From NCBI RefSeq assembly GCF_006540305.1, contig NZ_BJOR01000001.1:2790001-2854000 (forward strand): DNA of 64,000 nucleotides, read 5' to 3'. The DNA comes from Streptomyces sp. 6-11-2. Lineage in GTDB: Bacteria > Actinomycetota > Actinomycetes > Streptomycetales > Streptomycetaceae. The notes under the pieces were generated by a model. It was given only the letters and a program-made list of their open reading frames with translations. It was not told the origin of the DNA and did no database searches. Position 1 is the first letter of the stretch. Every line of letters starts with the position of its first letter. Shown here one piece after another: positions 1-64,000 of this stretch. Position numbers and translations under genes: made by a program.

Positions 1-398
<398 letters not shown>

Positions 399-439
399 CT
401 CAAGCAGAATTGCTTCGGCTTCGTGAAGAAGCGGGTGAA

Positions 440-748
440 CTACTTCTCGATGATCGCGAGGACGTCGCGAGCCGAGAGGACGAGGTACTCCTCGTTGTTG
501 TACTTCACCTCGGTGCCGCCGTACTTGCTGTAGAGCACGACGTCGCCGACCTTCACATCGAGCGGAAGACGGTTGCCGTCCTCGAAGCGGCCCGGGCCCA
601 CGGCCAGGACGACGCCCTCCTGGGGCTTCTCCTTGGCGGTGTCCGGGATGACCAGGCCAGAGGCCGTGGTCTGCTCGGCGTCCAGCGGCTGGACCACGAT
701 GCGGTCCTCGAGCGGCTTGATGGCAACCTTGGTGCTGGCGGTCGTCAC
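440..748 (-). CDS. groES: Co-chaperonin GroES
   Basis: A 102-residue heptameric lid protein of the GroEL chaperonin, of normal family length. It shows the [10 protein letters not shown] opening strand, the mobile loop that contacts GroEL (around [15 protein letters not shown], residues 28-42) and the [20 protein letters not shown]-terminal half. It is the first gene of the groES-groEL operon. Two CIRCE inverted repeats about 100-170 bp upstream point to HrcA repression and heat-shock induction. The start ATG at 748 gives the family N-terminus. Confidence 0.98.
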
Positions 749-847
749 GATCCGACCTCCCCCTTCGGAGATCTCACGGGGTTAACTGTCTGAGGTGGCG
801 ACCAGGTCGATCCGTCGTCGCGGGTGCCGGACCTGCCCGTCGCTTTG

Positions 848-874
848 TTGGCACTCTCCAGGGGGGAGTGCCAG
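848..874. promoter_or_regulatory. CIRCE operator 1 (HrcA)
   Basis: TTGGCACTC (848-856), a 9-nt spacer, then GAGTGCCAG (866-874). This matches the CIRCE consensus TTAGCACTC-N9-GAGTGCTAA with few mismatches. It overlaps the expected transcription start of groES, where HrcA would block initiation. Confidence 0.9.
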
Positions 875-879
875 ACCTG

Positions 880-909
880 AGACTATGACCGTCGTTAGCA
901 CTCGGTCAA
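880..909 (-). promoter_or_regulatory. groES-groEL promoter
   Basis: On the minus strand a -35 TTGACC (904-909) is followed after 18 nt by a -10 TAGTCT (880-885). CIRCE 2 overlaps the -35 and spacer region, and CIRCE 1 covers the predicted start near position 873. This is the layout expected for an HrcA-repressed vegetative promoter. Confidence 0.75.
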
Positions 910-921
910 GCGGAGTGCCAA
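895..921. promoter_or_regulatory. CIRCE operator 2 (HrcA)
   Basis: TTAGCACTC (895-903), a 9-nt spacer, then GAGTGCCAA (913-921). The left arm is a perfect consensus half-site. Together with CIRCE 1, 21 nt away, it gives a double operator in front of groES. The rest of the gap between groES and the deacetylase gene (922-1163) holds only a hairpin repeat at 1052-1078. Confidence 0.92.
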
Positions 922-1051
922 TTGCCTCGTGGCGCGTCGGGGGTGGGGTGCGTTTCGGGGAACGTCTGTTCAAGGTGCGGTGGGCCCGTGTGGGCGCCCT
1001 GGGGGCTGCCTCCCCAGACCCCCGATTCGTCCTGGACGGCCTCGTCCTCAA

Positions 1052-1078
1052 GCTCCCCCAAGCTCTTCGAGCAGGGGG
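1052..1078. repeat. Dispersed hairpin repeat, copy 1
   Basis: A 27-bp sequence beginning GCTCCCCCAAGCTC and ending TTCGAGCAGGGGG. It folds as a hairpin (CCCCC/GGGGG and GCTC/GAGC) and occurs identically at 28938-28964 inside a MITE-like element. Here it lies 3' of the deacetylase gene and may act as its terminator. Confidence 0.6.
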
Positions 1079-1163
1079 ACCTCCAGACGGGCTGCTTGAT
1101 GCCGGACTCGGCTGAGAAGCTCAACCCAAGGACAGTCCCGCCCCAGCCCGGAGACGGCCCTGC

Positions 1164-2000
1164 TCAGAGATAGTCCTGCAGCCGGCCCACCGTCAGGCCC
1201 TTCCTCTGGATTCCGCGGAGCAGGCGGGTCGTGCGGTCGCGCAGGGGCGGGCCGTCGAGGTCGTCGTCGTCCGAGGCGACGAGGAGGATGTCGCCGGGAC
1301 GCAGTTCGTGGGGGCCGTGTCTGAAGCGCAGGCCGGTGTCGGTCGTGACGCCGCGCCACAGGGCGACCGCCGAGACCCCGCAGTCGGCGGCGGCGCGCAG
1401 GGTCGTCGTGTCGTACCTGCCGTAGGGCGGGCGGAAGAGGCGGGGGGTGACGCCGAAGCGGGAGCGGATCTTGTCCCGCTGGCCGCAGATCTCGGCACGC
1501 TGGCCCGCGTAGGGCAGGCCGCGCAGCGAGGGGTGGTCCAGGGTGTGGTTCTGGAGGTCCGCGCCCACCGACATCAGGTGCGCGAAGTGCCCGTACCCCG
1601 GTCCGACGACACTGTCCGTGAGGAACATGCTGACCGGCAAGCGCAGTTCACGGACCATGTCGACGAACCGCGGATCCTTCTCCGCGCCGTCGTCGTAGGT
1701 GAGGAAGACGACCGGGTCGGAGGTCGCGACGTGGTCCACGACCTCGGGCAGGCCTGCGGACGGGGTGGCGCCGGCGAGCCGGGGCGGACGGGCCGGCGGC
1801 TTCGGCGGCGCGGCGAGCGGCGCCCTGAGCCCCCAGCGCCGGTAGGCCTGGTCGGCCGTCGGGCTCTGCGACCGTACGCCCTGCGCCGCCTTGCGGCCGA
1901 GCCGCTCGATGGGGTCGACGGACGTGGCACAGCCGGTCAGCAGCGAGGCGGCGAGCAGGGCCACGGCCAGGTGCCGCGGCCGGACGGGCCGCGGTCTCAC
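1164..2000 (-). CDS. Polysaccharide deacetylase-like lipoprotein, motif-5 His absent
   Basis: A 278-residue protein with a lipobox (LLTGC, Cys near residue 24) and one NodB homology domain, so a surface-anchored lipoprotein. Visible motifs are FLTYDDGAEKD (metal Asp), NHTLDH (the metal His pair) and RPPYGRYD. The last motif, LTHF in its neighbour, reads LLVASD here, so the usual catalytic histidine is missing and activity on acetylated wall glycans is doubtful. The GTG start at 2000 overlaps the TGA stop of the upstream paralogue by 4 bp (GTGA), implying translational coupling. It probably arose by tandem duplication. Confidence 0.88.
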   Translation of the reverse strand: MRPRPVRPRHLAVALLAASLLTGCATSVDPIERLGRKAAQGVRSQSPTADQAYRRWGLRAPLAAPPKPPARPPRLAGATPSAGLPEVVDHVATSDPVVFLTYDDGAEKDPRFVDMVRELRLPVSMFLTDSVVGPGYGHFAHLMSVGADLQNHTLDHPSLRGLPYAGQRAEICGQRDKIRSRFGVTPRLFRPPYGRYDTTTLRAAADCGVSAVALWRGVTTDTGLRFRHGPHELRPGDILLVASDDDDLDGPPLRDRTTRLLRGIQRKGLTVGRLQDYL

Positions 2001-2926
2001 AGGTAGTCCTCCAGCCGGGCCACCGCGTACCCGTCGGCCGTGACCTTGTTCAGGAACCGGCGCATGTCGTCGGCCATCGTGCCGTTCCACTCGTTGCGGC
2101 CCCGGAAGTGGGTGAGCACGATGTCGCCGGGCCGCAGCCGCTGGTCGTCCTCGCGGAACTCCCAGTGGTCGACGTAGACCTCCTCGTTCCAGATGGGCGC
2201 GTACTCGATGCCGCAGGACTTGGCGGCGCGCAGGGTGTCCTGGTTGTAGTTGCCGTAGGGCGGGCGGAACATCTTCGGGCGCTTGCCGAACTGCTCCTCC
2301 ATGATGTCCTGCATGCCGCAGATCTCGCGCTTCTGCTCTTCGTAGGACAGGGCAGGCAGGTAACGGTGGTGCAGGGTGTGGTTGTTGAGGGTGACCCCGG
2401 TGCCCTGCATCTTCCAGAAGTAGCCGTAGTCGCCCTTGACGAGGTCGTCGGTGAGGAACGCGGTGTACGGGATCTTCAGGTCCCGCATCATCCGCGGGAA
2501 CTGCGGGTCCTTCTCCGCTCCGTCGTCGATGGTGAGGAAGACGACCTTGTCCTTGGTGGGGACCGTGGTGAAGACGGGGGGCAGGTTCCAGTCCTTCTGG
2601 TGTTTCACCTCGAAACCGGCGCGGGCGGTGGCCTTCGGCTTCGTCGTGGGCGGCTGCGGGGGGATCAGCGGGACGCGCTCCAGACTCCAGCTCTTGGCGG
2701 TGGCCACCCGCTGCGCGTAGGAGGTGTGCAGGCGGTCGGCGAAGGAGCCGGGGGCGTGCGCCTGGGGGTGCTGCTGGCCGGGGGCCGGGCGCACCTGCAC
2801 GTCCGGCTGCGCGCAGCCGGAGGCGAGGGCGGCGACGGCGAGCACCACGAGCCCGCCACGGATCCGGGTCCCGCGACTCGGGACCCTTTCCGGACCCTTT
2901 TTGTCATTTTGTACGACTACCCTCAT
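1997..2926 (-). CDS. Polysaccharide deacetylase lipoprotein
   Basis: A 309-residue protein with a basic N-terminus, a hydrophobic stretch and a lipobox (LASGC, Cys near 38), then a NodB domain. Motifs: FLTIDDGAEKD, NHTLHH, RPPYGNYN and the intact motif-5 histidine in IVLTHFRGR. It is expected to remove acetyl groups from peptidoglycan or another surface glycan outside the membrane. The start ATG at 2926 was chosen because it precedes the signal sequence directly; reading further upstream would enter the divergent methyltransferase gene. It is coupled to the downstream paralogue. Confidence 0.9.
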   Translation of the reverse strand: MRVVVQNDKKGPERVPSRGTRIRGGLVVLAVAALASGCAQPDVQVRPAPGQQHPQAHAPGSFADRLHTSYAQRVATAKSWSLERVPLIPPQPPTTKPKATARAGFEVKHQKDWNLPPVFTTVPTKDKVVFLTIDDGAEKDPQFPRMMRDLKIPYTAFLTDDLVKGDYGYFWKMQGTGVTLNNHTLHHRYLPALSYEEQKREICGMQDIMEEQFGKRPKMFRPPYGNYNQDTLRAAKSCGIEYAPIWNEEVYVDHWEFREDDQRLRPGDIVLTHFRGRNEWNGTMADDMRRFLNKVTADGYAVARLEDYL

Positions 2927-3008
2927 GGCACCGGATCCTCGCAGGCCACCGCCCGGAAGCCGGGGCGACACCGCGGCCGGAGGCACACCGTCCACCGACT
3001 GGCCCACA

Positions 3009-4226
3009 ATGAGCCGGGTGAACGACCACCTCCACGCCTTCGCCTCTCTGCTCACCCCCGAGGGCCGCGCCCTCCTCGACGAAGTGCGCGGCACCCAACC
3101 CGCCGACGAACTCGCGGTCGCCACCCGGCTGCGCCGTGAGCACCCCGCCGAACTGGTGTCGGCGGCGCTCGGCCAGGCCCGGCTGCGGCAGCGGGCGGCC
3201 GCGAAGTTCGGGGCCGAGGACGCGGGGCGGATGTTCTTCACGCCGAACGGGGTGGAGCAGTCGACGCGGGCGAGTGTGGCGGCGTACCGGGCGGGCCGGC
3301 TGCGGGGGTCGGGGGTGGCCTCGGTCGCGGACCTGTGCTGCGGGATCGGCGGCGACGCGATCGCCCTCGCCCGCGCCGGGATCCGGGTCCTGGCCGTGGA
3401 CCGGGACCCGCTGACCGCCGCCGCGGCCCGCGCGAACGCCGAGGCGCTCGGGGTGGCGGACCTGATCGAGGTACGGGAGGCGGACGTCACGGAGGTCGAC
3501 ACGGCCTCGTACGACGCGGTGTTCGTGGATCCGGCCCGCAGAACGGGCGGAGGGAGGGGTGGCGGACGGGCCGCGGGCGGACGCGTCTTCGACCCCGAGG
3601 CGTACTCACCGCCGCTGTCCTGGGCGGTCGGCGCCGCGCTCCGGGCGCCCCGCGCGGCGCTGAAGATCGCCCCCGGCATCCCGCACGAGCTGATCCCGCC
3701 GCAGGCCGAGGCCGAGTGGATCTCCGACGGCGGGGACGTGAAGGAGGCGGTGCTGTGGTTCGGCACCGAGCCGGGCCTCATCCGGGCCACCCTGCTGCCC
3801 GGCCCGCGCACCCTGCGCGGCCGCGGCCTGCCCGACCCCCCGGTCCGCACCCCGGGCCGCTACCTGTACGAGCCCGACGGCGCCGTGATCCGTGCCCACC
3901 TGGTGGCCGAGGCCGCCCGGGAGCTCGACGGCGGCCTGATCGACGCGACCATCGCGTACGTGACCGCCGACGAACTCCGCCCCACCCCGTACGCCACCGC
4001 CTACGAGATCACCGACCGGCTCCCCTTCAACGTCAAGAAGCTGAAGGCCCTGCTGCGGGAGCGCGAGGTGGGCGCGCTGACCGTGAAGAAGCGGGGCTCG
4101 GCGGTCGAGCCGGAGGAACTGCGCAGGAAGGTCCTGCCGAAGCCGCACGGCAGGAACGCGGCGACGGTGTTCCTCACCCGGGTCGCCGGGGCACCCACCA
4201 TGCTGCTCGGCCACCCGGCGGGCTGA
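3009..4226 (+). CDS. SAM-dependent methyltransferase with THUMP-like C-terminus
   Basis: A 405-residue class I methyltransferase. The SAM-binding motif I is VADLCCGIGGDAIALA (about residues 106-121), followed by the acidic VLAVDRDP and a DPARR motif near 173. The C-terminal part (RLPFNVKKLKALLRER, then LTVKKRG) matches the THUMP-like domain found behind such methyltransferases in actinobacteria, which suggests an RNA substrate. The target is unknown. The ATG at 3009 begins MSRVNDHLHAFASLL; an in-frame ATG at 2925 would add a proline-rich stretch and overlap the divergent gene's start. Confidence 0.87.
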   Translation: MSRVNDHLHAFASLLTPEGRALLDEVRGTQPADELAVATRLRREHPAELVSAALGQARLRQRAAAKFGAEDAGRMFFTPNGVEQSTRASVAAYRAGRLRGSGVASVADLCCGIGGDAIALARAGIRVLAVDRDPLTAAAARANAEALGVADLIEVREADVTEVDTASYDAVFVDPARRTGGGRGGGRAAGGRVFDPEAYSPPLSWAVGAALRAPRAALKIAPGIPHELIPPQAEAEWISDGGDVKEAVLWFGTEPGLIRATLLPGPRTLRGRGLPDPPVRTPGRYLYEPDGAVIRAHLVAEAARELDGGLIDATIAYVTADELRPTPYATAYEITDRLPFNVKKLKALLREREVGALTVKKRGSAVEPEELRRKVLPKPHGRNAATVFLTRVAGAPTMLLGHPAG

Positions 4227-4240
4227 CGCCGCTCACCGGC

Positions 4241-5326
4241 TCACCGCAGCGACGTCCACAGTTCGCCCGCGTCCGGTTCCTGCGCCACCACCCGGTTGGG
4301 GTTCCACGGGGCCGTCACCACCGGCATGGTCACCGTCTTCACGTTCTGCGCCGACAGGCCCTTCAGGCTCTCGCCGAGGGTCGTCAGTTCGCCCAGCGAG
4401 TCGAGGCCGGTGTCGGTGGTCAGACTGCCGGTCACCGCGTCGGCGACCCGGTAGAGCCCGGCGGGGTCGTCCAGCAGGCCGGAGCCGGAGATCTCCTCCA
4501 GCAGCGCCTTGACCAGCGTCTGCTGGAGGCCTATGCGGCCCAGGTCGCTGCCGTCACCCACGCCGTACCGGGTGCGGGCCAGGGCCAGGGCCTCGGTGCC
4601 GTTCAGATGGTGGGTGCCGGCCTTCAGGTGCAGATGGCTCTTGTCGTCGTCGATGTCCAGCTCGGTGGTGACGGTGACCCCGCCCATCGCGTCCACCAGC
4701 TTCGCGAAGCCGGCGAAGTCGATCTCGATGTAGTGGTCCATGCGGATGCCGGTGAGCGTCTCGACCGTCTTGACCGCGCACACCGGTCCGCCCACCGAGT
4801 ACGCGCTGTTGAACATGGTGTAGTTCGCCACCGCCGTGGAACCGCCGGACTCCAGCGGGCAGGACGGACGGGTCACCAGCGTGTCGCGCGGGATGCTCAC
4901 CACGGTGGCCGAGGTCCGGCCGGCGTCGATGTGCACGATCATCGCGGTGTCGGAGCGGGCGCCCTCGCTGTCGCCGCCGCCGAGTTCCTCGTTCTGCTCG
5001 CCGCTGCGCGAGTCCGAGCCGAGGACCAGGATGTTGAGGGCCCCCCTGGGCAGGGCGGCCGTGTCGGCCGACGGTCCCGTACGCGACCCGGGCGGGCGGT
5101 CGTCCCCGAGCGCGCTGTTGATGTCGACGCTCCTGATGTTCTGGTTCAGGTGCCAGTACGCGATGCCCGCCGCCGCGACGCCCAGCACCAGGACGCCCGA
5201 CAGGCCGAGGCCCACGGCCTTCAGGACCCGTGACCGCCGGCCGGCCCCTCCGCCCGCGTCCCCGCTGTCGCTGTCGCCCTGTCCGCTGTCATGTCCCCTG
5301 TTGTGTCCCCTCACGGGGAGGAACAT
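4241..5326 (-). CDS. LytR-CpsA-Psr family glycopolymer transferase
   Basis: A 361-residue LCP protein. It has a cytoplasmic tail rich in Gly/Asp/Ser, one membrane helix (about residues 35-60) and an extracellular LCP domain with [31 protein letters not shown] and the [20 protein letters not shown] block. LCP enzymes move undecaprenyl-linked polymers such as teichoic acids onto peptidoglycan; the conserved Arg and Asp residues that bind the lipid pyrophosphate are present. It stands alone and ends convergently with the methyltransferase gene. A GTG start about 5 codons downstream of 5326 is possible. Confidence 0.93.
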
Positions 5327-5420
5327 ACGTCCGACTCATGAGGAGCCGGACAGGGGGAGGCGCCCACGACCGATTTCTTCGGAAAATCTCATCTTCCCCG
5401 AAACTTTCGGCACTTGAGCT

Positions 5421-6449
5421 TCACTTCGCGGGCGCCGCCGTACTGCTGCGCACCACCAGGCTCGTGGCCAGCTCCACCCGGGTCGCCACCGGCGAGTCCT
5501 CCTCGCGCCCGAGGTCCAGCACCAGCTTCGCCGCCGCCTCGGCCATCTCCGTCAGCGGCTGGCGCACGGTCGTCAGCGGCGGCCCGACCCAGCGCGCCAC
5601 CGGCAGGTCGTCGAAGCCGACCACGCTCAGGTCCTCCGGGACGCGCAGGCCCAGTTCGCGCGCCGCCTCGTACACGCCGAGCGCCTGGAGGTCGTTGCCC
5701 GCGAAGACGGCGGTCGGCCGGTCCTCGCGGCGCAGCAGCTTCAGGCCCAGCCGGTAGCCGGCCTCGTGGTGGAAGTCGCCGGTCACGATCAGCGACGGGT
5801 CCACCGGCAGCCCGGCCGTCTCCAGCGCGGCCCGGTAGCCGTCCACCCGGGCCCGGCTGCACATCATCCGGGACGGCCCGCTGATCGCGCCGATCCGGGT
5901 GTGCCCGAGCTCCACCAGGTGCCGGGTGGCGGCCAGCCCGCCCTGCCAGTTGGTGGCGCCGATCGAGGGCACGTCGGCGCCCGGATCGCCGGCCGGGTCC
6001 ATCACCACGAACGGGATGGAACGGCTGGTCAGCAGCGCCCGCTGGGACTCGTCGAGCCCGGACAGCACCAGGACCACGCCGTGCGGCCGGCGGGCGGCGA
6101 CCTGGTCGGCCCAGGTCCGCCCGGGAGTGAGCCGGCCCGCGCTCTCGGAGAGCACGACGCTCAGCCCCGCGTCCCGCGCCACGTTCTCCACGCCCCGGAT
6201 GACCTCCATCGCCCAGGCGCTCTCCAGCTCGTGGAAGACCAGGTCGATCAGCGGCGATCGGGTCGCCTCGGCCCGCCGGCGCCGGTAGCCGTGCGCCCGC
6301 AGGAGCTCCTCGACCCGGGAGCGGGTGGTCGGGGCGACGTCGGCGCGACCGTTGAGAACCTTCGAAACAGTCGGAGCCGACACACCGGCCTCGCGGGCGA
6401 TCTCGGCGAGCGTGGCGGTCTGCGTTCCTGCAGTCTTCGTCGGCTTCAT
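5421..6449 (-). CDS. LacI-family transcriptional repressor
   Basis: A 342-residue regulator. The helix-turn-helix [20 protein letters not shown] is near residues 11-30, followed by the hinge ([15 protein letters not shown]) and a periplasmic-binding-like sugar domain (DLVFHELES to [18 protein letters not shown]). It is divergent from the sugar ABC operon it very likely represses; the shared 150-bp region carries five operator-like repeats. The ATG at 6449 puts the HTH at the N-terminus as usual. The effector is unknown but should be a product of the linked GH3 glycosidase. Confidence 0.93.
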
Positions 6450-6477
6450 GGCCGCGATCGTATCTCTGCGAGACCTC

Positions 6478-6506
6478 TTGACGAACCCCCTCGACCGCTT
6501 TAGGTT
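6478..6506 (+). promoter_or_regulatory. Promoter of the sugar ABC operon
   Basis: TTGACG (6478-6483), a 17-nt spacer, and TAGGTT (6501-6506) form a vegetative-type promoter reading toward the binding-protein gene. Transcription would start just upstream of the repeat array at 6510-6589, so a bound repressor would act as a roadblock or block clearance. Confidence 0.55.
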
Positions 6507-6509
6507 CCC

Positions 6510-6589
6510 GGAACATTCGAAGTGCCATACGAAACATTCGGCCACTCGAACAGTTCGGCCAGACGAACATTCGGAACACGACATTCGTG
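6510..6589. promoter_or_regulatory. Array of five LacI-type operator-like repeats
   Basis: Five related sites follow one another: GGAACATTCGA (6510-6520), CGAAACATTCGG (6530-6541), CGAACAGTTCGG (6547-6558), CGAACATTCGG (6564-6574) and CACGACATTCGTG (6577-6589). Each is a CGAA/TTCG-type near-palindrome. They sit between the promoter and the binding-protein start. They are likely to be bound by the divergent LacI protein, although LacI operators are usually single or double. Confidence 0.65.
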
Positions 6590-6603
6590 AGAGGTGCCGT
6601 CAC

Positions 6604-7914
6604 ATGGAGTCCTACAGCAGGCGCTGGTTTCTCGGCGCCGGCGCCACCACCCTCATCTCGGCCACCGGACTCACCGCCTGCGGCTCCGGCAGCGGCTCCG
6701 GCAGCTCGGGCGGCACGATCACGGCGATGGTGTACGGCGACGACGCCGTGAAGGTGCAGACCGCGGCCGTCACCCGGTTCAACGCCTCCGCCGCGGCCAA
6801 GAAGGCGAAGGGCAAGATCAAGCTGGAGAAGGTGCCCGGCTCGGACTACCCGGCCAAGCTGCGCACCGCGATGGGCTCGCCCCACGCCCCGGACGTGTTC
6901 TTCAACTGGGGCGGCGGCTCCATCAAGGCGTACAAGGACGCGGACCAGCTGATCGACCTCACCGACACCATCGAGTCCGACCCGGTCCTCAAGGACGGCT
7001 TCCTGCCCTCCGTGCTCGCGGCCGGGGCGCTCAGCGGACGCAACTTCGGTATCCCGATGCGCGGCATGCAGCCGGTGATGCTCTTCTACAACAAGGCCAT
7101 CTTCGCCGAGCACAAGCTCCAGCCGCCCACCACCTGGGACCAGCTGCTCGACATCAACGCCAAGCTGAAGAAGGCGAAGATCACCCCGTTCGCGCTCGGC
7201 GGCGCCGACATCTGGCCGGAACTGATGTGGCTGGAGTACCTGGTCGACCGCATCGGCGGCCCCGAGGTCTTCGAAAAGATCAAGAACGGCGACTCCTCCG
7301 GCTGGGGCGACCCGGCCGTCCTCAAGGCCGCCGAGACGGTCAAGCAGCTCATCGACGACGGCGCCTTCGGCAAGGGCTTCAGCTCGGTGGCGTACACCAA
7401 CAAGGGCGCGCCGGCGGTCTTCGCCAAGGGCAAGGCGGCCATGCACCTGATGGGCTCGTGGGAGTACTCCACGCAGCTCGGCGAGTTCCCGGACTTCGCC
7501 AAGAAGAGCCTGGGCTGGTGCGCGTTCCCGAAGTACGACGGCGGCGCCGGCGACATCCGCAACGTGGTCGGCAACCCGACCAACTACTGGTCGGTGAACG
7601 CCCGTACGTCCAACAAGGACGCGGCGATCGCCTTCCTGAGGGAGTGCGCCTCCGAGCAGTACGCCAAGGACCTGATCGCCAACGGCGACATCCCGACCAC
7701 GTCCAACGCGGCCAACCTGCTGGACGCCTCCCCCAACCCCGAGTTCGCCAAGTTCCAGTACTCGATGGTGCAGCAGGCCCCCGCCTTCACCCTGAGCTGG
7801 GACCAGGCGGTCGACCCGAACATCTCCACGCCGATGCTCACCGAGATCAACAAGCTGTTCGTGGGCAAGTCGAGCCCGAGCCAGTTCGTCACCGCGCTCC
7901 AGGGGCTGAAGTGA
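6604..7914 (+). CDS. Sugar ABC transporter substrate-binding lipoprotein
   Basis: A 436-residue CUT1-type solute-binding protein. The N-terminus has a twin-arginine-like SRRWFLGAG and a lipobox ending LTAC, then a Ser/Gly linker, so it is an exported, lipid-anchored receptor. The mature part carries the usual fold signatures ([43 protein letters not shown]). It is the first gene of an operon with two permeases and a GH3 glycosidase, which suggests an oligosaccharide such as a beta-glucoside or xyloside. It is preceded by the operator array. The ATG at 6604 directly precedes the signal peptide. Confidence 0.95.
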
Positions 7915-8807
7915 GTTCGACGGTCTCCACCGGGACGAAGGGCAGGCCCGGGAAGGGCGTGCGGGCCGGTCGCCCGCACGCCGCCTGGGCCCTGCCCGGC
8001 GTTCTGTTCTTCGCCTTCTTCGCCATCGCCCCGATGGTCCTGGCCTTCTACCTGTCCTTCACCAAGTGGAACGGCCTGGGCGACCCCGAACCGGCGGGCC
8101 TGGCCAACTGGCAGAAACTGTTCGACGACCCGCGCCTGACCCAGTCCATCACGGTGACCGTGCTGCTCACCGTGGTCAGCTGGACCTTCCAGACGGTGGT
8201 CTCGCTGCTGCTGGGCGTCTGGGCGGCGGGCCGCCAGCGCAACCGGGCGGTGCTCTCAGCGATCTTCTTCACGCCGTTCCTGCTGTCCTCGACGGCGATC
8301 GCACTGCTCTTCTACTCCCTGCTCGACCCGAACTTCGGCATCATCCGCGGGGACACGTTCGGCTCGACGTCCGGCGCCTTCCTGGCGATCGTGTTCGTCG
8401 GCGGCTGGCAGTTCATCCCCTTCCACACCCTGATCTACCAGGGCGGGGCACGGCAGATCCCCGAGGTCCTCTACCAGGCCGCGGCCATCGACGGCGCCGG
8501 CCGCTACCGCCAGTTCTTCTCGATCACCCTGCCCCAGCTGCGCAACACGGCGACGACGTCCAGCGTGCTGATGATCGTCGGCTCGCTCACGTACTTCGAG
8601 ACCGTCCTGATCCTGACCCAGGGCGGCCCCGGCACGGACACCGCGATCCTGCCGTACCTGATGTACGAGGCGGGCTTCAAGAGCTACGACTTCGGCTACG
8701 CGAGCGCCATCGCGTCCTTCCTCGTCGTGGCCGCCACCGCGCTGTCGCTGCTGCTGGTCCGGCTGACCGGCTTCGGCGCCATGCGCAGCACCAGGGAAGG
8801 AATGTGA
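7911..8807 (+). CDS. Sugar ABC transporter permease (MalF-like)
   Basis: A 298-residue inner-membrane permease with six predicted helices and the EAA loop [20 protein letters not shown], through which it contacts the transport ATPase. The GTG start at 7911 overlaps the stop of the binding-protein gene (GTGA), indicating coupled translation. It pairs with the next permease to form the channel. No ATPase lies in the operon, so the complex probably borrows a shared one of MsiK type, as is known for Streptomyces CUT1 systems. Confidence 0.95.
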
Positions 8808-8811
8808 CGAA

Positions 8812-9711
8812 GTGTCACACGATACGCTGCCGCGCCGTCCGCTGCGCACCCCCCGGACGCCGGTGACCGCGGCCCCCACGCACCGCCGCCGCCACTGGAC
8901 CAGGCGCCCGAACCCGCTGGCCGGCCTCGGCTCGGTCGTCTGGCTGATCATCGTGATCATCCCGATCTACGCGATGATCTCGACCTCGCTGACCCGGCAG
9001 GACGAGGCCCTGGGCAACGCCCTCGACCCGCCGGAGCACCCGACCCTGGAGAACTACAACACCGTCCTGCACAGCGGCTTCGGCCACCTCCTCGCCAACA
9101 CGGTCACCGTCGCGGCGGCGGTGGTGGCCATCGTCCTCGTCCTGTGCGTCCCGCTCGCCTACGTCGCCGTCCGCACCCGCAGCTTCTGGTCGGGCGCGGC
9201 CTTCCGCATGTTCCTGCTCGGCGTCGCGATCCCCGCCCAGGCGGTCGTCGTCCCGCTCTACCTGATGATCGCCAAGCTGAACCTGTACGACAGCCTGCTC
9301 GCGGTCATCCTGCCGACGGCGGCCTTCGCGATGCCGGTCTCGACGCTCATCCTCACCGGCACCCTGCGGGACATATCCGAGGAGCTGTACGAGGCGATGG
9401 CGCTGGACGGCGCCTCCCCCACGCGGATGCTGTTCCAGCTGGTCATCCCGATGGCCAAGGGCGGCATCAGCACGGTCGTCGTCTACTCCGCCCTCCAGGC
9501 CTGGAACGGCTTCCTCTTCCCGCTGATCTTCACCCAGTCCGACGGCCCGCGCGTGCTGACCCTCGGACTGTTCAACTACGTCAGCGAGTTCGGCGTGAAC
9601 ATCCCCGCACTGCTCGCCTCCGTCGTCCTCTCCGGCATCCCGATCTTCGCCGTCTACCTGGTGGCCCGGCGCGCCCTCGTGGGCGGCCTGATGGGCGTGG
9701 GCGGCAAGTGA
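8812..9711 (+). CDS. Sugar ABC transporter permease (MalG-like)
   Basis: A 299-residue partner permease. A basic N-terminal tail is followed by six helices and the EAA loop YEAMALDGASPTRMLFQLVI. The GTG start at 8812 lies 4 bp after the stop of the first permease. It completes the membrane part of the importer. Confidence 0.95.
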   Translation: MSHDTLPRRPLRTPRTPVTAAPTHRRRHWTRRPNPLAGLGSVVWLIIVIIPIYAMISTSLTRQDEALGNALDPPEHPTLENYNTVLHSGFGHLLANTVTVAAAVVAIVLVLCVPLAYVAVRTRSFWSGAAFRMFLLGVAIPAQAVVVPLYLMIAKLNLYDSLLAVILPTAAFAMPVSTLILTGTLRDISEELYEAMALDGASPTRMLFQLVIPMAKGGISTVVVYSALQAWNGFLFPLIFTQSDGPRVLTLGLFNYVSEFGVNIPALLASVVLSGIPIFAVYLVARRALVGGLMGVGGK

Positions 9712-9777
9712 CCGAGTGACCGGGACCGACCCGCGGCAGCCGAATCCCCCCTCATTGACAGACCCGACAGGAGTTTC

Positions 9778-12090
9778 ATGACCACCGTCCCCTGGCGCGA
9801 CCCCGCCCTGCCCGCCGCCGTCCGCGTCGACGACCTGCTCTCCCGGATGACCATCGAGGAGAAGGTCGCCCAGCTGTACGGCGTGTGGGTGGGCGCCGCG
9901 ACGGACGGCGACGGCGTCGCTCCGCACCAGCAGCAGATGAACACGGACTACGACTGGGACGAGCTGATCACCCTCGGGCTCGGTCAGCTCACCCGCTCCT
10001 TCGGCACCGCCCCCGTGGACCCCGCGCTGGGCGCGCAGGCACTGGCCCGCGCCCAGCGCCGGATCGCCGAGGCCGGCCGCTTCGGCATCCCCGCGGTCGC
10101 GCACGAGGAGTGCCTGGCGGGCTTCACCGCCTGGGGCGCGACCGCCTACCCGGTCCCGCTGGCGTGGGGTGCCACGTTCGACCCGGCGCTGGTGGAGGAG
10201 ATGGCCGGCCGCATCGGGCGGGACATGCGCGCGGTGGGCGTGCACCAGGGGCTCGCGCCCGTCCTGGACGTGGTCCGCGATCCCCGCTGGGGCCGGGTCG
10301 AGGAGACCGCGGGCGAGGACCCGTACCTGGTCGGCACGATCGGCAGCGCGTACGTGCGGGGCCTGGAGTCGGCGGGGATCGTGTCCACGCTGAAGCACTT
10401 CGCCGGGTACGCCTCCTCGGCGGGCGCCCGCAACCTGGCCCCGGTGCGGGCCGGCACCCGGGAGTTCGCCGACGTCACCCTCCCGCCCTTCGAGATGGCG
10501 CTGCGCGAGGGCGGCGCGCGCTCGGTGATGGCCGCGTACACGGAGACGGACGGCGTCCCGGCCTCCGCGGACCCGCAGCTGCTCACCGAACTCCTGCGCG
10601 AGCAGTGGGGTTTCACCGGCACGGTGGTCGCCGACTACTTCGCCGTCGACTTCCTGCGGACCCTGCACCGGGTCGCCGGCACCCCCGCCGAGTCGGCGCA
10701 CCTGGCCCTGGCCGCCGGGATCGACGTCGAACTGCCGACGCTGAAGTGCTACGGCAAGGAACTGGTGGCGGCGGTCCAGGACGGCACGGTTCCGGAGTCG
10801 CTGGTGGACCGCGCGGCCCACCGCGTCCTGCTCCAGAAGTGCGAACTGGGCCTGCTGGACGAGGACTGGGCCGCGGACGCCCCGGCCGAGTCCATCGACC
10901 TGGACTCGGCGGAGAACCGGGCCGTGGCCCGCCGGGTGGCCGAGGAGTCGGTGGTGCTGCTGGCCAACCCGGACGGGGTGCTGCCCCTCTCCCCCGACAC
11001 CCGGATCGCGGTCGTCGGCCCCCGGGCGGCGGACGCCCTGGCGATGCTGGGCTGCTACTCCTTCCCGTCCCACGTGGGCACGCAGCACCCCGAGGTGCCC
11101 ATGGGCATCGAGATCCCCACCCTGCTGGACGCCCTGCGCGGCGAACTGCCCGACGCGAAGGTGACGTTCACGGAGGGCTGCGGCGTCTCCGAGCCGGACA
11201 CCTCGGGCTTCGAGGAGGCGGTCGCCCGGGCGCGGGAGGCGGACGTGTGCGTGGCCGTCCTCGGCGACCGCTCGGGCCTGTTCGGCCGGGGCACGTCGGG
11301 CGAGGGCTGCGACGTGGCGGACCTCGCGCTGCCCGGTGTGCAGGGCGCGCTGCTGGACGCGCTGGTGGAGACGGGCGTCCCCGTCGTCCTCGTCCTGCTC
11401 ACCGGCCGCCCCTACGCGCTCGGCCGCTGGGACGGCCGGCTCGGCGCGGCCGTCCAGGCGTTCTTCCCGGGCGAGGAGGGCGGACCGGCGGTCGCGGGCG
11501 TCCTGTCGGGCCGTGTGAACCCCTCGGGCCGGCTGCCGGTGAGCGTGCCGCGCGGGCCCGGCGGCCAGCCGTGGACGTACCTCCAGCCGCCGCTGGGCCT
11601 GGCGGGCGAGGTGAGCAGCCTGGACCCGACGCCGCTGTACCCGTTCGGACACGGGGTGTCCTACACGACGTTCGAGTGGGCGGACTTCCAGGGCAACGAT
11701 GTCACCGAGATCGGCACGGACGGCTCGCACGACGTCTCGCTGACCGTGCGCAACACCGGTGACCGGACCGGCGCGGAGGTCGTGCAGCTGTACCTGCACG
11801 ACCCGGTGGCGTCGGTGACCCGTCCGGACGTCCGCCTGATCGGCTACCGGCGGCTGGAACTGGACCCCGGCGAGTCCCGCCGGGTGACCTTCCGCTTCCA
11901 CGCGGACCTGTCGGCGTTCACCGACCGCACGGGCCGGCGGGTGGTGGAGCCGGGCGCCCTGGAACTGCGACTGGCCACGTCGGCGTCGGACGTCCGCCAC
12001 ACGGCGCACCTGACCCTGACGGGTCCGGTGCGCGAGGTGGGCGTGGAGCGCCGCCTGCACTGCGAGACGGAAACCTCACCGACGACTTGA
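9778..12090 (+). CDS. Glycoside hydrolase family 3 (beta-glucosidase/xylosidase type)
   Basis: A 770-residue GH3 enzyme with no signal peptide, so it acts in the cytoplasm on the imported sugar. The N-terminal barrel starts VDDLLSRMTIEEKVAQLYG; the likely nucleophile aspartate is in GTVVADYFAVDF near residue 285. A second alpha/beta domain follows (VVGPRAADALAMLG, VPVVLVLLTGRPYALG). A fibronectin III-like C-terminal domain shows FGHGVSYTTFEW and RLELDPGESRRVTFRF. It is 66 bp downstream of the second permease, preceded by an AGGAG site. Sequence alone does not separate beta-glucosidase from beta-xylosidase or arabinosidase. Confidence 0.94.
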   Translation: MTTVPWRDPALPAAVRVDDLLSRMTIEEKVAQLYGVWVGAATDGDGVAPHQQQMNTDYDWDELITLGLGQLTRSFGTAPVDPALGAQALARAQRRIAEAGRFGIPAVAHEECLAGFTAWGATAYPVPLAWGATFDPALVEEMAGRIGRDMRAVGVHQGLAPVLDVVRDPRWGRVEETAGEDPYLVGTIGSAYVRGLESAGIVSTLKHFAGYASSAGARNLAPVRAGTREFADVTLPPFEMALREGGARSVMAAYTETDGVPASADPQLLTELLREQWGFTGTVVADYFAVDFLRTLHRVAGTPAESAHLALAAGIDVELPTLKCYGKELVAAVQDGTVPESLVDRAAHRVLLQKCELGLLDEDWAADAPAESIDLDSAENRAVARRVAEESVVLLANPDGVLPLSPDTRIAVVGPRAADALAMLGCYSFPSHVGTQHPEVPMGIEIPTLLDALRGELPDAKVTFTEGCGVSEPDTSGFEEAVARAREADVCVAVLGDRSGLFGRGTSGEGCDVADLALPGVQGALLDALVETGVPVVLVLLTGRPYALGRWDGRLGAAVQAFFPGEEGGPAVAGVLSGRVNPSGRLPVSVPRGPGGQPWTYLQPPLGLAGEVSSLDPTPLYPFGHGVSYTTFEWADFQGNDVTEIGTDGSHDVSLTVRNTGDRTGAEVVQLYLHDPVASVTRPDVRLIGYRRLELDPGESRRVTFRFHADLSAFTDRTGRRVVEPGALELRLATSASDVRHTAHLTLTGPVREVGVERRLHCETETSPTT

Positions 12091-12180
12091 CCCGCCCCTG
12101 TGGGCCGCCACCCCGGACCCCCGCTTCACAGCCTCTCAACTCACCGAGACAGGTGGGAGGGTGGGAAAGCGGGGGTGCAA

Positions 12181-12195
12181 GGGGGCAGAGCCCCC
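12181..12195 (+). terminator. Possible terminator of the sugar operon
   Basis: A short GGGGGC-AGA-GCCCCC hairpin about 90 bp after the GH3 stop, without a clear T-run. The remainder of the gap up to 12423 is taken by the minus-strand tRNA-like gene with its promoter and terminator. Confidence 0.35.
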
Positions 12196-12243
12196 TGCCG
12201 GGGCCTGAGGCGGAGCCCCAGGGGGTGGGCGAAGTCGCGACAA

Positions 12244-12276
12244 AAAACCCCGCCCCCGGTTGCACCGGGGGCGGGG
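12244..12276 (-). terminator. Intrinsic terminator of the tRNA-like gene
   Basis: On the minus strand AACCCCGCCCCCGGT and ACCGGGGGCGGGGTT form a long perfect stem around a 3-nt loop, followed at once by a run of six T (A-run at 12242-12247 on the plus strand). The hairpin begins just a few nucleotides after the encoded CCA of the tRNA-like gene, so it is its dedicated Rho-independent terminator. Confidence 0.88.
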
Positions 12277-12281
12277 TTCCG

Positions 12282-12354
12282 TGGAGCGCCGGGCAGGCCT
12301 TGCACCTGCATCTCCCCGCAGGAAGCGGGACGTCTTTCCTTGGACCACCAACGC
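12282..12354 (-). tRNA. Atypical tRNA-Gly (anticodon TCC)
   Basis: A 73-nt cloverleaf with encoded CCA. The acceptor GCGTTGG (12354-12348) pairs with CCGGCGC (12292-12286) using two G-U pairs. The D-arm is GTC/GAC around an AAGGAAA-containing loop. The anticodon stem TCCCG/CGGGG encloses CTTCCTG, placing TCC at positions 34-36. The T-stem GCAGG/CCTGC is perfect. The discriminator is U73, and G1-C72, C2-G71, C35 and C36 fit bacterial glycine identity. Oddities: the T-loop is TGCAAGG (U55 replaced by G), position 37 is a pyrimidine, and the D-stem has only 3 bp. It has its own TATGAT promoter and a strong terminator, so it is probably expressed. A specialised non-ribosomal role is possible. Confidence 0.72.
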
Positions 12355-12392
12355 ACTGCTCGCGGGCCTCAGTTGGCCGCTTGCGTGTGATG

Positions 12393-12423
12393 ATCATAGC
12401 CCACCGGAAGGGCCGGGGGCCAA
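12393..12423 (-). promoter_or_regulatory. Promoter of the tRNA-like gene
   Basis: On the minus strand a perfect TATGAT -10 box (12393-12398) lies 19 nt after TTGGCC (12418-12423). The 5' leader to the mature tRNA start would be about 30 nt. The -35 box abuts the stop codon of the upstream 88-residue gene, so the tRNA is an independent unit. Confidence 0.6.
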
Positions 12424-12690
12424 TCAGCCGTCCCGGCCCTCACCCACCGACTCGAACCGCCACCGATGCACGGCCCGCGTGACCAACTCACCCTCCGGCT
12501 CGGGAAGTTCCGGCAGCTCGGCGGTGAACTCCGCGTCCCACCAGGTGATGACCAGCACCCGGTCCTGCGGAGCACGGAAGGTCTCCCGCCGCAGGGGCGT
12601 CGGCGCGAGCTCCTGCCGCCGGGCCCAGGCGAGCAGTTCCTCCCCCCGCCCCGCGACCGCCCGCGCCTCCCACATCAGCGCCACCGTCAC
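12424..12690 (-). CDS. Conserved hypothetical small protein coupled to tsaD
   Basis: An 88-residue soluble protein, [20 protein letters not shown] at the start, with a WWDAEF motif near residue 50 and an acidic middle ([13 protein letters not shown]). The pattern of a short strand, helix and strand resembles half of a ferredoxin-like or ABM-type fold, but this is only a guess. The GTG start at 12690 overlaps the tsaD stop (GTGA), so it is the last gene of the tsaB-rimI-tsaD run and is translated with it. Function unknown. Confidence 0.75.
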
Positions 12691-13793
12691 GGGTACAGGT
12701 TCTCCTTGCTGACCTCGTGCACATGGTCATGGGTGTGCCCCGTGCCCGGCACATGCGGATCCGTCACCGGCAGGGAGGAGTCCGCCGACAGGTCCCAGTC
12801 GGAGGCCGCCCGGCCCCGGCTGACCATCTCCGCGCCCAGCGCCGCCACCATCGCGCCGTTGTCCGTGCACAGCTTGGGCCGGGGCACGCGCAGCCGGATC
12901 CCGGCCGCCTCGCACCGCTCCCGCGCCAGGGCCCGCAGCCGCGAGTTCGCGGCCACGCCGCCGCCGATCATCAGGTGGTCGACGCCCGCGTCCTTGCAGG
13001 CCCGTACGGCCTTGCGGGTCAGCACGTCCACCACCGCCTCCTGGAAGGACGCGGCCACGTCACGCACCGGAACCTCCTCCCCGGCCGCCCGCTTGGCCTC
13101 GATCCAGCGGGCCACGGCCGTCTTCAGACCGGAGAAGGAGAAGTCGTAGGCGGGGTCGCGCGGACCCGTCAGCCCGCGCGGGAAGGCGATCGCCGCCGGG
13201 TCGCCCTCCGTCGCGTACCGGTCGATGACCGGCCCACCCGGGAAGCCCAGGTCCAGTACGCGCGCAATCTTGTCGAACGCCTCGCCCGCCGCGTCGTCGA
13301 TCGTCGCGCCCATGGGCCGTACGTCCGCGGTGATGTCCGTGGACAGCAGGAGCGAGGAGTGCCCGCCGGACACCAGCAGCGCCATCGTCGGCTCCGGCAG
13401 CGGGCCGTGCTCCAGCTGGTCCACACAGATGTGCGAGGCGAGGTGGTTGACGCCGTACAGCGGCTTGCCCAGGGCGTAGGCGTACGCCTTGGCCGCCGAG
13501 ACGCCGACGAGCAGAGCGCCGGCCAGACCGGGTCCCGCGGTGACCGCGATGCCGTCCAGGTCCCTGGCGCTGACCCCCGCCTCCTTGAGCGCGCGCTCGA
13601 TGGTCGGCACCATCGCCTCCAGGTGGGCCCGGGAGGCCACCTCCGGGACGACCCCGCCGAACCGCGCGTGCTCGTCGACGCTGGAGGCGACCGCGTCGGC
13701 CAGCAGGGTGGTGCCGCGGACGATGCCGACGCCGGTCTCGTCGCAGGAGGTCTCGATGCCGAGGACGAGCGGTTCGTCCCTCAAGTCAGTCAT
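12687..13793 (-). CDS. tsaD: tRNA N6-adenosine threonylcarbamoyltransferase TsaD
   Basis: A 368-residue ASKHA-fold enzyme that moves threonylcarbamoyl from TC-AMP to A37 of ANN-decoding tRNAs (t6A), working with TsaB and TsaE. Signatures: [16 protein letters not shown] at the start, the metal site [12 protein letters not shown] (two His), [10 protein letters not shown] and [22 protein letters not shown], and the C-terminal [11 protein letters not shown]. The ATG at 13793 overlaps the end of rimI (ATGACTGA), so the genes are coupled. Length is normal for actinobacteria. Confidence 0.97.
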
Positions 13794-14316
13794 GGATCTC
13801 GGTTCCTTGTACACCGTTGACGGAGGTTGCCGGGTCGGACAGGCGCATCACCACGGCGTCCACGTTGCCGGGCTGGTAGTAGCCGCGCCGGAAGCCGATG
13901 GGCTCGAAGCCGAAGCGCTCGTAGAGCTTCTGCGCGCGGACGTTGTCCACGCGGCATTCGAGCATCACCTCGGCGCACTCGAAGGCGGTCGCGGCCCGCA
14001 GCAGCTCGGTCAGCAGCCGGGAGCCCAGCCCGGTGCTCCAGTGATCGCGGGCGACGGCGATGGTCTGCACGTCGCCCTGGCCGCCGGAGGCGACCAGTCC
14101 GGCGTACCCGACGATCCGGCCGCCGTCCTCGGCCACCACGTAGCGCCGGGTCGCCTCCGGGCCCCTGGAGTGCGCCAGCTCGGACCAGAACATGCCCCGG
14201 GACCAGGCGTCCTCCGGGAACAGGTCCTTCTCCAGTTCCAGCACCGGGTCGATGTCCCACCAGCGCATCTCGCGCAGTGCGCACCGGGCGGACCCGGTCG
14301 TCGTCTGTCCCGTCAC
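13786..14316 (-). CDS. rimI: Ribosomal protein bS18/uS-type alanine N-acetyltransferase RimI
   Basis: A 176-residue GNAT acetyltransferase. It opens with [26 protein letters not shown] and has the acetyl-CoA motif [19 protein letters not shown] and the C-terminal [22 protein letters not shown]. It is expected to acetylate protein N-terminal alanines such as that of S18. It sits between tsaB and tsaD, a conserved linkage. The GTG at 14316 overlaps the tsaB stop by 4 bp (GTGA). Confidence 0.94.
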
Positions 14317-14966
14317 TTCGGGGTGACCACCTTGTAGTTCTTGGGCACCTGGGCGTCCGGCCGGCGCAGGTACAGCGGCCGGGGCGCGGGCAGCTCCTCA
14401 CCGGCGGCCAGCCTCTCGGCGGCCAGCGAGGCGAGGGCGGCGGCCGACACGTGCTCGGGCTCGTGCGCCTGCGGGAAGGTCTCGGGGTACAGCAGCGCGC
14501 CCGCGCCGACCGCGGGCAGGCCCCTGACCCGGTCGGCGATGTCGGCCGGCCGGTCCACGGCCGGGTCGGTGACCCGGGTGCGCGAGTCGGCGTACCGGGC
14601 CCAGTAGACCTCCTTGCGGCGGGCGTCGGTCGCCACGACGAAGGGGCCCGGGAGGTCGGCCGCGTAGGCGAGGCCGTCGAGCGTGCACACGCCGTACACG
14701 GGCACGCCGAGGGCGAGCCCGAGGGTGTCGGCGGTCATCAGGCCGACGCGCAGGCCGGTGTACGGGCCGGGCCCGACGCCGACGACGACGCCCGTGACGG
14801 CGTCCAGCTTGAGCCCGGCCTCGGTGAGCACCCGGTCGACGGCCGGCAGCAGGAGCTCTCCGTGCCGGCGCGCGTCCACCTGGCTGGAGGAGGCGATGAC
14901 GTCCGTTCCGTCGTGCAGGGCGACGGTGACGGCGGGGGTGGCGGTATCCAGAGCGAGCAAGAGCAC
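14313..14966 (-). CDS. tsaB: t6A biosynthesis protein TsaB
   Basis: A 217-residue partner of TsaD needed to assemble the threonylcarbamoyl-transfer complex. It begins LLLALDTATPAVTVALHDG and carries VGVGPGPYTGLRVGLMTADTLGLAL, the family signature. TsaB has the same fold as TsaD but lacks its metal site and acts as a scaffold. It is the first gene of the tsaB-rimI-tsaD run. The start is a GTG at 14966. Confidence 0.95.
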   Translation of the reverse strand: MLLLALDTATPAVTVALHDGTDVIASSSQVDARRHGELLLPAVDRVLTEAGLKLDAVTGVVVGVGPGPYTGLRVGLMTADTLGLALGVPVYGVCTLDGLAYAADLPGPFVVATDARRKEVYWARYADSRTRVTDPAVDRPADIADRVRGLPAVGAGALLYPETFPQAHEPEHVSAAALASLAAERLAAGEELPAPRPLYLRRPDAQVPKNYKVVTPK

Positions 14967-15079
14967 GCAAACAGCCTACGGCTCCCGCGCCTCCGGCACG
15001 GCCGCCCCGGTCGGGGGGATTCCGGCTGCTACGGTCGCCGCGAGGCAGCTCGTGACGACCGAGGCGGAGGTGGACGACC

Positions 15080-15637
15080 GTGGCACGGAGCAGTTCGGGG
15101 TTCGTGGCCGGGCTCACCGCCGCGGCCGTCCTCACGGTCGGCTTCCTCGCCCACCAGGCGCAGGCGACCGTTCCGCGGAGCCTGAGCGGCCGGCCCGGCC
15201 CGACGGCGACGCCCGCGGCGAGCGTCTCCAAGGCACCCCGGGACAAACGGCGCCCGACCGCGCTGCCCGGCGGCTCCGGGACCGGCGAGCGGGTCGTGTA
15301 CTCGCTGGACGACGACCGGGTGTGGCTGGTCGGCCCGGACGGGTCGGTCCAGAACACCTTCCGGGTCGGCCCGGGCAACGTCGACCCGGCGCCGGGCACC
15401 TACGCCGTCGTGTCCCGTTCGAAGGCGATCACCGGGACCGACGGTGTCCCCGTCGAGCACGTCGTGCGTTTCACCAGCACGGACGGGGTGGTCATCGGTT
15501 TCAGCGCGGCGTTGGACGGCTCCTGGCCGACGTCCGACCCGGCGATCAGGACCGGCGGCATCCGTGAGTCCCGGGCGGACGGCGAGGCGATGTGGATGTT
15601 CGCGACGATCGGCCAGAAGGTCGTCGTCATCCGCTAG
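15080..15637 (+). CDS. Secreted L,D-transpeptidase-like protein without catalytic Cys
   Basis: A 185-residue protein with an N-terminal signal or anchor (GFVAGLTAAAVLTVGFLAHQ), a Pro/Ala/Thr-rich linker and a C-terminal domain. The domain's order, a strand ending HVVRF, then RTGGIRESRADGEAMW and a final TIGQKVVVI, resembles the YkuD L,D-transpeptidase core, where the matching site reads SHGCIR. Here the cysteine is a glycine, so it should not be a classical transpeptidase. It may be a structural or binding relative. It stands alone. Its stop TAG is formed at the left end of the MITE-like repeat. Confidence 0.8.
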   Translation: MARSSSGFVAGLTAAAVLTVGFLAHQAQATVPRSLSGRPGPTATPAASVSKAPRDKRRPTALPGGSGTGERVVYSLDDDRVWLVGPDGSVQNTFRVGPGNVDPAPGTYAVVSRSKAITGTDGVPVEHVVRFTSTDGVVIGFSAALDGSWPTSDPAIRTGGIRESRADGEAMWMFATIGQKVVVIR

Positions 15638-15860
15638 TGCTGTGGCCGGGAAGGTTTGCCGGGAAGCTCGCGGCGTCCGGTGCCGGGGGCACCTCCCACG
15701 CCCTTCAGGCAGTGGGGGAGCCTCGCAAGGCGGAGCATTGCCCGCGTACCGGATGTACTCGGGTGATGCGACAACGCGGCGTGGGGGTACCCCCGGCCGA
15801 AGGCTGGGGGAGTGCCGTGCCGGGCGCCGCGAGCCGGTGAACCCTTCCGGTCACAGCACT
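15636..15860. mobile_element. MITE-like element with 20-50 bp inverted ends
   Basis: The left end AGTGCTGTGGCCGGGAAGG and the right end (read from 15860 inward) AGTGCTGTGACCGGAAGGG are inverted repeats, and similarity continues about 50 bp inward (CCGG, GCTCGCGGCG, CCGG blocks). The 225-bp interior has no credible gene, only nested hairpins (TGGGGGTACCCCC near 15783). This is typical of a small non-autonomous transposon. It fills most of the gap between the secreted protein and the small minus-strand gene; 15861-15941 shows nothing else. Confidence 0.7.
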
Positions 15861-15941
15861 GGAGCCGCCGCCCAGCGGAACGCACCCTCGCGAGGTCGTG
15901 TCCTTCACCGGGGCACGTCGGCCGAAAGTCATCCGATGGGG

Positions 15942-16139
15942 CTACGCCGCTTCACGGCTTTCCTCCACCGTGCGGGGGTCCGCCGGCTCCGGGGCGCGCG
16001 GCGGCCGGGAGACCGCGTCGGCGGCGGCGCAGGCGGCCAGCAGATCGCGCATGGACACACCGCCCACCGCGTACGGCCGCGGCTTCGGATTCGTCCGGTG
16101 CCGCCGCTGCTGCTGCTCGTTGCTCTCCATGGCCGACAT
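15942..16139 (-). CDS. Small hypothetical protein
   Basis: A 65-residue hydrophilic protein beginning MSAMESNEQQQRRHRTNPKP with a central SMRDLLAACAAADAVSRPP helix and an acidic tail. A very good AGGAGG site lies 5 nt before the ATG at 16139, and codon use looks native, so it is probably translated. No known domain is recognised and no partner is obvious beside the tsaE-alr cluster. Confidence 0.65.
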   Translation of the reverse strand: MSAMESNEQQQRRHRTNPKPRPYAVGGVSMRDLLAACAAADAVSRPPRAPEPADPRTVEESREAA

Positions 16140-16269
16140 GGACGCCTCCTGGGGGCCGGGGGCGGACGTGGTGAGGCACGCCTAACCACGGGCTGACCAC
16201 CATGTGACCATGCCCGGAGCACCCGGCGCAAGGATTTGCCGACGCCCTGTCGGAAAGTCCGTGCGGCCC

Positions 16270-16794
16270 TCAGGCGGTCAGAATGCCCAGGTCGACGGTG
16301 GCCCAGCGGTCCCCGATCCCGGTCACCGTCACGTGCCGCACCTCGTCCGTGGTGTCTCCGACGGCCCGGTGGATCACGACCTGGAGCCGCTCGTCGGTCA
16401 GCTCCTCGACCTTGCCCTCGCCCCACTCCACGACGACCACCGAGTCCGGCAGCGACACGTCGAGGTCGAGGTCCTCCATCTCGTCGAGCCCGCCGGACAG
16501 GCGGTAGGCGTCGACGTGGACGAGTGGCGGGCCGTCGCCCAGGGCCGGGTGCACACGGGCGATCACGAAGGTCGGGGAGGTGACGGCGCCGCGCACGTCG
16601 AGCCCCTCGCCGAGACCGCGGGTCAGCGTGGTCTTGCCCGCGCCGAGCTCCCCGCTGAGCATCACGAGGTCGCCCGCGCGCAGCAGCTTGGCCAGACGGC
16701 GGCCCAGCTCGCGCATCTGCTCGGGGGCGTTGACGGTGATCTCGACGGACCCGGGGTCAGGGGTGTGCCGTGCTGCTGGTGCTTCCATAGCCAT
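16270..16794 (-). CDS. tsaE: t6A biosynthesis ATPase TsaE
   Basis: A 174-residue P-loop ATPase that regulates the TsaB-TsaD complex in t6A formation. Walker A GELGAGKTTLTRGLG is near residue 50, followed by SPTFVIARVHP and HVDAYRLSG. It overlaps the 3' end of the upstream hydrolase by 38 bp, so the two are co-transcribed with alr. A second ATG at 16788 would also serve. Length is slightly above the family mean because of an N-terminal extension. Confidence 0.94.
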   Translation of the reverse strand: MAMEAPAARHTPDPGSVEITVNAPEQMRELGRRLAKLLRAGDLVMLSGELGAGKTTLTRGLGEGLDVRGAVTSPTFVIARVHPALGDGPPLVHVDAYRLSGGLDEMEDLDLDVSLPDSVVVVEWGEGKVEELTDERLQVVIHRAVGDTTDEVRHVTVTGIGDRWATVDLGILTA

Positions 16795-18010
16795 CAACGG
16801 TAGTGCCTGCCGGGACCGCGCCCGCGCGGGCGAGCAGGTCGGCGAGGCGGTCCGTGACGGCCTCCGGATGCTCCAGGATCACCAGGTGCCCGGCGTCCGG
16901 GACCAGCACCAGCTCCGCGTCGGGGAGCAGGTCGGCGATGGCCTCGCTGTGCTCGCTGGGCGTGACGAGGTCCTGCACCCCGGCGAGGACCAGCACCGGT
17001 ATGTCCGCGAAGAGGGCGAGCGCCTCGGTCTTGTCGTGGTCGGTGAAGGCCGGGTAGAACTCGGCGACCACGTCGATCGGCGTGCTCTCGATCATGCGCT
17101 CGGCGAACCGGGCGACCGCCGGGTCGATGTCCCGGCCGGCGAACGAGTACCGCTTGATGACGCCGGCGAAAAGGTCCGTGGTGGCCCGCCGCCCCTTCTC
17201 CACCAGCTCGGCGCGCTGCCCGAGCGCCTTGAGCACTCCGGGGAGCACCCGGCGCACCGCGTTGACACCGGCCACCGGCAGTCCGAAGTTGACCTCGCCG
17301 AGCCGCCCGGAGGAGGTGCCGACGAAGGCGGTGGCGACGACCCGCTCGCGGATCAGCTCGGGATACTGGTCGGCCAGCGCCATCATCGTCATGCCGCCCA
17401 TGGAGTGCCCGACGAGCACGAGCGGCCCCTCGGGCGCGGCGGCGTCGATGACGGCCTTCAGATCGCGGCCGAGCTGGTCGATGGTCAGTTCCGCGCCGTC
17501 GCGGGTCTGGGTCAGACCCCGCCCGGACCGGCCGTGGCTGCGCTGGTCCCAGTGCACGGTGCGTATGACACCGCGCAGGGCGGCGCGCTGGAAGTGCCAG
17601 GAGTCCTGGCTGAGGCAGTAGCCGTGGCTGAAGACGACGGTGACGGGGGCGGGGGCCTTGCGGCCGAAGAGCCGCCGGCGGCGCGGACCGAGGTTCGCGG
17701 TGGAGTCGGGGTCGATGTCGTCGACCTCGTAGTAGAGCTCGGTGCCGTCGTCGGCCAGGGCCTTGCCCGGGGTGCCGCGCAGGGCTCCGTAGGGGCCCGC
17801 CGAGTCCAGGGCGAGCCGGGCCTTGCGGCGTATGCCGCGGCCGACCGTCATCCGCTCGATGGCGACCCCGGCGGCGGCTCCCGCCGCCACCACGCCTATC
17901 GCGGCGCCGGCGATACCCGTCGCCCGCCGCCAGCCGCCGACCGCCTCCGCGGCAGAGGCGACGGCCGCCGTGGCGGCCTTCGCGACGGCCCCCGCACTGC
18001 TCTCGCTCAC
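16757..18010 (-). CDS. Alpha/beta hydrolase
   Basis: A 417-residue protein with an Ala-rich, hydrophobic N-terminal region (about residues 5-50, GIAGAAIGVVAAGAAAGVAI) that may anchor it to the membrane, then an alpha/beta-hydrolase fold. The nucleophile elbow is LVGHSMGGMTMM, the acid lies in LVLAGVQDLVTP and the histidine in PDAGHLVILEHP. The oxyanion region is FSHGYCLSQDSW. The substrate is unknown; lipid esters are plausible. The GTG at 18010 was chosen because GAGGAG lies just upstream. It is in an operon with alr and tsaE. Confidence 0.9.
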   Translation of the reverse strand: MSESSAGAVAKAATAAVASAAEAVGGWRRATGIAGAAIGVVAAGAAAGVAIERMTVGRGIRRKARLALDSAGPYGALRGTPGKALADDGTELYYEVDDIDPDSTANLGPRRRRLFGRKAPAPVTVVFSHGYCLSQDSWHFQRAALRGVIRTVHWDQRSHGRSGRGLTQTRDGAELTIDQLGRDLKAVIDAAAPEGPLVLVGHSMGGMTMMALADQYPELIRERVVATAFVGTSSGRLGEVNFGLPVAGVNAVRRVLPGVLKALGQRAELVEKGRRATTDLFAGVIKRYSFAGRDIDPAVARFAERMIESTPIDVVAEFYPAFTDHDKTEALALFADIPVLVLAGVQDLVTPSEHSEAIADLLPDAELVLVPDAGHLVILEHPEAVTDRLADLLARAGAVPAGTTVDGYGSTSSTAHP

Positions 18011-18130
18011 GTACCGCTCCTCTTGTTGCCGTACTGCTGTTCGCTCGCCGGCCGGCACCGGTCCCGGTGGGCGCGGAGGGTGCCGCCGTCCCGCGCGGGG
18101 TGCCGTGCCCCGGCCGGGTGTCCGCGTGGG

Positions 18131-19339
18131 TCACCCGTCCTGTGCTGCCCGCTCCCCGCCCTCTGCCCGGTCCGGCTCCTCGTTCACATAGACGCGCGGA
18201 ACGCGTGTTCCGATGCGTGTGACGATCTCGTACGCGATGGTGCCGGCGGCCTGCGCCCAGTCCTCGGCGGTGGGCTCGCCGCGGTCGCCGGGGCCGAAGA
18301 GCACGGCCTCGGAGCCGATCTCGGGCTCGTCCCCGCCCAGGTCGACCACGAACTGGTCCATGGCGACCCGTCCCGCGACCGTACGCCACTTGCCGCCGAC
18401 CAGGACCGGCCCGGTGCCGGACGCGTGGCGCGGGATGCCGTCCGCGTAGCCGACGGGAACCAGGCCGAGGGTGGTCTCGCCGGGGGTGACGTAGTGGTGC
18501 CCGTAGCTGATGCCGTGGCCGCCCGGCACGTGCTTCACCAGGGCCAGCGAGGCGGACAGGGTCATGGCGGGGCGCAGCCCGAAGTCGGCCGGGGTGCCGA
18601 GTTCGGCGCTGGGCGAGACGCCGTAGACGGCGATCCCGGCGCGGACGAGGTCGAAGTGGGCCTCGGGGAGGGTCAGCGCGGCGGGCGAGTTGGCGATGTG
18701 CCGCACCTCCGGGCGCAGGCCGCGCTGTTCGGCGTCGGCGGTCATCTCGCGGAAGAGGCCGAGTTGCGCGGCGATGGAGGGGTGGCCCGGCTCGTCGGCG
18801 CAGGCGAAGTGGGACCACAGCCCGGTGACGCGGACCAGCCCCTCGGCCTCGGCGCGCAGGGCCTCGGCGACGAGTTCGGGCCAGTCGGCGGGCTGGCAGC
18901 CGTTGCGGCCGAGTCCGGTGTCGGCCTTCAGCTGCACGCGCGCGGGACGGCCGGCCTGCCGGGCGGCCTCCCGGACCTCCGCCAGGGCCCACATGTCACT
19001 CACGGACATGTCGAGGTCGGCCTCGATCGCCTCCCGCCAGGGTCCGCCCGGCGTCCACAGCCAGCACATGATCCGCGCCTGCGCGGGCGACAGCCCGGCC
19101 GCGCGCAGGGCGAAGGCCTCCTCCGGCGTGGCGGTGCCCAGCCAGGTCGCCCCGGCTTCGACGGCCGCGCGGGCGCACGGAACCGCGCCGTGGCCGTAGG
19201 CGTCGGACTTGACCACGGCCATGACCGCGGCGCCGGACACGCGCCCGCGCAGGGCCCGCACGTTGGCCCGTACGGCGGCCAGATCGATCTCGGCACGGGC
19301 ACGCAGCGGCGTCGTTTGTGGGTGTGCTGTGTCGTTCAT
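18131..19339 (-). CDS. alr: Alanine racemase
   Basis: A 402-residue PLP enzyme that makes D-alanine for peptidoglycan. The cofactor lysine is in AVVKSDAYGHGA (near residue 44) and the catalytic tyrosine region is HGISYGHHYVTPGE. The C-terminal beta domain contains VAMDQFVVDLGG. The N-terminal RARAEIDLAAVRANVRALR is typical. It is the first gene of the alr-hydrolase-tsaE unit, which joins cell-wall and tRNA-modification genes as in other actinobacteria. ATG start. Confidence 0.97.
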   Translation of the reverse strand: MNDTAHPQTTPLRARAEIDLAAVRANVRALRGRVSGAAVMAVVKSDAYGHGAVPCARAAVEAGATWLGTATPEEAFALRAAGLSPAQARIMCWLWTPGGPWREAIEADLDMSVSDMWALAEVREAARQAGRPARVQLKADTGLGRNGCQPADWPELVAEALRAEAEGLVRVTGLWSHFACADEPGHPSIAAQLGLFREMTADAEQRGLRPEVRHIANSPAALTLPEAHFDLVRAGIAVYGVSPSAELGTPADFGLRPAMTLSASLALVKHVPGGHGISYGHHYVTPGETTLGLVPVGYADGIPRHASGTGPVLVGGKWRTVAGRVAMDQFVVDLGGDEPEIGSEAVLFGPGDRGEPTAEDWAQAAGTIAYEIVTRIGTRVPRVYVNEEPDRAEGGERAAQDG

Positions 19340-19465
19340 CGCGCCCCCAGTGTCTCAGAGGCACCGGACGGCCATTCGAGAAGCGGGTCGGTGACGGACG
19401 CGACATGTGCCGTCGGACGGCACCCCGGTCCGCAGCCGTGCCCCGTCCGCCGCGCTGTGCGCCGC

Positions 19466-20902
19466 TCAGTCCCGCACGTCCCGCCAGGCCCGCGGGATGG
19501 TCTCCGCGATGTCGTGGGCGCCGATCGGCGCGCCGTGCGCGGCGAGCCGGCCGGCCAGTCCGTGCAGATAGGCCGCCGCACTGCCCGCGTCGCGGGCGGA
19601 GAGACCGGCGGCCAGCAGGGAACCGGCGAGGCCTGACAGGACGTCACCGCTGCCGGCGGTGGCGAGCCAGGACGTGCCGGTCGGGTTGACCCGTACGGGG
19701 CCCCCGTCCGGGTCGGCGACGAGTGTGGTGGAGCCCTTGAGGAGGACCGTCGCCCCGTAGCGGGCGGCGAGTTCGCGTACGGAGGCCAGCCGCGCGCCCT
19801 CGACCTGCTCGCGGGCCACGCCGAGCAGGGCGGCGGCCTCCCCGGCGTGCGGGGTCATCAGGGTCGGGGCGGTACGGGCGCGTACGGCGTCGCGGTCGGC
19901 GAGGCGCAGTCCGTCCGCGTCGATCAGTACGGGTACGTCGGTCTCCAGCACCTCGGCGACGGTGGCCGCGTCGTCCCCGGCGCCCGGTCCCGTCACCCAC
20001 GCCTGCACGCGGCCCGCCTTGTGCGGCCCCTGGTCGGACACGAGCGTCTCCGGGAAGCGGGCGATGACGGCGCGTCCGGCCGGACCGACGTACCGCACCG
20101 CGCCCGCCCCGCCGCGCAGCGCGCCGGACACGGCGAGCACGGCCGCGCCCGGGTAACGGGCCGAGCCCGCGGCGATGCCGACGACACCCCGCCGGTACTT
20201 GTCGCTCTCGGCGGCGGGCAGCGGCAGCAGCGCGGCCAGATCGGTGTGCTGAAGCGCCTCCAGTTCGGGTTCGGCGGGCAGCTCGGGGCCCAGGCCGATG
20301 TCGACGAGGCGGACCGTGCCGGCGTGCTCGCGGGCCGGGTCGACGAGCAGCCCCGGCTTGTGCGTGCCGAAGGTGACGGTGAGGTCGGCGCGCACGGCGG
20401 CGCCCAGCACCTGGCCGGAGTCCGCCTCCACCCCGCTCGGCAGGTCCACGGCGACGACGGCCGCCCCGGAGCGTGCCGCGCGCTCGGCCAGCGGCGCGGC
20501 GTCGGCGCGCAGGCCGCCCTTGCCGCCGATGCCGACGATGCCGTCGACGACGAGGTCGGCCCGGTCGACCGCCTCCTCGGCGCCGTCGGCCCGGGCCACG
20601 CTCCCGCCCGCCCGGCGCAGCGCGGCGAGACCGCCGGGGTGGGTGCGGTCGGGCGCGAGCAGCACGGCGGTCACCCCGGCGCCGCGCCGGGCCAGCCGGG
20701 CCCCGGCGTACAGCGCGTCGCCCCCGTTGTCGCCGCTGCCGACCAGCAGCACCACCCGGCGTCCGTACACCCGCCCGAGCAAGTCCGCGCTCGCGGCGGC
20801 GAGTCCGGCGGCGGCCCGCTGCATGAGCGCGCCGTCGGGGAGTTTCGCCATGAGCGCGCGCTCGGCTGTCCTGACCGTCTCAACGCTGTACGCGGTACGC
20901 AT
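19466..20902 (-). CDS. nnr: Bifunctional NAD(P)HX epimerase/dehydratase
   Basis: A 478-residue fusion that repairs hydrated NADH and NADPH. The N-terminal epimerase domain (about 1-215) shows VLLVGSGDNGGDALYAGARL and VDLPSGVEADSG. The C-terminal ADP/ATP-dependent dehydratase domain (about 225-470) shows AGSARYPGAAVLAVSGALRG, LMTPHAGEAAALLG and LATAGSGDVLSGLAGSLLA. It lies between acpS and alr on the same strand with 69- and 126-bp gaps. Length is normal for the fused form. Confidence 0.95.
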   Translation of the reverse strand: MRTAYSVETVRTAERALMAKLPDGALMQRAAAGLAAASADLLGRVYGRRVVLLVGSGDNGGDALYAGARLARRGAGVTAVLLAPDRTHPGGLAALRRAGGSVARADGAEEAVDRADLVVDGIVGIGGKGGLRADAAPLAERAARSGAAVVAVDLPSGVEADSGQVLGAAVRADLTVTFGTHKPGLLVDPAREHAGTVRLVDIGLGPELPAEPELEALQHTDLAALLPLPAAESDKYRRGVVGIAAGSARYPGAAVLAVSGALRGGAGAVRYVGPAGRAVIARFPETLVSDQGPHKAGRVQAWVTGPGAGDDAATVAEVLETDVPVLIDADGLRLADRDAVRARTAPTLMTPHAGEAAALLGVAREQVEGARLASVRELAARYGATVLLKGSTTLVADPDGGPVRVNPTGTSWLATAGSGDVLSGLAGSLLAAGLSARDAGSAAAYLHGLAGRLAAHGAPIGAHDIAETIPRAWRDVRD

Positions 20903-20971
20903 GCGGTCGAGTCTGCCCCGGATGCGTCCGGTCCCGCACGCGGACGGTGACGGGGGCGGTGGCGGAAGGCG

Positions 20972-21343
20972 TCAGCCCTCCGCGATCACCACGGCCGAGG
21001 CCACTCCCGCGTCGTGGCTCAGGGACACGTGCCAGGAGCAGACGCCCAGTTCCGCGGCCTTGGCGGCGACCGAGCCGGTCACCCGCAGCCGCGGGCGGCC
21101 GGAGTCCTCGACGTACACCTCCGCGTCGGTCCACAGCAGTCCGGCGGGCGCGCCGAGCGCCTTGGCGAGCGCCTCCTTGGCGGCGAAGCGGGCGGCCAGC
21201 GAGGCCATGCCCCGGCGCGCCCCGCCGGGCAGCAGCAACTCGCTCTCCACAAACAACCGCGTCGCCAGCCCGGGCGTCCGCTCCAACGACGCCGCGAACC
21301 GGTCGATCTCGGCCACGTCGATACCGACCCCGATGATGCTCAT
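20972..21343 (-). CDS. acpS: Holo-[acyl-carrier-protein] synthase
   Basis: A 123-residue phosphopantetheinyl transferase that activates the fatty-acid ACP. It has the N-terminal [12 protein letters not shown] (metal-binding Asp) and the [14 protein letters not shown] signature with Glu and Lys. The ATG at 21343 starts MSIIGVGID as in the family; a GTG three codons upstream is possible. The accessory PIN gene runs into its start region with a 4-bp overlap, suggesting that the upstream sequence is a junction. Confidence 0.95.
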
Positions 21344-21855
21344 GCGGAGCACCCTACGGGCCGCACCTCACCTGCCGTGGTCCTCCCACTGTCAGTCGAC
21401 TTCAGAAGCCGGGAACAGCCCTTCGCCGCCGAACTCGAACGGCATCCGCAGCAGACGCCGTTGCACACGTCGCCGGGCGCGAAGTCGCGGAAGTTGCGCG
21501 ACACGTAAATCTCGGCCCGGGCGAAGTTCGCGCACCCCAGGTGGATGGCGTCAAGCCCCTTGATCTTCGGCTTCTCGGCCGTGATGTCGTTGGCGATGAG
21601 GCCGACTCGGCGGGTCACTTCCACCAGCGTGATGTAGGGCTCCTGGAGCAGGGTCCGAATATGGAGCCGATGGACACTCGCGGTGGTGCCGCGCGTCTCA
21701 GCAAGGGTGACGGTGGAGGTGTAGAGCCGTACATACCCGGCTTTGGCTGCCCGCAGCATGCTTTCCGCCTCGCGCGCGCTGCCTGTGCCCTGCGCCCAGT
21801 CGATGAAGCAGTTGCTGTCCAAGTAAACCGACTCGGGGCGGTCAGTTTCCCCCAC
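21340..21855 (-). CDS. PIN-domain ribonuclease-like protein
   Basis: A 171-residue VapC-like protein. Acidic residues of the PIN active site are visible: Asp13 in [10 protein letters not shown], Glu53 in TLAETRG and Asp102 in [10 protein letters not shown]; the fourth position is SRNFRDF (Asn121/Asp124). The last 40 residues are Cys/Ser-rich and look like read-through of the ancestral acpS upstream region rather than part of the fold. The GTG at 21855 overlaps the upstream 273-residue gene by 14 bp, a typical toxin-antitoxin arrangement. RNase activity is inferred from the family. Confidence 0.82.
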
Positions 21856-22663
21856 GCAGAGCCTCCACATAGTCCACCGCGTCCTGGCCGCCGGTCATGT
21901 CCGGCCAGAACCCCGCCCGCAGCTCGTCGTCCGAGAGCTGCGGCTCCGTCGGAAGGAGCTCGATCTCCGTTGCACGCACCTGGACCACTTGGCCCTGTGC
22001 GTTCTCGGTGATCTCGCCGGTGACCTCCACCCGGTCGCGTCGCCGGGCCCGCCGCAGCTCGGTGTCCAGATCATCACCGAAATAGACGGGAATCACTTCC
22101 CCGCCGACCTCGGTGCGCAGCACCGCTCGGGGACGGCGATGCTTTCCCTCCACCAGGCCGCTGAGACGTCCCCGCCGCGAACCGAACGTGCGCAGGCGCG
22201 CACGCGTGGCGGCTTGCAGATTGAACGCGGTCCTCTGCGTGACCTCAGCCGTCCGGACTTCGACGCCGTCCGCACGTACCGCGACGAACATGCCGACGTC
22301 GGGCGATGCTCCGAGGGAACGGGCGACCTGCTGCCCCAGCGATGCCGCACGGGCGGTCCAACCGGTCGGGATACGTTCTGCGGTCTCAGCTTCCCCCAGC
22401 CCGGTCACGGCGGTCCGCAGCACCCGTTCCACGACCTGGTAGTCGGAGTGTTCGGCGATGCGCAGCGGCTCAAGGACACAGGTGACGCTGCCCAGCCTGA
22501 GCTCATTGAAGGACCAGCGGGTGCCATGGCGGCTCGGCCGCGCGGTCTCGCTGTTCTCCAACTCGCGCAGCAGCGACAGCACACTCTGCACGGTGCGCAG
22601 CGACTCCTGGGCGTCCATGCCGGCGTGCGGGCCCCGTAGCCTCAGTTCGAGCTCGACGCTCAT
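21842..22663 (-). CDS. Unknown protein paired with PIN protein (possible antitoxin)
   Basis: A 273-residue soluble protein that I do not recognise by family. The ATG at 22663 is preceded by GGAGGAGG. The N-terminal half begins MSVELELRLRGPHAGMDAQE with a helix QSVLSLLRELENSETARP; the C-terminal half is rich in beta strands (EVIPVYFGDDLDTELRRAR, RVEVTGEITENAQGQVVQVR) and may be a small barrel. The tail [20 protein letters not shown] recalls the toxin-binding tails of antitoxins. It is translationally coupled to the PIN gene. Antitoxin function is inferred from position only; its size is far above VapB. Confidence 0.7.
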   Translation of the reverse strand: MSVELELRLRGPHAGMDAQESLRTVQSVLSLLRELENSETARPSRHGTRWSFNELRLGSVTCVLEPLRIAEHSDYQVVERVLRTAVTGLGEAETAERIPTGWTARAASLGQQVARSLGASPDVGMFVAVRADGVEVRTAEVTQRTAFNLQAATRARLRTFGSRRGRLSGLVEGKHRRPRAVLRTEVGGEVIPVYFGDDLDTELRRARRRDRVEVTGEITENAQGQVVQVRATEIELLPTEPQLSDDELRAGFWPDMTGGQDAVDYVEALRGGN

Positions 22664-22789
22664 GCCGCACCTCCTCCCCCTCATGGGCTAGCGACGTCAC
22701 GGTACTCAGAGCCCGACTCCATGGTGCCGCTCACCCACCACGTTTTCACCCGGAAGAGACGCCGTCGAGGAAGGGAGACGGAGCCTCCA

Positions 22790-23203
22790 CTACGCGGCGG
22801 CCAGTTCGCACCACACGATCTTGCCGCGGTTGCCCTCCCTGGCCAGGGGCTGCCAGCCCCACAGGTCGGAACAGGCCCGCACCAGCGCCAGCCCCCGCCC
22901 ATCCTCCGACTCGGCCAGCTGCTCCAAGGGCACTGGCGGCTCCGGCGGCGCGGGGTCGGCGTCCCACGCCCCGATCCGCAGCACCCCCGCGGCCCACCGC
23001 AGCCGGAGCGCGGCGGGCCCCTTGGTGTGCCGTACGGCGTTGGACACCAGCTCGGTCGCGAGCAACTCGGCCACGTCGACGAGCCGGATCAGCCCGTGCA
23101 TGGTGAGGATCAGCCGGAGAGTACGCCGACTGACGGTGACGGCGCGGAGGTCGTTGGGGATGTAGAGGCAGTATTCCCAGGGTTCCGTCACGTCTTCGGG
23201 CAT
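22790..23203 (-). CDS. RsbW-like ATP-binding regulatory protein
   Basis: A 137-residue HATPase_c domain protein of the anti-sigma-factor serine-kinase type common in Streptomyces. The N-box is ELLATELVSNAVRHT, the G1 box ELRIGAWDAD-like (LRIGAWDADPAP) and the G2 region SEDGRGLALVRACSDLWGW. It is divergent from a WhiJ-like remnant and two DUF397 genes, a combination known from abaA/whiJ-type clusters that influence development and antibiotic production. ATP binding is likely; the partner is unknown. Confidence 0.88.
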   Translation of the reverse strand: MPEDVTEPWEYCLYIPNDLRAVTVSRRTLRLILTMHGLIRLVDVAELLATELVSNAVRHTKGPAALRLRWAAGVLRIGAWDADPAPPEPPVPLEQLAESEDGRGLALVRACSDLWGWQPLAREGNRGKIVWCELAAA

Positions 23204-23204
23204 G

Positions 23205-23592
23205 GCTCAAGGTCGTCATCGACGGGCCGACTCCCGTCCCGTACAAAGCGGTGATCCATGAGGCGGCGTTGCGGATCAGAGTCGGCGACCGCGCTGCCGC
23301 ACGGGCTCAACTCGGCCGCGTGCTGGAGCTGTCCGAAGCGGACCACGTCAGCCTGCGGGTCATCCCCTTCGACCTGGACGGTTTCGCGGGCGCTTGGAGC
23401 AACATGATGCTGGCGGGCGGTGCCGTACCCAAGCTGGACACAGCCGTTCGCGACGCACCCCACGGCACGGCGTTCATCGACTCCGAGGCACAACTCGGTG
23501 TCTTTCGAACGCTCTTCCGTAAAGTGGAGGAGGTGTCACTCGACCCCGACCGATCGCGTGACTTCATCCACAGGCTGGCCAAGGAATTGTGA
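23205..23592 (+). pseudogene. 3' remnant of a WhiJ-like (XRE-DUF5753) regulator
   Basis: The reading frame has the C-terminal DUF5753 half of WhiJ-type regulators (VIHEAALRIRVGDRAAARAQ, HVSLRVIPFDLDGFAGAW, then RTLFRKVEEVSLDPDRSRDF) but no helix-turn-helix. Full family members have about 280 residues; about 125 remain. The similarity can be followed upstream of the first possible GTG (23251) to about 23205, exactly where the divergent ATPase gene starts. This suggests that a rearrangement removed the 5' half. A 113-residue product from 23251 could still be made. Confidence 0.7.
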
Positions 23593-23600
23593 GGCTCATC

Positions 23601-23801
23601 GTGACCACCCCGGCCAACTGGCGAAAGTCGTCCTACTCCGGCGGCGGCGAGGGCAACAACTGCGTCGAGATCGCCAACTCGCCGACACACATAGCCATCC
23701 GCGACTCGAAAACGCCCACCATGGCCACCCTCACCTTCCCAGCCGGAGCCTTCACCGCCTTCGTCAAGGCCCTGAAGAGCACCGGCACTCCGGAAGGCTG
23801 A
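23601..23801 (+). CDS. DUF397 protein, copy 1
   Basis: A 66-residue DUF397 protein with the signature WRKSSYSGGGEGNNCVEIA and a C-terminal FPAGAFTAFVKAL. These small proteins are encoded next to WhiJ-like regulators and are thought to modulate them. The GTG at 23601 follows GAGG by 6 nt and gives the usual MTTPxxWRKSS start; a GTG at 23589 that overlaps the previous stop is an alternative. Confidence 0.86.
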   Translation: MTTPANWRKSSYSGGGEGNNCVEIANSPTHIAIRDSKTPTMATLTFPAGAFTAFVKALKSTGTPEG

Positions 23802-23809
23802 CGCACCCC

Positions 23810-24025
23810 ATGTCCACCCCCGACTGGCGGAAGTCGTCCTACTCCGGCGAGGGCGATGGCAACAACTGCGTCGAGATCGCCCACTCCCCCACCCACATAG
23901 CCGTCCGAGACTCCAAGGCCCCGGCCGGAGGCACTGTCACGCTCCCGGCCGAGGCCTTCACCAGCTTCCTTGACGCGCTGAAGGGTCACTCCACCGTGAC
24001 GGACTTCGCCAGGTTCCGCGGCTGA
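23810..24025 (+). CDS. DUF397 protein, copy 2
   Basis: A 71-residue DUF397 protein, clearly a tandem duplicate of copy 1 (WRKSSYSGEGDGNNCVEIAH). The core ends at FTSFLDALKG; the last residues HSTVTDFARFRG are encoded by the reverse complement of the glmS 3' end, with which the gene overlaps convergently by 40 bp. The natural stop has therefore probably been lost and the frame extended into glmS. Confidence 0.84.
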   Translation: MSTPDWRKSSYSGEGDGNNCVEIAHSPTHIAVRDSKAPAGGTVTLPAEAFTSFLDALKGHSTVTDFARFRG

Positions 24026-25833
24026 TCCACCTCGTTGCCCCGCGCCGTCGCGAGTTCGCAGGCGAAGACCTGCAACGGCACCGTGGCGACCAGCGGCTGG
24101 AGCAGCGTCGGGGTGGCCGGGATGCGGATCAGGTGGTCGGCGTACGGGGCGACCGCCTCGTCGCCCTCCTCCGCGATCACGATCGTGCGGGCACCCCTCG
24201 CGCGGATCTCCTGGATGTTGGAGACGATCTTGTCGTGGAGGAGGGACCGGCCCTGCGGGGACGGCACCACCACGACCACCGGCAGGTCCTCGTCGATCAG
24301 CGCGATCGGCCCGTGCTTCAGCTCGCCCGCCGCGAAGCCCTCGGCGTGCATGTACGCCAACTCCTTGAGCTTCAGGGCGCCTTCGAGGGCGACCGGATAG
24401 CCCACGTGCCGGCCGAGGAACAGCACCGTGTTCTTGTCCGCGAGCGAGCGCGCCAGCGCCCGTACCGGCTCCATCGTCTCCAGGACCCGCTCCACCGCGC
24501 CGCCGATCTGTGACAGGTCGCGGATCACCACCTGGATCTCGTCGCCCCACTTGGTGCCGCGGACCTGGCCCAGGTACAGCGCCACCAGATAGCAGGCCAC
24601 CAGCTGGGTCAGGAAGGCCTTCGTCGAGGCGACCGCGACCTCCGGACCCGCGTGGGTGTAGAGGACCGCGTCCGACTCGCGCGGGATGGTGGAGCCGTTG
24701 GTGTTGCAGATGGCCAGCACCTTGGAGCCCTGCTCGCGGGCGTGCCGGAGCGCCATGAGCGTGTCCATGGTCTCGCCGGACTGGGAGATGGCGATGACGA
24801 GGGTCTGGGCGTCCAGGATCGGGTCCCGGTAGCGGAACTCACTGGCGAGTTCCACCTCGCAGGGGATCCGGGTCCAGTGCTCGATGGCGTACTTGGCGAT
24901 CATGCCCGCGTGGAAGGCCGTACCGCACGCGACGATGACGACCTTGTCCATCTCACGCAGCTCGGAGGCGGAGATGCGGACCTCGTCCAGCGTCAGGTAG
25001 CCGCCCGCGTCGATACGGCCCAGCAGCGTGTCGGCGACCGCCTTGGGCTGCTCGGCGATCTCCTTGAGCATGAAGTAGTCGTAGCCGCCCTTCTCCGCGG
25101 CCGCCGCGTCCCAGTCGACGTCGTAGGAGCGGACGTCGGCCGGCCGGCCGTCGAACCCGGTCACCGTCACCCCGTCCCGGCGCAGCTCCACGACCTGGTC
25201 CTGGCCCAGCTCGATCGCGGAGCGGGTGTGGGCGATGAACGCGGCGACGTCGGAGGCGAGGAAGGCCTCGCCCTCGCCGACGCCCACGACCAGCGGGGAG
25301 TTGCGGCGGGCGCCCACGACCACGTCCGGCTCGTCGGCGTGCACGGCGACCAGCGTGAACGCGCCCTCCAGGCGCCGGCACACCAGCCGCATGGCCTCCG
25401 CGAGATCGGCGCTCACCGAGAACTCCTCGGCGAGCAGGTGCGCCACGACCTCGGTGTCGGTCTCGGAGTACAGTTCGTGCCCGCGCTCGGCCAACTCGGC
25501 CCGCAGCGCGGCGAAGTTCTCGATGATGCCGTTGTGGACGACGGCGACCCGCCCCGAGTTGTCGAGGTGCGGGTGGGCATTGCCGTCGGTGGGCCCGCCG
25601 TGGGTGGCCCACCGGGTGTGCCCGATACCCGTGGAACCGGTCGGCAGCGGCCGGTCCGCGAGTTCCTTCTCCAGGTTGACCAGCTTCCCGGCGCGCTTCG
25701 CCGCCGCCAGCCCGCCGTCCGCGAGCACGGCGACACCGGCCGAGTCGTAACCCCGGTACTCCAGCCGCTTCAGACCGGCCATCACGACTTCGAGTGCCGA
25801 CTGCGACCCCACGTATCCCACGATTCCGCACAT
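23986..25833 (-). CDS. glmS: Glutamine--fructose-6-phosphate aminotransferase
   Basis: A 615-residue enzyme that makes glucosamine-6-phosphate, the first step to UDP-GlcNAc. The N-terminal Ntn glutaminase begins MCGIVGYVG (catalytic Cys2). Two SIS isomerase domains follow (VACGTAFHAGMIAKYAIE, AISQSGETMDT, FLGRHVGYPVALEGALKLKE). The C-terminus DQPRNLAKSVTVE is canonical. The ATG at 25833 is fixed by Cys2. It works in the same pathway as glmM at 29-30 kb. No glmS ribozyme is expected or seen. Confidence 0.97.
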   Translation of the reverse strand: MCGIVGYVGSQSALEVVMAGLKRLEYRGYDSAGVAVLADGGLAAAKRAGKLVNLEKELADRPLPTGSTGIGHTRWATHGGPTDGNAHPHLDNSGRVAVVHNGIIENFAALRAELAERGHELYSETDTEVVAHLLAEEFSVSADLAEAMRLVCRRLEGAFTLVAVHADEPDVVVGARRNSPLVVGVGEGEAFLASDVAAFIAHTRSAIELGQDQVVELRRDGVTVTGFDGRPADVRSYDVDWDAAAAEKGGYDYFMLKEIAEQPKAVADTLLGRIDAGGYLTLDEVRISASELREMDKVVIVACGTAFHAGMIAKYAIEHWTRIPCEVELASEFRYRDPILDAQTLVIAISQSGETMDTLMALRHAREQGSKVLAICNTNGSTIPRESDAVLYTHAGPEVAVASTKAFLTQLVACYLVALYLGQVRGTKWGDEIQVVIRDLSQIGGAVERVLETMEPVRALARSLADKNTVLFLGRHVGYPVALEGALKLKELAYMHAEGFAAGELKHGPIALIDEDLPVVVVVPSPQGRSLLHDKIVSNIQEIRARGARTIVIAEEGDEAVAPYADHLIRIPATPTLLQPLVATVPLQVFACELATARGNEVDQPRNLAKSVTVE

Positions 25834-25896
25834 GGGCGGCAGCCTACGGGCCCACACCCGGCGAAAGTGGCTACTTCGTGCCCGAAATCGGAAATT

Positions 25897-25925
25897 CCCA
25901 CCGGGGCAGGAAGGGCCCCGGTGGG
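25897..25925 (-). terminator. Terminator of the lipoprotein gene
   Basis: CCCACCGGGGC (25897-25907) and GCCCCGGTGGG (25915-25925) form a perfect 11-bp stem directly after the lipoprotein stop; the minus-strand tail is AATTTCC. It separates the gene from glmS. Confidence 0.7.
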
Positions 25926-25933
25926 TCTCCGGA

Positions 25934-26722
25934 TCACTTCAGCTTGGCGAGCTGCGCGTCGACGAGTTCCGCGGGGAAGTCGAAGTCCTTGCCCGAGGCG
26001 GCCGACGCGAGGTTGACGGCAGGGAAGTAGGCCAGGGTGGCGTCCTTGCGGACGACGACGGCCTTCACCGGTGCCTTGACGCCCTCGGCGTTCACGGTCT
26101 GGGTCACGGCGAACGCCTCGTCGGCGCCCGCGGGCGCCTGGGTCACGGCCACCTTGTCGATCCCCGTCCTGGTGCCGGCCGCGGTGTAGGAGTACCCGCC
26201 GGCGCACTTCTCGGCGGCCGTCCGAAGGTCCTTCATCGCCTGCTCGGCGCCGCCGTCGTCGTAGGAGGCGAGGGTCACGACGACCTTCGACCGGTCGAGT
26301 CCGGCCAGCAGGGCGACCTGGGGGTCGGCGCCCGCCGAGGGCTTCTTCGCGTCGCCCAGCCACGAGCGCTTCACGGTGGCCGCGGGCGTGCCCACGTAGC
26401 TGCCGGCCTGGAGGAGGGCGAGCGGCGTGCAGGCGGTGTCGCCGGTCTTCACCTTGTCCTGCGCGACGTCGTCCGTCGCCGGCAGCTTGGTGGTGACCTT
26501 GCCGCTCTTGACGTCCGCCTGGGTGAGCGCGGCCTTCTCCAGCTCGGCGGCGCCCAGCGCCTTGGCCGGGGCGGCGGAGGCCGTCCTGTCGGCCTGCGCG
26601 GTCCCGCCGTCCGCGGCCTTCTCGTCCCCGCTGCCGGAGGAACCGCCGCAGGCGGTGGCGAGCAGGACCAGTGCGGCGGTGGACGCGGCGAGCACGGTAC
26701 GGCGGACCACGGGGGAACTCAC
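25934..26722 (-). CDS. Secreted lipoprotein of unknown function
   Basis: A 262-residue protein with a Sec signal and lipobox (LVLLATAC, Cys near residue 23), a Gly/Ser/Asp linker and a mature domain with paired cysteines (TACTPLALL and EKCAGGYSY). The domain begins ALGAAELEKAALTQADVKSG, a style seen in many actinobacterial surface lipoproteins of the DUF3558/PknH-sensor kind, but no family is certain. The GTG at 26722 directly precedes the signal peptide. It is a single-gene unit divergent from coaA. Confidence 0.85.
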   Translation of the reverse strand: MSSPVVRRTVLAASTAALVLLATACGGSSGSGDEKAADGGTAQADRTASAAPAKALGAAELEKAALTQADVKSGKVTTKLPATDDVAQDKVKTGDTACTPLALLQAGSYVGTPAATVKRSWLGDAKKPSAGADPQVALLAGLDRSKVVVTLASYDDGGAEQAMKDLRTAAEKCAGGYSYTAAGTRTGIDKVAVTQAPAGADEAFAVTQTVNAEGVKAPVKAVVVRKDATLAYFPAVNLASAASGKDFDFPAELVDAQLAKLK

Positions 26723-26919
26723 GGAAGGGCACTCTTTCTCTTCAAGACCGGCGGACGGTCTCCGCGGCGGGTTACCGCGCACCCTACGTGCCACGAAGCC
26801 AAAGATGATCATGAATCGGCCGCCCGGTATCCGACCGTGACGCCGGCGTGACCTCCGATCCCCCGCCTACGTGACACACCCCACCCCGCGCGCTGTTCGA
26901 ACTCCGTTAACAATGGAAT

Positions 26920-27909
26920 GTGATCTCTCCGGTCTCCTCGATTCCCCGGAGCGCCCACCGGTCCCGACCGGAGGCGACTCCCTACGTCGACCTCACCCGC
27001 GCCGAGTGGAGCGCGTTGCGTGACAAGACGCCGTTGCCGCTCTCCGCCGCGGAGGTGGAACGGCTGCGCGGTCTCGGCGACGTGATCGACCTCGACGAGG
27101 TACGCGACATCTACCTCCCGCTGTCCCGGCTGCTCAATCTCTACGTCGGCGCCACGGACGGGCTGCGCGGCGCGCTGAACACGTTCCTCGGCGAGCAGGG
27201 GTCCCAGTCGGGCACGCCCTTCGTGATCGGGGTGGCCGGCTCGGTCGCCGTGGGCAAGTCGACCGTCGCCCGGCTGCTCCAGGCGCTGCTGTCCCGCTGG
27301 CCCGAGCATCCGCGGGTCGAACTGGTCACCACCGACGGGTTCCTGCTGCCGACACGGGAGTTGGAGGCGCGGGGGCTGATGTCGCGCAAAGGGTTCCCGG
27401 AGTCGTACGACCGGCGGGCCCTGACCCGGTTCGTCGCCGACATCAAGGCGGGCAAGGACGAGGTGACCGCGCCCGTCTACTCCCACCTCATCTACGACAT
27501 CGTCCCCGGCGAGAAGCTCACCGTACGGCGTCCCGACATCCTGATCGTCGAGGGCCTGAACGTCCTCCAGCCCGCCCTGCCCGGCACGGACGGCCGCACC
27601 AGGGTCGGACTCGCCGACTACTTCGACTTCAGCGTCTACGTCGACGCGCGCGCCGAGGACATCGAGCGGTGGTACCTGAACCGGTTCGGCAAGCTGCGCA
27701 CGACGGCCTTCCAGGACCCGTCCTCGTACTTCCGCAAGTACACCCAGGTGTCCGAGGCGGAGGCCCTCGACTACGCCCGCACGATGTGGCGGACGGTCAA
27801 CAAGCCGAACCTGGTGGAGAACATCGCCCCCACCCGGGGCCGTGCCACGCTCGTGCTGCGCAAGGGACCCGACCACAAGGTGCAGCGGCTGAGCCTGCGG
27901 AAACTGTGA
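26920..27909 (+). CDS. coaA: Pantothenate kinase, type I
   Basis: A 329-residue P-loop kinase that phosphorylates pantothenate, the first step of coenzyme A synthesis. The Walker A is [18 protein letters not shown], followed by [20 protein letters not shown] and [10 protein letters not shown]. The N-terminal [22 protein letters not shown] is family-typical. GTG start at 26920. It stands alone, divergent from the lipoprotein gene. Confidence 0.96.
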
Positions 27910-27925
27910 CGTCTACGCTGCCGCC

Positions 27926-28894
27926 ATGCTGCATCTGCGCCTGATCACACCGCCCGAACAGACCGACGACGTGGTGCGTCTGATCGAGACGACGGTCGGC
28001 ACCGCGCACCTCGTCGTGCTGCCCTCCGCCGCCCGCAGCCCGGCCGGTGACGTGGTCCTGTGCGACGTCGCACGCGAAGCCGGTGACGAACTCCTCGACG
28101 GGCTACGGAAGTTGGGGATCGAACGAAGCGGCTCCGTCTCCGTCGAGAGCCCCGACCTGACGCTCTCCGCCCAGGCCGAGCGGGCCGAGAGGGCGGCACC
28201 GGGCGAGGGCGCGGACGCCGTGCTGTGGCAGGAGCTGACGGAGGCCACGCACGAGGAGTCGACGCTGTCGGTCACCTACCTCGCGTTCATCACGCTGGCC
28301 ACCATGATCGCCGCCTGTGGCGTGGTGCTCGACAACGCCGTCCTGATCGTCGGCGCGATGGCCGTGGGACCGGAGTTCGGACCGCTGGCGGGCATCGGCA
28401 CAGCCCTGGTCCAGCGGACCCCGCGGCTGGCACTGCGCTCGCTGATCGCCCTGCTGGCAGGGTTCGCGCTGGCGATGGCGGTCACGGCGGGCTTCACGCT
28501 GTTCATGGACGCCATCGGGCTGTTCAGCAAGGCGAAGCTGGAGGGCCCCCGGCCCAACACCGCCTTCGTCTACGCCCCCGACGCGTTCTCCTTCGTCGTG
28601 GCCGTCCTCGCCGGAGCCGCCGGCACCCTCTCGCTGACCTCCGCCAAGTCCGGCGCCCTGATCGGCGTGGCCATCTCCGTGACCACCGTCCCGGCCGCCG
28701 CCAACGCGGCCGTCGCGCTCGCCTACGGCGACACCGCCCAGACCATGGGCTCGACGGTCCAGCTCCTGCTGAACATGCTCGGCATCGTCCTGGCCGGCAC
28801 GCTCACCCTGCTCGCCCAGAAGTGGTTCTGGGCGAGGCAGCGCGAGCGCGTGTCCAAGGCCGGACAGGGCCTGCTCCAGAGCGGCAGGGACTAA
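27926..28894 (+). CDS. DUF389 integral membrane protein
   Basis: A 322-residue protein with a cytoplasmic N-terminal domain (1-110) and about six hydrophobic helices (from VTYLAFITLATMIAACGVVL onward). The DUF389 signature AVLIVGAMAVGPEFGPLAGI is plain. The biochemical role of the family is unsettled. It follows coaA by 16 bp and may be co-transcribed. Its TAA stop is completed by the first base of the MITE at 28894. Confidence 0.9.
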   Translation: MLHLRLITPPEQTDDVVRLIETTVGTAHLVVLPSAARSPAGDVVLCDVAREAGDELLDGLRKLGIERSGSVSVESPDLTLSAQAERAERAAPGEGADAVLWQELTEATHEESTLSVTYLAFITLATMIAACGVVLDNAVLIVGAMAVGPEFGPLAGIGTALVQRTPRLALRSLIALLAGFALAMAVTAGFTLFMDAIGLFSKAKLEGPRPNTAFVYAPDAFSFVVAVLAGAAGTLSLTSAKSGALIGVAISVTTVPAAANAAVALAYGDTAQTMGSTVQLLLNMLGIVLAGTLTLLAQKWFWARQRERVSKAGQGLLQSGRD

Positions 28895-29081
28895 GGCCTC
28901 TCGTTTGGATCATGCCGGGCTCGCGGGCCCTGGCACCGCTCCCCCAAGCTCTTCGAGCAGGGGGTACCCCCAGCCGCGTTGTCGTCGGTCGGCAGGGCTC
29001 CGCCCTGCCGCCCTCCTCCGCCGTGCGACGCACGGCACCGGACCCCGCTCCCTGATCCGGCCTGATCCAAACGAAAGACCC
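28894..29081. mobile_element. MITE-like element with TA flanks
   Basis: Inverted ends: the left end AGGCCTCTCGTTTGGATCA and the inward-read right end GGGTCTTTCGTTTGGATCA match at 15 of 19 positions and are both directly preceded by TA (28892-28893 and 29082-29083), the target duplication of IS630/Tc1-type transposition. The 188-bp interior has no gene and contains the 27-bp hairpin repeat also present at 1052-1078. It lies exactly between two convergent stop codons and could end transcription from both sides. Confidence 0.75.
28938..28964. repeat. Dispersed hairpin repeat, copy 2
   Basis: Identical over 27 bp to 1052-1078; here it is followed by GTACCCCC, which extends the palindrome. It is part of the MITE interior. 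Confidence 0.6.
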
Positions 29082-30439
29082 TAGCCGAGCGCCGACTTCA
29101 CCGAATCGGCCAGGCGGCCCGCCACCGAGCGGGCCTGCTCGATGTCCGAGGCCTCGACCATGACCCGGACCAGCGGCTCGGTACCCGACGGGCGCAGCAG
29201 CACCCGGCCGGTCCCGCCCAGCTCCCGCTCCGCCTCGGCGACCGCGGCGGCCAGGTCGGCGGAGGTCTGCACCCGGGACTTGTCCACGTCGGGGACGTTG
29301 ACGAGGACCTGCGGCAGGCGCTCCATCACGGAGGCCAGGTCCCGCAGCGTACGGCCGGTCCCGGCGACCCGGGCGGCCAGCAACAGGCCGGTGAGCGTGC
29401 CGTCGCCGGTCGTGGCGTGGTCCAGGATGATGACGTGGCCGGACTGCTCGCCGCCGAGGGCGTAGTCCTTGTCCTTCATCTCCTCCAGGACGTAGCGGTC
29501 GCCGACGGCGGTCTGCACGAACTGGATGCCCTCGCGCTCCATGGCCAGCTTGAAGCCCAGGTTCGACATGACGGTCGCGACAACGGTGTCGGAGCGCAGT
29601 GCGGAACGCTCCCGCATCGCCAGCGCGAGCACGGACAGGATCTGGTCGCCGTCGACCTCCTCGCCCGTGTGGTCCACGGCCAGGCAGCGGTCGGCGTCGC
29701 CGTCGTGCGCGATGCCGAGGGCGGCGCCGTGCTCGACGACGGCGGCCTTGAGCGGGCCGAGGTGGGTCGAGCCGCAGCCGTCGTTGATGTTGAGGCCGTC
29801 CGGGTCGGCGCCGATGGTGACGACCTCGGCCCCGGCACGCCGGAAGGCCTCGGGCGAGACGCCGGACGCGGCGCCGTGCGCCTCGTCGAGCACGATCTTC
29901 AGTCCGTCGAGCCGGTTCGGCAGGACGCCGACGAGGTGGCCGACGTAGCCGTCGAAGCCCTCGTCGTAGTCGCGTACCCGGCCCACACCGGCGCCCGTCG
30001 GGCGGTTCCAGGGCGCGCCGGTGCGGTGCTCCTCGTAGACGGACTCGATCCGGTCCTCCAGCTCGTCGGCGAGCTTGTGACCGCCCCGGGCGAAGAACTT
30101 GATGCCGTTGTCGGGCATGGCGTTGTGGCTGGCCGAGAGCATCACGCCGAGGTCGGCGCCGAGCGACCCGGTCAGGTACGCCACCGCCGGCGTCGGCAGC
30201 ACGCCGACCCGCAGGACGTCCACGCCCGCGCTCGCCAGGCCCGCGACCACGGCCGCCTCCAGGAACTCCCCGGACGCGCGCGGATCCCGCCCGACCACCG
30301 CCGTCGGCCGGTGGCCTTCGAAGGTGCCCGCCTCGGCCAGTACGTGCGCCGCCGCGACCGAGAGGCCGAGCGCCAGCTCGGCGGTCAGGTCCGCGTTGGC
30401 GACGCCACGGACGCCGTCCGTGCCGAAGAGTCGTCCCAC
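29081..30439 (-). CDS. glmM: Phosphoglucosamine mutase
   Basis: A 452-residue enzyme that converts glucosamine-6-phosphate to glucosamine-1-phosphate. It starts [14 protein letters not shown], has the phosphoserine loop [13 protein letters not shown] (near residue 104), the metal loop [10 protein letters not shown] and the C-terminal [14 protein letters not shown]. It follows rplM-rpsI on the same strand, a conserved actinobacterial order. GTG start with a perfect AGGAGG 6 nt upstream. Confidence 0.97.
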
Positions 30440-30574
30440 TTGTCCTCCTGAGGAAGCGTCAGTTCGAGAAGGGGCCGGTCCGTGGGCCGGTCCATGGCAT
30501 TCGACGCTCCGGGCATCCGATCACACCAGCCGTTGAGCACCTTGTGCCGTTATACGCCGAAGCCTTGCGATAAA

Positions 30575-30616
30575 CGAACGCCCCGGAGGCACATAGGCGT
30601 GCCGCCGGGGCGTTCG
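30575..30616 (-). terminator. Terminator after rpsI
   Basis: CGAACGCCCCGG (30575-30586) pairs with CCGGGGCGTTCG (30605-30616), a 12-bp stem with a small inner hairpin, 27 bp after the rpsI stop. The minus-strand tail is TTTATCG. It should end most rplM-rpsI transcripts before glmM. Confidence 0.8.
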
Positions 30617-30642
30617 GAGTACGTGCAGGGGCGCCGCTGAGA

Positions 30643-31155
30643 TTAGCGCTTGCTGTACTGCGGGGCCTTGCGGGCCTTCTTCAGACCGGCCTTCTTGCGC
30701 TCGACCGCACGGTCGTCACGACGCAGGAAGCCCGCCTTCTTCAGCGCGCCGCGGTTGTTGTCGACGTCGGCCTCGTTCAGGGCGCGGGCGACACCGAGAC
30801 GGAGGGCACCGGCCTGGCCGGAGACGCCGCCACCGGCGATGCGGGCGATGACGTCGTAACGGCCCTCGAGCTCGAGCACCTTGAAGGGCTCGTTGACTTC
30901 CTGCTGGTGCACCTTGTTCGGGAAGTAGTCCTCGAGGGTGCGACCGTTGATCTTCCACTTGCCGGAGCCCGGGACGATCCGGACGCGGGCAATGGCGTTC
31001 TTGCGGCGGCCCAGGCCGGCGGCCGGCTGCGGCTCGCCGAAGCGGGAGGCCATGGACTCCGAGGTGTACTCGCCCTCGACGGGGACCTCGGACTCGGTGG
31101 TGTAGCTGTCGATGTCAAGCTCTTCGAGCGGCTGCTCGGCAGTGGTCTCGGCCAC
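30643..31155 (-). CDS. rpsI: 30S ribosomal protein uS9
   Basis: A 170-residue protein. The S9 core ([20 protein letters not shown] to the C-terminal [12 protein letters not shown] tail that reaches the P site) is preceded by an acidic N-terminal extension of about 45 residues ([20 protein letters not shown]), typical of actinobacteria. It is 42 bp downstream of rplM in a two-gene operon. Confidence 0.97.
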
Positions 31156-31197
31156 GATTCTCCTCAGATTCTCTTCAGTCTTAGGGGGTGGCCGGAC

Positions 31198-31641
31198 TTA
31201 CTGCGCGACCTGGGTGATCTCGAACGGCACCGGCTGCTGGGCGCCGTGCGGGTGCTGGTCACCCTTGTAGACCTTCAGCTTCGAGAGCATCTGACGGCCC
31301 AGGGAGTTCTTGGGGAGCATGCCCTTGACGGCCTTCTCGACGGCCTTCTCGGGGTTCTTGTCGAGCAGCTCGTCGTAACGGACGGAGCGCAGGCCACCCG
31401 GGTAGCCGGAGTGGCGGTACGCCATCTTCTGGGTCCGCTTGTTGCCGGAGAGGTGCACCTTGTCCGCGTTGATGATGATGACGAAGTCACCAGCGTCGAC
31501 GTGCGGCGCGTAGATCGGCTTGTGCTTGCCCCGCAGAAGGGTGGCGGCAGTGGACGCCAGGCGGCCCAGGACGACGTCCTGGGCGTCAATGACGTGCCAC
31601 TGGCGCGTGATGTCGCCGGGCTTGGGGCTGTACGTACGCAC
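31198..31641 (-). CDS. rplM: 50S ribosomal protein uL13
   Basis: A 147-residue early-assembly protein of the large subunit, with [37 protein letters not shown] and [19 protein letters not shown]. Standard length. GTG start at 31641. It leads the rplM-rpsI operon. The 378-bp gap upstream (31642-32019) must hold its promoter and that of the divergent membrane protein; I could not pick a convincing box pair there. Confidence 0.97.
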
Positions 31642-32019
31642 GGTTCGTAGCCTTCGCTATCTTCAGTGAGTGGTCCTGACAAGGTCACCGAAGACGATCA
31701 CGACAGCCCTGACCGCACCGCGGTGACGCAAACCGCGTGCTGGTCGCTGGTCATCGGCCCGGTGGACCGGTGTAAGGGCCCGTCCCGTGAGAATGAGCAA
31801 GCCAATACACAACGAAGAAGCAGGATACCCATGGCGCCCTGGAACGGTCAAAACGGTGTGCGACCGCGGGTCCCGGCGGTTCCGGCACCTCGTTCCCGGC
31901 CGCTCGACGGCCGGCACCGGCCGGCGGCGTGTCGCTTTGTACCGGCGTGCACCTAAGGCCCCGGGAGGGCCGGCGGTGGGCGCGCGGAGGGCCCTCGGAC
32001 CCCGTCTAAGATGCGCCCC

Positions 32020-32901
32020 ATGAGTTATGGGCAGGGGGGCTCGCAGTCCCAGTGGGATCCCTGGAAACCGAATTCTGAGCAGTCGCGGAGCAGCGGGGGC
32101 AGTGACCAGACCCCGGACTGGGCTGCGCTCGCCGAGGCCTCGGAGGCACGGAACAGAAGGCGCCGGCTGCTGTTCGTCGGCGGTGGCCTGCTGGCCACCG
32201 TCGGGATCGGCGCGGCCGTCGCCATGGCCGTGGTGTCGGCGAACGGCGACAACAACGCGTCGGGCGGCCCGGCCACCCGGTTGCCGGGCACCGCCGCCCT
32301 GCCGAGCGAGTCCGCCACGGGGCCGTCCTTCGCCCCGACCACCGCACCGCCTCCGCTGGACCCGAAGGACTTCATATCCAGCGCGAAGAAGGACACGGCC
32401 CCCCTCAGCACGGACACGCTCTTCCCGGGCACCCAGCTGACCATGGGCGAGACCGTGTACAAGAAGGGCCCCACAGACGACGCCAAGAGCTGCGCCACGG
32501 CCGCCCAGGGCACGCTCGTCAAGGCCCTCACGGACAACGACTGCACCCGTCTGCTGCGGGTGACCTACAGCCAGGGCGGCGTCGCGGTCACGGTCGGCAT
32601 CGCGGTTTTCGACACCGAGGCGCAGGCGCTCAAGGCGAAGAGCGAGACGGACAAGAAGAGCATCATCAAGCCGCTGTCCGGCAGCGGCGTCAAGGCCTTC
32701 TGCAACGGCGCCGTCTGCCGCTCCACGACCAACTCCTACGGCCGCTACGCCTACTTCACCCTCACCGGCTTCACCAACGGCACGAGCGTGACGAACAAGG
32801 ACACCGCGGCCTTCCGGGCCGGCGACGACCTCGCCGAGTTCTCCTTCCAGCAGATCCGCCGGCGCGGCGAGACCCAGGCGTCGGCCGCGGCCAACCAGTA
32901 G
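32020..32901 (+). CDS. Membrane-anchored hypothetical protein
   Basis: A 293-residue protein with a Gln/Ser-rich cytoplasmic N-terminus, one helix (RRLLFVGGGLLATVGIGAAV, about residues 48-70) and an exported C-terminal domain of about 190 residues. That domain has cysteines in KSCATAAQG, DNDCTRLL and AFCNGAVCRS, which suggests two disulfides. No named family is recognised. The start could be the ATG at 32020 (MSYGQGG) or an in-frame ATG at 32011; neither has a strong ribosome-binding site. Divergent from rplM. Confidence 0.82.
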   Translation: MSYGQGGSQSQWDPWKPNSEQSRSSGGSDQTPDWAALAEASEARNRRRRLLFVGGGLLATVGIGAAVAMAVVSANGDNNASGGPATRLPGTAALPSESATGPSFAPTTAPPPLDPKDFISSAKKDTAPLSTDTLFPGTQLTMGETVYKKGPTDDAKSCATAAQGTLVKALTDNDCTRLLRVTYSQGGVAVTVGIAVFDTEAQALKAKSETDKKSIIKPLSGSGVKAFCNGAVCRSTTNSYGRYAYFTLTGFTNGTSVTNKDTAAFRAGDDLAEFSFQQIRRRGETQASAAANQ

Positions 32902-32956
32902 CCGGCCGCCCGCCGTGGCGCGGCGGGCGGCACACGGGGGACCGGCGGACCGCCGC

Positions 32957-33811
32957 TCAGCAGCAGCCGGCCGCCGGCAGGGACCGCTTGTTGCGCGCCT
33001 CCCGGCTGCGCGCGGCGAGCAGCTCGTCGGCCGGGTAACCGACCTCCTCCAGGGTCAGCCCGTGCGGCCGCACGACGTGCACGGCGGAGTCCCGCACGCC
33101 CGCCGCCAGCACCTTTCCGGGCCAGTCCGGCGCACGGTGGCCGTCACCGACGAACAGCAGCGCCCCGATGAGCGAGCGCACCATGTTGTGGCAGAACGCG
33201 TCGGCCCGGACGGTGGCCGTGATGATGCCGTCGCCGCCGCGTTCGAGGCTCAGCTCCTGGAGCGTGCGGATGGTGGTCGCGCCCTCGCGCCTCTTGCAGT
33301 AGGCGGCGAAGTCGTGCTCGCCCAGCAGCCGCCGCGCGGCCTCGTTCATGGCCTCGACGTCGAGGGGCCAGTCGTGCCACAGGACGTGGCCCCGCAGCAG
33401 CGGGTCGACACCGCCGGGGTTGTCGGTGACGCGGTAGGCGTACCGGCGCCAGACGGCCGAGAACCGGGCGTTGAAGCCGCTGGGCGCGGGCCGCAGCGCC
33501 CACACCCGCACATCCCTGGGGAGCCGCCCGGCGAGTCGCTTGAGCAGCTTCTCGTGGTGCTCGCGCCAGACACGCTCGGGCAGGTCCACGTGCGCCACCT
33601 GGCCCCGCGCGTGCACCCCGGCGTCGGTCCGTCCGGCCACGGTCAGCTCGTACGTCTCCACGGACCGCGTGACCGTGCGCAGCGCGTCCTCGATCTCCCC
33701 CTGCACGGTCCGCCTGCCGCCGGCCTGCTTGGCCCAGCCGTGGAAGGCGGTGCCGTCGTAGGACAGGTCGAGACGGACGCGGACATGACCGGGCTGTACT
33801 TCGTCACTCAC
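32957..33811 (-). CDS. truA: tRNA pseudouridine synthase A
   Basis: A 284-residue enzyme forming pseudouridine at positions 38-40 of tRNAs. The catalytic aspartate is in [16 protein letters not shown]. Other signatures are [17 protein letters not shown] and [17 protein letters not shown]. It lies behind rplQ at the end of the alpha operon as in many bacteria, but a strong terminator stands between them. GTG start at 33811. Confidence 0.95.
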
Positions 33812-33853
33812 GTGCAGATCCTCTCAGGGCGGATCCCTCGGAAAAAAACGTGA

Positions 33854-33885
33854 AAGCGGGCCCGCCCCGAAGGGCGGACCCGCTT
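33854..33885 (-). terminator. Terminator of the alpha operon
   Basis: AAGCGGGCCCGCCC (33854-33867) and GGGCGGACCCGCTT (33872-33885) form a 14-bp stem with one mismatch around CGAA; the minus-strand tail has a run of seven T (A-run at 33842-33848). It starts 18 bp after the rplQ stop. Confidence 0.93.
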
Positions 33886-33903
33886 CCGGCGTCAGGCAGA
33901 GCC

Positions 33904-34398
33904 TCAGGCGTCCTTCGACTCCTCGGCGGCGGCCTCCTCGGCCGGGGCCTCGGTGGTCTCCTGAGCCTTGGCCTCCTCGGCCTCCTTGACCGCACGCTTG
34001 GTGGCGGCCTCGGCCTCACCCACGGCGTTCTGCTGCACCGTCAGCGCCTCGACCAGCTCGATCACGGCCATGGGCGCGTTGTCGCCACGGCGGTTGCCGA
34101 TCTTGGTGATGCGGGTGTAGCCACCCGGACGGTTCTCGTAACGCGGGCCGATCTCGGTGAAGAGCGTGTGGACGATGCTCTTGTCCGTGATGACCTGGAG
34201 CACCTGGCGGCGGTTGTGAAGGTCGCCCTTCTTCGCCTTGGTGACCAGACGCTCGGCGTACGGGCGCAGGCGGCGGGCCTTCGCCTCGGTGGTGGTGATG
34301 CGGCCGTGCTCGAACAGCGCCTTCGCGAGGTTCGCGAGGAGCAGCTTCTCGTGCGCGGCGCTGCCGCCCAGACGGGCACCCTTGGCGGGCTTCGGCAT
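33904..34398 (-). CDS. rplQ: 50S ribosomal protein bL17
   Basis: A 164-residue protein. The L17 core ([20 protein letters not shown] to [18 protein letters not shown]) is followed by an Ala/Glu/Lys-rich tail of about 45 residues, an actinobacterial extension. It is 201 bp downstream of rpoA; a hairpin at 34477-34504 lies in that gap. Confidence 0.97.
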
Positions 34399-34476
34399 GG
34401 TTCTTCTCCTAGTTGTCTGCCCCGGCCGTATCAGGTACCGGGGTCAGTATCCGAGCGAGCGGTCGCCCGTCGGAGA

Positions 34477-34504
34477 TCCAGATGCTCCCGAAGGGGCATC
34501 TGGA
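34477..34504 (-). promoter_or_regulatory. rpoA-rplQ intergenic hairpin
   Basis: TCCAGATGC (34477-34485) pairs with GCATCTGGA (34496-34504) around a GC-rich loop. There is no T-run, so it is more likely an RNA-processing or attenuation structure than a full terminator. Confidence 0.45.
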
Positions 34505-34599
34505 AGGGATGCGGGGCCGCTACATTATGCGGCTCCGCCGTGCGGGCGCGGCCGGCCACAGCCGGCCCGCAGTCACAGTACGGCCTCCTCGCGGAGCGC

Positions 34600-35622
34600 T
34601 CAGTACTGCTCGGTCTCGACGAAACCGGCGTCCGCGTCGTCGTCGGCGCCGAACGCGTCCGCCGCGGCGGTCGGGTCGAATCCGGGCGGGCTGTCCTTCA
34701 GGGCCAGGCCCATGCCGGCCAGCTTCGCCTTGACCTCGTCGATGGACTTCGCACCGAAGTTGCGGATGTCCAGCAGGTCGGCCTCGGAGCGCGCCAGGAG
34801 CTCACCCACCGAGTGGACGCCCTCACGCTTGAGGCAGTTGTAGGAGCGGACCGTGAGCTCCAGCTCCTCGATCGGCAGCGCCATGTCGGCGGCCAGGGCG
34901 GCGTCCGTCGGGGACGGGCCCATGTCGATGCCCTCGGCGTCGATGTTCAGCTCGCGGGCCAGACCGAACAGCTCCACCAGGGTCTTGCCGGCGGACGCCA
35001 GGGCGTCACGCGGACGCATGGCCTGCTTGGTCTCGACGTCGACGATCAGCTTGTCGAAGTCGGTGCGCTGCTCGACACGCGTGGCCTCGACCTTGTACGT
35101 GACCTTCAGCACCGGCGAGTAGATCGAGTCGACCGGGATACGGCCGATCTCCTGACCCACCTGCTTGTTCTGCACGGCGGAGACGTAGCCGCGACCGCGC
35201 TCGACGGTCAGCTCCATCTCCAGCTTGCCCTTGCCGTTGAGCGTGGCGAGGACCAGATCGGGGTTGTGCACCTCGACACCGGCGGGCGGCGCGATGTCGG
35301 CGGCGGTGACCAGACCCGGGCCCTGCTTGCGCAGGTACATCACGACCGGCTCGTCGTGCTCCGAGGAGACGACCAGCTGCTTGATGTTGAGGATCAGGTC
35401 GGTGACGTCCTCCTTGACGCCCGGCACGGTGGTGAACTCGTGCAGGACGCCGTCGACGCGGATGCTGGTGACAGCAGCGCCGGGAATCGACGACAGGAGG
35501 GTGCGGCGGAGAGAGTTGCCGAGGGTGTAGCCGAAGCCCGGCTCCAGCGGCTCGATCACGAACCGGGAGCGGAACTCGTCGACGACCTCTTCGGTCAACG
35601 AGGGTCGCTGAGCGATCAGCAT
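34600..35622 (-). CDS. rpoA: RNA polymerase alpha subunit
   Basis: A 340-residue protein. The N-terminal dimerisation domain contains [20 protein letters not shown]. The C-terminal domain contains [23 protein letters not shown] and [21 protein letters not shown], which bind UP elements and activators. The acidic tail [14 protein letters not shown] is typical of Streptomyces. It follows rpsK directly; rpsD, which lies between them in many bacteria, is absent as usual in actinobacteria. Confidence 0.98.
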
Positions 35623-35711
35623 GTGTGGATCAGATCCTTCAGTCGTGGGCGCCCGCTATATGACGCCCGACAGGGCCGCACCAGAAAAATGGTGCGGGTA
35701 CTGCAAGGGTA

Positions 35712-35745
35712 CGGGCGGCACGGCCCAAAAGGGCCGTACCGCCCG
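35712..35745 (-). promoter_or_regulatory. rpsK-rpoA intergenic hairpin
   Basis: CGGGCGGCACGGCCC (35712-35726), loop AAAA, GGGCCGTACCGCCCG (35731-35745): a 15-bp stem with one mismatch between rpsK and rpoA. It could partly terminate or stabilise the upstream messenger and so set ribosomal protein to polymerase ratios. Confidence 0.55.
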
Positions 35746-35769
35746 GAAACCGGCGTGAAGCAGCCGTGC

Positions 35770-36174
35770 TCAGACGCGGCGGCGCTTCGGCGGGCGGCAG
35801 CCGTTGTGCGGGGTCGGGGTGACGTCCTGGATGGAGCCGACCTCGAGACCGGTGGCCTGCAGGGAGCGGATCGCGGTCTCACGGCCGGAGCCCGGACCCT
35901 TGACGAACACGTCGACCTTGCGCATGCCGTGCTCCTGGGCGCGGCGGGCGGCCGACTCGGCGGCCATCTGCGCGGCGAACGGCGTGGACTTCCGGGAGCC
36001 CTTGAAGCCGACGTGGCCGGCGGAGGCCCAGGAGATCACGTTGCCGGACGGGTCGGTGATCGAAACGATGGTGTTGTTGAACGTGCTCTTGATGTGCGCG
36101 TGGCCGTGAGCGACGTTCTTCTTTTCCTTGCGGCGCACCTTCTTGGCAGCGCCCTGACGTCCCTTGGGGGGCAT
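35770..36174 (-). CDS. rpsK: 30S ribosomal protein uS11
   Basis: A 134-residue protein of the 30S platform with [40 protein letters not shown] and the C-terminal [20 protein letters not shown]. Normal length. Third gene of the alpha operon (rpmJ, rpsM, rpsK, rpoA, rplQ). Confidence 0.98.
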
Positions 36175-36243
36175 GTCGAAAACTCCTACGGGAGGTGGTC
36201 GGTCCTACAGCGAAGACCGCTGGACGGCGAGTGTCGCTGCGGA

Positions 36244-36624
36244 CTACTTCTTGCCCGGCTTCTTCTTGCCGGCGATGGCGCGACGCGGGCCCTTGCGGGT
36301 GCGGGCGTTGGTGCTGGTGCGCTGACCGCGGACGGGCAGACCGCGGCGGTGACGCAGACCCTGGTAGCAGCCGATCTCGACCTTGCGGCGGATGTCGGCC
36401 TGGATCTCGCGACGGAGGTCACCCTCGGTCTTGATGTTGTTGTCGACGTACTCGCGGATCGCGACGAGCTGCTCCTCGGAGAGGTCGCGAACGCGGGTGT
36501 TCGGGTCGACGTCGGTGGCGGCCAGCGTCTGCTGGGAGAGGGTCCGGCCGATGCCGAACACGTAGGTGAGGGCGACCTCCACGCGCTTTTCGCGCGGGAT
36601 GTCAACACCGGAAACGCGTGCCAT
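36244..36624 (-). CDS. rpsM: 30S ribosomal protein uS13
   Basis: A 126-residue protein of the 30S head, [20 protein letters not shown] at the start, [20 protein letters not shown] and a basic tail ([11 protein letters not shown]) that reaches the P site. 197 bp separate it from rpmJ; that gap has no gene. Confidence 0.98.
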
Positions 36625-36821
36625 TCAATGGCTCCAGTTGATCTTCGGAGGTCTTCCGCAGGACCGATTCCCGGCCGCCGTACCAGGTACGAACCGGGTC
36701 CCCGGCCTCCGAACCGGGGGTGTCGAGCCGCGCTGCGACTCGGGTCCTGCGTATGAACATATTCAGCTCGCGTCGCGCGAATCTCTGCGATAGGAGTGCA
36801 GAGGGTGCGGTCGGTTGTGCG

Positions 36822-36935
36822 TCAGCCCTGGCGCTGCTTGTGGCGCGGGTTGTCGCAGATGACCATGACCCGGCCGTGACGGCGGATCACCCTGCACTTG
36901 TCGCAGATCTTCTTGACGCTCGGCTTGACCTTCAT
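36822..36935 (-). CDS. rpmJ: 50S ribosomal protein bL36 (zinc-type)
   Basis: A 37-residue protein, [20 protein letters not shown] at the start, with the zinc ligands CDKC, then C and H in [13 protein letters not shown] (C+ form). Streptomyces also carry zinc-free paralogues under Zur control elsewhere; this is the constitutive operon copy between infA and rpsM. Confidence 0.96.
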
Positions 36936-37001
36936 GGGATGTGAGGTTCTCCGGGTCAGTTGCCGGCGGCCCCCCGATGGAACGTGGGACCTGGGCAAGA
37001 T

Positions 37002-37223
37002 CTACTTGTACCGGTAGACGATCCGGCCACGCGTGAGGTCGTACGGAGAAAGCTCCACCACGACCCGGTCGTCAGGGAGGATGCGGATGTAGTGCATGCG
37101 CATCTTGCCGCTGATGTGTGCCAGGACCTGGTGGCCGTTCTGGAGCTCGACCCTGAACATGGCGTTCGGCAGAGACTCGACGACAGTGCCCTCGATCTCG
37201 ATGGCACCTTGCTTCTTGGCCAC
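37002..37223 (-). CDS. infA: Translation initiation factor IF-1
   Basis: A 73-residue OB-fold protein that occupies the A site during initiation: [40 protein letters not shown] and the C-terminal [11 protein letters not shown] start at 37223; length fits exactly. It lies between map and rpmJ. Confidence 0.97.
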
Positions 37224-37416
37224 GCTTTGCCCTTCGAATCGACTACCTTGATCGACTCCATGTCCCGCATGCGGACATGCGAATACATGAGAGCCGACGA
37301 GACAGTCTACGTCAGCCCTCTGCGAAAGACGAATCGAGAAAGTCTGCCCCAGCTTCGAGATCATCATGCGGCCGGGTCCGACCCGGACCGGCGGCCGTAA
37401 GGCGGGCGGGGCCTTT

Positions 37417-38253
37417 TCAGGCCAGCGGGTCCGGCGCGGCCGTGATGCCGTACTCGGCCAGCTTCGCCTTGCCGCCGTCCGGGGCCGTCAGGACCAGGGG
37501 ACCCTGTTCGGTCAGGGCCACCGAGTGCTCCCAGTGGGAGGACCAGGTGCCGTCCGTGGTGATGACCGTCCAGTCGTCCTCGAGGACGTGGGTCTTCGGG
37601 GTGCCCAGGGAGACCATGGGCTCGATGGCCAGGCAGAAGCCGGGGACCAGCTTCGGGCCCTTGCCGCGCCGCCGGTCGACGTAGTTGAGCAGGTGCGGGT
37701 CCATGTGCATCTCGGTGCCGATGCCGTGGCCGCCGTAGTCCTCGATGATCCCGTAGCGACCGCCGCCCGGCTTCGGCTGGCGGCGGATGTACGTCTCGAC
37801 GGCCCGGGAGATGTCGACCAGCCGGTTGCCCTGCTTCATGGCAGCGATGCCGGCCCACATCGACTCCTCGGTCACCCGGGAGAGCTCGACCAGCTCCGGG
37901 GAGTGACCGGAGCCGACGAACGCGGTGAAGGCCGCGTCGCCGTGCCAGCCGTCGATGATCGCGCCGCAGTCGATGGAGATGACGTCCCCGTCCTTGAGGA
38001 CGACGTCGTCGGACGGGATGCCGTGGACGACGACCTCGTTCACGGAGGTGCAGATCGTCGCGGGGAAGCCGCCGTAGCCGAGGAAGTTGGGCTTGGCGTT
38101 GTGCTCGGCGAGCACCTTGCGGGCCACCTGGTCCAGGTCCTTGGTGGTCGCCCCGGGCACGGCCGCCTCCCGGGTGGCCGCGTGGATGGCGGCCACGACC
38201 AGCCCCGCCGCACGCATCTTGGCGATCTGCTCGGGGGACTTGATCTGCACCAT
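37417..38253 (-). CDS. map: Methionine aminopeptidase, type I
   Basis: A 278-residue enzyme that removes N-terminal methionine. The metal ligands are in [17 protein letters not shown] (Asp), [11 protein letters not shown] (His) and [10 protein letters not shown] (Glu), with the last Glu near the C-terminus. It starts [20 protein letters not shown] at the ATG 38253; longer readings have no family similarity. It lies between adk and infA. Confidence 0.96.
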
Positions 38254-38440
38254 GGGGACTACGGCCTTTCTGGGACCGGAAGGAAGAGGAACGCCTTCGA
38301 CAAGGACGGACGCGTTCAACAATACGGGGAAGCGGAACCGGGCCCGTCCAGCATGCGGGAACAAGGCCGTGCAGGCCGGTGCGGGCGTCCGGGGACGCGA
38401 CCGCACCGGGGACGACCGCACCGGCGCCGTGCACACGTCG

Positions 38441-38467
38441 GCCGCGGTCCCCAGGGGGAACCGCGGC
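38441..38467 (-). terminator. Hairpin after adk
   Basis: GCCGCGGTCCCC pairs with GGGGAACCGCGGC, starting 13 bp after the adk stop. It has no T-run; it may be a weak terminator or a processing site between adk and map. Confidence 0.5.
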
Positions 38468-38479
38468 CGAGCAGCGCGG

Positions 38480-39130
38480 CTAGTCGCGCTTCAGCGCCTC
38501 CAGCGCGCGCTGCGTGATCTCGTCCACCGGGCCGAGCGAGGAGATCGTCACGACCAGGCCCTGCGCCCGGTAGTAGTCGATGATCGGCTCGGTCTGCGTG
38601 TGGTAGACCTCCAGCCGCTTGCGCACGGTCTCCTCGGAGTCGTCGTCCCGCTGGTACAGCTCACCGCCGCAGACGTCGCAGACGCCTTCCTTCTTCGGCG
38701 GGCTGTACGTCTCGTGGAAGACGTGCGCCGAGTCGTTGCAACAGGTGCGGCGACCCGCGATGCGCTTGACGACCTCGCCCTCGGGGACCTCGAGGTCGAG
38801 GACCGCGTCCAGCTTCATGCCCTCGCCCTGGAGCAGCTTGTCCAGCGCCTCGGCCTGCGACACATTGCGCGGGAAACCGTCCAGCAGGAAGCCGCCCTCG
38901 GCGTCGGGCTGCTCCATGCGGTCCTTGGCCATCGCGATGGTGACCTCGTCGGGCACCAGGTTTCCGGCGTCCATGTAGGACTTCGCGAGCTTGCCGAGCT
39001 CCGTCTGCCGACTGATGTTGGCGCGGAACAGGTCACCGGTGGAGATGTGCGGAATGCTCAGCTTCCCGGCCAGGCGCGTGGCCTGTGTTCCTTTGCCGGC
39101 ACCCGGCGGTCCGACGAGGACGATTCGCAT
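38480..39130 (-). CDS. adk: Adenylate kinase
   Basis: A 216-residue nucleoside monophosphate kinase (ATP + AMP to 2 ADP). P-loop GPPGAGKGTQATRLA; the AMP site is HISTGDLFRANI; the LID domain (about 125-163) carries cysteines in RTCCNDSAH and CDVCGG, a structural zinc site. The ATG at 39130 overlaps the secY stop (TGATG), the usual coupling of secY and adk. Confidence 0.97.
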   Translation of the reverse strand: MRIVLVGPPGAGKGTQATRLAGKLSIPHISTGDLFRANISRQTELGKLAKSYMDAGNLVPDEVTIAMAKDRMEQPDAEGGFLLDGFPRNVSQAEALDKLLQGEGMKLDAVLDLEVPEGEVVKRIAGRRTCCNDSAHVFHETYSPPKKEGVCDVCGGELYQRDDDSEETVRKRLEVYHTQTEPIIDYYRAQGLVVTISSLGPVDEITQRALEALKRD

Positions 39131-40443
39131 CAGCGGAGGAACCCTTCATAATTGCGCTGCTGGAGCTGGCTCTCGATCTGCTTCACCGTCTCGAGTCCGA
39201 CACCCACGATGATGAGGATGCTGGTCCCGCCGAAGGGGAAGTTCTGGTTCGCCCCGAAGCCGACCAACGCCATTGTCGGTACGAGAGCGATCAGGCCCAG
39301 ATACAGCGAACCCGGCCAGGTGATCCGGTTGAGCACGTACGAAAGGTACTCAGCGGTCGGTCGGCCAGCCCGGATGCCCGGGATGAAGCCACCATACTTC
39401 TTCATGTTGTCGGCGACTTCTTCGGGGTTGAAGGAGATCGCCACATAGAAGAAGGCGAAGAACACGATGAGCAGGAAGTACATCGTGATGTAGATCGGGT
39501 GGTCGCCCTTGGTCAGGTTCTGCTGAACCCAGGTCTTCCATCCGGAGTTACCCCCGGAGAACTGGGCGATGAGCGCCGGAATGTAGAGCAGCGACGACGC
39601 GAAGATGACGGGGATCACGCCCGCCTGGTTGACCTTCAACGGGATGTACGTCGACGTACCACCGTAGGAACGGCGGCCGATCATGCGCTTGGCGTACTGC
39701 ACCGGAATTCGCCGCTGTGCCTGTTCGACGAAGACAACCAGGCCGACCATGACCAGGCCGACGAGGATGACGGTGCCGAATTCGATCCAGCCCTCGGCGA
39801 GCTTGCCCTGCTTCTTGATGGCCCACAGAGCGGACGGGAAAGTGGCGGCGATCGAGATGAACATCAGGATCGACATGCCGTTGCCGATACCGCGGTCGGT
39901 GATGAGCTCACCGAGCCACATGACCGTGGCCGTGCCGGCGGTCATGACGATCACCATGACGATCGTGTTGAAGATCGCCTGGTTCGGGACGATGTTCCCG
40001 GCCGCCGAGCACCCGGAGAACAGGGCGCCGCTGCGGGCGGTGGCCACCAGGCCGGTGCCCTGGAGGATGGCCAGCGCGACCGTCAGGTAACGGGTGTACT
40101 GGGTGATCTTCGCGGTGCCGGACTGGCCCTCCTTCTTGAGGGCCTCCAACCGCGGGATCACCACGGTCAGCAGCTGAAGGATGATGCTCGCCGTGATGTA
40201 CGGCATGATGCCCAGCGCGAAGATCGTGATCTGCAGCAGCGCACCGCCGCTGAACATGTTCACGAGGCCGAAGAGACCCTGGTTGCCCGAGGCCTCGCTG
40301 ACACACTGCTGAACGGCCTTGTAGTTGACACCCGGGATCGGAATGTGGGTACCGACGCGGTACACCACGATGATGCCGAGCGTGAAGAGCAGCTTCTTGC
40401 GCAGGTCGGGCGTCCTGAACGCCCGGGCGAAGCCGGTGAGCAC
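39130..40443 (-). CDS. secY: Protein translocase subunit SecY
   Basis: A 437-residue ten-helix channel protein of the Sec machinery. It starts LTGFARAFRTPDLRKKLLFT at a GTG (40443) with a strong AGGAGG; signatures are GTHIPIPGVN, the plug-region helix and ERRIPVQYAKR-like QRRIPVQYAKRMIG. Last gene of the spc operon before adk. A strong hairpin at 40552-40588 separates it from rplO. Confidence 0.98.
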   Translation of the reverse strand: MLTGFARAFRTPDLRKKLLFTLGIIVVYRVGTHIPIPGVNYKAVQQCVSEASGNQGLFGLVNMFSGGALLQITIFALGIMPYITASIILQLLTVVIPRLEALKKEGQSGTAKITQYTRYLTVALAILQGTGLVATARSGALFSGCSAAGNIVPNQAIFNTIVMVIVMTAGTATVMWLGELITDRGIGNGMSILMFISIAATFPSALWAIKKQGKLAEGWIEFGTVILVGLVMVGLVVFVEQAQRRIPVQYAKRMIGRRSYGGTSTYIPLKVNQAGVIPVIFASSLLYIPALIAQFSGGNSGWKTWVQQNLTKGDHPIYITMYFLLIVFFAFFYVAISFNPEEVADNMKKYGGFIPGIRAGRPTAEYLSYVLNRITWPGSLYLGLIALVPTMALVGFGANQNFPFGGTSILIIVGVGLETVKQIESQLQQRNYEGFLR

Positions 40444-40551
40444 GGTGCCTCCTGCGACCCCGCGCAAGTGCGTCAGGGTGACGGTGGTGAGGTTCGACGA
40501 TAAATAACGGTGCAGGCCACCTTACCGGCGATACTGCCTCCCGTGGAACGA

Positions 40552-40588
40552 CCAACCGGGGATACCTCATTGTGAGGTACCCCCGGTC
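40552..40588 (-). promoter_or_regulatory. rplO-secY intergenic hairpin
   Basis: CCGGGGATACCTCA (40556-40569) pairs with TGAGGTACCCCCGG (40573-40586) around a 3-nt loop, with near-continuous pairing. No T-run on the minus strand. It is a likely attenuator or messenger-processing site that lowers secY expression relative to the ribosomal genes. Confidence 0.6.
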
Positions 40589-40611
40589 GGGACCGCTTTA
40601 CGTCATCGGGC

Positions 40612-41067
40612 TCAGACGAGCTCGGTGACAGAACCGCCGGCGGCGGTGATCTTCTCCTTGGCGGAGCCGGAGACGGCGTCCACCGTCACCTGCAGCGCCA
40701 CGGAGACCTCGCCCTGGCCGAGGACCTTGACGAGGCTGTTCTTGCGAACGGCACCCTTGGCCACCAGGTCCTCGACCGTGACCTCGCCACCCTCGGGGTA
40801 GAGCGCGGCCAGCTTGTCGAGGTTCACGACCTGGAACTCGGTCTTGAACGGGTTCTTGAAGCCCTTCAGCTTCGGGAGGCGCATGTGGAGCGGCATCTGG
40901 CCGCCCTCGAAGCTCTCCGGAACCTGGTAGCGGGCCTTGGTGCCCTTGGTACCACGACCGGCCGTCTTACCCTTCGACGCCTCACCACGACCGACACGGG
41001 TCTTGGCGGTCTTGGCGCCCGGGGCGGGACGGAGGTTGTGGATCTTCAGCGGGTTCTGCTCCGCCAT
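40612..41067 (-). CDS. rplO: 50S ribosomal protein uL15
   Basis: A 151-residue protein with [34 protein letters not shown] and [19 protein letters not shown]. Normal length. It follows rpmD by 2 bp in the spc operon. Confidence 0.98.
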
Positions 41068-41069
41068 GA

Positions 41070-41252
41070 TCAGTCGACCTCCTCGACCGTCACGAGGTGG
41101 CGGACGGTGTGCACCATGCCGCGGAACTCGGGGCGGTCCTCCTTGACGACCACGTCACCCAGGCGCTTCAGGCCCAGGGTACGCAGGGTGTCACGGTGGT
41201 TCTGCTTGCTGCCGATGTAGGACTTCGTCTGCGTGATCTTGAGCTGCGCCAT
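41070..41252 (-). CDS. rpmD: 50S ribosomal protein uL30
   Basis: A 60-residue protein, [20 protein letters not shown] at the start, [20 protein letters not shown] in the middle. The ATG overlaps the rpsE stop (TGATG). Confidence 0.97.
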
Positions 41253-41857
41253 CACGCACCCGCCCCTGCACGCGCACGCAGCAGAGCCGCGGGAGCGACG
41301 TCCTCGAGCGGCAGACCACGGCGGGCCGCGACCTCCTCGGGGCGCTGCAGGCCCTTCAGGGCCTGCACGGTCGCGTGCACGATGTTGATCTGGTTGTCGG
41401 AGCCGAGCGACTTCGACAGGATGTCGTGGATACCGGCGCACTCGAGCACGGCGCGCACCGGGCCACCGGCGATAACGCCGGTACCGGGGGACGCGGGCTT
41501 GAGCAGCACGACGCCGGCAGCCTTCTCACCCTGGATCGGGTGCGGGATGGTGCCCTGGATCCGGGGGACCTTGAAGAAGTGCTTCTTGGCCTCCTCAACG
41601 CCCTTGGCGATGGCGGCCGGCACCTCCTTGGCCTTGCCGTATCCGACACCCACGGTGCCGTCACCGTCGCCCACCACGACCAGCGCGGTGAAGCTGAAGC
41701 GACGACCACCCTTCACAACCTTGGCGACGCGGTTGATCGCGACAACGCGCTCAACGTACGCGGTCTTCTCGGCGGCAGCTGCGCCGCCGTCACGGCCCTT
41801 CCGGTCCCGCCGCTCGCCGCCACCGGCACCGCCACCGCGGCGCTGGGGTCCAGCCAT
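41252..41857 (-). CDS. rpsE: 30S ribosomal protein uS5
   Basis: A 201-residue protein. The S5 core ([35 protein letters not shown]) is preceded by a Gly/Arg-rich N-terminal extension of about 30 residues ([20 protein letters not shown]), usual in high-GC actinobacteria. S5 acts in decoding accuracy. Confidence 0.98.
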
Positions 41858-41897
41858 TGGAATTACCTCTCTCTGTTTCCGCTAGCTCGGAACCGGC

Positions 41898-42281
41898 TCA
41901 GAACTTCAGGCCGGCTTCGCGGGCGGCGTCCGCCAGGGCGGCGATGCGCCCGGCGTACTGGTTGCCACCACGGTCGAACACGACAGCCTCGACACCGGCG
42001 GCCTTGGCACGCTCGGCGACCAGGGCGCCGACCTGCTTGGCCTGCGCCGACTTGTCGCCCTCGCCACCGCGGACCGACGTGTCCAGCGTGGACGCCGACG
42101 CCAGGGTGTGGCCCTTGAGGTCGTCGATCACCTGCGCCACGATGTGGCGGTTCGAGCGGGTCACGACCAGACGGGGACGCTCCGCCGTACCGGAGATCCG
42201 CTTGCGGATCCGGATGTGACGGCGCTTGATCGCGGCGCGCTTGTAGGCGTCGCCCTTGAGGATCTTCTGCCCGTATGCCAT
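41898..42281 (-). CDS. rplR: 50S ribosomal protein uL18
   Basis: A 127-residue 5S-rRNA-binding protein with [20 protein letters not shown] and [20 protein letters not shown]. It follows rplF by 3 bp. Confidence 0.97.
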
Positions 42282-42284
42282 GGC

Positions 42285-42824
42285 TTACTTACCCGCCTTT
42301 CCGACCTTGCGGCGGATGACTTCGCCCTCGTACTTGACGCCCTTGGCCTTGTACGGGTCGGGCTTGCGCAGCTTGCGGATGTTGGCCGCAACCTCGCCGA
42401 CCTTCTGCTTGTCGATGCCCTCGACCTGGAAGCGGGTCGGGGTCTCCACCTTGAAGGTGATGCCCTCGGGCGCCTCGATGGTGATCGGGTGGCTGTAGCC
42501 GAGCGCGAACTCCAGGTTCGAACCCTTGGCCGTCACGCGGTAACCGACACCGCTGATCTCGAGCTTCTTCACGTAACCCTGGGTCACGCCGGTGATCATG
42601 TTCGCCACCAGCGTGCGGGACAGGCCGTGCAGGGCCTTGTTCTGACGCTCGTCGTTGGGGCGGGTCACCTGCAGGGTGCCGTCCTCGCCCTTGGCGATCT
42701 CGATCGGCGCCACGACGGTGTGGGTCAGCGTGCCCTTGGGGCCCTTGACCGCGACCGTACGGCCGTCGATGGTGACGTCCACGCCGGCGGGAACCGCGAT
42801 GGGGAGCTTGCCGATGCGCGACAT
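42285..42824 (-). CDS. rplF: 50S ribosomal protein uL6
   Basis: A 179-residue protein with [39 protein letters not shown] and the C-terminal [19 protein letters not shown]. Normal length, spc operon. Confidence 0.98.
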
Positions 42825-42848
42825 AGCTGTTTCCTCCGTTCCCTTCCG

Positions 42849-43247
42849 CTACCAGACGTAGGCGAGGACTTCCCCACCCACGCCCTTCTTGCCGGCCTGC
42901 TTGTCGGTGAGGAGCCCGTGGGACGTGGAGATGATCGCCACGCCGAGGCCGCCGAGCACCTTCGGCAGGTTGGTGGACTTCGCGTACACCCGGAGACCGG
43001 GCTTGGAGATCCGCTTGATGCCCGCGATGGAGCGCTCACGGTTGGGGCCGAACTTCAGCTCCAGGACGAGGTTCTTGCCGACCTCGGCGTCCTCGACCTT
43101 CCAGCCCGTGATGAAGCCCTCCTGCTGGAGGATCTCCGCGATGTGCGACTTGATCTTCGAGTGCGGCATCGACACGCTGTCGTGGTATGCCGAGTTCGCG
43201 TTCCGCAGACGCGTAAGCATGTCTGCGATCGGATCAGTCATGGTCAT
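42849..43247 (-). CDS. rpsH: 30S ribosomal protein uS8
   Basis: A 132-residue protein, [20 protein letters not shown] at the start and [20 protein letters not shown] at the end. S8 binds the central domain of 16S rRNA and in enterobacteria represses the spc operon. Start ATG 43247; a second ATG two codons later is possible. Confidence 0.98.
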
Positions 43248-43459
43248 GAATTGGCCTTCGGCCTCTCTCGCCGGGGTTTCCTGGTGCGCCATCCCTCTCC
43301 CCGATCCGAGACGGGACGGGTGCGGCGCGGTGGACCTACGGCGTAGTAAGTCGTAAGGGCGCGGCAGGCGCCCAACCCCACAAGCCTACGGCATGTGAGG
43401 TGGGCCTCCTGCCGACCCCAGTTGCTTACCGAGAGTCCTGGTTCAACCCAAGTGGGTTG

Positions 43460-43645
43460 TTACCAGGAGCTCTTGGTCACGCCCGGCAGCTCGCCACGGT
43501 GAGCCATCTCACGAAGGCACACACGGCACAGGCCGAACTTGCGGTACACGGAGTGCGGACGGCCGCAGCGCTGGCAGCGGGTGTAGCCACGCACACCGAA
43601 CTTGGGCTTGCGAGCAGCCTTGGCAATCAGAGCCTTCTTCGCCAT
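43460..43645 (-). CDS. rpsN: 30S ribosomal protein uS14, zinc-binding type
   Basis: A 61-residue short form with two CxxC pairs ([10 protein letters not shown] and [10 protein letters not shown]) that bind zinc. Streptomyces keep a longer zinc-free paralogue elsewhere. ATG start at 43645, 5 bp after rplE. The 213-bp gap downstream to rpsH holds no gene. Confidence 0.97.
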
Positions 43646-43650
43646 CTCGC

Positions 43651-44208
43651 TCACGCCTCCTTGAACGGGAAGCCGAGGTGACGAAGGAGCGCACGGCCCT
43701 CAGCGTCGTTGGTCGCCGTGGTGACCACGGTGATGTCCATGCCCCGGGTACGGTCGATCTTGTCCTGGTCGATCTCGTGGAACATGACCTGCTCCGTGAG
43801 ACCGAAGGTGTAGTTGCCACGGCCGTCGAACTGCTTGGGAGACAGGCCACGGAAGTCGCGGATGCGCGGCAGCGCGAGCGACAGGGTGCGGTCCAGGAAC
43901 TCCCACATGCGGTCGCCACGGAGCGTGACGTGAGCACCGATCGGCTGGCCCTCACGCAGCTTGAACTGCGCGATGGACTTGCGGGCCTTGGTGACCTGCG
44001 GCTTCTGGCCGGTGATCGTGGTGAGGTCGCGGATGGCGCCCTCGATCAGCTTCGAGTCACGGGCGGCGTCGCCGACACCCATGTTGACCACGATCTTGAC
44101 GAGACCGGGAATCTGCATGACGTTCTCGTACTTGAACTCGTCACGCATCTTGCCCGCGATCTCCTCGCGGTACTTCTGCTTCAGACGCGGAGTGGTGGTG
44201 GTAGCCAT
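43651..44208 (-). CDS. rplE: 50S ribosomal protein uL5
   Basis: A 185-residue 5S-rRNA-associated protein with [40 protein letters not shown] and [14 protein letters not shown]. The ATG overlaps the rplX stop (TGATG). Confidence 0.98.
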
Positions 44209-44531
44209 CAGATGTCCTCACCCGTCCGCTTGGCAACGCGGATCTTGTTGCCTTCGTCGTCGAAGCGGTAACCGACACGCGTGACGACCTTCTGGCCGTC
44301 CTTCTCCACGACGAGCTGAACGTTGCTCACGTGGATCGGGGCCTCGGTGGTCACGATGCCGCCGGCCTGCGAACCGCGAGCGGTCGGGCCGGCCTTGGTG
44401 TGCTTCTTGACCCGGTTGACACCCTCGACCAGGACCCGGTCCTCGCGGGGGTAGGCCGCGATGACCTTGCCCTGCTTGCCCTTGTCCTTACCGGTGATGA
44501 CCTGGACCAGGTCGCCCTTCTTGATCTTCAT
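44208..44531 (-). CDS. rplX: 50S ribosomal protein uL24
   Basis: A 107-residue KOW-domain assembly initiator: [35 protein letters not shown]. It follows rplN by 2 bp. Confidence 0.98.
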
Positions 44532-44533
44532 GC

Positions 44534-44902
44534 TTACAGCACCTCCGGCGCGAGCGAGATGATCTTCATGAACTTCTTCTCGCGCAGCTCACGGCCGACC
44601 GGGCCGAAGATACGGGTGCCACGAGGGTCGCCGTCGTTCTTCAGAATGACGGCGGCGTTCTCGTCGAAGCGGATGTACGAGCCGTCCGGACGGCGGCGCT
44701 CCTTGACGGTGCGAACGATGACCGCCTTGACGACGTCACCCTTCTTCACGTTGCCACCGGGGATCGCGTCCTTGACGGTGGCGACGATGACGTCACCGAT
44801 GCCCGCGTAGCGGCGACCGGAGCCACCGAGCACACGGATGCAAAGGATCTCCTTCGCACCAGTGTTGTCGGCGACACGCAGTCGCGACTCCTGCTGGATC
44901 AC
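44534..44902 (-). CDS. rplN: 50S ribosomal protein uL14
   Basis: A 122-residue protein, [20 protein letters not shown] at the start and [20 protein letters not shown] later. It is the first gene of the spc part and is separated from rpsQ by 214 bp of hairpin-rich DNA, which suggests separate control. Confidence 0.98.
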
Positions 44903-44931
44903 GTCTATCTCCTGATTGTCTGCCGGTTCCC

Positions 44932-45002
44932 GGCGAGGTCCGTAAGTGACTTGCGGACCTCGCCGAGCCTGGCGGAACCGTCCTGCGGGTAGCTCCCGCA
45001 GG
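44932..45002 (-). promoter_or_regulatory. Hairpin-rich leader of rplN (S10-spc boundary)
   Basis: Two clear stems lie in front of rplN: GGCGAGGTCCG (44932-44942) with CGGACCTCGCC (44954-44964), flanked by further pairing of CCGGTTCC with GGAACCG; and CCTGCGGG with CCCGCAGG (44983-45002). Upstream, 45070-45115 has further G/C palindromes (GGGGGCGG-AGCCCCC type) right after the rpsQ stop. They probably end the S10 messenger and regulate spc entry. Confidence 0.6.
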
Positions 45003-45116
45003 AAATTACTTGTACCTCTGGAGGCGGAAACCCGCGCCGGGGACTTCGCCGGTTCCGGGCCGGTGCCCGGGGGCGGAGCCCCCAGCGGGGGTCAGCGGGG
45101 GCGGTGCCCCCGCTTC

Positions 45117-45401
45117 TTACTTCGCCTTCTCGAGGATCTCGACGACGCGCCAGCGCTTCGTCGCGGACAGCGGCCGGGTCTCCATCAGGAGGACGCGGTC
45201 GCCGATACCCGCGGCGTTCTGCTCGTCGTGCGCCTTGAGCTTCTCGGTACGGCGGATGACCTTGCCGTACAGCGCGTGCTTGACACGGTCCTCGACGGCG
45301 ACGACGACGGTCTTGTCCATCTTGTCGCTGACGACGAGACCCTCACGGGTCTTGCGGAAGCCGCGCGCCTCTGCGTTCTCAGTCACGTTCTTCTCGCTCA
45401 T
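45117..45401 (-). CDS. rpsQ: 30S ribosomal protein uS17
   Basis: A 94-residue protein with [20 protein letters not shown] and [20 protein letters not shown]. Its ATG overlaps the rpmC stop by 1 bp. Last gene of the S10 part. Confidence 0.97.
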
Positions 45402-45625
45402 CAGGCGTTCTCCACCGTTTCGATGCCCAGCTCACGCTCGCGCATCAGGGTGTAGATCCGCGCGATGTCCTTGCGGACCGCCTTGAGACGGCCGTGGTTC
45501 TCGAGCTGCCCGGTCGCCGCCTGGAAACGGAGGTTGAACAGCTCTTCCTTGGCCTCGCGGAGCTTGCCCAGAAGCTCCTCGTTGCCCAGCTCGCGCAGCT
45601 CGGACGTCTTGGTACCGGCCGACAT
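45401..45625 (-). CDS. rpmC: 50S ribosomal protein uL29
   Basis: A 74-residue helical protein near the exit tunnel: [40 protein letters not shown]. The ATG at 45625 overlaps the rplP stop (TGATG). Confidence 0.97.
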
Positions 45626-46044
45626 CACGCTTCACCTGCCTCGCGCTTGACGATCCGGCACTTCATCGGCAGCTTGTGGGCCGCACGGGTCAGCGCCTCA
45701 CGGGCGATCTTCTCGTTCGGGTAGGACAGCTCGAACATCACCCGGCCGGGCTTGACGTTCGCGATCCACCACTCCGGCGAACCCTTACCGGAACCCATGC
45801 GGGTCTCGGCGGGCTTCTTGGTCAGCGGACGGTCCGGGTAGATGTTGATCCAGACCTTGCCGCCACGCTTGATGTGGCGGGTCATCGCGATACGAGCCGC
45901 CTCGATCTGGCGGTTCGTCACGTAGGCCGGGGTCAGCGCCTGGATGCCGTACTCGCCGAACGCAACCTGCGTTCCACCCTTGGACATACCGTTGCGCTTC
46001 GGGTGGTGCTGCTTGCGGTGCTTGACCCTACGGGGGATCAGCAT
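45625..46044 (-). CDS. rplP: 50S ribosomal protein uL16
   Basis: A 139-residue protein, [20 protein letters not shown] at the start, [20 protein letters not shown] and [20 protein letters not shown]; it organises the A-site tRNA elbow contact. It is 5 bp after rpsC. Confidence 0.98.
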
Positions 46045-46049
46045 TTCGG

Positions 46050-46880
46050 TCAGGCCTCCGTTCCGGTGCTCTCAGCCGGAGCGGCAGCGGCCGGAGCGTC
46101 GGCCTTGGGGGCCTCGGCGGCCGGAGCCGACTGCTGCTGCGGCTTGCGACCGCGCCGCTCGCCACCGCGGCCACCACGGGCCGGGCGGTCGGCGCCACCA
46201 CGGGCCGGGCGGTTGCCCGCACGGGCGGCGGCGTTCTCGGCGCGGACCTCGGCGATGTTCTTGACGTCGCCCTTGTAGATCCAGACCTTCACACCGATGC
46301 GGCCGAAGGTCGTCTTGGCCTCGAAGAAGCCGTAGTCCACGTTCGCGCGGAGCGTGTGCAGGGGCACACGGCCCTCGCGGTAGAACTCCGAGCGGGACAT
46401 CTCGGCGCCGCCGAGGCGGCCACCGCACTGGATCTTGATGCCCTTGGCGCCGGCCTTCATCGCCGACTGCATGCTCTTGCGCATGGCACGGCGGAAGGAG
46501 ACGCGGGAGGAGAGCTGCTCGGCAACGGCCTGGGCCACCAGCTGAGCATCCGTCTCGGGGTTCTTGACCTCGAGGATGTTCAGCTGGACCTGCTTGCCCG
46601 TGAGCTTCTCGAGGTCGCCGCGGATGCGGTCGGCCTCGGCGCCACGGCGGCCGATGACGATGCCCGGACGCGCGGTGTGGATGTCCACGCGGACACGGTC
46701 ACGGGTGCGCTCGATCTCCACCTTGGAGATGCCGGCGCGCTCCATGCCGGACGTCATCATCCGACGGATGGCGACGTCTTCCTTGACGTAGTCCTTGTAC
46801 AGCTTGTCGGCGTACCAACGCGACTTGAAGTCGGTCGTGACACCGAGCCGGAACCCATGCGGGTTTACCTTCTGGCCCAT
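46050..46880 (-). CDS. rpsC: 30S ribosomal protein uS3
   Basis: A 276-residue protein. The KH domain and core ([49 protein letters not shown]) end near 212, followed by a tail rich in Arg/Gly then Pro/Ala/Glu (about 60 residues), typical of actinobacteria. Its ATG overlaps the rplV stop by 1 bp. Confidence 0.98.
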
Positions 46881-47227
46881 TACCGGGTTCCTTCCTTGCT
46901 GCTGACGACCACGGTGATGTGGCTGGTCCGCTTGCGGATCCGGTAGGCACGGCCCTGGGCACGCGGACGGAACCGCTTCAGGGTCGGGCCCTCGTCGACG
47001 TACGCCTCGGCGATGAACAGCGAGTCGACGTCGGAGTGGTCGTAGTTGTGCGCGGCGTTGGCGATGGCGCTGTCGAGCACCTTGCCAACCGGAACCGAGG
47101 CAGCCTGCGGAGCGAATCGCAGGACGGCCTGGGCCTCCGTGGCGTCCATGCCACGGATGAGGTCCACCACGCGGCGGGCCTTCATGGGCGTGACGCGGAT
47201 GTACCGCGCCTGGGCCCTGGCTTCCAT
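46880..47227 (-). CDS. rplV: 50S ribosomal protein uL22
   Basis: A 115-residue tunnel protein with [20 protein letters not shown] and [20 protein letters not shown]; its hairpin lines the macrolide-binding region of the exit tunnel. Confidence 0.98.
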
Positions 47228-47269
47228 GGTTGTCCCTTCAGTTACTTACGTGTCTGAATGCGATCCGCT

Positions 47270-47551
47270 TTAGCGGCGCTTCGACTTCCGGTCATCCTTG
47301 ACGTGACCCCGGAAGGTGCGCGTCGGCGAGAACTCGCCGAGCTTGTGGCCGACCATCGACTCGGTGACGAACACCGGGATGTGGGTCTTGCCGTTGTGCA
47401 CCGCCAGCGTGTGGCCCAGCATGGCCGGGATGATCATCGAGCGGCGGGACCAGGTCTTGATGACGTTCTTGGTGCCGGCTTCGTTCTGGGCGTCCACCTT
47501 CTTGATCAGGTGGTCGTCGACGAAGGGCCCCTTCTTCAGGCTACGAGGCAT
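47270..47551 (-). CDS. rpsS: 30S ribosomal protein uS19
   Basis: A 93-residue protein of the 30S head: [60 protein letters not shown]. Confidence 0.98.
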
Positions 47552-47563
47552 CTCAACCCGTCC

Positions 47564-48400
47564 TTAGCGCTTCTTGTTCGTCTTGCGGCGGCGGACGATG
47601 TACTTGTTCGACGCCTTCTTGGGCGAACGAGTACGGCCTTCCTTCTTGCCCCACGGGGACACCGGGTGGCGGCCACCGGAGGTCCGGCCCTCACCACCAC
47701 CGTGCGGGTGGTCCACCGGGTTCATGACCACACCACGGACGGACGGGCGGACGCCCAGCCACCGCTTGCGGCCGGCCTTGCCCCAGTTGATGTTGCTCTG
47801 CTCGGCGTTGCCGACCTCGCCGACCGTGGCGCGGCAGCGCTGGTCGACCAGGCGGATCTCACCGGAGGGCATGCGGAGGTGGGCCATCGAGCCCTCCTTC
47901 GCGAGCAGCTGCACGGAGGCACCGGCGGAGCGGGCGAACTTGGCACCGCCACCGGGACGGAGCTCGATCGCGTGGATCGTGGTACCGACCGGGATGTTGC
48001 GGAGCGCCAGGTTGTTGCCCGGCTTGATGTCGGCCGCGGGGCCGTTCTCGACGCGGTCGCCCTGCGACAGGCCGCGCGGCGCGAGGATGTAGCGCTTCTC
48101 GCCGTCGGCGTAGTGCAGCAGCGCGATGCGCGCGGTGCGGTTGGGGTCGTACTCGATGTGCGCGACCTTCGCCGGCACGCCGTCCTTGTCGTGACGACGG
48201 AAGTCGATCACGCGGTAGGCGCGCTTGTGTCCGCCACCCTGGTGGCGAACGGTCACACGACCGGAATTGTTACGGCCGCCCTTGCTGTGCAGAGGACGGA
48301 CCAGCGACTTCTCCGGCGTGGACCGCGTGACCTCGACGAAGTCGGCGACGCTGGCGCCACGACGGCCCGGCGTAGTCGGCTTGTACTTGCGGATTCCCAT
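47564..48400 (-). CDS. rplB: 50S ribosomal protein uL2
   Basis: A 278-residue protein close to the peptidyl-transferase centre, with [40 protein letters not shown] (the conserved histidine) and a basic C-terminus. Normal length. Confidence 0.98.
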
Positions 48401-48440
48401 TTCTCAGTCCTCGTCCGATATCGGACGATCCGGACCGCCC

Positions 48441-48860
48441 TCAGGCGGTCGGACCGCCGAAGATGTCGATACGGTCGCCCTCGGCGAGGGTCACGATCGC
48501 TCGCTTGGTGGCGGCACGCTGACCGAAGCCGGTCTTGGTCCGCTTGCGCTTGCCCTGGCGGTTGATCGTGTTGACCCCGGTGACCTTGACGTCGAAGACC
48601 GCCTGGACGGCCTGCTTGATCTGGGTCTTGTTGGCGTTCGGGTCGACGATGAACGTGTACTTGTTCTCGTCGAGGAGCGCGTAGCTCTTCTCCGAGACGA
48701 CCGGCTTCAGCAGGACGTCACGGAGGTCCGTGTACGACTTGCTCAGCGGGGTCTCGACGGTGTTCTTGCCCTCGGTGGCGTGGCGACGCGCCTTGGCGAC
48801 GCGCGCGGCCTTGGCGGCCTTGGCGGCCTTCGAGGCGATAGCGGGGTGACGGATGGCCAT
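48441..48860 (-). CDS. rplW: 50S ribosomal protein uL23
   Basis: A 139-residue protein. The L23 core ([40 protein letters not shown]) is preceded by an unusual Ala/Lys-rich extension of about 35 residues ([20 protein letters not shown]). L23 is the docking site for trigger factor and SRP at the tunnel exit. The ATG at 48860 overlaps the rplD stop by 1 bp, which fixes the start and so the extension. Confidence 0.97.
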
Positions 48861-49516
48861 CAGACCTCGCTCCCTTCGGTGTCGTTGGCCTGCGGGCCGG
48901 CGACGAAGGACTCGAAAGCGGCCTTGGTGAAGACCACGTCGTCCGAGACGAGAACGTCGTACGTGTTCAGCTGGCCCGGCTCCAGGATGTGGACCTGGGG
49001 CAGGTTGCGGGCGGACAGCCACGCGGCCTCGTCGGCGCGGTCGACGACCAGGAGCAGGTTCTTGCGCTCCGAGATCTTGCCGAACAGCGTCCGGGCGGCC
49101 TTGGTGGAGGCGGCCTCACCCTCGACCACGCCGGAGACGACGTGGATGCGGTTGTGGCGGGCCCGGTCGGTGAGGGCGTGGCGCAGGGCCGCGGCCTTCA
49201 TCTTCTTCGGGGTCCGCTGGGAGTAGTCACGCGGCTGCGGGCCGTGGACGACGCCACCACCGGCGAACTGCGGCGCGCGGGTCGAACCCTGACGGGCGCG
49301 ACCGGTGCCCTTCTGGCGGTACGGCTTCTTGCCACCGCCGCGGACCTCGCCACGGGTCTTGGTCTTGTGCGTGCCCTGACGGGCCGCGGCCAGCTGCGCG
49401 ACGACGACCTGGTGGATCAGCGGGACGCTGACCTTCTCAACGCCGAAGATCTCCGCGGGGAGCTCGACGGTACCGGCCTTCTCGCCCGCCGGCGAAAGGA
49501 TGTCAACAGTGCTCAT
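48860..49516 (-). CDS. rplD: 50S ribosomal protein uL4
   Basis: A 218-residue protein with [20 protein letters not shown], the tunnel loop [20 protein letters not shown] and the C-terminal [16 protein letters not shown]. It lies 8 bp after rplC. Confidence 0.98.
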
Positions 49517-49524
49517 CGGTTACC

Positions 49525-50169
49525 TCAGGCCCCCTTGGCCGCGGTGCGGACCAGGACGAGGCCGCCGTTCGGACCGGGAACCGCGCCCTTGATGAGCAGC
49601 AGACCCTTCTCCGCGTCAACGGCGTGGACGGTCAGGTTCTGGGTGGTGACCCGCTCGTTGCCCATGCGACCCGCCATGCGGAGGCCCTTGAACACACGAC
49701 CCGGCGTGGCGCAGCCGCCGATGGAACCGGGCGAGCGGTGCTTGCGCTGGGTGCCGTGCCCGGCGCCGAGGCCACGGAAGTTGTGGCGCTTCATGACGCC
49801 GGCGAAGCCCTTGCCCTTGCTCTTGCCGGTGACGTCGACCTTCACGCCGGCCTCGAACACCTCAGCGGTGATCTGCTGGCCGAGGGTGTACTCGGCGGCG
49901 TCCGCGGTGCGGATCTCGACGAGGTGACGACGGGGGGTGACGTCGGCCTTCGCGAAGTGGCCCTTGAGGGGCTTGTTCACCTTGCGCGGGTCGATCTCGC
50001 CGAAGGCGATCTGGACCGACTCGTAGCCGTCGACGTCGTTCGTACGAACCTGGGTGACGACGTTGGGGCCGGCCTTGACGACGGTCACCGGGACGACACG
50101 GTTGTTCTCGTCCCAGACCTGCGTCATGCCGAGCTTCTCGCCCAGGATTCCCTTGATCTGCTTGGTCAT
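49525..50169 (-). CDS. rplC: 50S ribosomal protein uL3
   Basis: A 214-residue early-assembly protein: [40 protein letters not shown] and [20 protein letters not shown]. It follows rpsJ by 17 bp. Confidence 0.98.
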
Positions 50170-50186
50170 CTCTCAGATCACCGGCC

Positions 50187-50495
50187 TCAGAGCTTGATCT
50201 CGATGTCGACACCGGCCGGGAGGTCGAGTCGCATCAGAGAGTCAACGGTCTTGGGGGTCGGGTCGAGGATGTCGATCAGGCGCTTGTGCGTGCGCATCTC
50301 GAAGTGCTCGCGCGAGTCCTTGTACTTGTGCGGCGACTTGATGACGCAGTACACGTTCTTCTCAGTGGGCAGCGGCACCGGGCCCGCGACCGACGCACCA
50401 GTACGGGTCACCGTCTCGACGATCTTCTTCGCCGACGAATCGATGACCTCGTGGTCGTAGGCCTTGAGCCGGATGCGGATCTTCTGTCCCGCCAT
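50187..50495 (-). CDS. rpsJ: 30S ribosomal protein uS10
   Basis: A 102-residue protein, also the NusE subunit of antitermination complexes: [63 protein letters not shown] start at 50495. First gene of the S10 operon, with a long untranslated leader (to about 50868 if the predicted promoter is right). Confidence 0.98.
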
Positions 50496-50874
50496 GGCTA
50501 CTCCGTAGTCCTGTCTCTTTATACGCTCCGGAACCCGATGTCCCCTCGACCTTCTCCGACCCACGCGGTCGGGCGTGTCGCGCTCCCGCTGACATGGATG
50601 CCCCTTGTTCGAACATCCTTCGGGATTGCACACGGCCCTACCGGTACCGCGAGCCGGGGGCGAAGGCCCACCGGGTGCCTGGCCGATGTCGCACCCACGC
50701 TTCCCGGAAGATTCCCGTACGTCCGCCCCAGCGCTGCCATGAGGCAGTTAGGGCGACGAGTACCGTGGGACTCGCTTCCAGTCCTCCCGGCGGGAGGCGC
50801 GCGGCATCAACGCTCGACCGAGCAACTCGGACAGTCTGCCACAGTGGGCGGGGGCCTGGCCAATCGAGCCGGGG

Positions 50875-50902
50875 ATATTACCCCGCAGGTGACGCAGGTC
50901 AA
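50875..50902 (-). promoter_or_regulatory. Predicted promoter of the S10 operon
   Basis: On the minus strand TTGACC (50897-50902), a 16-nt spacer and TAATAT (50875-50880), a near-consensus vegetative promoter. It would give a leader of about 370 nt before rpsJ. The 497-bp gap between rpsJ and the next plus-strand gene holds no coding frame with good codon use. Confidence 0.55.
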
Positions 50903-50992
50903 ACCAGCGGCCGCCCGGCGGCGTGGTCGGCGATCACAGGGCTGGGGCCGGGCGGCGACGGAACACACGCACACCGACACGAGGGGGACAGG

Positions 50993-51403
50993 GTGACGGC
51001 AGCCGACGTGAAGGGCACCGGGGAGCCGGCAGGTGCCGGCGGGACGCCGAGGGGCGGCGGGGCCGAGGGGGTGCTCCGGGACGCCGAGCGCATGGAGAAG
51101 TGGTCGATCGCCTGGGTGATGGTCGCGCTGGCGATGTGGGGCGTCCTCGTGGTCCTGATGGTCTCCTCGTACGGCCCCGACGCCTCCCCCTGGGACTCCA
51201 CCAGCGACCCGCGCTGCGAGGGGCCGCTGCTCGCCCCCTTCCAGCCCAACAGCTCCGTCTGCCGCAGCGAACTGCGCCAGTGGCCGGCCCTCCTCGGCTT
51301 CCTGGCCCTGGCCGTCGTCCCGACGATCGTCGCGGCGGCGGTCACCGTCTACGCCAAGCTGCTGTCCCGCCTGGCCACGGCGCTCTGCGGGACGCACCGT
51401 TGA
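50993..51403 (+). CDS. Small two-helix membrane protein
   Basis: A 136-residue protein with a Gly-rich N-terminus, a first helix (SIAWVMVALAMWGVLVVLMV), an extracellular loop with two cysteines (DPRCEGPLL and SSVCRSELR) and a second helix (LLGFLALAVVPTIVAAAVTV). GAGGGGGA lies just before the GTG at 50993. No family is recognised. Divergent from the S10 operon. Confidence 0.78.
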   Translation: MTAADVKGTGEPAGAGGTPRGGGAEGVLRDAERMEKWSIAWVMVALAMWGVLVVLMVSSYGPDASPWDSTSDPRCEGPLLAPFQPNSSVCRSELRQWPALLGFLALAVVPTIVAAAVTVYAKLLSRLATALCGTHR

Positions 51404-51522
51404 GGCGTCGGCTCTCCACGGCGTACGTCAATCCGGAGCACGAGGACCCGGCCGCGGCCGGGGAAGCCCTGCGGGAGCCGAGCACCGTCCTGGACGAGGC
51501 CATGAAGGCGGTGCGTTCCTGA
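51400..51522 (+). CDS. Possible 40-residue coupled micro-protein
   Basis: A short frame opens at a TTG that overlaps the stop of the membrane protein (TTGA) and reads RRRLSTAYVNPEHEDPAAAG to a TGA at 51522. Codon use is native-like and the overlap suggests coupling, but TTG starts are rare and no homologue is known to me. Confidence 0.3.
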   Translation: MRRRLSTAYVNPEHEDPAAAGEALREPSTVLDEAMKAVRS

Positions 51523-51616
51523 GCCGGGCCTGGGGGTATGCCTTCGGGGCGGAGGAGGCCGCCTGCCTCCGACCGCCTCGGGCCGGGCCGGCAGGGAGCC
51601 CGGTCTGCCGTCGTCG

Positions 51617-52975
51617 TCAGTTGGCGGAGCCGGTCATGGTGGCGAGGATCTCGCGGACCGCGTCGAGGGTGATGCCAGGGTGGAGGAAGGCGAAGCGGGC
51701 CACCGTCTCGCCTTCCCAGACGGTGGGCGTCACGAAGGCGATCTGACGTTCCAGCAGCTCCTTCGACCAGGCGTAGTAGTCGTCCTGGGTCCAGCCGGTG
51801 CGGCGGAACACGACGACGGAGAGCTCCGGGTCGCGGATCAGTTCGAGGCCGTCGGCGGCGCGTATCAGGCCGGCCGACTCCAGGGCGATGCGGCGGGTCG
51901 CGTCGACGGCGTCACGATAGGCGTCGGTGCCGTTGACGGCCAGGGAGAACCAAAGCGGCAGGCCGCGGGGGCGCCGGGTGAGGTGGTAGGCGTAGTCGCT
52001 GGGGTTCCACTCCTGCGGAGCGTCGGTGTGGATGCAGTCCAGGTAGGAGGCGTCCTGGGTGTGCACGGCGCGGGCCAGGGCGGGGTCTCTGTAGAGGAGG
52101 GCGCCGCAGTCGAAGGGCGCGTACATCCACTTGTGCGGGTCGACGACCAGGGAGTCGGCGTGCTCGATGCCGGCGAACTTCTCGCGGAGCTCCTGGGAGA
52201 ACAGCGCGCCGCCGCCGTAGGCCGCGTCGATGTGGAACCAGAGGCCGTACTCACGGGCGACCTCGGCGATGCCGGTGAGGTCGTCGATGATGCCGGCGTT
52301 GGTGGTGCCGGCCGTGGCGACGACGGCGATGACGTCCTCGGGGGACGGGTCGGCGGCGAGAGCGGCGCGCACGGCCTCTCCGGTGAGGCGGTGGTCGTCG
52401 ACCGGGACGACCAGGGCCTCCACGCCGATGATGCGCAGGGTGTTGCCGATCGAGGAGTGCGCCTGGGAGCTGACCGCGATCCGGGGGCGGGCCACCGGGT
52501 CGCCGGTGGCGGTGCGGGCGGTGTCGCGGGCGACGACGAGGCCGGAGAGGTTGCCCGCCGAGCCGCCGCTCACGAAGCAGCCGCCCGCATGGGCGGGCAG
52601 GCCGGCGAGGTCGGCGAGCAGCCTGAGCACCTGGTTCTCGGCGGCGATGGCGCCCGAGGCCTCCAGCCAGGACACGCCGTGCAGGGAGGAGGCCGACAGC
52701 ACCATGTCGAACAGGGCGGCGGCCTTGGTGGGGGCGCCGGGGATGAAGGAGAGGAAGCGCGGGCTGTCGCAGGAGACCACGGTGGGCTCGATGTGCTCGG
52801 CGTACAGGCGCAGCACGTCGTCGGCGGCCACGGGGCCGCTGCCGATGGCCTCCTTGAGGGCGGTCTCGAGTTCCGCGGCGTCGCCGAGTCTGCCCAGCGG
52901 CACCGGGTCGAGGGCCAGGCGGTGCTGGACGTGGCCGATGACCACCTTGGTGAGCGCTTCGTCATGGCTGTGCAC
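51617..52975 (-). CDS. PLP-dependent group II amino acid decarboxylase
   Basis: A 452-residue decarboxylase of the aromatic-amino-acid/diaminobutyrate type. The cofactor lysine is in SLVVDPHKWMYAPFDCG (near residue 280), with HIDAAYGGGALF and FVSGGSAGNLSGLVVARDTA upstream. It would turn an amino acid, possibly tyrosine, tryptophan, DOPA or 2,4-diaminobutyrate, into an amine; sequence alone does not fix the substrate. A perfect 12-bp inverted repeat lies just upstream of its start and matches one at the MHS transporter, tying it to the GntR gene beyond. Confidence 0.92.
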   Translation of the reverse strand: MHSHDEALTKVVIGHVQHRLALDPVPLGRLGDAAELETALKEAIGSGPVAADDVLRLYAEHIEPTVVSCDSPRFLSFIPGAPTKAAALFDMVLSASSLHGVSWLEASGAIAAENQVLRLLADLAGLPAHAGGCFVSGGSAGNLSGLVVARDTARTATGDPVARPRIAVSSQAHSSIGNTLRIIGVEALVVPVDDHRLTGEAVRAALAADPSPEDVIAVVATAGTTNAGIIDDLTGIAEVAREYGLWFHIDAAYGGGALFSQELREKFAGIEHADSLVVDPHKWMYAPFDCGALLYRDPALARAVHTQDASYLDCIHTDAPQEWNPSDYAYHLTRRPRGLPLWFSLAVNGTDAYRDAVDATRRIALESAGLIRAADGLELIRDPELSVVVFRRTGWTQDDYYAWSKELLERQIAFVTPTVWEGETVARFAFLHPGITLDAVREILATMTGSAN

Positions 52976-52998
52976 GGTGCCTCCGAGGGAACGCCAAC

Positions 52999-53026
52999 AG
53001 TAATGGATCCCATCGGATCCATTACT
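52999..53026. promoter_or_regulatory. GntR operator at the decarboxylase gene
   Basis: A perfect palindrome with 12-nt arms, AGTAATGGATCC, and a 4-nt centre CATC. The inner 20 bp (53003-53022, ATGGATCC-CATC-GGATCCAT) share spacing and half-sites with 53965-53984 in front of the MHS transporter gene. It lies 24 bp before the decarboxylase ATG. Confidence 0.8.
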
Positions 53027-53092
53027 GAAGCTAAGCCTGCACCGTACTCCGGGTCAACACGCGCTCGGTTGTCCGCCCAGTCGGCCGTGCGG

Positions 53093-53866
53093 TCAGCCGT
53101 CGCCCTCCTCGTAGTGCGTCAGGAGGGCCAGGAACTGGTCGCGGGAGTCCGCCAGATGCTCGCGCATACGGGCCTCGGCCGCCTCGGCGTCCCCGGCCAG
53201 GACCGCCAGCGCGATGGCACGGTGCTCGTCCCGGAAGACCTGGGCCAGGTCCTGGCCGCCCCGGTAGACCACGGACCAGTCCGAGTCCAGCCACAGCGAA
53301 TTGGCCCGGACGAACATCTCCGTGCGGGCCCGCTCGACCGCCTCGCACAGCACCTCGTTGCCCCCGGCGGCGGCGATGGCCAGATGGAAGCGCGAGTCGA
53401 CCCGGTGATAGGCCCCGAGGTCGGCGACCTCCTCGTCGAGCATCCGCACCAGCGCGCGGCGGTCGGCGGTGGAGCCGCGCAGCGCGGCGAAGGAGGCCGC
53501 GGCCGGCTCGATCGTCTGCCGGTACTCCATGTAGTCACGGATGGTCGCGCGGAAGTCCGCGGCGACGGCCGCCCGCTCCTGGACCGCGGCGGACGACGCG
53601 GCGGGTCGTACTCTGGTGCCACCGGAGCGTCCGTGGGTGGTGACCACCAGACCCTCTTCGGCAAGCTGCCGCACGGCCTGGCGCACGGTGTTGCGCCCCA
53701 CGCCGAGGGCGGTGGCGAGGTCGCGTTCGGTGGGCATCCTGCTGCCGGGTTCGAAGCCGCCGAGCGCGATGCGCTTGCGCAGGATGTCGGTGACCACCTC
53801 CCAGGACGGAGGCCGCTGGGTCTGCTCGGCGAGCACCGGCTGCCCCGCCCGGGTCTCCTTGGCCAT
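53093..53866 (-). CDS. GntR/FadR-family transcriptional regulator
   Basis: A 257-residue regulator. The winged helix (EVVTDILRKRIALGGFEPGS, TERDLATALGVGRNTVRQAV) is followed by an FCD effector domain with acidic and His residues for a metal (HRVDSRFHLAIAAAGGNEVL). It lies between the decarboxylase and the transporter/amidohydrolase genes and probably binds the matching palindromes at both. The ATG at 53866 follows GGAG by 9 nt; an upstream ATG at 53902 is possible. Confidence 0.92.
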   Translation of the reverse strand: MAKETRAGQPVLAEQTQRPPSWEVVTDILRKRIALGGFEPGSRMPTERDLATALGVGRNTVRQAVRQLAEEGLVVTTHGRSGGTRVRPAASSAAVQERAAVAADFRATIRDYMEYRQTIEPAAASFAALRGSTADRRALVRMLDEEVADLGAYHRVDSRFHLAIAAAGGNEVLCEAVERARTEMFVRANSLWLDSDWSVVYRGGQDLAQVFRDEHRAIALAVLAGDAEAAEARMREHLADSRDQFLALLTHYEEGDG

Positions 53867-53927
53867 CGCGCCAACTCCGTCCTCGGGTAAATGCCCGTTC
53901 AAAGAAATGGAATCGACTCAGACCCTA

Positions 53928-53956
53928 TTGACACCCCTTGGCGGCGACAATAGCGT
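53928..53956 (+). promoter_or_regulatory. Promoter of the MHS transporter operon
   Basis: A perfect -35 TTGACA (53928-53933), a 17-nt spacer and TAGCGT (53951-53956). The GntR palindrome at 53965-53984 covers the expected start site. Confidence 0.7.
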
Positions 53957-53964
53957 CCCGGGCT

Positions 53965-53984
53965 ATGGGTTCGGACGGACCCAT
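53965..53984. promoter_or_regulatory. GntR operator at the MHS transporter gene
   Basis: ATGGGTTC-GGAC-GGACCCAT: the same ATGGRTYC-N4-GGAYCCAT layout as at 53003-53022, with one mismatch between arms. Its position just after the -10 box suits repression. Confidence 0.75.
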
Positions 53985-54075
53985 TGGCGGGTGCGCCCTC
54001 CCACCCAGCCGGGCGTCGCTCGTACCCCCTCCCCACGGCGGACGGGCCGCCCCCCTCTCGCAAAGGAGCCGGTCC

Positions 54076-55437
54076 ATGAGCACAGCCCTCCGCAGACCAC
54101 CCGGGGCCGACGGTCCCAGCAAGCGTCGCAGCCCGCTGCGGATCGCCACCGCCACCCTCATCGGCACCAGCGTGGAGTGGTACGACTTCGGCATCTACAG
54201 CACGGCGGCGGCCCTGGTCTTCCCCAAGCTGTTCTTCCCCGAGATGAACCACGCACTGGCCGTGCTCAGCTCGTTCGCCACCCTGGCCGTCGGCTCCCTC
54301 GGACGGCCGCTCGGCGCGGTCCTCTTCGGCCACATCGGCGACCGCTACGGGCGCAAGAAGGCACTGATCGGCTCCCTGCTGCTGATGGGCGTCTCCACCT
54401 TCCTCATCGGCCTGCTCCCCGGCTACGCCTCCGCCGGCGCCCTCGCCCCCGCGCTGCTGCTGGTCGTCCGCATCCTGCAGTCGCTGGCGGTCGGCGGCGA
54501 GTGGGGCGGCGCCGTCCTGTACGCGGTCGAGAGCGCACCGCCCAGGCGCCGGGCCCTGTACGGCTCCTTCCCGCAGATCGGCGACGGTGTCGGCTTCTTC
54601 CTCGCCACCGGCGTCTTCGCGCTGGCCTCCCTGCCGGGCCATGACGCGCTCATCAGCTGGACCTGGCGAATCCCGTTCCTCCTCTCCAGCCTGCTGGTGA
54701 TCACCGGGCTGCTGATCCGCAGCCAGCTGGAGGAGTCCCCGGAGTTCGGCGAGGCGCAGCAGCGCGCCGATCAGGAGAAGGAGTCCGCCCGGCAGATCCC
54801 GCTGGTCGGCGTGATCCGCACCGCGTGGCGCCCCTGGCTGCTGGCCTCCGGAGCCTTCCTGGTCACCGTCGGCGGCTACTACGTCATCGTCACCTTCATG
54901 TCCGTCTACGCCCTCGACCACCTGCACTTCAGCGAGGCGCAGGTCTCCACCGCCGGGATCTTCTGCTCGCTCGTGGTGATCGTCTTCACGCCGGTCTCGG
55001 CGATGCTGGCGGACCGGTTCGGGGTCCGCCGGGTCACCCTGATCGGACTCCTCTCGCACCTGCTGGTGGCGTTCCCGATGTTCTGGCTCGCCGACATCGG
55101 CACCATCCCGGGCCTCTGGGCGGGCATGGGTCTGGCCATGCTGGCCAGCACCGTGGCCTACGCCACCATCGGCACCATGATCACCACGTGGTTCGCGCCC
55201 CGGATCCGCTACACCGGGCTCTCCCTCAGCTACCAGCTCGCCGGGCTGGTCGGCGGCGGCACCACCCCGGCCCTCGCCCAGTGGCTGGCCGGCCCCTCCG
55301 GCACCGACTGGACGCCGGTGGCCCTGCTCTTCCTCGGCATGGCGGTGGTCAGCGTGGTCTGCGTCCTGCTGCACCGGACGCCCGAGGAGTCCGAGGGCGC
55401 CGAACTCACCGCCAGACCCACCCTGATGGAGGCCTGA
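54076..55437 (+). CDS. MFS transporter, metabolite:H+ symporter (MHS) type
   Basis: A 453-residue permease with about 12 helices. TLIGTSVEWYDFGIYSTAAA at the first helix and GHIGDRYGRKKAL (motif A) are hallmarks of the MHS family, which imports small organic acids, betaines or amino-acid-like compounds with protons. AGGAG precedes the ATG at 54076. The stop overlaps the amidohydrolase start (TGATG), so the two are translated together and the transporter probably imports the amidohydrolase substrate. Confidence 0.94.
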   Translation: MSTALRRPPGADGPSKRRSPLRIATATLIGTSVEWYDFGIYSTAAALVFPKLFFPEMNHALAVLSSFATLAVGSLGRPLGAVLFGHIGDRYGRKKALIGSLLLMGVSTFLIGLLPGYASAGALAPALLLVVRILQSLAVGGEWGGAVLYAVESAPPRRRALYGSFPQIGDGVGFFLATGVFALASLPGHDALISWTWRIPFLLSSLLVITGLLIRSQLEESPEFGEAQQRADQEKESARQIPLVGVIRTAWRPWLLASGAFLVTVGGYYVIVTFMSVYALDHLHFSEAQVSTAGIFCSLVVIVFTPVSAMLADRFGVRRVTLIGLLSHLLVAFPMFWLADIGTIPGLWAGMGLAMLASTVAYATIGTMITTWFAPRIRYTGLSLSYQLAGLVGGGTTPALAQWLAGPSGTDWTPVALLFLGMAVVSVVCVLLHRTPEESEGAELTARPTLMEA

Positions 55438-56792
55438 TGTCAGCGACAGCCGTCGCCCCCGCGGCGAGCACCGCGGGCCGCGCGCACCTGGAGGAACTGG
55501 CCCGCAAGGCCGCCCGCGCGGCCGAGCAGGCCAAAGCGTGGGAGTCCCCGTACACCGGGGCCGGCCAGGAGCTGCACGCCCGGATCGACGCCGCCGTCGC
55601 CGAGGACCGGGAGGCTCTGCTCGCCCTGAGCCACGCCCTGCACCAGGACCCGGAGCCCGGCTTCGAGGAGCACCGCGCGGTGGCGCGCGTCGCCGGACTG
55701 CTGCGGTCGCACGGCATCGAGGCCGAGACCGGGGTGTACGGCCTGTCCACCGCGCTGCGCGCCACCGCGGGCACCGGGCAGGGCCCCACCGTGGCGGTGC
55801 TGGCGGAGTACGACGCCCTGCCGGGCATCGGGCACGCCTGCGGCCACAACGTCATCTGCGCGTCCGGCGTCGGCGCCTTCCTGGCGCTGGCCCGGGTGAT
55901 GCCCGCGCTCGGCGGCACGGCGGTGCTGCTGGGCACCCCCGCGGAGGAGAACGGCACCGGCAAGGAGACCATGGCCCGCGCCGGGGCGTTCGACGGCGTG
56001 GACGCCGCGGTCATGATCCACCCGTTCGCCGGCGGCGACCTGACGGACGCGCCCTACCTGGGCCTGCGGGAGGTCGTCGTGGAGTACCGGGGGCTCGCCG
56101 CGCACGCCTCCGCCACACCGTTCATGGGCGTCAACGCGCTGGACGCGGTGGTCGCCGCGTACCAGGGGATCGCCGCGCTGCGGCAGCACATCCTGCCCAC
56201 CGACCGGATCCACGGCGTGATCACAGACGGCGGGACCCGCCCCAACGTGGTGCCCGACCGGGCCGCCGCGCACTTCTATCTGCGGGCCGGCACCGTGGCG
56301 GCGCTCGCGGAGCTCTCCGAACGGGCCCAGCGGGTCTTCGAGGGCGCCGCCACGACGACCGGGACCGAGCTCACCGTCCGCTGGGACGACTGCCCGCCCT
56401 GCATGCCGGTGCGCAGCAACGAGGCCCTGGCCGCCCACTTCGCCCTGCACCTCACCGGGCGGGGCCGCACCGTCCTGCCCGGCAGCGCCGCGCCGGACGC
56501 CGGGTCCGGCTCCACCGACCTCGGCAACGTCAGCGTGCGGATCCCGGCCATCCACCCGATGCTGTCGGTGGCACCGGCCGGAACCGCCCTGCACACGGCG
56601 GACTTCGCCGCGTGCACGGCGGGTGCCGAGGCCGACCGCACGGTGCTGGACGGCGCCGCCGCCCTCGCCCGCACCGCCGCGGACTTCCTGGCCGACCCCG
56701 AACTGCGCGCCGAGGTGGCCCGCGAGTTCACCGCGGCCGGCGGCGCACTCGACGTCGAGCGGCTGCTGGGCACACCGGGGACCACCCGCTGA
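55437..56792 (+). CDS. M20 family amidohydrolase (AbgA/AbgB-like)
   Basis: A 451-residue metal-dependent amidohydrolase. Metal-site signatures include LSHALHQDPEPGFEEHRAVA, LAEYDALPGIGHACGHNVIC and GTPAEENGTGKE, with the dimerisation domain around VVEYRGLAAHASATPF. Relatives cleave N-acyl or N-aroyl amino acids and p-aminobenzoyl-glutamate. An N-terminal extension of about 60 residues has no signal peptide, so it acts in the cytoplasm. Coupled to the MHS transporter. The likely product would be a free amino acid for the linked decarboxylase. Confidence 0.93.
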   Translation: MSATAVAPAASTAGRAHLEELARKAARAAEQAKAWESPYTGAGQELHARIDAAVAEDREALLALSHALHQDPEPGFEEHRAVARVAGLLRSHGIEAETGVYGLSTALRATAGTGQGPTVAVLAEYDALPGIGHACGHNVICASGVGAFLALARVMPALGGTAVLLGTPAEENGTGKETMARAGAFDGVDAAVMIHPFAGGDLTDAPYLGLREVVVEYRGLAAHASATPFMGVNALDAVVAAYQGIAALRQHILPTDRIHGVITDGGTRPNVVPDRAAAHFYLRAGTVAALAELSERAQRVFEGAATTTGTELTVRWDDCPPCMPVRSNEALAAHFALHLTGRGRTVLPGSAAPDAGSGSTDLGNVSVRIPAIHPMLSVAPAGTALHTADFAACTAGAEADRTVLDGAAALARTAADFLADPELRAEVAREFTAAGGALDVERLLGTPGTTR

Positions 56793-56905
56793 CCGCCGGG
56801 TCCGGATGAAACCGGCCCCGGCACACTCGCGGCGGCTCCGCGTTCACACCGCCGCCCGCGGTCGTCCGTCGGCGCACCGGACGACCGCGGGCCGGGGGAA
56901 GGCCG

Positions 56906-58447
<1,542 letters not shown>

Positions 58448-58493
58448 TCAAGATTCCGAAAAATCGGCTGGTACGACCGTTCCCGCGGGACGC

Positions 58494-59132
58494 CTACACC
58501 AGGCGCCAGTGGGGCAAGAACTCGACTGCGAGGTACAGGACGACGCCCAGCAGGATGATCCACGGGGCGAATCCGGTGCCGGCCGGCCCTCGCTCGACCC
58601 GGGCCGTGGGACGCAGATCACCGTGGAGGACCATGGCGCTCAGCGTGTCCGCGGCCCGGCTGCCCCGGTCGGAGCGGACGACACGGCTCAGCCAGGGCGG
58701 CGCGAAGAGCCCGGCGATGAGCTCGGGCGTCCGGCCGAAGAACTCCAACTGTCCGTCGCGCCGCATCTCCACACGGGTGATCGTCGACCACGGCAGGAGC
58801 CGTGTGGACCACAGACGGCGGACGTGCACGCCGTCCCGGTCCGCGGTGACACGCCACAGCGCGAACCAGCAGCACGGAAAGCTGACGACCAGCGAGGTCC
58901 ACAGCGCCTGAATCAGGGCGCCCGGCCGCGGATGCGCCAGGCCCGCTCCGGCCGGATGTTCGAACAGTGTGACGAACAGGACGCAGATGACCGCGGCCGT
59001 CGTCTTCCCGCGCCAGCCGGCACCCCACACCAGCGGCACCTCCGGCGCCGTCATCGCCCCGGCGAGCTCCTCGACCCGGTCCCGGCGCTCCTTGCGCGCC
59101 TGCCGCCGCCGCTCCGCCCGGCCCGTTCTCAT
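58494..59132 (-). CDS. PH-domain membrane protein
   Basis: A 212-residue protein with a basic N-terminus (RAERRRQARKERRDRVEELA), two central helices (TTAAVICVLFVTLFEH and ALWTSLVVSFPCCWFALW), a bacterial PH-like stretch (VTADRDGVHVRRLWSTRLLP then STITRVEMRRDGQLEFFGR) and a last helix near the C-terminus (IILLGVVLYLAVEFLP). Such proteins are common in actinobacteria and have no settled function. An alternative GTG start lies two codons upstream. Confidence 0.85.
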   Translation of the reverse strand: MRTGRAERRRQARKERRDRVEELAGAMTAPEVPLVWGAGWRGKTTAAVICVLFVTLFEHPAGAGLAHPRPGALIQALWTSLVVSFPCCWFALWRVTADRDGVHVRRLWSTRLLPWSTITRVEMRRDGQLEFFGRTPELIAGLFAPPWLSRVVRSDRGSRAADTLSAMVLHGDLRPTARVERGPAGTGFAPWIILLGVVLYLAVEFLPHWRLV

Positions 59133-59223
59133 CCCCACCCCAGCCCCCGCCGTCGTGTACCACGGCGAGCTTACCGACCGGCCGGTTGAGCCGTCGCACC
59201 GCGGACCGGGGCGACGAGCCGCC

Positions 59224-62200
59224 CTACACCCGCCGGCTCTCCAGCGGCCCCAGAAAGGTCTCCGGCAGGCCGCCCGTGTCGATCAGCAGGCGTTGCAGGA
59301 CCGTCGTCGGGTCGATCGTCCAGAACTTCAGGCGATGCGTTCCGGCGCGGGTGATCGTGTGCCTGGTCGCGGTGCGGTTGACGTTGTCGGACGTGTTGCG
59401 GGCCCACGCCATGTTCATCGTGCCGTCGTCCGCGCCCGTGGCCGCGTTGATGTCCACCGTCTGCGGCACGGCGTCGTCGAAGGAGATGCCGTAGCGCAGG
59501 CCGCCGGTCGGGAGGGCCGGGTTCCTCGGGGACACCTCCGCCCACACCGTCACCTCTCCCGCGGAGAGGAGGGTCACCTCGTACTCCAGGCGCGGGGAGT
59601 TCGGGGCGCCGGGGGTGCGGCGCGGTGCCGTCACCGGCCAGGGGGTCATGCCCGAGGTGGTGCGGCCGACGCCGTCCAGGCGACGCCACTCCCCCACCAC
59701 GCGGTCGTGGTGCTCCGCGTCGATCGCCAAATAGCCGCCCGCCTCCACGAAGCCCTGCACCAGACGGGGCGACGGGTTCTCCGCCGTGCAGGCGACCGTC
59801 ACCGTCGTGCCCGCGCCCGAGATCGTCAGCTTCGCCTCCGCCCGGCCACTGGGCACCCGGCGCCAGTCCACCCGGACCTCGACCCGCACCTGCTGCTCCA
59901 CCCGGCCCCGGGCACGGTCCACCAGCAGCCACGGGGCCGAGGACTGGATCCGGTACTCGAAGGGCGTGCGGCCACGGTTGAAAAGCTCCACGTACTGCTG
60001 CGGGCGGGTCTGGTACGGGCTGAAGGAGGGCAGCCGGGCCGCGGTCGTCGCCCCTCCCGGCCACCAGCTCCCCGCGTCCTCCGCTCCGTCCACCGAGACG
60101 CCCAGTCCCGCGGCGCGCGGCACCTCGATCCGCCGGACCGCGGGGAAGAGGACGTCCGGGATCGCCACGTTGTCGATCTCGGGCTGCTGCCAGCCCGCGT
60201 TGGGGCCGTAGCGTTCCACGTCCCCGTAGTCGATGTGCGGCTGGGTCTGGAAGCCCTTCCACTTGCCGCCGGCCACCTCGTGGTTGAAGCGGTCGGCGAG
60301 GGCGACGTCCCGCTCCAGACCCGTTTCCGCCCGCGCCGCCAGGTCGTTGGTCGCCGCCCGGCCCTGCCTGGCGTAGAGGAGGTTCGTGAACTCGGCCTGC
60401 CGCAGGCCGTAGAGGTTCGCGGTCGCCTCCACCTCGTAGCCGACCAGTTCGAACCAGGCGTCCCGGCTCCGCGCGGGCAGCTTGCGGGCGACGCGGTCGG
60501 CCTTGCGGGCCAGGGCCTTCCACTCGTCGGTGACCCGCTCCAGCTCGCGGTGGGCGAAGTAGTACGGGCTCTGCTGGTCGTCGTAGACGACCTCGCCGTC
60601 CCGGAGGGTGATCCGGCGGTTGAGCAGCTCTGGCTTGCGGCGGGCCTGGAGCCGGCCGTACTGCGCAAGGACCTCCGCGATCGGCCCGGAGTCCGCCTCG
60701 CCGAAGTTCTGGGCGGCGTAGCGGCGTTCCCACTCCCCCAGCCGCTCCTGCGGCCAACTGTCCGGGTTCCAGGCGTAGTCGAGGAAGAACTCCGTGGGCA
60801 GTTCGTTGCCCTTCAGGTCGCCCACGTTGGCGACCCACAGGCCGTGGTTGCCGTAGGCGTGGGCCTGGTGGAGCTGGTCCCAGAGGTTGGTGAGGTTCGC
60901 CGTGTCGACCCACTTGTAGTTGCGGCCGGCACCGACGTAGTCGAAGTGGTAGTAGAGGCCGTATCCGCCGGCGCGGGCGCCCGCCGCGGGGTCGGGGTGC
61001 TTGCGGATGTTGCCCCAGTTGTCGTCGGTGAGGACGACCGTGACGTCGTCCGGGGCGCGCAGGCCGCGGTCCCAGTAGCGCTGCACCTCCTTGTAGAGGG
61101 TCCACACCTGCGGGGTCTCGGCGGCCGGCCGGCCGGTGGTCTCCTCGATGATGCGGCGCTGCTCGGCGATGATCTCCTGCATCAGCTCGATGCCGTCGCC
61201 GTCGGGCAGGCTGGTGTCGCCGTTGCCGCGCATGCCCAGGGTGACGACGCCCTCGAAGCCCTCGTCCACCATGCGCTGGATGCCGTCCCGCCAGTACGCC
61301 TTGATCGCCTCGGCGTTGCGGACGTACGACCACTCGCCGTTGCCGCCGTAGGGGTCCTTGCCCGCGCCCGCGTGGCGGTTCCACTCCTCGATGCCGCGCA
61401 TCATGGGCGCCTCGTGGGAGGTGCCCATGACGATGCCGTACTCCGACGCCCGCTTGTGGTTCTCCGGGTCGTCCTCCGCGAAGGCGCGCCCCCACACCGC
61501 CGGCCAGAGGTAGTTGCCCTTCAGACGGAGCAGCAGCTCGAAGACCTTGGCGTAGAAGTCGGCGTTGAAGCCGCCGGGCTGCCCCGGGGCCTTGCCCGGA
61601 CCGAAGTACGCGGGCGCCCAGGTGCCCAGGGCCGGGTTCTCGTCGTTGATGAAGACGCCGCGGTACTTCACCACCGGGGTGCCCTGCGTGTGGCGGCCCG
61701 GCAGGATCCAGACGCGGTTGCGGCGCACCGGGGGCACGTCGTCCCACCAGTACCAGGGCGAGACCCCGATGCCGTACGAGACGTCGTACGCCCCGAAGAT
61801 CGTGCCGCGCGGGTCGCTGCCCGCGATGACGAGCGCGCGGTCGACGCCGGGCATCGGATGGTCGACGACCGCCTGGAGCGAGGTCTCCCAGCGGCCGCGC
61901 ACCCCGGTGACGTCCAGCTTCCCCGACGTCACCAGGCCGTCGATCAGCGGGCTGCGGCCGATCGTCCCCACCAGCACGGCGTTGCGGGCGATGGTGTGGC
62001 CGGGTCGTACGCCCGTGACCCGCTGGATGTCGTCGCGCAGGTCACCCGCCGCCCGGACGACTCCGGGATGGTCGACGGCGCTGACCACGATCGGGGCGCC
62101 CACCAGGGAGAACGAGCCCAGCCTCGGCTCACGGGGCGCGAAGGAGACGTAGGCCCCCGGATCCGTCACCCGCGGACCGCCGCCCTCGCCCCCGGCCGCC

Positions 62201-62298
62201 CACGCGGAACCCGACGCGCCCAAAGCACCCGACGACAGCACCGGCACCGCGGCGAGGCTCGCGCCCAGGACGGCTCTTCGGCTGACGTGCGCAGACAT
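59224..62298 (-). CDS. Tat-exported glycoside hydrolase family 115
   Basis: A 1024-residue enzyme. A twin-arginine signal (SAHVSRRAVLGASLAAVPVL) ends in an Ala-rich cleavage region near residue 40. The large barrel carries GMSHEAPMMR-like GTSHEAPMMRGIEEWN, YFGPGKAPGQPGGFNADFYA and LYYHFDYVGAGRNYKW, features of GH115 alpha-glucuronidases that remove 4-O-methylglucuronic acid from xylan. A C-terminal domain follows with beta-rich segments. Together with the GH3 operon it suggests hemicellulose use. ATG at 62298 fits the Tat signal. Confidence 0.93.
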   Translation of the reverse strand: MSAHVSRRAVLGASLAAVPVLSSGALGASGSAWAAGGEGGGPRVTDPGAYVSFAPREPRLGSFSLVGAPIVVSAVDHPGVVRAAGDLRDDIQRVTGVRPGHTIARNAVLVGTIGRSPLIDGLVTSGKLDVTGVRGRWETSLQAVVDHPMPGVDRALVIAGSDPRGTIFGAYDVSYGIGVSPWYWWDDVPPVRRNRVWILPGRHTQGTPVVKYRGVFINDENPALGTWAPAYFGPGKAPGQPGGFNADFYAKVFELLLRLKGNYLWPAVWGRAFAEDDPENHKRASEYGIVMGTSHEAPMMRGIEEWNRHAGAGKDPYGGNGEWSYVRNAEAIKAYWRDGIQRMVDEGFEGVVTLGMRGNGDTSLPDGDGIELMQEIIAEQRRIIEETTGRPAAETPQVWTLYKEVQRYWDRGLRAPDDVTVVLTDDNWGNIRKHPDPAAGARAGGYGLYYHFDYVGAGRNYKWVDTANLTNLWDQLHQAHAYGNHGLWVANVGDLKGNELPTEFFLDYAWNPDSWPQERLGEWERRYAAQNFGEADSGPIAEVLAQYGRLQARRKPELLNRRITLRDGEVVYDDQQSPYYFAHRELERVTDEWKALARKADRVARKLPARSRDAWFELVGYEVEATANLYGLRQAEFTNLLYARQGRAATNDLAARAETGLERDVALADRFNHEVAGGKWKGFQTQPHIDYGDVERYGPNAGWQQPEIDNVAIPDVLFPAVRRIEVPRAAGLGVSVDGAEDAGSWWPGGATTAARLPSFSPYQTRPQQYVELFNRGRTPFEYRIQSSAPWLLVDRARGRVEQQVRVEVRVDWRRVPSGRAEAKLTISGAGTTVTVACTAENPSPRLVQGFVEAGGYLAIDAEHHDRVVGEWRRLDGVGRTTSGMTPWPVTAPRRTPGAPNSPRLEYEVTLLSAGEVTVWAEVSPRNPALPTGGLRYGISFDDAVPQTVDINAATGADDGTMNMAWARNTSDNVNRTATRHTITRAGTHRLKFWTIDPTTVLQRLLIDTGGLPETFLGPLESRRV

Positions 62299-62416
62299 GG
62301 CACACCCCTCACACACCTGAATTTGGTCAGTGGCATGACAAATGTTGGAGGAGTGATCTGCGGGGAACCAGGGGTCGCGCACGCCGAATAGTTTCGTAAC
62401 AGCCGGAACGCGAAAA

Positions 62417-62444
62417 GGCCCGTACGACGAGCGTCGTACGGGCC
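62417..62444 (-). terminator. Terminator after the nuclease fragment
   Basis: GGCCCGTACGAC (62417-62428) and GTCGTACGGGCC (62433-62444) around GAGC; the minus-strand tail is TTTTCGCG. The stem is identical to that of the tuf terminator 200 bp away. It also isolates the GH115 gene, which lies 119 bp further on. Confidence 0.85.
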
Positions 62445-62488
62445 CTCGGCGGGCGCCCCGGGGCGCGCGGCGGCAGTTTCGGCCGGGC

Positions 62489-62611
62489 TCAGACCTCGGA
62501 ACCGCAGTCGACCGACACGAACAGCTCCGCCGTCGACGTCGCCGTGATCGCCCGCGCGAACCAGACGCTCAGCGTGTCCAGGTCCGCGCACCCGACGATC
62601 CGCTCCCGATA
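62489..62611 (-). pseudogene. C-terminal remnant of an Rpn/PD-(D/E)XK nuclease-like gene
   Basis: A 40-codon frame without a start reads RERIVGCADLDTLSVWFARA, then AITATSTAELF, and ends at a TGA. This matches the C-terminal tail (RIxxCxDLDTLxxWFxRAxTA pattern) of a Streptomyces family of transposase/nuclease-like proteins. The rest of the gene is missing: upstream it runs straight into the tuf terminator. It is the only coding trace in the 419-bp gap between the GH115 gene and tuf. Confidence 0.6.
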
Positions 62612-62628
62612 AGGGGCGGGACACGCGA

Positions 62629-62662
62629 AAGGGCCCGTACGACGGGAGTCGTACGGGCCCTT
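62629..62662 (-). terminator. Terminator of tuf
   Basis: AAGGGCCCGTACGAC (62629-62643), loop GGGA, GTCGTACGGGCCCTT (62648-62662): a perfect 15-bp stem with a TTTCGCG tail on the minus strand, 55 bp after the tuf stop. Confidence 0.92.
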
Positions 62663-62717
62663 GTGGTGCTCGCGATGGAGCTACCAGGTCGGGAGACCCT
62701 TCAGCAAGCCGGTGAGC

Positions 62718-63911
<1,194 letters not shown>

Positions 63912-64000
63912 TGGGTTCCTCCTGTGGAGTGGTTCTGTACGCCTTACTCATCGGCGCCAGGTGATCTTTGCTGGATGGCCCGGATCTCCGGGGCATTCCT

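Follow-up and report, generated by a model that had tools for sequence, protein, structure and literature searches.

A dispersed family of atypical tRNA-Gly(UCC) genes in Streptomyces with conserved glycylation marks and a decayed anticodon loop

Introduction

Why should a bacterium that already has an ordinary tRNA-Gly(UCC) gene carry another, in which several features of a decoding tRNA are altered? The question is raised by a gene in a 64,000-nucleotide stretch of the genome of Streptomyces sp. 6-11-2 (contig NZ_BJOR01000001.1, positions 2,790,001 to 2,854,000), hereafter termed the window. A translating elongator tRNA has a 7-nt anticodon loop, U33, a purine at position 37 and U55. The identity set recognized by glycyl-tRNA synthetase (GlyRS) comprises U73, G1-C72, C2-G71, C35 and C36, and in Streptomyces the glycine of the cell-wall bridge is added by FemX. 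A first-pass annotation, made from the sequence alone, had proposed that the gene is independently transcribed and may serve outside translation, in wall synthesis or with another tRNA-dependent ligase. No earlier account of this tRNA was found in the open-access literature, as judged by titles and the openings of abstracts.

An atypical tRNA-Gly(UCC) gene

The gene was called as tRNA-Gly(TCC) by ARAGORN, and its 73-nt stretch, when searched alone, scored 37.3 bits with the Rfam tRNA model (cut-off 29), a check set beforehand, which places it in the tRNA family (Table 1). The fast Rfam scan of the whole window missed it, and by ordinary scoring it is weak, since only two of the 72 above-cut-off tRNA-model matches in its own genome score lower. 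The fold of the RNA is a cloverleaf in which the acceptor stem has 7 bp, the D-stem 3 bp, and the anticodon and T stems 5 bp each; taken by themselves, the 73 nt have an unremarkable folding energy (z = -1.06, equalled by 29 of 200 shuffles). The complete GlyRS identity set is present, together with U33, a 7-nt anticodon loop and an encoded CCA, while position 37 is U and position 55 is G. The cloverleaf, anticodon, encoded CCA and GlyRS identity described in the first-pass annotation were thus borne out, as were the three oddities that it had listed (U55 replaced by G, a pyrimidine at position 37 and the short D-stem).

The genome consists of three contigs (8.7 Mb). The ordinary tRNA-Gly(UCC) gene for which the annotation had recommended a search was found on the contig of the window (C1:4724104-4724174; locus L005, 71.6 bits), so that the odd gene is not the sole Gly-TCC tRNA. 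Genes for Gly-CCC and Gly-GCC tRNAs occur elsewhere in the genome, as does a second copy of the odd gene (C1:7210201-7210271).

Table 1. Features at and around the atypical tRNA gene (positions are those of the window)
Feature	Position	Strand	Evidence and remarks
Atypical tRNA-Gly(UCC), 73 nt including encoded CCA	12282..12354	-	ARAGORN; RF00005, 37.3 bits; family model R2, 98.7 bits
Anticodon loop CUUCCUG	12319..12325	-	U37; C32-G38 pairable; fast-changing part of the family (sequence; loop table, 260 copies)
T-loop UGCAAGG, G55 instead of U	12298..12304	-	Sequence; loop table, 260 copies
D-loop CAAGGAAA, G18 G19 retained	12335..12342	-	Sequence; 260 copies (largely pattern-fixed)
-10-like box TATGAT	12393..12398	-	Sequence; overlaps GATC (12392-12395) that recurs in other copies
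Intrinsic terminator, long GC hairpin followed by six T	12242..12280	-	Fold; hairpin 3' of most copies
tsaD (t6A synthesis), presumed	12687..13814	-	Nearby upstream gene, same strand; translation
GH3-type glycosidase-like gene, presumed	9778..12090	+	Convergent neighbour, context; translation

Transcription signals

The promoter that had been assigned to the gene stood only in part. The TATGAT box is present, but a simple consensus scan reported neither a promoter nor a terminator at this locus; the best -35-like hexamer by our reading lies about 19 nt from the box and is not a good one, and no -35 shared among related copies was found in the leaders of 260 copies. The strong terminator, the other signal claimed, is evident from the fold despite the silent scan, and a hairpin of at least nine pairs follows 218 of the 260 family copies (versus 10 of 260 shuffled sequences). 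When leader, tRNA and terminator were folded together, z was -3.76.

The leaders have another recurrent element. GATC, often as GATC(T/A)TG, lies right behind the -10 region and is found across unrelated sites, although the -35 is not; by a raw count that carries no chance level, 218 of 260 copies have GATC within -55 to -20 of the tRNA. The element may be the mark of a common regulator or of a start-site requirement.

Distribution of the family

A search of Streptomyces with the 73-base sequence, as the first-pass annotation had suggested, matched 218 of 392 genomes at E≤1e-6 and left 174 without a match, a threshold that just misses weaker members (e.g., G031 at 1.0e-6). The order- and class-level searches had stricter filters, which lose weak matches: in the order, a covariance model of the family (R2) matched 111 of 147 genomes at E≤1e-5, and at the level of the class 20 of 394 genomes, in 1 of 137 genera, matched at E≤1e-11. 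In 35 of the 111 genomes the best match reached only 1e-8 to 1e-6, which is the level of a different tRNA (the core odd tRNA-Gly, described below); after their removal, 76 genomes carry the dispersed family, all from a single one of the five genera. When named genomes were scanned with a pattern, the matches listed (80 of at least 120) comprised 79 from Streptomyces and one from Actinacidiphila. Plasmids carry the family at 136 places on 70 records (68 from Streptomyces and two from Streptantibioticus), and the three family-bearing plasmids that were inspected are all linear. A phage origin was rejected, as none of 50,697 phage records matched, nor did IMG/VR when searched with the exact pattern.

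Some genomes contain several copies (five in G119, four in G197). By flank similarity, the 249 copies with flanks fell into 150 site groups, of which the largest, with 28 copies, is the tsaD site of the window. What unrelated sites have in common lies for the most part within the tRNA: similarity starts at a median of -1 and ends at a median of 72, with -54 as the 5th percentile of starts and 115 as the 95th percentile of ends. No clean empty site was seen at the flanks of the second copy of the window genome (61 genomes) or of two plasmid copies. The patchy presence of the family says that its function is dispensable. One locus (L379, 796-865, + strand) holds a degenerate copy with changed acceptor and discriminator, which is likely a pseudogene.

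Conserved and decayed features

The search pattern by which the 260 distinct copies were collected prescribes G49, A51, most of the T-loop and parts of the D-loop; the T-loop motif, present in 260 of 260, is therefore not an independent count. G18 G19, pattern-fixed in the 260 copies, are also kept in the window copy and in all 23 aligned rows. In contrast, neither U73 nor the CC of the anticodon loop is fixed by the pattern, and both occur in all 260 copies, the CC being alignable to C35 C36 throughout. In the acceptor stem, C2-G71 and G3-C70 are invariant and G1-C72 occurs in 259 copies, so that the GlyRS identity marks listed above are present in 259 to 260 of the 260, as expected of a tRNA-Gly. 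The 49-65 pair is G-C in every copy (G49 pattern-fixed, C65 not) and the 51-63 pair is A-U in 257 (A51 pattern-fixed, U63 not). CCA is encoded in 106 copies.

The acceptor wobble pair U4-G69 is kept in 254 of the 260 copies, while the next pairs vary, and is possibly a recognition mark of a glycine consumer.

The anticodon loop differs from one copy to another. Loops of seven nucleotides (CTTCCTG in 195 copies, CTTCCCG in 32 and CTTCCGG in one) have a pyrimidine at position 37 in 227 of 228 cases (227 of 260 overall). In the remaining 32 copies, which include types B and C, the loop is only six nucleotides long and occurs in six kinds (CAGCCG, 9; CTCCAA, 8; CAACCG, 7; CATCCG, 5; CTGCCG, 2; ATCCAA, 1), and in 21 of these, by the simplest alignment, A replaces U33. 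Against a loss of decoding, 228 of the 260 copies still have a 7-nt loop, U33 and UCC. A kissing contact between the D-loop (AGGAA) and the anticodon loop (UUCCU) was considered and rejected, since types B and C change the latter while the D-loop is constant. ARAGORN detected no tRNA at any of the 21 type B and C loci, which means that such tRNAs are easily overlooked; it also missed one of three type A copies (L131). An Rfam search carries no weight for types B and C, since in the same run it also missed the type A copy in L052.

The conservation of the fold, another check proposed at the outset, was analyzed in 33 distinct rows and 20 pairs (660 cells), with an alignment fitted to the structure. 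Compared with 500 shuffles, which ignore kinship, the proportion of paired cells (99.4%) and the covariation score exceeded every shuffle, cells with double changes numbered 62 versus a shuffled mean of 17.8 (none of 500 as high), and changes on both sides were seen in 7 of the 20 pairs (1 of 500 as high); on one of the five measures, further pair types, the family did not rise above the shuffles (238 of 500 as high). Sliding the pair partners lowered every measure. The helices thus covary, and the uncompensated structural decay expected of a pseudogene is not observed. Since the identity marks are fixed, the helices covary and the loop has decayed, selection appears to hold the fold and the glycylation marks and not decoding, and we conclude from these comparisons that glycylation is what the family is probably selected for.

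Comparison with known systems

The closest parallel considered is the non-proteinogenic tRNA-Gly of Staphylococcus aureus. According to a review (PMC4052509), the pairs G49-U65 and G51-C63, which are strong for EF-Tu, give way to A49-U65 and A51-U63 in these tRNAs, UU or CU stands in place of G18 G19, EF-Tu binding is weak, and the isoacceptors feed pentaglycine synthesis. By our parsing, the ordinary tRNA-Gly(UCC) of the window genome has G49-U65 and G51-C63. The Streptomyces family shares with the staphylococcal tRNAs the occurrence of extra tRNA-Gly genes beside ordinary ones, A51-U63 in place of G51-C63 and an altered elbow. It differs in keeping G18 G19 and a strong G49-C65, in the G55 T-loop, in the decayed and sometimes shortened anticodon loop, and in its scattered and plasmid-borne copies. 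Judged on sequence features, the likeness is a partial parallel and not membership.

Two further systems were compared. In Streptomyces natural-product pathways, Orf11 of BD-12 and DhpK use Gly-tRNA outside the ribosome (PMC12945691, in whose main text the phrase "tRNA gene" does not occur); the genus is the same and the non-ribosomal use would be alike, whereas neither FemAB nor Lant_dehydr_C genes associate with the present family. The tRNA-Other of Bacillus cereus, a pseudo-tRNA reported to be non-functional in translation (PMC3399842), resembles the family as a tRNA-like gene with a probable place outside translation, a likeness of description and not of compared sequence or identity.

Search for a glycine consumer

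Gene content was compared in 40 genomes with the family (39 from the R2 search of the order and G204 from a separate search) and 40 without it (all from the R2 search); the sets are not matched for phylogeny, and genomes of the first set tend to be larger. FemAB-family genes were present in 40 of 40 genomes of both sets, with more than two model pieces in 25 versus 22, so that gene presence gives no Fem association of the staphylococcal kind. GlyRS was likewise universal (40 of 40 in each set, as two model pieces that we read as one gene). No association was found for two or more EF-Tu matches (37 with versus 35 without), Lant_dehydr_C (26 versus 30) or CDPS (12 versus 14).

Neighbouring ORFs were clustered around 39 copies in 40 regions (487 ORFs), and then around 70 copies in 60 regions. 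The commonest cluster (12 of 40 regions, 15 of 60) lies 2.3 to 7.1 kb away, and its four scanned members are ABC-transporter ATPases; the next (7 of 60) includes two scanned members, both short-chain dehydrogenases. Both families are very common and were therefore not taken as linked to the tRNA, and the other recurrent clusters examined came from regions that share one site. Among 116 of the 133 immediate neighbours (the 17 omitted were mostly distant), no Pfam family occurred in more than four. A cis role, or a function linked to a particular gene, was rejected on the basis that no specific neighbour recurs in the 40 and 60 regions.

A second atypical tRNA-Gly(UCC)

The different tRNA that accounts for the weak R2 matches, termed here the core odd tRNA-Gly(UCC), lies outside the window at C1:3668637-3668708 (- strand; 1655-1726, - strand, of locus L010), just upstream of a tRNA-Gly(GCC) gene. 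At 44 bits it was the best R2 match among the ordinary-set loci searched, followed by a tRNA-Arg at 36.2. Its T-loop, UGCAAUU, contains G55, its T-stem is bulged, the 51-63 pair is A-U, and the D-loop lacks G18.

Ten further places of weak R2 matches, among the matches listed, were read. Nine carry the core odd tRNA, in two sequence types that differ by a compensated change at pair 27-43, and the tenth is the degenerate copy in L379. A tRNA-Gly(GCC) gene adjoins it in all nine places, and ARAGORN reported the odd one in three. Five of the nine genomes (G385, G298, G460, G480 and G455; five of the 35 weak-match genomes were read) lack the dispersed family. Plasmid records contained no match. 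With the dispersed family the core odd tRNA shares G55 in a UGCAA T-loop, A51-U63, C32-G38 and the glycine marks; unlike the family, it occupies a single site, has a purine at position 37 and a 7-nt loop, has lost G18 and has a bulged T-stem. The core odd tRNA would be nearer in design to the staphylococcal wall tRNAs than the dispersed family is.

A probable role in non-ribosomal glycine transfer

The retention of the marks for charging, together with the loss of those for codon reading, probably means a supply of glycine outside protein synthesis. Service outside translation, the central suggestion of the first-pass annotation, is well supported at the level of sequence: the genome has an ordinary tRNA-Gly(UCC) as well, and homologues lose U33, the purine at 37 and the 7-nt loop, yet keep the glycylation marks. 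The explanation that we consider probable is a dispersed, often multi-copy family of stand-alone units, each provided with a -10 region and a terminator of its own, of which the window gene is one member. The RNA folds as a tRNA and would be charged by GlyRS, codon reading presumably being no longer needed given the decay of the anticodon loop; the weak EF-Tu pair A51-U63 and the altered elbow would keep the Gly-tRNA off EF-Tu and the ribosome, and the glycine would then pass, in trans, to a glycyl transferase that works outside the ribosome. A wider picture, in which decoding-dead, GlyRS-chargeable cassettes for non-ribosomal glycine transfer are spread genus-wide over chromosomes and plasmids while the core odd tRNA perhaps serves the wall, is offered more tentatively, at slightly less than even odds.

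That the dispersed tRNA is the specific Gly-tRNA donor to FemX seems unlikely. All 80 genomes compared have FemAB-family genes, and A51-U63 parallels the staphylococcal wall tRNAs (PMC4052509), but these genes are equally present where the family is absent, and 174 Streptomyces genomes gave no match to it at E≤1e-6. The FemAB genes do not track the tRNA and no neighbour recurs beyond very common families, which leaves the proposed wall role possible but unsupported. The core odd tRNA, found with and without the family, would fit that role better and is our preferred candidate for it; it may be the source from which FemX of Streptomyces gets its glycine.

Rather doubtful, too, is a role as RNA and not as glycine donor, in which it would bind GlyRS, a tRNA-modifying toxin or a regulator as a decoy or sensor, and its several copies would provide dosage. 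The strongly conserved RNA body, the multiple dispersed copies in many genomes, carriage on plasmids and the lack of a detected consumer are consistent with it; it is not obvious, however, why binding alone should require the marks in discriminator and acceptor that nearly every copy keeps.

Still less probably, the tRNA is a cassette that is selfish or hitch-hikes, does nothing for its host and has spread by some unknown route. The 150 sites, the similarity mainly within the tRNA (95% of pairs within -54/+115) and the many plasmid places are what such a cassette would leave, but no specific neighbour, such as a transposase, recurs among the Pfam families shown, 28 copies have the tsaD site in common, and the covariation and the fixed identity marks suggest that the RNA itself is under selection. 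That the gene is simply a divergent tRNA-Gly(UCC) that translates in the ordinary way is very improbable, for although the window copy, like most copies, has UCC in a 7-nt loop with U33, the family shows U37, 6-nt loops in types B and C, A for U33 in 21 copies and no ARAGORN call at any type B or C locus, and the genome already has the ordinary gene.

If the preferred reading of a glycine donor acting in trans is right, the family points to a glycine-consuming reaction not yet known in the main antibiotic-producing genus. Its natural variants, in which one tRNA keeps the synthetase marks and loses the decoding marks, would in any case provide a clean test separating charging from translation.

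Genomic setting of the window copy

The tRNA is preceded on its own strand (12687-16797, -) by genes that we take, from their translations, to be tsaD, a RimI-like acetyltransferase gene, and tsaB-like and tsaE-like genes; the Pfam TsaD family was matched in three neighbours at the tsaD site of other copies. The convergent neighbour is presumed, from its translation, to be of GH3 type. Farther away, the window contains an L17 ribosomal-protein leader (RF03132, 70.7 bits) at 34417-34473 (-) and, near its right end, an EF-Tu gene at 62721-63908 (-), corresponding to C1:2852721-2853908.
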